A stretch of DNA of 32,530 bases, taken from an uncultured Methylococcaceae bacterium. GTDB taxonomy: Bacteria > Pseudomonadota > Gammaproteobacteria > Methylococcales > Methylococcaceae. Both the position numbers and the translations under genes were made by a program. The stretch covers positions 1-32,530 of the forward strand of contig CAIODU010000141.1 of the NCBI GenBank assembly GCA_903857165.1. Reading direction: 5' to 3'. The notes beneath the pieces were generated by a model. The model had not been told where the DNA came from, did not search any database, and saw nothing but the letters and a program-made list of their open reading frames with translations. This document shows, in pieces, positions 1-32,530 of this stretch. How positions within the stretch are numbered: position 1 is the stretch's first letter; each line of letters opens with the position of its first letter.

Positions 1-69
1 GGCGCGAAGGAACTCAAAACCATCAACGCCACATCGGGAAGCATCAGCAATGTCTGTCATCTCTCGTAA
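1..69 (+). CDS. possible 3' end of an upstream gene (partial)
   Basis: Frame 1 is open from the window edge to a TAA at 67-69 and encodes 22 residues ending in NVCHLS. It could be the tail of a gene lying mostly outside the window. If so, it overlaps the ATG at 50 of the HNH gene by 20 bases, an arrangement compatible with translational coupling. Nothing in these few residues identifies a family. Frame 2 is also open to the edge, so this may be chance. Confidence 0.2.
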   Translation, partial: GAKELKTINATSGSISNVCHLS

Positions 70-871
70 GCCATCAACAGTCGGGTATTGTGCTACGAGA
101 ACGATCTCTCTGCCTCAAAAAAAGGCCAAAGTCGAGTATATTACACCTTTAGAATTAATTCGGGTTATCATCCCGCTTGCTGGTTCAAAGACCAATGCGC
201 CATTAATTGCATCTGCCATTCTGGAACACCGTAAAGGTAAGCTTGATGTTTCTGCTTGGCCTGACTGCATTCCTAAGCAAAATGATCACCGACTTGCGAA
301 AGAATTTTTACGCTTTCTTGCCAATTTTGACTTATGCAGCCACATTGAGAGAGATAATTCCAACCATGACCGCTACCAACTAGATGAATATATAGATCTT
401 GACACAATTGCCAACCCCATCACTCAATCTGTATTTACCAATAATGTCGATGCAGATATAATTATTGACCATATCCGTCATTCTCCACTACCATCAATCA
501 TTGAACGACATCGAACTACTACAACAGTATTGGCACGGTCAGGGCAAAGTCGGTTTAGAAATTCAGTATTGAAAGCATCTATTGGTCGATGCCTCCTGAC
601 TGGTGAAGTTATCCCTGAGATTTTAGAAGCGGCCCATATTATTCCTGTTGAAAATGGCGGTTCAGATGAAACAGCTAATGGAATTTGTTTGCGAAAAGAT
701 ATTCATGGGCTTTTTGATGCTGGTCACATACGTTTAACACCAGCGGGGGAGTTGATATTTACCAAGCCTGTAATGGATAGTGAAAACTATAAAACTTTAC
801 CCAGAATAATATCAATCCCTAGTTTTGTAAATCCCCATAACGTGGATTGGAGATATAATTACCTATGGTAA
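50..871 (+). CDS. HNH endonuclease (HNH_2-type C-terminal domain)
   Basis: A 273-residue protein. The last 100 residues carry a clear HNH nuclease core: RCLLTGE, then EAAHIIPVENGG, then NGICLRKDIHGLFDAG. The His of AAH, the Asn of NG and the His of IHGLFD are the expected ββα-metal ligands and catalytic positions of the HNH_2 family, which are stand-alone restriction-like nucleases. The N-terminal 170 residues show no domain I recognise. The ATG at 50 has GGGAAG eight bases upstream, so it is a credible start, but the frame stays open to the window edge and a longer protein is possible. The gene is more AT-rich than pyrD, which suggests horizontal acquisition. A methyltransferase or other partner could lie upstream outside the window. 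Confidence 0.75.
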   Translation: MSVISRKPSTVGYCATRTISLPQKKAKVEYITPLELIRVIIPLAGSKTNAPLIASAILEHRKGKLDVSAWPDCIPKQNDHRLAKEFLRFLANFDLCSHIERDNSNHDRYQLDEYIDLDTIANPITQSVFTNNVDADIIIDHIRHSPLPSIIERHRTTTTVLARSGQSRFRNSVLKASIGRCLLTGEVIPEILEAAHIIPVENGGSDETANGICLRKDIHGLFDAGHIRLTPAGELIFTKPVMDSENYKTLPRIISIPSFVNPHNVDWRYNYLW

Positions 872-944
872 AGTCGGTCAATCACTCTCGTAGATCAGGC
901 CGGGCGGAAGGCGGTACTCCGCCGCATGTGTCGTGTTTGCCATC

Positions 945-1298
945 ATGCAAATGACCTTAGACATTTCCAATGAACTGGCCGTAAGACTCCATGCCGAACA
1001 GGCGCGGCTTCCGCAGATTTTAGAGTTGGGGCTTAGGGAGATGGACGCGGAAGGGGCCACTGGATTTAAGGGCGTGGCGGATGTATTGGAATTCTTGGCT
1101 GAATTACCAACGCCGGAACAGATTCTCGCCTTACGGCCTTCGCCAAACTTGCAACAGGACATCGAAAACTTGCTTGAACGCAGCCGCGCAAGCGGACTTG
1201 ACGAGGAAGAAGAGCGGCAGTGGCGGCAGTATCAATACATCGAACACTTGGTGCGTAAGGCGAAGATTCGCGCCACCGCGCAACTTGCCCAAACGTGA
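945..1298 (+). CDS. small acidic protein paired with a (broken) HNH nuclease
   Basis: About 117 residues from the ATG at 945; a GTG at 933 and an ATG at 951 are alternatives, and none has a good ribosome site. The protein starts like many small bacterial proteins of the type MxITLDISNELAxRL, a short β-strand/helix N-terminus, then is helical, Leu/Glu-rich and charged (PEQILALRPSPNLQQDIENLLE). From memory of family context, such proteins are encoded immediately upstream of a short HNH endonuclease in cyanobacteria and proteobacteria. Here the same order is kept, with the stop overlapping the next GTG (GTGA at 1295-1298). A role as antitoxin or regulator of the nuclease is only inference. A GGCGG-tact-CCGCC hairpin at 910-923 lies just upstream and may have replaced the native promoter. 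Confidence 0.6.
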   Translation: MQMTLDISNELAVRLHAEQARLPQILELGLREMDAEGATGFKGVADVLEFLAELPTPEQILALRPSPNLQQDIENLLERSRASGLDEEEERQWRQYQYIEHLVRKAKIRATAQLAQT

Positions 1299-1384
1299 GC
1301 CATACCCATATTCCGGTCAGCCTACGTCGGTTGGTTTATGAACGGGCTGGCGGGCGTTGCGAATATTGCCAGATGCCGGGTTGA
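1295..1384 (+). pseudogene. 5' remnant of a short HNH endonuclease gene
   Basis: A GTG start overlaps the stop of the preceding gene (GTGA). The frame encodes VSHTHIPVSLRRLVYERAGG and continues RCEYCQMPG before TGA at 1382-1384. This matches the N-terminus of small HNH nucleases, which open with xLRRxVYERAxxRCEYC and place a zinc-binding CxxC before the HNH motif. The family then continues with a hydrophobic stretch leading to HxxDHI. In the next reading frame the bases after the stop still give LSHGFFFMPLN, so a frameshift is likely. The catalytic HNH part is absent: pyrD ends 34 bases further on. The gene is therefore dead, leaving its 117-residue partner orphaned. Confidence 0.7.
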
Positions 1385-1417
1385 GTCACGGATTCTTCTT
1401 CATGCCATTGAACTGAA

Positions 1418-2428
1418 TTAAAGTTCTTGAGCAATCTCCCTCACCAACCCCGGCCCCCGGTAAATAAACCCGGTGTAAATCTGCACCAAACTCGCCCCGG
1501 CATCTAATTTTGCGCGGGCATCGTCGGCACTGAAAATTCCGCCACTGGCGATGATGGGCAACTCCCCTTGTAGAACTTCCGCCAGGCGGGCGACAATCTC
1601 TGTAGAGCGTGAGAACAAGGGTTTGCCGCTCAAACCACCCGCCTCCGAGGCATAAACCGAGCTTTCCACGCCGGCGCGGGACAGCGTGGTGTTGGTGGCA
1701 ATGACCGCATCTACGCGGTGCTTGACCAGCATTTCAACCAAAGGGGCGATTTCTTGTGGCTCCAGGTCAGGGGCGATTTTCACCGCCATGGGGACACGCC
1801 GTCCATATTCTTGGGCCAATTTTTCCCGTTCCGCCTCCAAGCCACCTAATAATTCGCCCAAGTATTCAGCCGTTTGCAGTTTGCGCAGCCCGGGGGTATT
1901 AGGGGAGGAAATATTAACGGCGATATAATCGGCATGGGGATACACTTTGCGTAAAGCAATCCGATAATCATCCAAGGCATTTTCCACTGCCGTGGCCAGA
2001 TTCTTGCCTATGTTGATGCCTAGCAAAATCTGGGAACGCCGCGCCTTGACTTGTTCGATCAAATAATCGACGCCCTTATTATTGAACCCTAAGCGGTTGA
2101 TGACGGCTTGTTGGTCAATCAGGCGAAACATGCGCGGCTTGGGGTTGCCCGGTTGCGGGACAGGCGTGACCGTGCCGAGTTCAAGAAAACCGAAGCCCAA
2201 CGCGGCCATGCCTTCAATGCAATCGCCGTTCTTGTCCATGCCGGCGGCGAGACCCACCGGGTTGGGGAATTCCAAGCCCATGACGGTTCGGGGATGCCCA
2301 ACCATAGTTTGCCGCATCGGGTTGAACGGGCCGAGTTTGGCCGACAGGCGCAACGCAGCCAAACCGAGATGGTGGGCGGTTTCCGGGTCAAATTGAAAAA
2401 GCACAGGGCGGATGAGTTCGTAAAGCAT
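1418..2428 (-). CDS. pyrD: dihydroorotate dehydrogenase (quinone), class 2
   Basis: Oxidises dihydroorotate to orotate in pyrimidine synthesis and passes electrons to the membrane quinone pool. The 336 residues are the normal length for class 2. The N-terminal helical segment (MLYELIRPVLFQFDPETAHH) is the membrane/quinone-tunnel extension that defines the class. FMN- and substrate-binding motifs follow in order: GLAAGMDKNG, FLELGTVTPVPQPGNPKPRM, NRLGFNNKG, NISSPNTPGLR (containing the catalytic Ser), VKIAPDL, ATNTT, SGGIFSADDA and YTGFIYRGP. It is monocistronic here, facing the HNH remnant. The ribosome site before ATG at 2428 is weak. No terminator is evident downstream. Confidence 0.97.
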   Translation of the reverse strand: MLYELIRPVLFQFDPETAHHLGLAALRLSAKLGPFNPMRQTMVGHPRTVMGLEFPNPVGLAAGMDKNGDCIEGMAALGFGFLELGTVTPVPQPGNPKPRMFRLIDQQAVINRLGFNNKGVDYLIEQVKARRSQILLGINIGKNLATAVENALDDYRIALRKVYPHADYIAVNISSPNTPGLRKLQTAEYLGELLGGLEAEREKLAQEYGRRVPMAVKIAPDLEPQEIAPLVEMLVKHRVDAVIATNTTLSRAGVESSVYASEAGGLSGKPLFSRSTEIVARLAEVLQGELPIIASGGIFSADDARAKLDAGASLVQIYTGFIYRGPGLVREIAQEL

Positions 2429-2483
2429 GGCGAGTCAATAATGTCAGCATTAAAATTGCCTTTCCCCGCGACAACGCGGTAAG

Positions 2484-2528
2484 GCGGCATTCGTAGGTCA
2501 GCGGCTCCGCCGCGTATTGCGCCGGATG
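2484..2528. repeat. extragenic palindromic repeat (GGCGCAATAC/GGCGGAGCCGC family)
   Basis: An imperfect hairpin sits between pyrD and the recombinase. It contains the string GCGGCTCCGCCGCGTATTGC followed by GCCGGATG. A related copy, GCGGCTCCCGCAGCGTATTG followed by CGCCGAATG, lies at 25507-25535. This marks a dispersed non-coding repeat family of the genome. Confidence 0.6.
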
Positions 2529-2700
2529 CCAAATCCAGCTTAAGAATAGCGCAATCAGTTTACACCCAACCACAAGGCACGCTACGACTTTCGCCTATTG
2601 CGCCCTGCAAATTGCCCATGACCGCACTGAAACACAACGAAGGGGTTTACCTGTGAAAACATTGTCATTAGACTGATGTCACGCACCGTCGCCAAAATAA

Positions 2701-2827
2701 CTGATGTTACGCACGGAGCGTCAAAGCTTGCTTTGACCCCCTGTCGCAGACAGGCAGAGGCAAGGCAAGCCTTGCCAGTCAAAGCAAGCTTTGACGCTCC
2801 AGCCCTAGATCCATGCGTAACATCAGT
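2701..2827. mobile_element. small non-coding TIR element, copy A (TGATGTTACGCA family)
   Basis: Bounded by perfect 12-bp inverted repeats TGATGTTACGCA (2702-2713) and TGCGTAACATCA (2814-2825), extendable to 14 bp as ACTGATG/CATCAGT. The heptamer AAAATAA occurs directly outside both ends (2694-2700 and 2828-2834) and looks like a target-site duplication. Inside are a perfect 23-bp inverted repeat (2715-2737 with 2778-2800) and two smaller hairpins (2741-2753 and 2759-2776), so the whole element can fold into a cruciform. A second, slightly diverged end motif, TGATGTCACGCA, lies just outside at 2674-2685. No coding capacity is visible. The element ends 35 bases before the start of a tyrosine recombinase gene. 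Confidence 0.7.
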
Positions 2828-2862
2828 AAAATAAGAAATCTGACAACCACCTAAAACATGCC

Positions 2863-4596
2863 ATGGCCGCATTACTGGACAACCAAGAACAAGCCCTACT
2901 GCGCGGTTGGATGAACCGCTTGGGTTGGCCGTTACTCGGCCAGCTTTATCTTGACGGTGCCGACACGGGCGAGACTCGCCAAAAAACGCAGGCATTGCGC
3001 CAGCGTCTGGCGTTGAAAGCCCAGCATTTAGGCTTGCCGGAACTGGCAAGCTTCTGGCTGAATGAACGCTTGGATGGCGAAACTTGGATTAAGCAAGCCG
3101 AAGCAGGTTTGACGGCACTGCTGGGCACGCCCGATCCGCTACCCTCTTTGGGGGATGGCGTCGCCCGGTGGTTTCCGCAACCCATCGCCAGCAAACTTCA
3201 AGCCCATGGCCTGGATACGCTGCAAGCCGTGGTCACATTTCGCCAACGCATGGGAAACCTTTGGTGGCAGAGTGTGCCGAAACTCGGTTCGCACTCGGCC
3301 AAAACGGTCGTGCGATTGCTTAAAATCCATGCGACTTCCTTGGGTTTGGCGGGCAACGCCTTGGCAACCCGCCCGCTGGTTCCGGCTGCGGCAAACAAGG
3401 TTAAAAATCCGGCCATGGAAAACCTATTCGACGCGCAGGCCGAGTTGAACGGGTTCAACGGCACCAATCGTGCCTCGCATGACCGCTGCCGCATACCGGC
3501 CGGTAACGACTTTGAGGCCATACACACTTGGTTGGACCTGCGCGACCACGACAGCCACACCTACCGAAACTATCGGAAGGAATCCGAACGCTTCCTGCTC
3601 TGGGCCGTCACCGAGCGTGGCAAAGCACTGTCATCGCTTGATACAGCGGATTGCAAAGACTACCGGGATTTTCTGTTCGCCCCGGCGGAGGCTTGGCTCA
3701 ATCCCAAATTCAGACCACGCTGGAGCCCTTCGTGGCGTCCCTTCAAGGGCCCGTTGCAACACCGGACGGTCAAGCACACCGAAACCATCCTGTCTTCGAT
3801 GTGCGAATGGCTGGTCAAACAACGCTATCTGGATAATAACCCGTTCGATGGCCTGCCGCCAATGCCGTCCCAAGAATTGCACAGCCTGCAAGTCGAGCAT
3901 GCTTTAGACGAAACCCAATGGCAATGGCTGTTGGAGTATTGCGCAAAGTGCGAAGCCTCCCATCCCGACGGTGAGCGGAACCGCCACTATCGCCGCCTCT
4001 GGATTGCCTTGCAGTTGGCCTACTGCACTGGGCTTCGTCTAGCCGAACTGGCCAATGCCCGCTTTGGTGACATCGCTTATAAAAGCCGTAATGACGGGCA
4101 ACACTGGTTGAGGGTGCTGGGCAAGGGAAGCAAGCGACGTGAAGTGCCGTTGCCGCCCGAGTTGGCCGACGAACTGAAGCGTTATGCCCAAGAACGCGGC
4201 ACGGTTTGGGGCGTGCCGGATTCGCCGGAACCCATCATCGGCAAATTCCGTAAAACCGCTGTGTTTGGGGAAACCGATTTTGACATGGTGGAAACGCCCT
4301 TCACAACATCAGGGCTGCACCGGGTACTGAAGGGCTTTTTTAATGAAGCCGCTGGAGCAATGAGTCAATCTGTCACGGAAGAGGATAAACGCAATGTCGA
4401 AACCTTGACCAATATGACCACGCATTGGCTGCGGCACACCCACGCATCCCATGCCTTGGGTCGCGGAGCCGCCTTAATCTCAGTCAAGGAAAACTTGGGC
4501 CATGCCAGCCTTGCAACCACCTCCCTTTACCTGCACGGCGACAAGGACCAGCGCTATGCGGAGATGGGCAAACTGTTTCGGAAGCGGACAGGATAG
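2863..4596 (+). CDS. tyrosine site-specific recombinase with DUF3701-type N-terminus
   Basis: A 577-residue tyrosine recombinase that cuts and rejoins DNA through a 3'-phosphotyrosine. The C-terminal catalytic domain shows all expected residues: Arg392 (CTGLRLAEL), Lys421/424 in GKGSKRREVPLP, His521 and Arg524 (HWLRHTH), His547 (LGHASL) and the nucleophile Tyr556 (LYLHGD). A SAM-like core-binding domain spans about 215-330. The first 165 residues form an extra helical domain containing ARWFPQPIASKLQAHGLDTL and a WWQSVPKLG segment, matching the DUF3701 'phage integrase protein' region I recall from proteobacterial recombinases. The ATG at 2863 has a weak ribosome site. No phage genes are nearby, so it is probably a lone recombinase or the remnant of a mobile element. 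TIR element A lies directly upstream. Confidence 0.9.
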   Translation: MAALLDNQEQALLRGWMNRLGWPLLGQLYLDGADTGETRQKTQALRQRLALKAQHLGLPELASFWLNERLDGETWIKQAEAGLTALLGTPDPLPSLGDGVARWFPQPIASKLQAHGLDTLQAVVTFRQRMGNLWWQSVPKLGSHSAKTVVRLLKIHATSLGLAGNALATRPLVPAAANKVKNPAMENLFDAQAELNGFNGTNRASHDRCRIPAGNDFEAIHTWLDLRDHDSHTYRNYRKESERFLLWAVTERGKALSSLDTADCKDYRDFLFAPAEAWLNPKFRPRWSPSWRPFKGPLQHRTVKHTETILSSMCEWLVKQRYLDNNPFDGLPPMPSQELHSLQVEHALDETQWQWLLEYCAKCEASHPDGERNRHYRRLWIALQLAYCTGLRLAELANARFGDIAYKSRNDGQHWLRVLGKGSKRREVPLPPELADELKRYAQERGTVWGVPDSPEPIIGKFRKTAVFGETDFDMVETPFTTSGLHRVLKGFFNEAAGAMSQSVTEEDKRNVETLTNMTTHWLRHTHASHALGRGAALISVKENLGHASLATTSLYLHGDKDQRYAEMGKLFRKRTG

Positions 4597-4627
4597 GTGG
4601 GGCGGCTTGAGGCAATCACTGATTCAA

Positions 4628-4658
4628 GGTTTGCCAAAACTGGGGAAACCGCCTTTTT
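4628..4658 (+). terminator. probable intrinsic terminator of the recombinase gene
   Basis: About 30 bases after the recombinase stop, GGTTTGCC (4628-4635) can pair with GGGGAAACC (4642-4650) across a short loop with one mismatch. A run of five T follows at 4654-4658. Confidence 0.5.
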
Positions 4659-4699
4659 ATGGCTATAAAAATAATCTTCTAAGAACAAGGCATTACGGT

Positions 4700-5005
4700 T
4701 TAGTTTACCGCTGTTTTCGCTTGGTAAGGCTTAATCCGCGCCAACACATCGGCCAATGTTTCCTTAGCCTGTTCCTCGTCGTAATGGGATTGCAGATTAA
4801 TCCAGCTTTGCGCATCGGTGCCAAAGAACGCGGCCAGGCGAAGGGCCGTATCCGCGCTAATGCCGCGTTTGCCTTGGACAATGTCATTGATCCGGCGGGG
4901 TGGCACGCCAATCGCCTTGGCCAGCGCATACTGGCTAATGCCTAGCGGTTTCAAAAAGTCTTCGTTGAGGATTTCGCCGGGATGGGCAAAGGGGATTTCT
5001 CGCAT
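4700..5005 (-). CDS. higA: HigA family antitoxin (XRE-type HTH)
   Basis: A 101-residue DNA-binding antitoxin that neutralises HigB and represses its own operon. The first residues, MREIPFAHPGEILNEDFLKP, are the signature HigA N-terminus. The helix-turn-helix follows: ISQYALAKAIGVPPRRINDI, then VQGKRGISADTALRLAAFFG. The final 30 residues form the usual helical tail. I chose ATG 5005 because an open frame reaching back to 5224 would overlap the toxin and run antisense-like without any family match. It lies 13 bases after higB, the usual toxin-first order of higBA loci. Confidence 0.92.
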   Translation of the reverse strand: MREIPFAHPGEILNEDFLKPLGISQYALAKAIGVPPRRINDIVQGKRGISADTALRLAAFFGTDAQSWINLQSHYDEEQAKETLADVLARIKPYQAKTAVN

Positions 5006-5018
5006 GATGTAGATGCCT

Positions 5019-5297
5019 TTAGTGGTAATCGACGATTTCAACTTCAAACGCAGCACCATTGTCGAATCGGAAACAGACGCGCCACTGGTCGTTGATGCGT
5101 ATGCTCCACTGACCGTCACGGTCGCCATGCAGCGGCTCCAACCGGTTGCCGGGCGGGGTGCGCAGAAAATCCAGCGTTGCGGCGGCGTTAATCTGTTGCA
5201 ATTTGCGCAGGGCCACGCTCGCAATGTGGATGAACTTCGCCACTCGACGACCGTTCCACAATGATCCCGTATCCTTACACTTGAATGTCTTAATCAT
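5019..5297 (-). CDS. higB: HigB family toxin (RelE/ParE-fold mRNA interferase)
   Basis: A 92-residue toxin of the RelE/ParE superfamily; HigB cleaves mRNA on the ribosome. Diagnostic segments are KTFKCKDTGSLWNGRRVAKF at the N-terminus, RKLQQINAAATLDFLRTPPG, NRLEPLHGDRDGQWSIRIND and QWRVCFRF, ending EVEIVDYH. The length is normal and the frame intact, so toxin and antitoxin both look functional. First gene of a two-gene operon with higA, transcribed from the promoter/operator at 5304-5332. Confidence 0.92.
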   Translation of the reverse strand: MIKTFKCKDTGSLWNGRRVAKFIHIASVALRKLQQINAAATLDFLRTPPGNRLEPLHGDRDGQWSIRINDQWRVCFRFDNGAAFEVEIVDYH

Positions 5298-5303
5298 TGT
5301 TTG

Positions 5304-5332
5304 ATATTAACGGCATTCGTCATTGCCGTAAA
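5304..5332 (-). promoter_or_regulatory. higBA promoter with dyad operator
   Basis: On the minus strand TTTACG (5327-5332) and TAATAT (5304-5309) are separated by 17 bases and resemble -35 and -10 boxes, seven bases upstream of the higB ATG. The spacer is itself an inverted repeat, ACGGCA-N8-TGCCGT (5310-5329). Its position fits autorepression by HigA. Confidence 0.6.
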
Positions 5333-5470
5333 GCGTATTTCGCTCGTTCCTGGCTTTCAGTTTGTGGCGCAACGTAGAATGCTCTTCGTTGCGCCTTTGC
5401 GTCGTCGCGTGAGGCTTTCTTTACACTTCGATTACGGGGCGCAGGGTCAAGGCAAGCGGCAAGTTGTGCC

Positions 5471-5712
5471 GTTCCCAAGCTCCGCCCTCATCGTTATGCA
5501 CAAGTGGTCGAAGCCCGTCATTCCGGCATGGACTGCCGGAATCCAGTCACAAGGATGTGAACCTAGGGGCTGGCAACTTACCTGAATCAAGCACTTGTGC
5601 AAGCGGCAAGTTACCGTCCTTAGGCTCTGGATTCCGGCAGTCCATGCCGGAATGACGGCGTTTTTGGGTCGGCGGGACTTGTGTATAACGACGAGAGCTG
5701 GAGCTTGGGAAC
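5471..5712. repeat. nested composite inverted repeat
   Basis: The outer arms are 35-36 bases (5471-5505 and 5677-5712). They share GTTCCCAAGCTCC, then CTC-TCGTTAT-CACAAGT, with a few mismatches. Inside them is a perfect 30-bp inverted repeat (5517-5546 with 5627-5656), beginning GTCATTCCGGCATGGACTGC. Inside that again is a weaker pair around CAACTTACC and GGCAAGTTACC. The nesting suggests one palindromic repeat inserted into the loop of another. Similar GTTCCCAAGCTCC and CATTCCGGCATGGACTGCC repeats are, from memory, dispersed in proteobacterial genomes. No gene is supported anywhere in 5298-5867. Confidence 0.75.
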
Positions 5713-5722
5713 CAGTACAATA

Positions 5723-5753
5723 CGGATAACATCCCTTGAAGGGATGTTATCCG
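5723..5753. repeat. perfect 15-bp-arm hairpin
   Basis: CGGATAACATCCCTT, one G, then its exact reverse complement. No T-run follows on either strand close enough for a standard terminator. It lies 115 bases downstream of the NACHT protein gene's 3' end and may stabilise or end that transcript. Confidence 0.6.
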
Positions 5754-5867
5754 TCACTGCTAAACAGGTAAAAAAAAATCGCGCCCGCTACGCGGTTTAC
5801 CAAGAGCAAGGGCAAAAGCAGAAAACAGCAAAGCAGGAACCAGAAATCAGAAGACAGGAACCAGAAA

Positions 5868-8800
5868 TCACCAGGGAGAACCCAACGCCAAGCGAAAGCC
5901 AAAATTATCGTAGCGATAGCCGGGAAGGCCCCTGAGGCGGAACGCACAGCGAACATAGCCCGAAGGATCGTACCAAGAACCGCCGCGAAACGTTCTAGCC
6001 CCCTCTCCCGGCCCGATATTGCCATGTTCCGGCACTTTATTTGCCCTTAGATTAAGGCACCATTCCCAGACATTGCCGGTCATGTCCATCACTCCTTCGG
6101 GTGTCGCACCGTTAGGGTAAACCCCAACCGGTGTCGGTGTACCTACGTTGCGGTTGAAATTCGCCCGTTCCGCTGTGGGTTTGGCATCGCCCCACGCATA
6201 GCGACGGGCGGTTTTGCCCCGCGCAGCGAATTCCCATTCCGCCTCAGTCGGTAGGCGGATCACCTTATCCTTTGCCAACTTGCCGACTCGGTGCAAATGC
6301 TCGGTCAGCCAAGCGCAATAAGCCATGGACTCAAACCAACAAACCCCCACCACTGGGCGGTTAGGATGCGCGGACTGTCCCTGCCAAAGTGCAGGTTCTT
6401 GCCATTCACCAAACTTGTCCGGCCACCAGCGCTTTTCGGTATAGCCGTCGTCGTCCATGAACACGGTGTACTCCTGCACAGTGACCGGATAACGGCCTAG
6501 CGCAAACCCGTCCAGTGTCACTTCCTGCGGGGTTTCGTCATCTTGTGCCTCCGGGTCGTAATTGGGCGCATTCCGGTCTTGTTTCTGCGCACCCATTAGA
6601 AACGTGTCACTAGGTATCGCCACCCAACGCCGCGCGTCATCCGCCAAGCGCGGGTCGCCGGCTTGGCCCAAGGCTTCGGCGGCTTCGATGCGCAGCTTAA
6701 CCGGCACGGATTCCGAGCCTTCTTTCGTGAAAATGCCCATCACCGCGTCAAGTGCCTGACGGTAGTGGATGTCGCTCGGATCATACTTGAAGGGTGACAA
6801 GTCGCGGACGATGCCGCCCAGCAAACCGACGGCGCGGGCTAGGTGAGCCAAATTGGGTTGATTGCTGGAGGAACCCCTCTCCCCAACCCCTCTCCCCGGT
6901 GGGGAGAGGGGCTTTTTGCCCCCCTCTCCAATCTCTCTCCCCGGTGGGGAGAGGGGCTTTTTACTCCCCTCTCCCGCTTGCGGGAGAGGGGCCGGGGGAG
7001 AGGGCAACAATTCATTCAACACCGCCGTGACCAAGCCATCCACTTTTTCCCGGCCTTGCTCGTACAACACCCCGCCGAGCAGTTGCCCCACCTCGCGCCA
7101 TTCGGGTTCATACAAACGCTTGGGGGTTCCTAGCAGCAGTTCCTTTTGCCGTTCTTCGTTCAACCCGCCGATGGCTCTAGCCGCCAGATATTCTTGGAAG
7201 CTGAGGTGCCAGAAGCGCACTTCGTTGCCTCGCCTGACGATGATGCCGCTGTCGAGTTCTTCCTCTTCCAAGAATTTTTCGGCTTTGGTTTGATCGCCTT
7301 GAAAAAGCCCTGCGATTTGCTCCGCCGCCCAATGGCGCGTCACCTGAATTTTGCGGCCCCCCTCGGCGTTTTGCATCTGCAAGGCCAATAGGCGCAAGAC
7401 TTCCAAACTGCGTTCCGCCCCGGCACGTCCGGGGCGCTGTTCGCGGGCGCGGGCCAGCCACAGCAGGATGGACTCGTACAACTCGGCACGTTGTTCCGGC
7501 AGGCGCTTTTCGTTCCAATGCACCACCGCCAAGGCGGTCAGCATCACCGTGTTGCGGGCGAGGCGGCGGATGTTGGGGCGGGCATTCAAGGCATGCAGCA
7601 ATTCTTGACGATGGTCTTGCGCCGCCTTGGCGTCGCTGGGGTGCAGGGCGCGGCTCCACCGGTCGAGGAAAGTCTCCACCGCATGATCGTTCAAAGCTTC
7701 GATATGGCTAGGCTCGAAATTCGGCAATACGGTGCGGTCTTCGTAGCCAGAAGGCCGGGAAGTGACAAGGATGGGGCATTCCTTCCAGGTCGCGGCGACT
7801 GCCTCCAGCAAGTGGGTGGCAAATTCGCGGGCTTTGCGATCCGGGGCTTCGTCCAAGCCGTCGAATAACAACAGACATTCGCCCGCATTCAGCCTTTCCT
7901 TGAACCACTCCGCATCCAAGCCCCATTCATGGCTTTCCGACTGGGCGGCGAGAAAATGCACCAGCCATTGCGGGTCTTTAGGCATGGGCGGACCCTGCTT
8001 GTGTTCGCGCACCGTGTAGACATATTCCAACCATTCCGCTATCGAGACAAAAACCGGGATCAGCGGACGGGAAAGCCCCAACAAATCCTTGGCGGCATGG
8101 TCGCTGACTCCCAGCCGGTCCCCCGCCAACAGGTGGACGATCCAGCGCAGAAAGGTCGTCTTGCCGGAGCCTGGGTCGCCCACCACCACCCGGCGCGGAT
8201 GGGCGAGGGTGTGTTTCAGCTTGCCGCCGCCAGCGGTGTCCAGTTCGATATACAGGTCTTCAATCGGGAAACGGTGCGCCCTGCCACTGCCGACATGCAA
8301 GCCGCGTATGTCGATGTAGGCGCAGAATTCATACCAATATCCCAAATAGCGCTCGGGGTTGGCCTGGGCTTTGGCAAGTGCCTGAGCTTCGCCGGCAAAG
8401 TTCGGATGGTCGGTAAGCCAGTCTTTCAGCGCGGATTCGACCTTGCGCTCTAACTCCTCGGGCGTTTGGAAGGTATTGCGGATGCGGTTTTGCGTCAGCC
8501 ATGTTTTGAAATCTTGTAAGGCGGCGGTGTTGCGCTTTACTTCTTTGTACAGTGTGCTAATTTCATCTGGTGGCTTATCTTCCATCGTGGCTTGGGTCAT
8601 ACGATACGCTTCCTTTTTATCTACAGGCCATGCCACCTCATCATCAACTACAAAAGCCAGCAACTCTTTTGGTATTTGTCCATCTTTAGTTCGTTCACAT
8701 TCCAACCAAGTGATGCTCTTGTCGCCCGCCTGGCCCTCCGGCACCCACCCATAACGATGGGCGACAATAACCACAGTCAGGTGCGTCTCGTCCACCCGCG

Positions 8801-8975
8801 TCATGCATTCGGCTAAAGGCTTGTTGTCTTTTGCCGACCAGTCTTCGCTCATGATTGGCAAAAAGCCAGCCCGGATGGCGGCAGCCTTGGCTTTTTCGCG
8901 GTATTCTTTTAGATCGGCTACCGTGGAGGATATAAAGACTTTGGGAGCGCCGGGCATGTGTTTGGAATTCATCAT
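5868..8975 (-). CDS. DUF4062-NACHT NTPase with C-terminal FGE-sulfatase (C-type-lectin-like) domain
   Basis: A 1035-residue STAND-type protein. Residues 10-110 are DUF4062, a TIR/SEFIR-like fold (KVFISSTVADLKEYREKAKA, VVIVAHRYGWVPE). Residues 255-480 are a NACHT NTPase with Walker A GDPGSGKTT (266-274), Walker B LLLFDGLDE (368-376), a sensor (LVTSRPSGY) and, further on, the typical FWHLSFQEYLAARAIGG (588-604). Residues 657-705 are a low-complexity Pro/Gly-rich insertion derived from DNA repeats. A short HEAT-like stretch (about 760-777) precedes the FGE-sulfatase/C-type-lectin-like domain (784-1031): WVAIPSDTFLMG, RLPTEAEWEFAARG, DMTGNVWEWC, RGGSW...GFRLA. The layout suggests NLR-like sensing, with the C-terminal domain as the recognition surface and DUF4062 as the signalling end; this is inference. 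No strong ribosome site precedes ATG 8975, and Met7 is an alternative start. It is a single gene with no obvious operon partner. Confidence 0.9.
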   Translation of the reverse strand: MMNSKHMPGAPKVFISSTVADLKEYREKAKAAAIRAGFLPIMSEDWSAKDNKPLAECMTRVDETHLTVVIVAHRYGWVPEGQAGDKSITWLECERTKDGQIPKELLAFVVDDEVAWPVDKKEAYRMTQATMEDKPPDEISTLYKEVKRNTAALQDFKTWLTQNRIRNTFQTPEELERKVESALKDWLTDHPNFAGEAQALAKAQANPERYLGYWYEFCAYIDIRGLHVGSGRAHRFPIEDLYIELDTAGGGKLKHTLAHPRRVVVGDPGSGKTTFLRWIVHLLAGDRLGVSDHAAKDLLGLSRPLIPVFVSIAEWLEYVYTVREHKQGPPMPKDPQWLVHFLAAQSESHEWGLDAEWFKERLNAGECLLLFDGLDEAPDRKAREFATHLLEAVAATWKECPILVTSRPSGYEDRTVLPNFEPSHIEALNDHAVETFLDRWSRALHPSDAKAAQDHRQELLHALNARPNIRRLARNTVMLTALAVVHWNEKRLPEQRAELYESILLWLARAREQRPGRAGAERSLEVLRLLALQMQNAEGGRKIQVTRHWAAEQIAGLFQGDQTKAEKFLEEEELDSGIIVRRGNEVRFWHLSFQEYLAARAIGGLNEERQKELLLGTPKRLYEPEWREVGQLLGGVLYEQGREKVDGLVTAVLNELLPSPPAPLPQAGEGSKKPLSPPGREIGEGGKKPLSPPGRGVGERGSSSNQPNLAHLARAVGLLGGIVRDLSPFKYDPSDIHYRQALDAVMGIFTKEGSESVPVKLRIEAAEALGQAGDPRLADDARRWVAIPSDTFLMGAQKQDRNAPNYDPEAQDDETPQEVTLDGFALGRYPVTVQEYTVFMDDDGYTEKRWWPDKFGEWQEPALWQGQSAHPNRPVVGVCWFESMAYCAWLTEHLHRVGKLAKDKVIRLPTEAEWEFAARGKTARRYAWGDAKPTAERANFNRNVGTPTPVGVYPNGATPEGVMDMTGNVWEWCLNLRANKVPEHGNIGPGEGARTFRGGSWYDPSGYVRCAFRLRGLPGYRYDNFGFRLALGSPW
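5883..5987 (-). other. variable-region-like 3' segment of the FGE domain (DGR-type VR candidate)
   Basis: This is the coding segment for residues 997-1031, from RGGSW to GFRLA, 15 bases before the stop. In diversity-generating retroelement targets the same place in the C-type-lectin fold holds a hypervariable patch, where adenine-rich AAY codons of a template are randomised. Here the non-scaffold positions are Y, D, G, Y, V, C, F, L, G, L, G, Y, Y, D, N, many with codons of the NNC/NNT form, while the scaffold R, A, R and GFR is retained. No reverse transcriptase and no adenine-rich template copy is visible in the window. Confidence 0.4.
6861..7007 (-). repeat. palindromic repeat cluster inserted in frame in the NACHT gene
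   Basis: Two copies of the hairpin CTCTCCCCGGTGGGGAGAGG with GCTTTTT behind each, plus a related CTCCCGCTTGCGGGAG hairpin, in about 145 bases. The reading frame passes through without a stop and encodes a Pro/Gly/Lys-rich stretch (PAPLPQAGEG, KKPLSPPGR twice). Such GGGGAGAGG repeats normally sit between genes. Flanking protein sequence is continuous NACHT-arm and HEAT-like sequence, so the insertion was tolerated in a linker. Confidence 0.8.
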
Positions 8976-9008
8976 AATGACTGACTATTCGGTCAAATGC
9001 TTGTTAAC

Positions 9009-9254
9009 TGACGTTACGCACAAGTCGGCAAAGGGTTGCCGACCTACGGCGGTTATGGCCATTCCAGCCCCCTAGACCGTGGGGCGGCAACCCTTTGCCG
9101 CCAACTACGGCGGGTTATGACCATTCCAGCCCCCCAGACCGTAGGGCGGCAACCCTTTGCCGCCAACTACGGCGGTTATGACCATTCCAGCCCCCCAGAC
9201 CGTAGGGCGGCAACCCTTTGCCGCCAACGGTTTTGGTGGCTGTGCGTAACATCA
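9009..9254. mobile_element. small non-coding TIR element, copy B (TGATGTTACGCA family)
   Basis: Left end TGACGTTACGCA (9009-9020, one mismatch to the family) and right end TGCGTAACATCA (9243-9254). The interior differs completely from copy A: it is a GGCGGCAACCCTTTGCCGCC-type hairpin repeated in tandem. It fills the gap between the NACHT gene start and the 3' end of the old yellow enzyme gene. Flanks are AT-rich (TTGTTAA left, CAACTAA right) with only partial identity, so no clean target duplication is visible. Confidence 0.65.
9044..9228. repeat. three tandem 61-62-bp repeats inside element B
   Basis: Units start at 9044, 9105 and 9167, each opening CTACGGCGG and closing with GGCGGCAACCCTTTGCCGCC. 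They differ by a few substitutions and one or two single-base indels. Each unit holds a GGCGGCAA...TTGCCGCC stem. There are no spacer-like unique segments, so this is not a CRISPR array. Confidence 0.8.
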
Positions 9255-9258
9255 GCAA

Positions 9259-10338
9259 CTAAGCCGCTTTATAAGCCGGATAATCCACATACCCCTCCGG
9301 CCCAAAAGAATACCAGTCCTTCATGTCTGAAAAATCGCTCAACGGCCAGCCGTTGGCAAAGCGCTCCACCAAATCGGGATTGCTGATATACGGGCGGCCA
9401 AAGGCCACGAGGTCGCATTCGCCCGCTTGCAGCAGCGCTTCCGCCGATTCCCGGGTATGGCCGCAATTGCCCATTATTGGGCCTTTGTATACCTTCCTAA
9501 ATTCAGCCAGGGTCATCGGTTCGCCCAAACCATGGAAGCCGAAGGCCAAGCCATCCATCAGATGCAAAAGCCCAAGCCCATAGGCGTTCAGTTGTCCGGC
9601 GGCATGGAGGAAGGTTTCCCGGTAATCCGGGGAACCCATGTCATTGAAAACGCCATTCGGGGAGAACCGCACGGCGACGCGACGGGCCGGGTAAATGGTC
9701 ATCACAGCTTCGATGATTTCTTTGAGCAAGCGCAAGCGGTTTTCCAAGCTTCCACCGTAACGGTCTTCCCGGTGGTTGGTTTTGGATTGCAGAAACTCGT
9801 CGAGCAAGTAGCCATTGGCCGAGTGGATTTCGATGCCATCGAACCCGGCGCTTTTGGCAAGCCCCGCCGCCCGCCGGTAGTCTTCGACGATGCCGGGTAT
9901 TTCCGCAGTTTCCAGCGGCCTAGGGGTTTCGTAGTTTTCTTTGCCATTGGGGGTGTGAATCATGTCGCCTTCCAGCTTGATCGGGGAGGGCGCAACCGGT
10001 GGCTTGCCGTTATGAAAACTGCTGTGGGATGCCCGCCCGCAATGCCACAATTGCATGAAAATAGTGGAACCCTTGGCATGGACTGCATCGATCACTTGCC
10101 GCCACGCTTGCGACTGTTCTGGCGAGTAGATGCCGGGGGTGTTGGGCCAGCCTATGCCCTGCTCGGAAACGATAGTGGCCTCGGTGATAATGAGGCCGGC
10201 GGAGGCGCGTTGGGCGTAGTATTCGGCCATCAACGCATTGGGCAGACGCTCGACACCCGCCCGCGCACGGGTCATGGGGGCCAGCGCCATGCGATTTTTA
10301 AGCGTCAAATCGCCTAGTTGAAACGGTTCAAGTAGCAT
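9259..10338 (-). CDS. old yellow enzyme family NADH/NADPH:flavin oxidoreductase (NemA-like)
   Basis: A 359-residue FMN-dependent ene-reductase; relatives reduce activated C=C bonds, N-ethylmaleimide and nitro compounds in the cytoplasm. It has the classical OYE motifs: LKNRMALAPMTRARA with the FMN-contacting Thr, MQLWHCGRASH, the substrate-binding pair in EIHSANGYLLDEFLQ, NHREDRYGGSLENRLR, and the C-terminal phosphate-binding GNCGHTRESAE and LVAFGRPYISNPDL. Length matches the NemA/xenobiotic reductase group. GAGGTGA just before ATG 10338 is a strong ribosome site. The exact substrate cannot be read from the sequence, and neighbours give no pathway hint. TIR elements B and C border it on both sides. 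Confidence 0.93.
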   Translation of the reverse strand: MLLEPFQLGDLTLKNRMALAPMTRARAGVERLPNALMAEYYAQRASAGLIITEATIVSEQGIGWPNTPGIYSPEQSQAWRQVIDAVHAKGSTIFMQLWHCGRASHSSFHNGKPPVAPSPIKLEGDMIHTPNGKENYETPRPLETAEIPGIVEDYRRAAGLAKSAGFDGIEIHSANGYLLDEFLQSKTNHREDRYGGSLENRLRLLKEIIEAVMTIYPARRVAVRFSPNGVFNDMGSPDYRETFLHAAGQLNAYGLGLLHLMDGLAFGFHGLGEPMTLAEFRKVYKGPIMGNCGHTRESAEALLQAGECDLVAFGRPYISNPDLVERFANGWPLSDFSDMKDWYSFGPEGYVDYPAYKAA

Positions 10339-10368
10339 AAATCACCTCGTTCAAGTTTAGTTGTTAAT

Positions 10369-10521
10369 TGATGTTACGCATCGTAGGCCGGAATAAGCCC
10401 GTTCACGGGCGTTTCCGGCAAAAGCACACGGACAAGTGCGGCTTACTTCGCCGGAAACACCCGCTCGGGCGGGCTTATTCCGGCCTACATCCGAGCTTCA
10501 ACGTCTCAGTGCGTAACATCA
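10369..10521. mobile_element. small non-coding TIR element, copy C (TGATGTTACGCA family)
   Basis: Perfect 12-bp ends TGATGTTACGCA (10369-10380) and TGCGTAACATCA (10510-10521), each flanked by AT-rich TTAATT-like sequence. Inside is a perfect 19-bp inverted repeat (10383-10401 with 10470-10488), GTAGGCCGGAATAAGCCCG, with a further GTTTCCGGC/GCCGGAAAC pair nested within it. Its interior shares nothing with copies A and B. It lies in the divergent gap between the old yellow enzyme gene and the permease gene, close to both promoters. Confidence 0.7.
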
Positions 10522-10620
10522 ATAATTAACGGTTTATAGCATTTTCTAGTATTGTCTGCCATTTTTACCCGTGCTTGGGGCATAATTGCTGTAACGCAAC
10601 CGCCCATTTTGGAGAATCCT

Positions 10621-12030
10621 ATGCAAATATTCCGCATTAAGCGCAGCAAGCCCGATGATTTTGAAGAGAGCGGGCTACGCCGCTGCTTGAGCGCCGTTGA
10701 TCTTACCCTGCTCGGCATCGGCGCGATCATCGGCACCGGCATTTTTGTGCTGACCGGCATCGCAGCGGCAACCCTATCCGGGCCAGCCGTCGTCGTCTCT
10801 TTCATCTTCGCCGGCCTGGCCTGTGCTTTCGCCGCCCTATCCTATGCCGAACTGGCTTCCAGCGTGGGCGGCTGCGGCAGCGCTTATGGTTACAGTTACG
10901 CGGCTTTCGGCGAACTGGCGGCTTGGATCATCGGTTGGGATTTGATCTTGGAATATGGCATTTCAGTGGCCGCCGTGGCAAATGGCTGGTCTGGTTATTT
11001 CAACAATGCCTTGGAAGGCATCGGGATTTCTTTACCTTTCCACCTGACCCACGCGCCTTCCGTGGGCGGTTACATTAATCTCCCGGCGACCGGCATCATT
11101 CTGCTATTGATGGTGTTGCTGATTATCGGCGTGAAGGAAAGCGCAAGGCTCAATACTGTGATGGTAAGCGTCAAGCTAGTGACCATCAGCATCTTCGTCG
11201 CACTGGCATTTTTAAACATTCATCCAGAAAACTGGACGCCTTTCATGCCTTTCGGCTGGTTTAGTCACGATCTATCCGGCAAGCCGATAGGGGTTTTGGC
11301 CGGGTCTTCCATTGTTTTCTTTGCCTATGTCGGTTTCGACGCGGTTTCCACTGCGGCGGAAGAGGCGCATAACCCAAAGCGCGACCTGCCCATCGGCATT
11401 ATCGCTTCGCTCGGTTTCTGCACCTTGATCTATATTTTGGTGTCGGGGCTGTTGACCGCCGTGGTGCCTTACACCGAGCTGAATGTGTCCTCCCCGGTGG
11501 CCCATGCACTGAAACTGCTGGGTTTGAATTGGGCCTCGGCCTTGGTGGCCACGGGTGTGATTGCCGGGCTGACCACGGTGATGCTGGTGCTTTATTACGG
11601 CCTGACCCGGATCATCTTCGCCATGTCGCGGGACGGTTTGCTGACCTCCACCTTTTCCGTAGTCAATCGGAAGACGCATACGCCCGTCCGGGTGATTGTG
11701 ATTTGCGGGCTGGTGATGGCTTTGGTGGCCGGCCTGATCCCCTTGGGGGAATTGGCTGAACTGGTCAATATTGGAACTTTGTTCGCCTTCGTGCTGGTTT
11801 GTTTGGGCGTGATCGTGTTGCGCTACACGGATCCCGACATGCATCGCCCCTTCAAGACCGCAGCCAACCCCCTATTTCCGGTTCTGGGCATTCTCTCCTG
11901 CTCCGCGCTGATGGCGTTCCTGCCTGTCATGACTTGGTACCGGTTTATCATTTGGTTGTTGATTGGATTGGCCGTTTATTTCACCTACTCAATCCGGCAC
12001 AGCAAGTTGGCAGCAACGACGGCGGAGTAA
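10621..12030 (+). CDS. APC-family amino acid permease (cationic amino acid transporter-like)
   Basis: A 469-residue inner-membrane transporter with about 12 hydrophobic helices. The N-terminus RRCLSAVDLTLLGIGAIIGT followed by GIFVLTG is the APC superfamily helix-1 substrate-binding motif. Later landmarks are SYAELASSVGGCGSAYGYSY, FFAYVGFDAVSTAAEEAHNP followed by KRDLPIGI, and YYGLTRIIFAMSRDGLL, all typical of the YfnA/CAT branch that imports amino acids with protons. The start is fixed by GGAG at 10611-10614, six bases before ATG 10621. Substrate specificity cannot be told. It stands alone and converges on phoH2. Confidence 0.92.
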   Translation: MQIFRIKRSKPDDFEESGLRRCLSAVDLTLLGIGAIIGTGIFVLTGIAAATLSGPAVVVSFIFAGLACAFAALSYAELASSVGGCGSAYGYSYAAFGELAAWIIGWDLILEYGISVAAVANGWSGYFNNALEGIGISLPFHLTHAPSVGGYINLPATGIILLLMVLLIIGVKESARLNTVMVSVKLVTISIFVALAFLNIHPENWTPFMPFGWFSHDLSGKPIGVLAGSSIVFFAYVGFDAVSTAAEEAHNPKRDLPIGIIASLGFCTLIYILVSGLLTAVVPYTELNVSSPVAHALKLLGLNWASALVATGVIAGLTTVMLVLYYGLTRIIFAMSRDGLLTSTFSVVNRKTHTPVRVIVICGLVMALVAGLIPLGELAELVNIGTLFAFVLVCLGVIVLRYTDPDMHRPFKTAANPLFPVLGILSCSALMAFLPVMTWYRFIIWLLIGLAVYFTYSIRHSKLAATTAE

Positions 12031-12078
12031 TCCTTAAATGGATTAGCCTTGGCGCTGCCCCGTTCCGACTCACTTGCC

Positions 12079-13494
12079 TTACAACGCATCCGCCGCGAAA
12101 TCGGCCAGTCTGGATCGTTCGCCTCGCCGCAGGGTGAGGTGTGCGCCGGCGGAGTAGGATTTGAAGTGATCGACCACATAAGTCAAACCCGATGTCGTCC
12201 CGGTCAGATAAGGCGTGTCGATCTGGCCTAGATTGCCTAGGCAGACAACCTTGGTCTGCGGGCCGGCGCGAGTGATGAGGGTTTTCATCTGCTTCGGGGT
12301 CAGGTTTTGCGCCTCGTCGAGGATGATGTAGCGATTGAGGAAGGTGCGCCCACGCATGAAGTTGAGCGCACGGACCTTGACGCGGTTGCTGATAAGACTA
12401 CTGGTCGCGCCTCGCTCCCATTCGCCGGATTCGGCATGGCCACCGCCGAGCAGTTCCAAGTTGTCCAGCAAGGCCCCCATCCACGGGGCCATTTTCTCTT
12501 CCTCGGTGCCGGGCAGGAAGCCGATGTCCTCGCCCAAGGGGATGGTTTCACGGGTCATGATGATTTCCTTGTAGAGCTTGCCTTCCATGGTCTGGGCCAA
12601 TCCCGCCGCCAATGCCAGCAAGGTCTTGCCGGTGCCCGCTTGGCCTAGCAGGGTGACGAAATCAATGTCAGGGTCAAGCAACACATTCAAGGCGAAATTT
12701 TGTTCGCGGTTGCGCGCCTGGATGCCCCAAACACTATGCTTGGTTTCCCGGAAATCCCGGGCGAGTTCCAGCGTAGCGGTATCACCTTCCCGGTTGCGCA
12801 CGATGCATTCAAAAGCAGAATCATCGGACAGGTAAAGAAACTGGTTGCTGTGCCAGTTTTTCACCAACGGACCGGTGACCTTGTAGAAGGTGTGGCCACG
12901 CTGATCCTGCCACGAATCCATTTTGTTGCCATGGGTGGACCAGAAATCCAGCGGCAATTCTTCCATGCCGCTGTACAGCAGGTTGATGTCGTCCAGCACT
13001 TGGTCGCTATGGTAATCCTCCGTGTGGATGCCGAGTACGGAGGCTTTGATGCGCATGTTGATGTCCTTGGACACCAAGATTATCTGCATCTCGGGCATTT
13101 CATCGGCCAAAGCCAAGGCAGTGGCGAGGATGGCATTGTCGGCCACGCTGCCGGGCAGGGAGTCGGGCAGTGTGGAGGTCAGCCGCTTGACTTGGAAAAA
13201 CAGCCGGCCCGTGCATTTTTCATCAATGCGCGTCGCGAAGGGAAGTTGCGGCAGCGGAATACCTTGGTTGAGGGTCTGGATGTCCGCATGCTGGATCAGC
13301 TCATCCAGAAAACGGCTTGTCTGCCGGGCATTGCGGGCAACTTCCGACAGCCCCTTCTTGGAATTGTCCAATTCTTCCAGCACGACCATCGGAATGAAGA
13401 CGCCATGCTCCTGAAAGCGAAACAGCGACGAGGGATCATGCATCAACACATTGGTGTCGAGAATGAAGAGTTTTTTCTTGTTGTCGTTGCTCAT
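12079..13494 (-). CDS. PhoH2-type protein: PIN RNase domain fused to PhoH ATPase
   Basis: A 471-residue cytoplasmic RNA-processing ATPase. The N-terminal PIN domain (LFILDTNVLMHD, Asp13; VVLEELD; SVADNAILA, Asp119; SKDINMR, Asp144) carries the acidic residues of a metal-dependent RNase. The C-terminal PhoH P-loop ATPase has Walker A GQAGTGKT (284-291), Walker B YIILDEAQN (389-397) and a QTKVVCLGNLGQIDTPYL sensor segment. The fusion is the PhoH2/YlaK type, described as an RNA unwinding and cleaving enzyme in actinobacteria. In other bacteria PhoH2 is paired with a short antitoxin-like gene; none is evident upstream here, where 13495-13692 is non-coding. Confidence 0.93.
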   Translation of the reverse strand: MSNDNKKKLFILDTNVLMHDPSSLFRFQEHGVFIPMVVLEELDNSKKGLSEVARNARQTSRFLDELIQHADIQTLNQGIPLPQLPFATRIDEKCTGRLFFQVKRLTSTLPDSLPGSVADNAILATALALADEMPEMQIILVSKDINMRIKASVLGIHTEDYHSDQVLDDINLLYSGMEELPLDFWSTHGNKMDSWQDQRGHTFYKVTGPLVKNWHSNQFLYLSDDSAFECIVRNREGDTATLELARDFRETKHSVWGIQARNREQNFALNVLLDPDIDFVTLLGQAGTGKTLLALAAGLAQTMEGKLYKEIIMTRETIPLGEDIGFLPGTEEEKMAPWMGALLDNLELLGGGHAESGEWERGATSSLISNRVKVRALNFMRGRTFLNRYIILDEAQNLTPKQMKTLITRAGPQTKVVCLGNLGQIDTPYLTGTTSGLTYVVDHFKSYSAGAHLTLRRGERSRLADFAADAL

Positions 13495-13692
13495 ACAGTG
13501 TTTTCAACCTCTGATGGTTACTAGGGGAAACTTCATGGTTTTTCCACAGTTACATAAATCAATGGTCTGGTTGGACTCCTGTTATTATTAGGTCTTACGG
13601 TTTTTTTTAGTCTGGCAATTCCCAATCAGCGACCAATTTTATGGAAAGCTTTTTTTCTTCCCACATGTTTTAGCGCATCGCGAAGCGACGCG

Positions 13693-14169
13693 CTATTGGG
13701 TTTCCAATTCGCGCAGGGCTTCCAACACTTTTTCGACATGGCCCTTGACGCTGACCTTGCGCCATTCGCGCACTAACCGGCCTTCGCGGTCGATGAGGAA
13801 GGTGCTGCGTTCTATGCCTTGCACCTGCTTGCCGTACATATTCTTCAGTTTGATGACATCGAACAGTCTGCACAGCGATTCGTCTGCATCGGAGATCAGT
13901 TCAAAGGGGAATGTCTGTTTGCATTTGAAGTTCTCGTGGGATTTCAAACTGTCACGCGAAACCCCGAAAATTTCAGTTTTAAGCTCGACGAATTCGGGAT
14001 AAAGGTCACGGAAATCCTGGCCTTCTTGGGTACAGCCGGGGGTGCTGTCCTTGGGGTAAAAGTAAACCACCCCATTTTTTCCCTTCAATTCGGCGAGGGA
14101 GACAGTCTTGCCGGAAGTGGCTAGTGCGGTGAATTCGGGGACAGCTAGTCCGATGGCGGGGGCGGTCAT
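13693..14169 (-). CDS. bcp: thioredoxin-dependent peroxiredoxin, BCP/PrxQ type
   Basis: A 158-residue peroxiredoxin that reduces hydrogen peroxide and organic hydroperoxides with thioredoxin. The peroxidatic Cys46 is in the motif YFYPKDSTPGCTQE. The position five residues later, where E. coli Bcp has its resolving cysteine, is Gln. Cys83 in ENFKCKQTF instead matches the second PrxQ architecture, where the resolving cysteine lies in helix α3, so an intramolecular Cys46-Cys83 disulfide is expected. It follows gcvR by 26 bases, as in the E. coli gcvR-bcp pair. A near-perfect AGCGCGTCGC-type hairpin spans the stop region (about 13671-13693), but no U-run follows it. Confidence 0.95.
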   Translation of the reverse strand: MTAPAIGLAVPEFTALATSGKTVSLAELKGKNGVVYFYPKDSTPGCTQEGQDFRDLYPEFVELKTEIFGVSRDSLKSHENFKCKQTFPFELISDADESLCRLFDVIKLKNMYGKQVQGIERSTFLIDREGRLVREWRKVSVKGHVEKVLEALRELETQ

Positions 14170-14195
14170 GGGTGCGACTCCGATGATTAAAGTGG

Positions 14196-14732
14196 TTAGC
14201 GTTTCACAGGTTCCAAGATGGCATCAAGATTCTGCTGGTCGCAGAACTCCAAGAACTCATCGCGCAAGGCAACAATCCTGATTCCAGTTGGAATTTTGAC
14301 GATCATGCGGGCAACGAACAGCGGTGTGTCGCTATACGGGGCAGGATAGCGGCTACTGCTTGAGTCCAGAATTTTAATGCCGCGCTTGGTGAAAAAGGAG
14401 GCAAGTTCGTGGATGTTGTCAATTTGGTCACTGGCGAAGATGTCCACTCCGTAGGGAATGACGTTTTCCTCCTCGGGCTTGATTTCCTTCGCGCGCAGGG
14501 TGGCGATTTTCATGTGATCGCGCACCCCCATTGCCTCCAAGGCGTGTTCCAGTTTCACAATATGGTTCCAGTTGCCGTCGACCATCAGATGGGCACCGAA
14601 TTCAGCCCCCAACTCGGTCATCCGGCTTTCGACGATGTGGCACTTGCATTCCTTGATGACTCTGGTAAGTTCTTCGATCAGCTCCAAGCGATCTTGCCCT
14701 GCGACGGTGATGACAAGTTGCATGACTTTCAC
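14196..14732 (-). CDS. gcvR: glycine cleavage system repressor GcvR-like ACT-domain protein
   Basis: A 178-residue protein of two ACT domains. The first (1-85) begins MQLVITVAGQDRLELIEELT, the typical ligand-sensing ACT N-terminus. The second (about 95-175) includes ASDQIDNIHELASFFTKRGI. In E. coli GcvR binds the activator GcvA and blocks it when glycine is low. A GcvR-family role is supported by the overall pattern and by position directly upstream of bcp. No gcvA is visible here, so the partner is unknown. The start is GTG 14732 with AAGAGA close upstream; ATG 14723 (MQLV) is an equally plausible start. Confidence 0.85.
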   Translation of the reverse strand: MKVMQLVITVAGQDRLELIEELTRVIKECKCHIVESRMTELGAEFGAHLMVDGNWNHIVKLEHALEAMGVRDHMKIATLRAKEIKPEEENVIPYGVDIFASDQIDNIHELASFFTKRGIKILDSSSSRYPAPYSDTPLFVARMIVKIPTGIRIVALRDEFLEFCDQQNLDAILEPVKR

Positions 14733-14916
14733 ATCTCTTTTGGTAAAATGAAAGAAAGTTTAACATCTTCCGCCGCTAGTTTCCCCTACCTGGCAAGGCA
14801 AGCTGCAATTCTCATGTTGCTCATAATGTGAATCGCCGGTTACCAGACGAAGGCGGTTCGGCACGATAAAATAGTGCCAACATTTTACAAACTTTTCCTA
14901 GGCGAAACCACCGGGG

Positions 14917-15372
14917 ATGAATATGGCACTAAATTACGAAACAATGTTGGCAGCGGCTATTGAAGAGGCCCGTTTGAGCTTGAAGGAGGGCGGGGTGCCC
15001 GTCGGCGCAGCCGTTTTCGACCGTCAGGGCCGTCTGCTTGGCCGCGGCCACAATCGCCGGGTGCAAGAGGGCGACCCTTCCATACATGGCGAAACCGATG
15101 CCTTCCGCAAAGCGGGCAGGCAAACGAGCTATCGCGACAAGATCATGGTCACCACGCTGGCACCTTGCTGGTACTGTAGCGGCCTAATCCGCCAGTTCAA
15201 CTTCGGCAAGGTACTGGTTGGGGAGTCCGTCAATTTTTATGGCGGCATCGACTGGCTGCGCCAGAGCGGAGTGGATGTCATTGATCTTGCCTCTGCAGAA
15301 TGCACAGGCATGATGGCTGATTTTATCAATGCCCATCCCAAATTGTGGAACGAAGACATAGGCGAAGAATGA
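14917..15372 (+). CDS. zinc nucleobase deaminase, yeast-type cytosine deaminase family
   Basis: A 151-residue protein (149 from ATG 14923, which has better spacing from the GGGG at 14913-14916). The zinc-binding deaminase motifs are H57-G-E59 (SIHGETDA) and P83-C84-W-Y-C87. Fungal cytosine deaminase landmarks are also present: KEGGVPVGAAVFD, RGHNRR, VGESVNFYGG and a C-terminal WNEDIGEE, close to the yeast Fcy1 ending. It therefore probably converts cytosine to uracil, or deaminates a related aminopyrimidine, rather than acting as a tRNA adenosine deaminase. It lies 78 bases upstream of, and in the same direction as, a diguanylate cyclase with an NMT1/THI5-like periplasmic domain. Confidence 0.88.
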   Translation: MNMALNYETMLAAAIEEARLSLKEGGVPVGAAVFDRQGRLLGRGHNRRVQEGDPSIHGETDAFRKAGRQTSYRDKIMVTTLAPCWYCSGLIRQFNFGKVLVGESVNFYGGIDWLRQSGVDVIDLASAECTGMMADFINAHPKLWNEDIGEE

Positions 15373-15450
15373 TCCCCTTTGCAACGGCCCGGAATAACGT
15401 CACCCCTGCCCACGCCCCGCACCGTTTTGCAGTAACTTAAGGCCAGGGCA

Positions 15451-17127
15451 ATGGGATTATCCTTCATCCGAACAGTGGCTTTGGCATTGGCGTTGTGCTT
15501 GCCTTGTTGCAATGCCAACGCTGCGGCAGAGACAAACCTTCGGCCTATAAGCTTGCAGCTTATATGGAAGCATCAATTCCAGTTTGCCGGTTATTATGCA
15601 GCCCAAGAGAAGGGCTACTACCGCGAAGCGGGGCTGGATGTGACTTTTCGGGAGGCCAACCCGGATGAGGATACCGTCGAGGCAGTGCTCAAAGGCCAGT
15701 CCGAGTTTGGCGTAGGCACCTCCGACCTGCTGCTGTACAGGGCCAGGGGGCGGCCAGTCGTCGTCTTGGGGGTGATTTTTCAACACTCGCCCTTGGCGAT
15801 AATGTCTTTGGAAAGTTCGGGCATTCACAACATCCACCAGATTGCCGGCAAGCGGGTGATGATTGAATACCATGCGGCCGAGTTGTTCGCTTACCTAAAG
15901 CGGGAAGGCGTTCCGATCACGCAAAGCCGGATCCAGTTTTTCCCTCACTCCTTCGGCGTGGAAGAATTGCTGTCCGGCAAAGTGGATGCGATGTCCGTTT
16001 ATATCACCGACGAGCCATACGCCATCTCCAAGGCTGGCTTAAATTATTCGATTTTCAGCCCACGTTCAGCCGGAATTGATTTTTACGGCGATAATTTATT
16101 CACCAGCGAGTCGTACCTGCAAGCGCACCCGCAAGTAGTCGCGTCTTTTCGGGAAGCCAGCCTGCGTGGTTGGGAATATGCCATGTCACATCCTGATGAA
16201 ATGGCCGATCTGATCATTGCCCGCTTTGGCAATCGAAAAGGCAAAGACCAATTGCTGTTTGAATACGAACAAATGCTTCCGCTATTGCGGCCCGAATTGG
16301 TCGCCCTTGGTTACATGTATCCGGGACGCTGGCAGCACATTGCGGATGTGTATGCCGAACTGGGTATGATGCAGGCCGATTTTCAGATTAAGGATTTCCT
16401 CTACAATCCCGACACCTTGCATATCCCTATCTGGGTTTACTGGGCGGCCGGGGGTGTAGTCGGTTTCTCCCTGCTTGCCTGCGGGGTGGCGATTTACATT
16501 TTAAGGATCAATCGCAGGCTTTCCCGCGAAATTGCCAAGCGCAATAAAGTGCGGGATGGGATCGAGTCTGTCAACCGAAGCTTGCGTATCCAAATCGAGC
16601 AAATCCAGTCTTTGCAAGATGAATTGCGCGAGCAGGCTTTGCATGATCCGCTGACTAACCTCTATAACCGGCGTTATTTCCATGAATTGCTGGAACGCGA
16701 ATTGGCGCAAAGTGAGCGTGAAGGCAAGCCCCTGAGCCTGGTCATGATCGACATTGATTATTTCAAAAAAATCAACGATACCTATGGGCATCAGGCGGGT
16801 GACCGTGTGTTGGTGGCTTTGGCGGAGATACTGACTTCATCCACTCGCAGTGGAGATGCCGCCTTTCGATTCGGTGGCGAGGAATTCGTACTCATATTGC
16901 CCGGCATGGATGCGGAGATAGGATTGGGGCGGGCGGAGAGTCTGCGTAAGATTTTCGCAGAGAAGGCCATTCATACCGAGGACGGCGATGCCAAAACCAC
17001 CCTGTCGGCGGGCATCGCGACCTATCCGACCCATGCCGTGGATGCAAAAAGACTGCTACGCAAGGCCGATAAAGCGCTTTACGCCGCCAAGGAAGCGGGC
17101 CGCAACCGCACCCAGATTGCAGAATAG
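15451..17127 (+). CDS. membrane diguanylate cyclase with NMT1/THI5-like periplasmic sensor
   Basis: 558 residues. Residues 1-25 are a signal peptide/anchor. Residues 30-320 are an NMT1/THI5-like substrate-binding domain, with ISLQLIWKHQFQFAGYYAAQ and EKGYYREAGLDV as the diagnostic segment. A single transmembrane helix (about 328-350) is followed by a coiled coil and the GGDEF domain. The catalytic signature is RFGGEEF (GGEEF at 475-479) with the inhibitory I-site RSGD at 466-469, and DPLTNLYNRRYF and MIDIDYFKKINDTYGHQAGD are intact. It should make c-di-GMP in response to a small periplasmic ligand and be product-inhibited. Relatives of the sensor bind pyrimidine precursors, nitrate or sulfonates; the ligand is unknown. 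Convergent with the PEP-CTERM gene, 6 bases apart. Confidence 0.93.
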   Translation: MGLSFIRTVALALALCLPCCNANAAAETNLRPISLQLIWKHQFQFAGYYAAQEKGYYREAGLDVTFREANPDEDTVEAVLKGQSEFGVGTSDLLLYRARGRPVVVLGVIFQHSPLAIMSLESSGIHNIHQIAGKRVMIEYHAAELFAYLKREGVPITQSRIQFFPHSFGVEELLSGKVDAMSVYITDEPYAISKAGLNYSIFSPRSAGIDFYGDNLFTSESYLQAHPQVVASFREASLRGWEYAMSHPDEMADLIIARFGNRKGKDQLLFEYEQMLPLLRPELVALGYMYPGRWQHIADVYAELGMMQADFQIKDFLYNPDTLHIPIWVYWAAGGVVGFSLLACGVAIYILRINRRLSREIAKRNKVRDGIESVNRSLRIQIEQIQSLQDELREQALHDPLTNLYNRRYFHELLERELAQSEREGKPLSLVMIDIDYFKKINDTYGHQAGDRVLVALAEILTSSTRSGDAAFRFGGEEFVLILPGMDAEIGLGRAESLRKIFAEKAIHTEDGDAKTTLSAGIATYPTHAVDAKRLLRKADKALYAAKEAGRNRTQIAE

Positions 17128-17133
17128 TTGCAG

Positions 17134-19773
17134 CTATGCCCCGGCAACCAATCCACGACGGGAAGCCATCCAAGCGACCCATCCGCCAATCACCAGCCAA
17201 ATCGTAGAGGGTTCGGGAATCGGTGAGTTGTTGTTGGGGAAACCAATGAAAGAAAGCTGCACATGGTCGCCCCATAGGGCCAGATTGGCGGATAAGCCAG
17301 GGGCGAAACCGAAGAGGTTCACCCGGTCAAAACTGCCTGACACACTGCCAAATAATAGGAAATCAAAGCTATCGCCCAAGTTGGGCCGGTAGCCGTTCAC
17401 CGCATACAAATTCAAGCTTCCGCCTAAAATGGCCTGACCCGTGACAATAAACTTGTCGTAATTATTCATCCCGGCCAATTCAATGTTCAAGTTGCTAGTT
17501 GAAGTCAAAACCAAATTGCCGTCCAAGGTCAAAGTGCCGGGGCTGTTGCCGGGGTTGATTTGGCCCTCGTTGGTCAATGTCCCGCCATTCAGCGCCACCG
17601 TACCCGTGCCGGTGATGATGCCATTCGCGGTGTTGTCGATGCTGCCGGCCATCAATACCGCCCCGGTATCGGTATGGACGATGCCATCATTACGGAAATT
17701 GGCGGCATGTCCTCGCAAATCAAGCGTACCGGTTTGCACATCCACCGTGCCAGTATTGCTAAAGTGTGCGTCAATATAGGAATAACCCGTCCCGCCGGAT
17801 TTGCGCACCGTGCCGGCATTGTCAACACTGCCTTCGCCATAGATACTGTTATTGTCCCGCTTGAAATCCAATACATTGCGATTTTCCAGCACCCGCCCGG
17901 ACTCAAGTCCCAGATAGTATTCAACCGAGCTTGCGCCGTTGAGGATCGTCCTGCCCGCCCCTGTCATTTTTCCATCATAGAATGCCGCCGTTCCAGCAAT
18001 GGCATAGTCATCCGATGAATTCAGCGAACCGCCGCTCAAGGCAATATTCTGCAAACTCGCACTAGCCAGCAGGGTATGGGTTCCGCCAGTGAACTCCACC
18101 ACCCCATCACCGCCGAAGCTGCCGCTGTGCGTCCCGCCACCTGCCAGCCGCAATGCCCCGGTTTGCACTTCGACACTGCCATAATTGTTGAACTGGGTAT
18201 AAATGCTCGACGAGTTGGTTCCTTCCGATTTGACTATCGTGCCATGATTGTCGAAACTGCCCCCGCCTTCGGCTACATAAATATTATTGTAATCGCCTTT
18301 AAAGTCCATGATGTTTTGATTGTCCAGCACACGGCCGCCGCCAAGGCCTAGGCCATAGATGACCGTGCTAGGCCCATTCAACACGGTCTTGCCCGCGCCG
18401 GTCATGATGCCGCCATAATAGGTTGAACTGCCTTGTATGGAATAATCCACGGACGAGGCAAGCGTCCCTCCCAACCCGATATTATGCAAACTTACACCCT
18501 CTAATAAGGTGTGGGTTCCCCCTGAAAACTCCACCACCCCCTCGCCGCCGAAGCTGCCGCTGTGTGTGCCGTCCGCTGCCAAACGGATGATTCCTCCCGC
18601 TGCCACGTCAACCGCGCCACTGTTGTTGAACGTCGCGCCAATGTCTGAAACGCCCGAGCCGGAGGTTTTGGTCACCGTTCCGAAGTTATTGAAAGTGCCG
18701 GTGGCATCAGAACTGCTAACATTGCTGTAAGCACCTTGAAAGTCAAAGGTGTTGCCTTTGCTCAGTTCCAATGCCCGCCCTCCCGTGAGATCCAGGCCAT
18801 AAATGTCGGTGACAGGCCCTTTCAATGTGGTTGTCCCTGCACCAGACATCCTGCCACCATAATAGGTGGAGGTTCCGGCTATGCTGTAATCCACCGAGGG
18901 CGAACTCAATGTCCCCGCCAGCCCGATGTTATTAAAGCTCACACCTGATTGTAATAGGTTAGTAGTGCCGCCGTTAAATTCCACCACCCCTGGCCCGCCG
19001 AAGCTGCCGCTGTGCGTACCGCCGCCGGACAAGCGCAAAGCCCCGCTTTGCACGTCCACGCTGCCGCTATTATTGAATGTGGCATCAATGGTGGAGACGA
19101 CATTCCCGCCGGATTTACTGACCGTGCCGTGGTTGTCGAAACGCCCCGTGCCGTCGTTGGAATAGATGCTGTTGTAGTCGTATAAAAAGTTTAAATTGCT
19201 TTTATTATCCAGCACCCGCCCGCCGTCTAGCCCGATACCCCAAAGAACAGTGCCAGCGCCATTGAGTGTGGTCGTTCCCGTCCCGCTCATTGTGCCGCCA
19301 TCCAATGTGGCGGTGCCATTGACGGTCAAGCCACCACTGCCCGCCAGTTGTCCTCCATTTTGAACAAAGGCGGCATTTAACGTGGAATTGTTTTGCAGGG
19401 TTAGTGTTCCGCCGCTAAGCCTCAAACCGGCTTGGTTGTCGGCACTGATGGAGTGGATTACATTATCGCCGGAGTCATGGTTCAATTCGGCGGCAGTCAG
19501 GGTGTCGGTGACGGTCCCGCCGCTTTCATTGAGGTATTGGTAAGTCTGCGGCAGCGTGACCTTAAGCACATCGGTTTGACCGGGCAGTTGCCCGCCGCCC
19601 CACTGAGCCGCTTGGCTCCAAAGCCCGGTGTTTTGCAGCGCATAAGGGGGATTCGAGCCAGTGGGAAACTGGAAGGAATAATCCATGTCTTGTGCGAAGA
19701 CTGATACCGGACAAAATGCAGTGGCGATGGCGCTCGCCAATACAGCACGGCGGAGAAATGGGCGATTTTTCAT
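17134..19773 (-). CDS. repetitive PEP-CTERM exported surface protein
   Basis: 879 residues from ATG 19773. The N-terminus (MKNRPFLRRAVLASAIATAF, then CPVSVFAQ) is a signal peptide. The C-terminus has the PEP-CTERM sorting signal: PIPEPST, a hydrophobic helix, then the basic ASRR. An exosortase would process it at the membrane. The body is Gly/Ser/Thr/Asn-rich β-helix sequence in at least three repeats of about 145-150 residues; the GTHSGSFGG landmark recurs near 18115, 18550 and 19000. Autotransporter-like motifs (GTGTVALNGGTLTNEGQINP, GNSPGTLTLDGNL) precede the final β-domain. The open frame extends back to 20085, but that part overlaps the divergent Hsp90-like gene and has no signal peptide, so I reject it. 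Probably a cell-surface or matrix protein. Confidence 0.9.
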   Translation of the reverse strand: MKNRPFLRRAVLASAIATAFCPVSVFAQDMDYSFQFPTGSNPPYALQNTGLWSQAAQWGGGQLPGQTDVLKVTLPQTYQYLNESGGTVTDTLTAAELNHDSGDNVIHSISADNQAGLRLSGGTLTLQNNSTLNAAFVQNGGQLAGSGGLTVNGTATLDGGTMSGTGTTTLNGAGTVLWGIGLDGGRVLDNKSNLNFLYDYNSIYSNDGTGRFDNHGTVSKSGGNVVSTIDATFNNSGSVDVQSGALRLSGGGTHSGSFGGPGVVEFNGGTTNLLQSGVSFNNIGLAGTLSSPSVDYSIAGTSTYYGGRMSGAGTTTLKGPVTDIYGLDLTGGRALELSKGNTFDFQGAYSNVSSSDATGTFNNFGTVTKTSGSGVSDIGATFNNSGAVDVAAGGIIRLAADGTHSGSFGGEGVVEFSGGTHTLLEGVSLHNIGLGGTLASSVDYSIQGSSTYYGGIMTGAGKTVLNGPSTVIYGLGLGGGRVLDNQNIMDFKGDYNNIYVAEGGGSFDNHGTIVKSEGTNSSSIYTQFNNYGSVEVQTGALRLAGGGTHSGSFGGDGVVEFTGGTHTLLASASLQNIALSGGSLNSSDDYAIAGTAAFYDGKMTGAGRTILNGASSVEYYLGLESGRVLENRNVLDFKRDNNSIYGEGSVDNAGTVRKSGGTGYSYIDAHFSNTGTVDVQTGTLDLRGHAANFRNDGIVHTDTGAVLMAGSIDNTANGIITGTGTVALNGGTLTNEGQINPGNSPGTLTLDGNLVLTSTSNLNIELAGMNNYDKFIVTGQAILGGSLNLYAVNGYRPNLGDSFDFLLFGSVSGSFDRVNLFGFAPGLSANLALWGDHVQLSFIGFPNNNSPIPEPSTIWLVIGGWVAWMASRRGLVAGA

Positions 19774-19847
19774 TATTTTTGCCTCGTAGGGGAAGCCAAT
19801 GGATTTTATGTTGAAGGACAAGCTTGACACAATTTGAGATTGGAACG

Positions 19848-19867
19848 CAAGGGTAATATTACCCTTG
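19848..19867. promoter_or_regulatory. perfect 20-bp palindrome in a divergent intergenic region
   Basis: CAAGGGTAAT and its exact reverse complement lie between the PEP-CTERM gene and the Hsp90-like gene, 20 bases after a TTGACA hexamer (19824-19829). Its symmetry and lack of a loop fit a dimeric regulator's operator better than a hairpin. The TTGACA has no well-spaced -10 partner, so the promoter assignment is open. Confidence 0.4.
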
Positions 19868-19971
19868 GAATGCTTCATGAAACTTGCCATTGCTGTGCAA
19901 GGGCTGGTCTCCACTAGTAAGGGTTTTAGGTTACTATGGCTCACTGATTTTAATCCCGGTTGGAACAGACC

Positions 19972-21252
19972 ATGCCACAACAACACCAAATCCAAATCAA
20001 TCTGCCCGGCTTGCTGCGCATGTTGGGCGAAAACATCTACGCCGAACCGGATGTGGCGATCCGCGAAATGATCCAGAACGCCCACGACGCCTGCATCATC
20101 CGTGGCACGGAAGACCGCTCATACCAAAATCCACTCATCCACGTCAGTTTTGACAAGAAGGCACAAACCATCGTCATTGCCGACAATGGCATGGGCATGA
20201 CCGAAGATGAATTGCACAAGAACCTCTCCACCATCGGCGAGAGTTTCACCCGCATCCAGCGCGAGCAACTGCGAGAAAAAGATGCCCACGAGGCGGCATT
20301 ACTGATCGGTCAATTTGGCATCGGCATGTTATCGGCCTTTTCCATTTCAAGACAAGTCGAAATCATTACTCGTTCTAGCCAAGGCGAGGGAGGTTTCCGT
20401 TGGGTGTGTGCGGGTGACATTCATTATTCCGTGGAAGCCAACACCAAACCCGATCCCGGCACTAGCGTCATCCTGCATCTGCTCGATAGCAAGATAGCCT
20501 TGCTGGACGAGGAGCGATTAAGACTAGCCATCAAAAAATCTGCCGATTTCCTCTCCATCCCGATTTATCTCAACGGCAACCAAGCCAATGCCTGTACCCC
20601 GCCTTGGGAATCTAAACACACCGACCTGTCCGAATACATTCAAGCGCGTTGGGGCTTGATTCCGCTCGGCGTCATTCCGTTCAACTCGGAGGCTATGACT
20701 TCCGACCAGACTCTCCCCAACGTGTCTGGCTTGTTGTTCATCCCGATGATTCCCTTCGAGTTGACCCGTCAGTTTGGCGAAGTGGATATCTATATTTCGC
20801 GCATGTTCATCAAGGCCAATGACAAGGAACTGTTGCCGCGCTGGGCGAGTTTCGTCAAAGGGGTCATCAACACGCCAGACCTCACACCCACGCTGAGCCG
20901 GGGCGAGATCATCGTCGATACTGCCTACCAGCAAATCCGCGCCTTACTCGGTCAGATCATCATCGACTATTTGGATTGGCTGCAAACTCAAGACCCGGAT
21001 AGGCTCACAATGTTGGTGGGGTCGTACAACAACACCATCAAAGCCCACGCTTTGGAAGATGATGATTTCTTTGACCGCATCGGCGATCTGGTTCGGGTCA
21101 ACACCGATACCGGGCTGATCCCCATGCGGGATTATTTGGTGAAATCCAAAGGCAAAATCTACTACTTTGCCGAACGCGGCTCCGGCACTCAACACAAGGT
21201 GTTGTTTGCCCATAAAGGCTTGCCAGTGATTGATGCCAGTTGGGGTGTATAA
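19972..21252 (+). CDS. Hsp90-family (GHKL) ATPase lacking the usual C-terminal domain
   Basis: 426 residues from ATG 19972 (GGAA at 19962-19965; a TTG at 19960 is also in frame). The Bergerat ATP fold is intact: the N-box EMIQNAHDA (E32, N36), DNGMGM (71-76), the lid motif GQFGIGM (113-119) and a GTSVILHL strand. A middle domain resembling HtpG-like proteins follows (RMFIKANDKELLPRWASFVK, then GVINTPDL). The protein stops after GLPVIDASWGV. Hsp90 family proteins of this type are, from memory, about 600 residues, so the dimerisation domain seems to be missing. The stop coincides with a sharp drop to AT-rich sequence, suggesting truncation by island insertion. A naturally short form cannot be excluded. 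Confidence 0.75.
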   Translation: MPQQHQIQINLPGLLRMLGENIYAEPDVAIREMIQNAHDACIIRGTEDRSYQNPLIHVSFDKKAQTIVIADNGMGMTEDELHKNLSTIGESFTRIQREQLREKDAHEAALLIGQFGIGMLSAFSISRQVEIITRSSQGEGGFRWVCAGDIHYSVEANTKPDPGTSVILHLLDSKIALLDEERLRLAIKKSADFLSIPIYLNGNQANACTPPWESKHTDLSEYIQARWGLIPLGVIPFNSEAMTSDQTLPNVSGLLFIPMIPFELTRQFGEVDIYISRMFIKANDKELLPRWASFVKGVINTPDLTPTLSRGEIIVDTAYQQIRALLGQIIIDYLDWLQTQDPDRLTMLVGSYNNTIKAHALEDDDFFDRIGDLVRVNTDTGLIPMRDYLVKSKGKIYYFAERGSGTQHKVLFAHKGLPVIDASWGV

Positions 21253-21299
21253 TGAAAAGTTATGTTTCATAAGCATCATTTCACACAATAAGAAATTTT

Positions 21300-21647
21300 A
21301 TGCCAAAATACTTTGAAGGATCGATAGATTTGCCCTCAGATGTAATTTCGCTTGAATATGATTCAGTATCTGAAGAATCTCTTCGTGCGATATTATCTAG
21401 TTGCAGCGGACGTGTGGCTCTGTCTATCAAGCTACCTGGGTTACCATCTTCAAGTTTAGGTTACATATTTTTTGTCGAAACTAAAGATGATTTGCATACA
21501 CTTACTGACATTAAAAATATCGTTCATTTCAGATCTGTAAGCACGGGTTATCTTTCAAGAATAATTTGTCATTCTTCGGGGATACTGTATGATTCAGATG
21601 TGCAGTCTGAGTTCCATCGTATAAGAAACGAGATCGGAATTAACTAA
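21300..21647 (+). CDS. hypothetical protein of the AT-rich island
   Basis: 115 residues with no family I recognise. It is a mixed α/β sequence without signal peptide or membrane segment: an acidic N-terminus (SEESLRAILSS), a central hydrophobic strand (GYIFFVET) and a basic C-terminus. It lies 47 bases after the Hsp90-like stop. Its TAA overlaps the ATG of the nuclease gene by one base (TAATG at 21645-21649), so the two are almost certainly co-translated. Candidate roles are nuclease partner, immunity or regulatory subunit; this rests on coupling only. The ribosome site (AAGAAA) is weak. Confidence 0.65.
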   Translation: MPKYFEGSIDLPSDVISLEYDSVSEESLRAILSSCSGRVALSIKLPGLPSSSLGYIFFVETKDDLHTLTDIKNIVHFRSVSTGYLSRIICHSSGILYDSDVQSEFHRIRNEIGIN

Positions 21648-22705
21648 TGCCATATAGTAGAAAAGAAGATCTGCAATCTCTGATATTAGAAGCGGTGTCG
21701 AGAATAAATAGCGGGGTTTCTAAAACCCTTACCGCAAGAAAAACATCCGAGGTTCCTCCACAGGATACACGACATTTAACAGATACACGTACAAGAGTTT
21801 CTACATTGCTCGAATATTCTCTTTCCTATGAATTAAATCATTTGTTCATTGAAAAAGAAATTAGTTATTCTATCTCAAATGTCTTATGGAATGTATTTCC
21901 AGACTTAGTTGTAAGAGACAGTGCTTTTAATAATGTTATTGGGTTAGAGGTAAAAGCACTTCACTCTGCTGCTGAAGAAAAATCAGCCAACTTGCATACG
22001 CCAATTTCCTTGATAAGGAAAGACAAAGACTTCATTGTAATTCTTGCTTGGGGATGGAATCGTCTTCAGAAGGATGGCTTAGATATTACATACCCACACA
22101 TACACGATTTTTGTATCTTTGATGCTTGGCTTATTGCAAAGATGAGGGACAGTACATGGCTGATTAATAATAACGACCGAATAAAAGGAATTGATATAAG
22201 TACGCCTATTATAAATTCTGATGGGGATGGTTATAAAGCAGAAGAGGGCAATCTAGGGAAGCTAATGAGAATACATATGAGCGATCAGACATCTGAGAAT
22301 ATGCCTTCATATGAATCGATGAAGAGAGAAGCAGATGCTTATGCGATTTTCAAAGATAAAATTCTCCTTTTAGGTTTAATTGAAACAATTAAAGACATCA
22401 ATAGCAATTTATCTGGCTCTCTAAAACTTATAGATGAGCCAATAAAACCATCAACCATTGCTGCGCTGATTGGGATTACGGAAATACCCGGTAAAAATAT
22501 TTTCTACGTTACTGGTAGCATAAGAGCAAATATCCATTGGAGCCAAGTAATCGAAGAATTACAAACTGGTGATATAATTGTTCAACTGGGCAATAAGCTA
22601 GAATGGAAGATTTTAAAATGGTCAGACGAATGGTTAGTTGTAGATTCTGGAAAGAAACCAGATATCGAGTTGAAAAGGATATGTAGTTCCATATTTGCCA
22701 AATGA
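21647..22705 (+). CDS. PD-(D/E)XK nuclease, putative restriction endonuclease
   Basis: 352 residues. The segment VFPDLVVRDSAFNNVIGLEV followed by KAL contains a PD...ExK nuclease core: Asp86, then Glu101-x-Lys103, with an upstream helical Glu62 (LEYSLSYELNHLF). This is the metal-binding arrangement of restriction-like nucleases. The C-terminal half (NIFYVTGSIRANIHWSQVIE and the following strand-rich stretch) is unassigned and may recognise DNA. No close named family comes to mind. It is translationally coupled to the 115-residue gene and ends 5 bases from the end of the convergent methyltransferase gene. This facing arrangement and the shared AT-rich composition make them probable partners in a restriction-modification system. 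Confidence 0.7.
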   Translation: MPYSRKEDLQSLILEAVSRINSGVSKTLTARKTSEVPPQDTRHLTDTRTRVSTLLEYSLSYELNHLFIEKEISYSISNVLWNVFPDLVVRDSAFNNVIGLEVKALHSAAEEKSANLHTPISLIRKDKDFIVILAWGWNRLQKDGLDITYPHIHDFCIFDAWLIAKMRDSTWLINNNDRIKGIDISTPIINSDGDGYKAEEGNLGKLMRIHMSDQTSENMPSYESMKREADAYAIFKDKILLLGLIETIKDINSNLSGSLKLIDEPIKPSTIAALIGITEIPGKNIFYVTGSIRANIHWSQVIEELQTGDIIVQLGNKLEWKILKWSDEWLVVDSGKKPDIELKRICSSIFAK

Positions 22706-22710
22706 TATAT

Positions 22711-24804
22711 TTAGAGAAGAAGTTCGTTTACTAAGTTGTTTGTAGAGTTTATCTGGTGATCAACCGCTTGTCGCAACAATTCATCAGATTTATTTTTTAA
22801 ATCGTCTGATTTTTTAATGGTAGCGATATAGTTTGTCATAGATTTTGATTTATTTGAATCAGAAGGTATGGGAATCATTATTGACCTTAAGTCCTTTATC
22901 GAGACCCTAGGTCTTCCTATACCCGTTATCAAATGAACAATCTGCCCATATACGAAATCCGATCTCAAAATTGCGCTAAGCATTCTTTCATTAATAATTT
23001 CTTTATTTGGTCTAAATACAACACATTCAGAAGAACAATAACCGTTATCATCATGGGTTACAGCGACACATTTTCTCAGGTTTGGCCTCATTTTTGAAAA
23101 CAATACGTCACCTTTTTTGTACTTTTTAACTGTACTTTTAATCGAATTTGTTGGAGTGTGTATCTGGCTATATATTTCGCTGTTAGATTCAATATTAGCA
23201 AGCCCTGTGTATAAAATTGTCTGGTCAGGGATTTCTTTGGCAGGAAGCAAGGGTTCGTTAATTTCTAAACATAGTTCTGTAAGTTGTACCAATTTATTTC
23301 TATGTTTCTTGAGTGTGTTCCTCACAATCTCCCTAGAGTAGTGATGGAATGCAAAATCTAATCGAAATGAAGGCATCCCATCACCTTGAAATGTTTCATA
23401 AATGTTTGATACATAACATGAATTTGAAGGATGAATTTTGTGGCCTTTTATGTGACGATTCCATTGTTCTTGTATGGCGACAAGATCATTTTTTAATACC
23501 TCTTGTCCAGCATTATCATAAATATAATCTTCGTCGCCATTATTCTTTTTTCCAACATTTTCAGCCAGCGCAAAAAAAGTATTAAAATTTGTGTCTTGGT
23601 TACTAACTTTTCTCATTATCAGTATTGATGATTCAACAGAGGCATAAGGCATAAATGTTGTAGCAGGAAGGCTTACTACTGCCAGAAGTTGAGATTGATG
23701 GGTAATTAATTTTCTTACATCTTCATTGGATACGTGGTTTAGTACACCATCATCAATAATGATTGCCAAATATCCGCCAACTTTTAGAAATTGTAAGCAA
23801 CGCTCGATAAAAAGTACGCCACGCCTCCTAGATGATTTGCCCACACCTAATTCATACTGAAGAAGACCTTTCGAATCAGAATAGTCACTTCCAAACGGTG
23901 GATTAGTGATAATCGCATCAAATGTATTTTTGTATTTATTGGCATCCATTCCTAACGTACCACCATTAGGCAGATAAATAGATTTATAAATTTTGCATCC
24001 ATGCATCTCTAAATTTATTCCGCTCACCCAAGCAAGCCGTTCATCAATTTCAAATGCGGTAAAGTCATTAAATTCTGAGCAATTCTTTACCAAGTTAATT
24101 AGAAATCCACCAGTCCCAGATGCTGGATCACAAATTGAGCCAGAAGTTAATGTACAAATTAAATTTGACATAAAGCTAACAACTGGACTCGGTGTGAAAA
24201 ACTGTTGATTATCCCCCTTTTCAAAAATATCTTTAATCATTTCTTCATAAATCAGACCCCTTACGTCACCGGAAATGTTATTAAGTCCATACCTAGACAA
24301 ATAATCAAAAACAGAAAATATGCACTGATTATTCAGGTTAATTTTTTCATAATTGGCTGGTGGTGTAACTGGTAAATGTGATAGAAATTCTTTGTATAAG
24401 ACTCTGACCTTCTTTGCAAATACATCTACGTCTTGCATGAAGGTGTTAAGTTCACCGTTGAAATTAACATGAAGAAGAAACAATTTAGTCAATTCATCAA
24501 ATCGCTCTATAATGCTACTTCTTCCATCGTAGTCTCGAACAATACGATGGGTTTTAGCGATCAAACGCTTAAGATCGGCAACCGTGCTTAACTCAAATGC
24601 ATCTTTTACATTGTTGGAGCGAGGTGCAACTTTTGGTTTGACGGTTCTTTTTATGGCATTAAGCTCATCTTCTGAGAAAAGCCTATAGTTACTACCTGGA
24701 TCTCTCACGCAATCTATCTTCCCTGCTTTATCCCAGTTTCGAAGTGTTTGGGGGGTTAAACCAAGATATGTTGCTGCTTCATCAACGGTGTAAAATTTGC
24801 TCAT
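22711..24804 (-). CDS. MerR-HTH / N6-adenine methyltransferase / type I-like specificity domain fusion
   Basis: 697 residues with three parts. Residues 1-50 are a MerR-type helix-turn-helix (YTVDEAATYLGLTPQTLRNW, then DKAGKI...YRLFSEDEL). Residues 150-440 are a HsdM-like N6-adenine methyltransferase with QFFTP (201-205), the SAM-binding motif I DPASGTGGFL (226-235) and the catalytic motif IV NPPF (301-304). Residues 470-697 resemble one target-recognition domain and helical spacer of a type I HsdS subunit (KKGDVLFSKMRPNLRKCVAV, TGIGRPRVSIKDLRSIMIPI). Methylation and target recognition are thus in one chain, and the HTH may add autoregulation or DNA targeting. With only one recognition domain it may dimerise to read a bipartite or symmetric site. 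No HsdR-type translocase is present; the convergent PD-(D/E)XK gene is the likely nuclease. Confidence 0.88.
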   Translation of the reverse strand: MSKFYTVDEAATYLGLTPQTLRNWDKAGKIDCVRDPGSNYRLFSEDELNAIKRTVKPKVAPRSNNVKDAFELSTVADLKRLIAKTHRIVRDYDGRSSIIERFDELTKLFLLHVNFNGELNTFMQDVDVFAKKVRVLYKEFLSHLPVTPPANYEKINLNNQCIFSVFDYLSRYGLNNISGDVRGLIYEEMIKDIFEKGDNQQFFTPSPVVSFMSNLICTLTSGSICDPASGTGGFLINLVKNCSEFNDFTAFEIDERLAWVSGINLEMHGCKIYKSIYLPNGGTLGMDANKYKNTFDAIITNPPFGSDYSDSKGLLQYELGVGKSSRRRGVLFIERCLQFLKVGGYLAIIIDDGVLNHVSNEDVRKLITHQSQLLAVVSLPATTFMPYASVESSILIMRKVSNQDTNFNTFFALAENVGKKNNGDEDYIYDNAGQEVLKNDLVAIQEQWNRHIKGHKIHPSNSCYVSNIYETFQGDGMPSFRLDFAFHHYSREIVRNTLKKHRNKLVQLTELCLEINEPLLPAKEIPDQTILYTGLANIESNSEIYSQIHTPTNSIKSTVKKYKKGDVLFSKMRPNLRKCVAVTHDDNGYCSSECVVFRPNKEIINERMLSAILRSDFVYGQIVHLITGIGRPRVSIKDLRSIMIPIPSDSNKSKSMTNYIATIKKSDDLKNKSDELLRQAVDHQINSTNNLVNELLL

Positions 24805-24826
24805 GGCCCATCCTTATAAAAAACGC

Positions 24827-24870
24827 GACGATATTGTCGTCATATTTACAAGGATAAAGTCTTCTGTCAA
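24827..24870 (-). promoter_or_regulatory. promoter and start-site dyad of the methyltransferase fusion gene
   Basis: On the minus strand TTGACA (24865-24870) and AAATAT (24842-24847) are spaced by 17 bases, a good σ70 layout. Directly downstream, over the expected transcription start, is the dyad GACGA-TATTG-TCGTC (24827-24841). It is a plausible binding site for the protein's own MerR-like domain. The start codon follows 22 bases later. Confidence 0.5.
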
Positions 24871-25022
24871 GTGGTAATTTCTACAAATTTGAATTTGGAG
24901 GACCATAGGAAGCGCTGAGGAATGAAACGCATCAATCGCGAATGATGCACCCTCTTTGTCGGCACATCTATTTTCTTGCTACCACGCGCCGCGCCTATCG
25001 TAATGCACACAGTCTTGAGGGT
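24871..25022. other. unassigned stretch between the island and the vapBC duplication
   Basis: No convincing gene, repeat or RNA is visible. Base composition changes from AT-rich (to about 24900) to balanced, so the right edge of the island probably lies here. No matching direct repeat of the left edge near 21253 was seen. Confidence 0.4.
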
Positions 25023-25151
25023 TCAAAAGCCCAAACGACGAATACGACTTACGCCCAAACCCAGACATTGCGCTGCCTTTCCCTGCGGATGCCGGACCAG
25101 ATCGGACACGATATTGGTGTCGGGCAGGTGGGTGTAACTGTCCATGCTCAC
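25023..25151 (-). pseudogene. truncated vapC (5' remnant, copy 1)
   Basis: A GTG start overlaps the vapB stop exactly as in the intact copy. It encodes VSMDSYTHLPDTNIVSDLVR followed by HPQGKAAQCL, the same as the first 30 residues of the full VapC at 26159-26572 apart from a Leu-to-Pro change before the catalytic Asp (LLDTN to LPDTN) and one Gln-to-Lys. It then leaves the homologous sequence and stops after 42 residues. The rest of the PIN domain is gone. Confidence 0.85.
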
Positions 25152-25408
25152 AAATCTATATCATCTTCTGCGGGCTGATCTTCGATTTCAGGGAAATCTT
25201 CGTCCAAGGGTTCCAGAGTCGCCAAGATTGCGAGCAAGGATGGTTTTTTTAGGGGTTCTATAATCAATCGCTCCCCTACTTTGTGAATCATGGCCTCTTC
25301 TCCGGGCAATTCAAACTCACGCGGAATGCGTAACGCTTGGTTACGGCCATTACGAAATAGGCGGACGGGGCGTCCATCTTGTTTGTTGACGGGGTTTTCT
25401 GTATACAT
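25148..25408 (-). CDS. vapB: VapB-type antitoxin, solitary copy 1
   Basis: An 86-residue antitoxin. Its AbrB/SpoVT-like N-terminus (GRPVRLFRNGRNQALRIPRE, then FELPGEEA) binds the operator, and the acidic C-terminus (EPLDEDFPEIEDQPAEDD) wraps the toxin. It differs from the second copy at only three residues (Asp11, Val44, Asp85 here; Gly, Glu, Ala there). The frame is intact but its toxin gene is truncated, so it is a spare antitoxin that could still bind the neighbouring VapC and both operators. Confidence 0.88.
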   Translation of the reverse strand: MYTENPVNKQDGRPVRLFRNGRNQALRIPREFELPGEEAMIHKVGERLIIEPLKKPSLLAILATLEPLDEDFPEIEDQPAEDDIDL

Positions 25409-25429
25409 GAGGGCTAGTTCTCGCTGTTG

Positions 25430-25470
25430 GCCTATGTCACAGCATAGGCTAACATGACTTAGACCGTCAA
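25430..25470 (-). promoter_or_regulatory. vapBC promoter and operator, copy 1
   Basis: On the minus strand TTGACG (25465-25470) and TATGCT (25441-25446), spaced 18, resemble -35 and -10 boxes. The -10 box overlaps the inverted repeat GCCTATG-N6-CATAGGC (25430-25449), a likely VapBC autoregulatory operator 21 bases upstream of the vapB ATG. Confidence 0.55.
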
Positions 25471-25496
25471 TGCAGCCATTTTAATAAAGGACCGTA

Positions 25497-25535
25497 GGGC
25501 GCAATAGCGGCTCCCGCAGCGTATTGCGCCGAATG
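25497..25535. repeat. palindromic repeat (GGCGCAATA/TATTGCGCC)
   Basis: Arms GGCGCAATA (25498-25506) and TATTGCGCC (25522-25530). It belongs to the same dispersed family as the repeat at 2484-2528 and sits between vapB copy 1 and the small membrane-protein genes. Confidence 0.6.
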
Positions 25536-25630
25536 GATAAAAAGAGCAAAAGCTTGAACGGGCAACTGCTTTATTGTTGCCCGAAATTACCGCTGTTCGC
25601 ATATAATAGGCTTTTGGGAGGAAGAGACAA

Positions 25631-25858
25631 ATGTCAAAACTTGACCGTGCCAAAGAGCAGATTGCCTACTTAAAACTTTGGCTAGGCATTTTGATCGCCA
25701 CCATGATAAGTCTCACGGGTTGGCTTATTTCAAATTTCCAACAGGTACATTGGTCGCTTGTTCTGGCCGCTATTTCATCTTTGCTGATAATCAGCCTTGG
25801 TGGCTACCGTATTCATAGGCGTATCGAAGAAAAGATCACATCACTTGAGGAGTTGTAA
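25631..25858 (+). CDS. small two-helix membrane protein
   Basis: 75 residues: a short charged N-terminus (MSKLDRAKEQIAYLKLW), two transmembrane helices (about 19-34 and 42-57) separated by a short loop, and a charged C-terminal helix (YRIHRRIEEKITSLEEL). GGGAGGAAGAG upstream gives a good ribosome site. From memory, similar small proteins are encoded with a second tiny membrane peptide and a DUF4160 protein in other bacteria. The same order is seen here, but the DUF4160 gene is broken. The function is unknown; a toxin-antitoxin-like cassette is possible. Confidence 0.7.
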   Translation: MSKLDRAKEQIAYLKLWLGILIATMISLTGWLISNFQQVHWSLVLAAISSLLIISLGGYRIHRRIEEKITSLEEL

Positions 25859-25860
25859 AA

Positions 25861-25950
25861 ATGACTACCGTTATTGCCTTAGTTCTTATTGCAGCAGCAG
25901 TATTTATTACATATCTTGCACTTGATGCTGCAAGTAAAACAGGTGGATAG
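25861..25950 (+). CDS. 29-residue single-helix membrane peptide
   Basis: The ATG at 25861 starts two bases after the preceding stop, with GAGG at 25849-25852 as ribosome site. It encodes MTTVIALVLIAAAVFITYLA followed by LDAASKTGG: one hydrophobic helix and a short polar tail. The tight spacing to the preceding two-helix gene, the ribosome site and the clean hydrophobic pattern support a real gene. Role unknown. Confidence 0.55.
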   Translation: MTTVIALVLIAAAVFITYLALDAASKTGG

Positions 25951-25952
25951 AA

Positions 25953-26029
25953 TATCCCAAATTTTATGGGATTTTCATTCGTATGTACTTTGCTCGCGGC
26001 GAACATCCACCTCCGCACTTTCATGTCTA
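25953..26029 (+). pseudogene. DUF4160 remnant
   Basis: The frame reads YPKFYGIFIRMYFARGEHPP followed by PHFHVY. This is the N-terminal signature of DUF4160 proteins (MPxFxGIxIRMYxxxHxPPHFHxxY). The expected ATG before PKFYG is TAT, with no alternative start between it and an upstream in-frame stop. Homology ends after HFHVY, where two palindromic hairpins begin at 26039. It is therefore both start-less and truncated, lying directly behind the two small membrane genes. Confidence 0.65.
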
Positions 26030-26038
26030 CTCAACGCC

Positions 26039-26135
26039 GGACGGGATTTGTAATCCCGTCCGCAATGTTTTGTGCTTTACCCCTGACATCAAGGGTGATA
26101 CGAAACGGAAGCGGCGGGGTTACAAACCCCGCCGC
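26039..26135. repeat. pair of perfect hairpins
   Basis: GGACGGGATT-tgt-AATCCCGTCC (26039-26061) and GCGGCGGGGTT-aca-AACCCCGCCGC (26111-26135). Both have a three-base loop and similar logic. They lie where the DUF4160 remnant ends and just beyond the 3' end of vapC. No T-run follows, so they look like a dispersed repeat rather than terminators. Confidence 0.7.
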
Positions 26136-26158
26136 GCTTCGGCATTGTCTCTTTCGGA

Positions 26159-26572
26159 TTAATCCAACCAATTCTCAACCCGTAAACCCGGCACTCGATT
26201 AAATTCCCGCAGATTGTCCGTGACTAAGATTGCATCCAACACCAACGCATGGGCGGCGATCAGAAAATCATTGTAGCCTATGGGTTGTCCTATGCGTTGA
26301 AGTATGGCTCTGATGCGTCCGTAGTGGAAATCTGCCGGGGTTGCATAGGGCAATATATCAAGCCCAGCCAGTACCTTTTCCAATTGCAAGCCCAGTTTCG
26401 CAGAGCCTTTCTTTTCCACACCATAGCGCAACTCGCTGACCACAATCAGGCTGGTGCAGACATGGGTTGGGTCAACCTGAGCCAGACATTGCGCCGCCTG
26501 TCCTTGTGGATGCCGGACCAGATCGGACACGATGTTGGTGTCGAGCAGGTGGGTGTAACTGTCCATGCTCAC
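26159..26572 (-). CDS. vapC: VapC-type PIN-domain RNase toxin
   Basis: 137 residues from a GTG overlapping the vapB stop (GTGA); ATG 26566 is the alternative start. PIN-domain acidic residues are complete: Asp in LLDTNIVSDLV, Glu in VSELRYGVE, Asp in GYNDFLIAAHA and Asp in LVTDN. VapC toxins cut tRNA or rRNA; the target here is unknown. The protein most resembles the FitB-like/VapC group with a C-terminal REFNRVPGLRVENW. Co-transcribed with vapB copy 2, which precedes it. Confidence 0.93.
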   Translation of the reverse strand: MSMDSYTHLLDTNIVSDLVRHPQGQAAQCLAQVDPTHVCTSLIVVSELRYGVEKKGSAKLGLQLEKVLAGLDILPYATPADFHYGRIRAILQRIGQPIGYNDFLIAAHALVLDAILVTDNLREFNRVPGLRVENWLD

Positions 26573-26829
26573 AACGCTATATCATCTTCTGCGGGCTGAT
26601 CTTCGATTTCAGGGAAATCTTCATCCAGGGGTTCCAGAGTCGCCAAGATTGCGAGCAAGGATGGTTTTTTTAGGGGTTCTATAATCAATCGCTCACCTTC
26701 CTTGTGAATCATGGCCTCTTCTCCGGGCAATTCAAACTCACGTGGAATGCGTAACGCTTGGTTACGGCCATTACGGAATAAGCGGACGGGGCGTCCACCT
26801 TGTTTGTTGACGGGGTTTTCTGTATACAT
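26569..26829 (-). CDS. vapB: VapB-type antitoxin, copy 2
   Basis: 86 residues, the functional partner of the intact VapC, overlapping its start by four bases. It has the AbrB/SpoVT-like DNA-binding N-terminus and acidic toxin-binding C-terminus, and is nearly identical to copy 1. Translational coupling through GTGA should keep toxin output tied to antitoxin. Confidence 0.93.
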   Translation of the reverse strand: MYTENPVNKQGGRPVRLFRNGRNQALRIPREFELPGEEAMIHKEGERLIIEPLKKPSLLAILATLEPLDEDFPEIEDQPAEDDIAL

Positions 26830-26850
26830 GAGGGCTAGTTCTCGCTGTTG

Positions 26851-26891
26851 GCCTATGTCACAGCATAGGCTAACATGACTTGGATCGTCAA
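26851..26891 (-). promoter_or_regulatory. vapBC promoter and operator, copy 2
   Basis: Same layout as copy 1: TTGACG (26886-26891), TATGCT (26862-26867) and the inverted repeat GCCTATG-N6-CATAGGC (26851-26870). The operator is unchanged between copies, so one VapBC complex could repress both. Confidence 0.55.
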
Positions 26892-26950
26892 TGCGGCCAT
26901 TTTAATAAAGCCGTCAAAGCTGCGATAATTTGAAGAAAAAATATTTTCCC

Positions 26951-29900
26951 ATGCCCTTCTATTTCAAACCATTAGAACAACAAATCCCCCAATCCCTGCG
27001 CAAAGACCAGCACCGTTTTAGGCGCACACTGGACAAGCTCAAGGCTGACCAAAAAGCCGACAGGGACATTGCCAAGCCATTCGCGGATTTGCAAAGCCGC
27101 CTGACCGAATCCCTCGCCGCGAGAACGGCAAGGGCAAATAGCATCCCGGAATTGGAATACCCCGGCGACTTGCCGGTTGCGGAACGCAAAGACGATATTC
27201 TCAAGGCGATTTTGGAAAACCAAGTGGTGATCGTCTGTGGCGAGACCGGCTCGGGCAAGACGACGCAGTTGCCGAAGATTTGCCTGGAAGCGGGCCGTGG
27301 CGTGGCGGGTTATATCGGCCATACCCAACCGCGCCGCATCGCCGCCCGCAGCGTGGCGAACCGCATTGCCGAGGAACTAAGGCAGCCATTAGGCAAGGCA
27401 GTCGGTTTCAAGATTCGTTTCAGCGACCACACCAGCTCGGAAAGCCTGATCAAGCTCATGACCGACGGCATTTTGCTGGCGGAAACCCAAAATGATCGAT
27501 TTTTAGATCAGTACGACACGTTGATTATCGACGAGGCGCATGAACGCAGCCTGAACATCGACTTTCTGCTGGGCTATATGAAATGGCTGTTGCCTAAGCG
27601 GCCCGATTTCAAGTTGATTGTCACTTCCGCGACCATCGACCCGGAGCGCTTTTCGCGGCATTTTAATGATGCGCCGATTATCAATGTGTCGGGGCGCACG
27701 TATCCCGTGGAAATCCGCTACCGGCCCGTGGTGGTGGAAGAGGATGATGTCGAAGACGAAACTTCCAACGAATTGCAAAGGGGCATTCTGGCGGCGGTCG
27801 ATGAACTGCACCGGGAATCGACTGGCGACATTTTGGTGTTTTTGATTGGCGAACGGGACATACGCGAGACCGCCGAGTCCTTGCGCAAGCATCATCCGGT
27901 GGATTGCGAAATCTTGCCGTTATACTCGCGCCTTTCCAACGCCGAACAAGAGCAGATATTCAAGCCGCATAAAAAACGCCGCATCGTGTTGTCCACCAAC
28001 GTGGCGGAAACCTCGCTCACCGTGCCGGGCATCCGTTCGGTGATTGATGCGGGTCATGCCCGCATCAGCCGATACAGCCATCGCAGCAAACTGCAACGCC
28101 TGCCGATTGAAAACATTTCCCAAGCCTCCGCCAATCAACGCGCCGGACGGTGCGGGCGCATCGGGCCGGGTGTGTGCATACGGCTTTATTCGGAGGCGGA
28201 TTATTTGACTAGGCCGGAGTTCACCGAGCCGGAAATCCTACGCACCAATCTTGCCGCCGTCATCCTGCAAATGAAGGCATTGGGCTTGGGCGATCTGGAG
28301 GATTTCCCTTTCTTGGAGCCGCCCGATGATCGCATGATCCGCGATGGTTTGCGCACCTTGCAAGAAATCAACGCCATCGACGACAAACGCAAGCTGACCG
28401 AGATTGGCAAAAAACTCTATAAACTTCCGGTGGACCCGCGTTTGGCTAGGATTCTGTTGGCCGCGTCCGATGAAAACAGCCTGACCGAAGTGGCCATCAT
28501 CGTGTCGGCTTTGAGTCTGCAAGACCCGCGTGACCGGCCCTCGGACAAGGCGCAAGCGGCGGACCAGAAACATGCCCGCTTCAAGGATGAAAACTCGGAT
28601 TTCATGAGTTATTTGAAAATTTGGACGGAATTCCAAGAGCAAAAGAAACATCTTTCCAATAGCAAATTCCGCCAATGGTGCCATACCAACTTTTTGTCTT
28701 ACCTACGGCTAAGGGAATGGGAGGATATACATCAGCAAATCATGCAAGTCGCCAAAGGGGAGTTGGCTTTGCGCTTCAATATGGCCCCGTCGTGCTATGG
28801 GGAAATCCATAAGCCCTTGCTGACGGGCTTATTATCCAATGTTAGTTTCAAACAAGAAGGGTCAGAGTATTTGGGCGCTCGCGGTTTGAAATGCCAAATC
28901 TGGCCGGGTTCCTCCTTGTTTAAAATCCGGCCCAAATGGATCATGTCTGCCGAGCAAGTTGAAACCACTAAAGTATTTGCGCGTACTGTCTCAAGAATCG
29001 AACCTGAATGGGTGGAAAAATGCGGCACGCACCTAGTCAAGCGAACTTATCACGATCCGCATTGGGAGAAGAAAGCGGCCCGCGCCGGGATATTGGAAAA
29101 AGTGACGTTGTTCAGCCTGACGATCACCAATGGTCGGCGTGTGCCGCTGGAAAATGTCGATCCGAAAATGGCGCGGGAAATCTTCATCCGTTCCGCGTTG
29201 GTGGAAATGGAATATGACAGCAAAGCGCCATTCTTCATGCATAACCGCGAATTATTGGCGACCGCAGATTATCTGCAACAAAAAGGCCGTCGCGTGGACT
29301 TGGTGGCTGACGAGGAATGGATATACCAGTTTTACGACGGGCGCATCCCACCGGAAGCGGTCAGCGGAGTAAGTTTCGAGGTTTGGCGAAAAAAGGCGGA
29401 AAAAGCCAATCCCAATCTGTTAAAAATGACCCGCGAGGATATTACCCGCAAGGAAGAGGAAGGGCTGGACAATAAAAATTTCCCTGATGAAATCAAAATC
29501 GGCACTATTCGAATAAGACTGGAATACCGTTTCGAGCCGGGCCATGAGGACGATGGCGTATCGGCGATTATTCCTTTGCATCTACTGAACCAATTGTCAG
29601 CGGAGCCATTTGCTTGGCTGGTGCCCGGTTTGTTGCGGGAGAAAGTGGTGGCGATGATTAGAAACCTGCCCAAGCAAACCCGCAAGCACTTTGTCCCTGC
29701 CCCGGATTATGCCGACAAAGTGCTGCCGCAACTGGATTTCGGCCACGGCAAATTTACCCGGCAAATCAGCGAGGCACTGCGGCGCATCGAAGGTTTCACC
29801 ATTCCCGAAAAGGAATGGAGCGAGGACGGCATACCCGTGCATTTGCGGATGAACTTCGCGCTGGTGGATGAGGCGAACGTCGTTATTGCCCGCTCCCGTG

Positions 29901-30844
29901 ATTTGAACGAGATGAAACAAAGGCATGAATCGGCGGCAGGGGAAAACTTCGAGGAATTGGCGCAAGAGGAATTGTCCATCACCGGCAAGAAGGCATGGGA
30001 TTTCGGCGATTTGCCAGATAGGTTCCAGTCCGGCCAAATCCACGGCTTCCCGGCCTTGGTGGACGAGGGCGATACAGTGGGTTTGCGGGTATTCGACGTG
30101 CAAGAAAAAGCCGCCGCCGCCCAAGAACGCGGTTTGGTGCGCCTGTTCCGTCTCTCCATGATCCAGCCATTGAAATACCTGCGAAAAAATCTGGTCATTT
30201 CCGCTACCGCCGAACTGGCCTACCGGCAATTGCCCAAACACCCCTTTTTATATCCTGAATTCCAAGCCAGCAGGGATTTGCGCGAAGATGTGTTGGACCG
30301 GATCATGGCGGCGCTGTTTCTGGACGGCCATCCCGACATTCGCACCCAAGCGGCCTTTGACCGGCGGCTGGAAGAAGGCAAGAGCGAAATGGTCCCCATC
30401 GGCAGCGCCAACGCCAAACTGGCAGATGAAATTCTCAACCTCCATGCCGAGGTGTCGCGCAAACTAAAAACCCGCAACGACTCTGCCGCCATTGATATGC
30501 GCGGTCAATTGGAGTTATTGGTGTATTCCGGGTTTATTGCCGCCACGCCTTATCCGGCATTAAAGCAAATACCCCGTTATCTCAAAGCCATGCTTTACCG
30601 CTTGGATAAATCTGCCCAAGACTTGAACCGTGACATGAAATTGGTTGCAGAGATAACCCTGTTTTGGAAAAAATATTGGGATCGGGTGAAATTGGGCAAG
30701 GATAAAATAACCCCGGAACGGGATGACTTCCGCTGGATGTTGGAAGAGTTTCGGGTATCCCTATTCGCACAACCCTTGAAAACCCTTTACCCGGTTTCGG
30801 CAAAGCGCTTGGATGAGGCGTGGGGGAAGAAATTGAAGGATTAG
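26951..30844 (+). CDS. hrpA: DEAH-box ATP-dependent RNA helicase HrpA
   Basis: 1297 residues from ATG 26951; a TTG at 26930 is in frame but would add only the poorly supported KKKYFP. DEAH helicase motifs are all present: Walker A GETGSGKT (97-104), TQPRRIAA, DEAH (194-197), TSAT and QRAGRCGR (396-403). The HA2 and OB-fold regions follow, then the long C-terminal DUF3418 region typical of full-length proteobacterial HrpA. It is a cytoplasmic RNA helicase linked to mRNA processing and resolution of stalled, collided ribosomes. No strong ribosome site is visible. The gene is intact and full length. Its stop lies directly against the truncated end of a prsW fragment on the other strand. Confidence 0.96.
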   Translation: MPFYFKPLEQQIPQSLRKDQHRFRRTLDKLKADQKADRDIAKPFADLQSRLTESLAARTARANSIPELEYPGDLPVAERKDDILKAILENQVVIVCGETGSGKTTQLPKICLEAGRGVAGYIGHTQPRRIAARSVANRIAEELRQPLGKAVGFKIRFSDHTSSESLIKLMTDGILLAETQNDRFLDQYDTLIIDEAHERSLNIDFLLGYMKWLLPKRPDFKLIVTSATIDPERFSRHFNDAPIINVSGRTYPVEIRYRPVVVEEDDVEDETSNELQRGILAAVDELHRESTGDILVFLIGERDIRETAESLRKHHPVDCEILPLYSRLSNAEQEQIFKPHKKRRIVLSTNVAETSLTVPGIRSVIDAGHARISRYSHRSKLQRLPIENISQASANQRAGRCGRIGPGVCIRLYSEADYLTRPEFTEPEILRTNLAAVILQMKALGLGDLEDFPFLEPPDDRMIRDGLRTLQEINAIDDKRKLTEIGKKLYKLPVDPRLARILLAASDENSLTEVAIIVSALSLQDPRDRPSDKAQAADQKHARFKDENSDFMSYLKIWTEFQEQKKHLSNSKFRQWCHTNFLSYLRLREWEDIHQQIMQVAKGELALRFNMAPSCYGEIHKPLLTGLLSNVSFKQEGSEYLGARGLKCQIWPGSSLFKIRPKWIMSAEQVETTKVFARTVSRIEPEWVEKCGTHLVKRTYHDPHWEKKAARAGILEKVTLFSLTITNGRRVPLENVDPKMAREIFIRSALVEMEYDSKAPFFMHNRELLATADYLQQKGRRVDLVADEEWIYQFYDGRIPPEAVSGVSFEVWRKKAEKANPNLLKMTREDITRKEEEGLDNKNFPDEIKIGTIRIRLEYRFEPGHEDDGVSAIIPLHLLNQLSAEPFAWLVPGLLREKVVAMIRNLPKQTRKHFVPAPDYADKVLPQLDFGHGKFTRQISEALRRIEGFTIPEKEWSEDGIPVHLRMNFALVDEANVVIARSRDLNEMKQRHESAAGENFEELAQEELSITGKKAWDFGDLPDRFQSGQIHGFPALVDEGDTVGLRVFDVQEKAAAAQERGLVRLFRLSMIQPLKYLRKNLVISATAELAYRQLPKHPFLYPEFQASRDLREDVLDRIMAALFLDGHPDIRTQAAFDRRLEEGKSEMVPIGSANAKLADEILNLHAEVSRKLKTRNDSAAIDMRGQLELLVYSGFIAATPYPALKQIPRYLKAMLYRLDKSAQDLNRDMKLVAEITLFWKKYWDRVKLGKDKITPERDDFRWMLEEFRVSLFAQPLKTLYPVSAKRLDEAWGKKLKD

Positions 30845-30845
30845 T

Positions 30846-31298
30846 GATTTCCTCAACGAGGGGGCCGGCAATGGGCGCACCCAGCAGATGCGCCGCATTC
30901 TGGCCCAATTGAGCGCGTATCCACGGATTTTTCGCGACCCATTGGCCCACGTCGGCAAGAATGGCGTGATTGATGGGCATCGCCAGACTGGTTGCGATAA
31001 GCCCTCCCCAGAGGAAGGCAAAGAGGAACAACCACGGTGATTCGCGCTCCCGCCTATCCAGCCACCAAAGAATGAGCAGTGGCACCACCGAGCATACACT
31101 GGCGGCTGCCAAGCTAAACAGGAAAACTTTCGCTGCATCCGGGCGCATGCCGCTCAACAACGCGCTTAAAATCACGACGGCAAAACCCAGTAAAGCAAGT
31201 AAGCCAGCCGACAGGGCCAGCGCAATATTCCGGTGACGCAAGGGCGAGCCGATGATTAGCCGCCTGTTCTGATCTGATAATGAGGGCATCACATTCAT
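30846..31298 (-). pseudogene. truncated PrsW-family intramembrane protease (N-terminal part)
   Basis: 151 residues of PrsW-like sequence: four to five hydrophobic segments, a characteristic WWLDRRERESPWLFLFAFLW patch and the catalytic-region motif GAPIAGPLVEEI. PrsW proteins continue from EE(I/V)xK through several more helices carrying further metal-binding residues. Here homology stops at Ile151, and the frame then runs antisense into the end of hrpA as unrelated Pro/Ser-rich sequence to a stop at 30582. The enzyme is almost certainly inactive. The breakpoint falls one base beyond the hrpA stop codon. Confidence 0.75.
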
Positions 31299-31341
31299 AT
31301 GGCAAGGGGTGCGAACGGTTTCCCGAACGTGGTTAAAAATG

Positions 31342-31448
31342 GGCTACCAGCTTAAGGCGGGGCAGGTTAAGCCGTTCGTGGTGAGCCCTTCGACAAGCTC
31401 AGGGCGAACGGTTAAGCCTTGATCGTGGCCCGCCTTAAGTTGGTAGCC
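31342..31448. repeat. composite inverted repeat
   Basis: Arms GGCTACCAGCTTAAGGCGGG (31342-31361) and its reverse complement with one mismatch (31429-31448). Inside is CCCTTCGACAAGCTCAGGGC plus GAACGG/CCGTTC, a motif I recall as a common dispersed repeat. It lies between the prsW fragment and the tautomerase gene's 3' end. Confidence 0.75.
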
Positions 31449-31472
31449 AAAAAATCAAAGGTTCCCGGCTGG

Positions 31473-31838
31473 CTAAACTACAAACTGTGGCACGCCATCC
31501 CGGAACGACCAGTCAATGTCATGGTTTTCCGTGATGGTAATCAGCACATTCGCAGGTGGAATGCCCGGATTCGCGGCAAGGTTCTCCACGACTTGTCTGT
31601 AAAACGCCTGTTTCGCTTTATTCGACCGTCCGGCCCGCATGACCAAGTGCATCATCACCCGGTCGTCAACACGTTCTTGCAATTGCAGGCAATCGGAATC
31701 CAGTTGGTGGATGATCTGGTAACGGTCATCCAGCGGAAACCCCATGGTTTCAATCACGGCGGAATTGATGCCATCGGCGACGGCTTTAATGTATTCAGGC
31801 GATTTGCCTTTGAGTAGCGAAATGGTGACTAGGGGCAT
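31473..31838 (-). CDS. tautomerase-family protein
   Basis: 121 residues. MPLVTISLLKGKSPEYIKAV followed by ADGINSAVIETMG has the N-terminal Pro (catalytic base after Met removal) and first β-α unit of the 4-oxalocrotonate tautomerase/MIF superfamily. The length, twice that of 4-OT, with a second β-α unit (DRVMMHLVMRAGRSNKAKQA...), fits the long single-chain group that includes malonate-semialdehyde-decarboxylase-like members. Arg and other active-site residues cannot be assigned with certainty, so the substrate is open. It stands alone, 25 bases downstream of hicB. Confidence 0.8.
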   Translation of the reverse strand: MPLVTISLLKGKSPEYIKAVADGINSAVIETMGFPLDDRYQIIHQLDSDCLQLQERVDDRVMMHLVMRAGRSNKAKQAFYRQVVENLAANPGIPPANVLITITENHDIDWSFRDGVPQFVV

Positions 31839-31863
31839 AAAAATTCTCGGTTTTGTCTATGGT

Positions 31864-32181
31864 TCATGATGCTTTTGAAATCACCTCGGAAGCCCACTGA
31901 TTAAGGCTCAAACCGTGCGCCTCCGCCATCATTGCCGCCCGGGCATGAATTTCGGGCGGGACACGCAGCATGAGTTTGCCAGAATAAGGCTTTTGCGGGG
32001 GACGGCCTAGTTTCTCACAGGTTTTAAGGTAGTCGTCCACGGCCTCTTCAAATGCCGCGCGCAACTCTTTGACTGACTCGGCATGAAACCCGACGACATC
32101 ATTAATACCTGCAACGTGGCCGATAAAGCAAGCGTCTTCATCACTATATTCAATTCGCGCCGCGTAGCCTTTGTAACTCAT
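31864..32181 (-). CDS. hicB: HicB-family antitoxin, orphan
   Basis: 105 residues from ATG 32181; a TTG at 32190 overlaps the hicA stop and is possible. The N-terminal partial RNase-H-like HicB fold (YKGYAARIEYSDEDACFIGH, then VAGINDVVGFHAESVKELRA) and a C-terminal ribbon-helix-helix-type segment (GKLMLRVPPEIHARAAMMAE, then AHGLSLNQWASEVI) are both present. HicB normally neutralises the HicA mRNA interferase encoded just upstream, but hicA is reduced to a fragment here. The antitoxin frame itself is intact. Confidence 0.9.
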   Translation of the reverse strand: MSYKGYAARIEYSDEDACFIGHVAGINDVVGFHAESVKELRAAFEEAVDDYLKTCEKLGRPPQKPYSGKLMLRVPPEIHARAAMMAEAHGLSLNQWASEVISKAS

Positions 32182-32186
32182 AGTAT

Positions 32187-32255
32187 TCAAGGTTTTACTC
32201 CTGCATTCACTAAAGAGAGCCTGAGCGTACTCACAGACTGCCGCACAGCCACTAA
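32187..32255 (-). pseudogene. hicA 3' remnant
   Basis: In frame on the minus strand the last codons read LVAVRQSVSTLRLSLVNAGV then KP and a stop. This resembles the end of HicA toxins (VRxxLxxAGVKP), and its TGA overlaps the TTG before hicB. Everything upstream, including the catalytic His region, is missing; the palindromic repeat at 32265 begins about ten bases further on. Confidence 0.6.
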
Positions 32256-32264
32256 ATTAAAGCT

Positions 32265-32375
32265 GTAGCCCGGATGAAGCCGCTTTGCGGCGTAATCCGG
32301 GGTGGTCGCGGCCCGGAATCCCGTATTCCGCTTTCCCCCCTCGACTTCGCTCAGGACTGGCTTCATACGGGCTAC
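32265..32375. repeat. palindromic repeat (GTAGCCCGGATGAAGCC family)
   Basis: Arms GTAGCCCGGATGAAGCC (32265-32281) and GGCTTCATACGGGCTAC (32359-32375), one mismatch. The interior is GC-rich with shorter pairs. It directly adjoins the hicA remnant. Between 32376 and the window end nothing recognisable is seen. Confidence 0.75.
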
Positions 32376-32530
32376 ATTGCTTATGTCGGGTTAGGTGATT
32401 TACAACAAAGAACATCCCAGAAAGCATGGCTCAATGACTGTTTCATCGGCTAGGGTGTTTCCTTAAGCAGGTTTCTTTGAGGCATTGATTTGCGGGCGGC
32501 AATGATGCAACATTGCTGAGATATTCCGAC

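Follow-up and report, generated by a model that had tools for sequence, protein, structure and literature searches.

The window analysed here, a stretch of 32,530 nucleotides from an uncultured Methylococcaceae bacterium, carries an island that is a restriction-modification system related to DrdI's, and we read the smallest of its three gene products, a protein of 115 amino acids, as a dedicated partner of the nuclease, either brake or subunit. Judged by the open-access literature and family libraries this small protein is undescribed. The gene set is beyond chance because the same genes adjoin each other again in distantly related bacteria. Taken as a whole, the island is in our view quite probably a DrdI-type Type II system that arrived by horizontal transfer, in which the methylase represses itself and the small protein acts as partner of the nuclease.

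Layout of the island and its kinship with DrdI

On the plus strand the gene for the 115-amino acid protein (21300..21647) is coupled to that for a 352-amino acid PD-(D/E)XK nuclease of the R.DrdI family (21647..22705), and both face a minus-strand gene (22711..24804) for a 697-amino acid protein of the M.DrdI family, which joins a MerR HTH, a gamma-class N6-adenine methylase and one type I-like target domain. The ORF list thus holds the three genes described in an earlier sequence-only reading, and the TAATG coupling reported there is real, base 21647 being common to the TAA stop of the small gene and the ATG of the nuclease gene. The dip in G+C content, from 0.52-0.55 in the left flank to 0.34-0.36 inside, then about 0.46 on the right and at least 0.53 beyond (overall about 53% outside versus 35% within), is equally genuine. 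The left edge of the island is sharper than described: two congeneric genomes carry an intact HSP90-like gene, their similarity to the window ends within this gene at base 21245, and the left junction (21245..21252) includes the stop closing the gene truncated by the island. Its neighbours are this HSP90-like fragment, a PIN toxin gene and a DEAH helicase with DUF3418.

The nuclease assignment rests on model PDLC03462 (REase_II, E 4.9e-32), on alignment with the pDrdI nuclease and on its fold. All 16 aligned nucleases match this model, and D86, E101 and K103, residues already singled out from the sequence, are invariant among them, the window's included; the nuclease alignments omit L022, whose ORF is shortened (162 codons). 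The protein, which is EcoRV/HincII-like, consists of a core (residues about 1-207) and a C-terminal domain (about 222-352). A resolvase-like nature of the latter was considered and rejected, the match to a Holliday-junction resolvase (Z 6.4, 2.8 A, 90 residues) being below the trusted level, and the idea of a second, inactive nuclease domain stays speculative, since we see no conserved ExK pair in the C-terminal part of the 16-sequence alignment. For the 697-amino acid protein, Pfam finds the anticipated MerR/HTH_17 and N6_Mtase domains and one Methylase_S stretch, the last passing at E 0.001 in 7 of 18 methylases, the window's among them; methylases of this kind were found in 16 loci.

The earlier view that these three genes resemble none of the known classes is incorrect. 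A fused methylase-specificity chain that forms a homodimer and is served by a separate nuclease is described for M.DrdI, M.XmnI and M.XcmI in the part of PMC3874165 available to us (Table 3), where M.DrdI is entered as '2 gammaM~[GAC]'. Since this organisation is described and the nuclease belongs to the pDrdI nuclease family, the island does not stand outside the known classes. It shows what characterises the DrdI type, namely an N6-adenine methylase of the gamma class that continues into one type I-like target domain (by Pfam and by homology to the pDrdI methylase, which runs on through the target domain) and, encoded beside it, a separate pDrdI-family PD-(D/E)XK nuclease. Among the methyltransferases of pDrdI, the published methylome assigns M.DrdI, the inactive type I M.DrdORFCP and one cytosine methylase (PMC6430315). 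N6_Mtase matches on pDrdI number four: a type I hsdM with a short hsdS as its neighbour, two very large proteins and the relative of the island methylase, which remains as M.DrdI once the others are eliminated. The homologous pair on pDrdI is therefore taken to be R.DrdI/M.DrdI (GACN6GTC) by elimination rather than from a REBASE record. A Type IIG or BcgI-like arrangement is ruled out, as the nuclease is an ORF of its own rather than fused to the methylase.

The small protein and its association with long nucleases

Loci were gathered with methylase patterns alone (n=16), and addition of the window and pDrdI brought their number to 18. The nuclease adjoins the methylase in 15 of the 16 methylase-found loci. 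Homologues of the 115-amino acid protein, detected by phmmer and profile, occur in 11 of the 18 loci; of the 12 loci with a long nuclease (window and pDrdI counted), 11 have one as its neighbour, the contig of the twelfth stopping there, whereas none was found in the 5 loci with a short nuclease. Absence of co-occurrence in other genomes, the observation by which the sequence-only reading proposed to be judged, is hence not what the search returned. Four of the five short-nuclease loci come from related organisms that we take, from their record titles, to be Poribacteria (as with the other phylum placements), so that the contrast between long and short nucleases rests on about two lineages.

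The window nuclease as single query found no relative in genome contigs, patterns from a two-sequence nuclease alignment and from the methylase alignment found none in viral contigs, and phage records held no relative of the nuclease. Three nuclease queries against 72,556 plasmid records matched pDrdI only, and the small proteins of the window and of L011 matched no plasmid record. In genome panels the nuclease query (1/151), the nuclease model (1/398) and the small-protein alignment (1/398 genomes of the phylum, probably the same panel as for the model) each recovered only the window's own genome.

The view of the small protein as the unusual component of the island holds: it is part of the island and matches no known restriction subunit, and its family gives no convincing match to any family or solved fold. 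An alpha/beta fold is predicted (strand-helix-four strands-two helices; model pLDDT 86), which points to neither an inhibitor nor a subunit. The YTH (m6A reader) fold tops the Foldseek list, yet with E 0.1 and TM of about 0.26 this match is meaningless; VIA-align reached a best Z of 3.8, and we neither claim nor exclude any fold family (L002 rows were left out of the structure inputs). Net charge in the family spans -12 to +5. The small gene evolves under purifying selection, with dN 0.45 and dS 2.2 between L015 and L026 and 46/30/77 differences at the three codon positions (small gene alone).

Across 11 loci the distance matrix of the small protein correlates with that of the nuclease core (r=0.81) and with that of the methylase (0.62), and the partial correlations, which are descriptive, are 0.68 and 0.09, respectively. 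For the C-terminal domain of the nuclease r is 0.65 and the partial value, descriptive as well, 0.37; with 0.65 against 0.81 for the core, this domain is not favoured as the seat of the small protein. The split into long and short nucleases hints at the C-terminal domain as this seat, which the distances do not.

The methylase promoter region and the target site

Directly before the methylase start lies a 46-bp inverted repeat (24810..24855; 23-nt arms, 74% complementary), a candidate operator of the fused HTH, whose palindrome score is reached by 0 of 150 shuffles. An N-terminal HTH is present on 16 of the 18 methylases, and an inverted repeat at p<=0.03 occurs in 9 of these 16 loci, is missing at this level in the other 7, and is found in neither of the two loci without HTH. 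Four of the nine repeat-bearing HTH loci are related Poribacteria. Of 13 non-redundant HTH loci, 9 have the box AACCTT/AAGGTT upstream, versus 0.98 expected, the count dropping L022, L024 and L025 as near-duplicates of L023; in at least 1 of 200 shuffles the best 6-mer also reached nine loci, and among 5-mers AACCT (11/13) was exceeded by shuffles (top 12). The window has no AACCTT and carries ATCCTT/AAGGAT instead, and a scan for promoters called none of sigma-70-like type ahead of its methylase. From these sequence features, the fused MerR HTH may repress the methylase's own promoter. Some methylases do so by means of an N-terminal HTH, according to the available part of PMC3874152, and the part of PMC3978073 at hand describes M.SsoII as an autorepressing cytosine-5 methylase of this build.

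The centre of the palindrome is a GACN6GTC sequence (24827..24838), the DrdI site, which is not conserved in relatives. As proof of specificity such sites were rejected, because they are absent upstream in 16 of the 18 loci (300 bp; 76 bp in L024); in L011 the site lies at -206. Target domains at least 40% alike tend toward a common specificity. The window protein and M.DrdI are 41% identical in the target domain and 38% in the catalytic domain, the target domains being conserved about as well as the catalytic domain, and GAC N6 GTC is most likely the site of the island.

Proposed function, alternatives and known systems

We suggest that the 697-amino acid protein dimerises as in the M.DrdI literature. 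With a methylase and a target domain contributed by each chain, the dimer would modify adenine in either half of an interrupted palindrome, which is most likely GAC N6 GTC. The nuclease, homologous to that of pDrdI and of known fold type, would cut this site when unmethylated. The fused HTH would bind the inverted repeat over a putative methylase promoter and so limit synthesis. The 115-amino acid protein, whose gene is associated with long nucleases, most likely binds the long-form nuclease and would restrain or license it while the host is being methylated.

What, then, would the small protein do for the nuclease? Tentatively, we regard it as possible that its family is an immunity-like brake, which attaches to the long-form nuclease and keeps it in check until the DNA is fully methylated, the methylase being self-controlled through its MerR domain. 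That it is instead a subunit required by the long nuclease for cutting, as in a two-chain enzyme, is possible too, though in our view less likely than not. The tight tie to long nucleases and the distances correlated with the core are equally compatible with such a subunit and with a brake, and translational coupling links both genes in the window; however, in 9 of 11 loci the small gene and the nuclease gene converge from opposite strands, and on pDrdI they are parted by an IS4 transposase gene, both unusual for a subunit made in fixed ratio, and the small protein evolves faster than the nuclease (52% versus 73% identity, L015/L026). A transcription regulator in the role of a C protein is very improbable: the third small gene of Type II systems commonly encodes one (PMC3874152, as far as available), but no HTH family appears among the matches of the 11 members, the predicted fold is alpha/beta, and the methylase already bears a regulatory HTH. 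Still harder to credit is a passenger without restriction role, for although the gene is absent next to short nucleases, it is retained beside nearly all long ones, in three gene orders, under the purifying selection described above, and outside these loci none was found in the 398 genomes of the phylum.

Doubt of another kind concerns the palindrome. Instead of serving as a MerR-type operator, it could form a hairpin for attenuation or termination, or be controlled through methylation of its GACN6GTC. It does contain a terminator-like stem-loop and a T run, the DrdI site sits at its centre, and promoter control by methylation is known in some systems (PMC3874152, in the part available). Repeats and AACCTT-like boxes nevertheless recur before HTH methylases and are found before neither of the two that lack the HTH, and the GACN6GTC sequence is not conserved there; we therefore think this reading unlikely and prefer the operator. 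That the whole island derives from a type I or MADS system and works with a motor or further partners elsewhere is the least credible proposal of all. The methylase does obtain 135.8 bits with the MAD2 model, but the curated cut-off is 720 bits, by which MADS is ruled out; the nuclease is of the pDrdI family, the target region is a single Methylase_S stretch, and there is no HsdR, as classical type I would have, among the island neighbours examined, which comprise only those named above.

A restriction enzyme in laboratory use thus seems to be encoded together with an overlooked companion gene that is kept in distantly related bacteria. A small protein that restrains or completes the nuclease would bear on how such a system can establish itself in a new host and leave it alive, which is usually explained by transcription control, and a brake would be a protein-level antidote for restriction-modification, besides methylase and transcriptional C proteins. 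A MerR-type HTH on this class of N6-adenine methylases would be a further case of the autoregulation that has been described for cytosine-5 methylases.

The closest known system is that of DrdI itself (pDrdI, Deinococcus wulumuqiensis NEB 479, NZ_CP031163.1), which shares with the island a homologous nuclease (37% over 211 columns), a homologous fused methylase-target domain protein (32% over 684 columns) and a homologous small protein recognised via intermediates. Different from the island, M.DrdI has no MerR HTH, the gene order is altered with the transposase gene between small gene and nuclease gene, and the small protein has 151 instead of 115 amino acids and is annotated as hypothetical only. 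M.DrdI, M.XmnI and M.XcmI resemble the island in having one methylase and one type I-like target domain per chain and, as proposed here, in belonging to Type II systems with an interrupted palindromic site, whereas an N-terminal HTH and a third protein find no mention in the available part of PMC3874165. Systems controlled by C proteins (PMC3874152, same part) likewise have three genes with a small third one, yet the island's third protein is predicted to be alpha/beta and belongs to no HTH family. Finally, autorepressors of the M.SsoII type share with the island an N-terminal HTH and a dyad before the methylase's own gene (available parts of PMC3874152 and PMC3978073), but M.SsoII is a cytosine-5 methylase, whereas the island joins a MerR-type HTH to a gamma-class N6-adenine methylase.

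The island and its left border

The island is probably a DrdI-type Type II system, whose methylase probably regulates itself and whose third protein is conserved and apparently undescribed. ORF calls and Pfam bore out the sequence-only reading in its three open reading frames, their coordinates, its domain calls and the one-base overlap TAATG between the genes for a 115-aa small protein (21300-21647, forward strand) and a 352-aa nuclease (21647-22705, forward). The 697-aa methylase (22711-24804, reverse strand) carries Pfam matches to MerR/HTH_17 (residues 4-53), N6_Mtase (179-425) and one Methylase_S stretch (550-672). The composition dip that had been described was also found, G+C falling from 0.52-0.55 to 0.34-0.36 inside the island and returning on its right side to about 0.46 and then 0.53.

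To the left lies a truncated HSP90-like ATPase gene (19960-21252). In two genomes of the same genus this gene is intact (about 790-800 aa, 91-93% protein identity) and can be matched to the window only as far as 21245; the window gene ends at codon 430. A search of the remaining assembly did not recover the missing end, yielding just three weak partial matches (27-34%), and the island therefore seems to have replaced, not merely interrupted, the end of the gene. The terminal domain of the intact relatives weakly resembles nucleoside deoxyribosyltransferase (E 0.004, under the Pfam cut-off).

Right of the island, short repeats at about 24898-24969, 25486-25559 and 26031-26145 are found again on numerous contigs of this genome and of its genus and are perhaps small mobile repeats. 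An antitoxin-like ORF with no Pfam match (25148-25408) and a PIN-domain toxin gene (26159-26572) also lie on this side; a stretch is duplicated here (25063-25253 and 26484-26674), and one piece of the same-genus genome L038 matches both copies. Elsewhere the window encodes an HNH nuclease (50-871), a phage-integrase-family recombinase with DUF3701 (2863-4596), a 1035-aa DUF4062-NACHT-FGE-sulfatase protein of unusual STAND-like architecture (5868-8975, reverse strand) and a long repetitive secreted-looking protein (17134-20085, reverse strand), whose end, judged from the translation, we take to resemble a PEP-CTERM sorting signal.

Nuclease and methylase as relatives of the probable DrdI pair

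The window nuclease matches the PADLOC REase_II model PDLC03462 (E 4.9e-32). A scan of 72,556 plasmid records yielded a single relative, annotated 'hypothetical protein' and encoded on pDrdI; this plasmid belongs to Deinococcus wulumuqiensis NEB 479, the strain from which DrdI comes. At the same place pDrdI encodes a methylase with 32% identity to that of the window. Methylome work assigned to this plasmid M.DrdI (GACN6GTC), the inactive type I M.DrdORFCP and one cytosine methylase (PMC6430315). Since the other three of its four N6_Mtase matches are a typical hsdM beside a short hsdS and two very large proteins, the relative of the window methylase is by elimination M.DrdI and the adjoining nuclease R.DrdI. 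PDLC03462 is matched by all 16 aligned nucleases, and as the model is 396 positions long we take its best-scoring sequence (E 3.4e-285) to be the 396-aa pDrdI protein.

D86, E101, K103, E111, N202, G204, K205 and R208 are invariant among 16 nuclease sequences, and in a model of pLDDT 81 (15 sequences) E101 and K103 sit in strand 96-106. Against a tool background of Z 7 to 8, the nuclease core scored Z 10.3 with SwaI (3.9 A, 137 residues), 9.3 with HincII (3.0 A, 125 residues) and 8.3 with EcoRV (4.3 A, 142 residues); Foldseek gave E 5.4e-4 for EcoRV at a TM of just 0.27. Scores slightly above background and the PD...ExK residues together support a predicted SwaI/HincII/EcoRV-like fold.

The small protein and its association with the nuclease

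A genome_contigs scan keyed on the methylase patterns DNQQFFT and [ED]IDER[LM]AW yielded 16 loci (by title, Cereibacter, Albidovulum, Undibacterium, Pseudoduganella, Lysobacteraceae, Verrucomicrobia, Binatia, Treponema, Coriobacteriaceae, Latescibacteria, Dehalococcoidia, four Poribacteria and an uncultured bacterium). The proposed co-occurrence held for the nuclease, which adjoins the methylase in 15 of the 16; phmmer and then an iterated profile detected the small protein in nine of the 16, in addition to the window and pDrdI. For members on which the first profile had not been built, E was 5.5e-19 (L011), 4e-18 (L017), 3.3e-14 (L021), 7.1e-10 (L018) and 2.5e-8 (pDrdI). A direct alignment of the window and pDrdI small proteins fails, and the two are connected via these intermediates. 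In locus L012 neither a nuclease nor a small gene was recognised next to the methylase (6001-8130), and five neighbouring ORFs, other than two small ones directly adjoining the methylase, gave no PADLOC match.

Among 17 nuclease loci (15 from the scan, the window and pDrdI), the nuclease is long (352-396 aa) in 12 and short in five (L020, L022-L025), whose nuclease ORFs of 162-277 codons stop before the C-terminal domain. The small gene accompanies 11 of the 12 long forms, the contig of the twelfth (L014) ending 75 bases past the nuclease ORF, and was found with none of the five short forms, four of which are related Poribacteria. In nine loci it lies tail to tail with the nuclease gene, with anything from a 32-base overlap to a 9-base gap between the gene ends; in the window it is upstream on the nuclease strand, convergent with the methylase, and on pDrdI upstream with the methylase pointing away. 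There an IS4-family transposase gene (6407-7390 of the pDrdI locus L002) separates it from the nuclease gene. Viral contigs L050 and L051, which may be fragments, carry at 5962-6648 a lone short-form nuclease relative (E 2.8e-55; D-x-K replacing E-x-K), and the methylase family was not found on them.

Between two of these loci, L015 and L026, the small protein is 52% identical and thus changes faster than nuclease (73%) and methylase (76%); differences at codon positions 1, 2 and 3 number 46, 30 and 77 (dN 0.45, dS 2.2). On these sequence comparisons the gene is real and under purifying selection. Over 11 complete loci its distances track those of the nuclease core (r 0.81) more closely than those of the nuclease C-terminal domain (0.65) or the methylase (0.62); the partial correlation with the core is 0.68 when the methylase is controlled for, and that with the methylase is 0.09 when the core is controlled for. 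We infer that the small protein is a dedicated partner of the nuclease, as brake or subunit. A role as general DNA mimic is unsupported because net charge ranges from -12 to +5 and is negative in seven of 11 members. Y55, H91 and G94 are invariant in these 11. The AlphaFold2 model (10 sequences; pLDDT 86, pTM 0.79) predicts strand-helix-four strands-two helices; the best hits were Foldseek E 0.1 and VIA-align Z 3.8, and therefore no fold is assigned. The window protein has no meaningful match in Pfam (best E 0.023, under the cut-off), PADLOC or NCBIfam, and in PHROGs the only hits among the 11 members were to two nameless families, each by a single member (E 0.018 and 0.038). With no account found in these libraries or in searches of an open-access paper library, it is apparently undescribed.

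The methylase, its promoter and described systems

MerR/HTH_17 is present in 16 of 18 family methylases, M.DrdI and L021 lacking it. Against the 17 others, the window's target domain (40-53% identity) is about as conserved as its catalytic domain (38-57%), which argues for a half-site common to the family (GAC for M.DrdI), a claim that covers the half-site and not the spacing.

In the final 90 bp before the methylase, AACCTT/AAGGTT occurs in nine of 13 non-redundant HTH loci (0.98 expected), a count that the best 6-mer likewise reached in at least one of 200 shuffles; the 5-mer AACCT, in 11 of the 13, did no better than shuffles (top 12). The window has ATCCTT/AAGGAT instead. Nine of the 16 HTH loci, including four from Poribacteria, have an upstream inverted repeat at uncorrected p<=0.03 (150 shuffles each); neither of the two loci lacking the HTH does. 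GACN6GTC occurs three times in the window, against 4.5 expected by chance, and one of these sites falls inside the window's dyad (24810-24855; 23-nt arms, 74% complementary); this site is not conserved in relatives and is overlapped by a terminator-like hairpin, and no sigma-70-like site was called at the dyad. Other systems are known in which a methylase represses itself through its own HTH, and others in which the methylase promoter contains a site whose methylation exerts control (PMC3874152).

The architecture, thought unclassifiable in the sequence-only reading, had already been described: M.DrdI, M.XmnI and M.XcmI appear in a review as homodimers in which, as in the window protein, a single target domain is fused to the methylase (PMC3874165).
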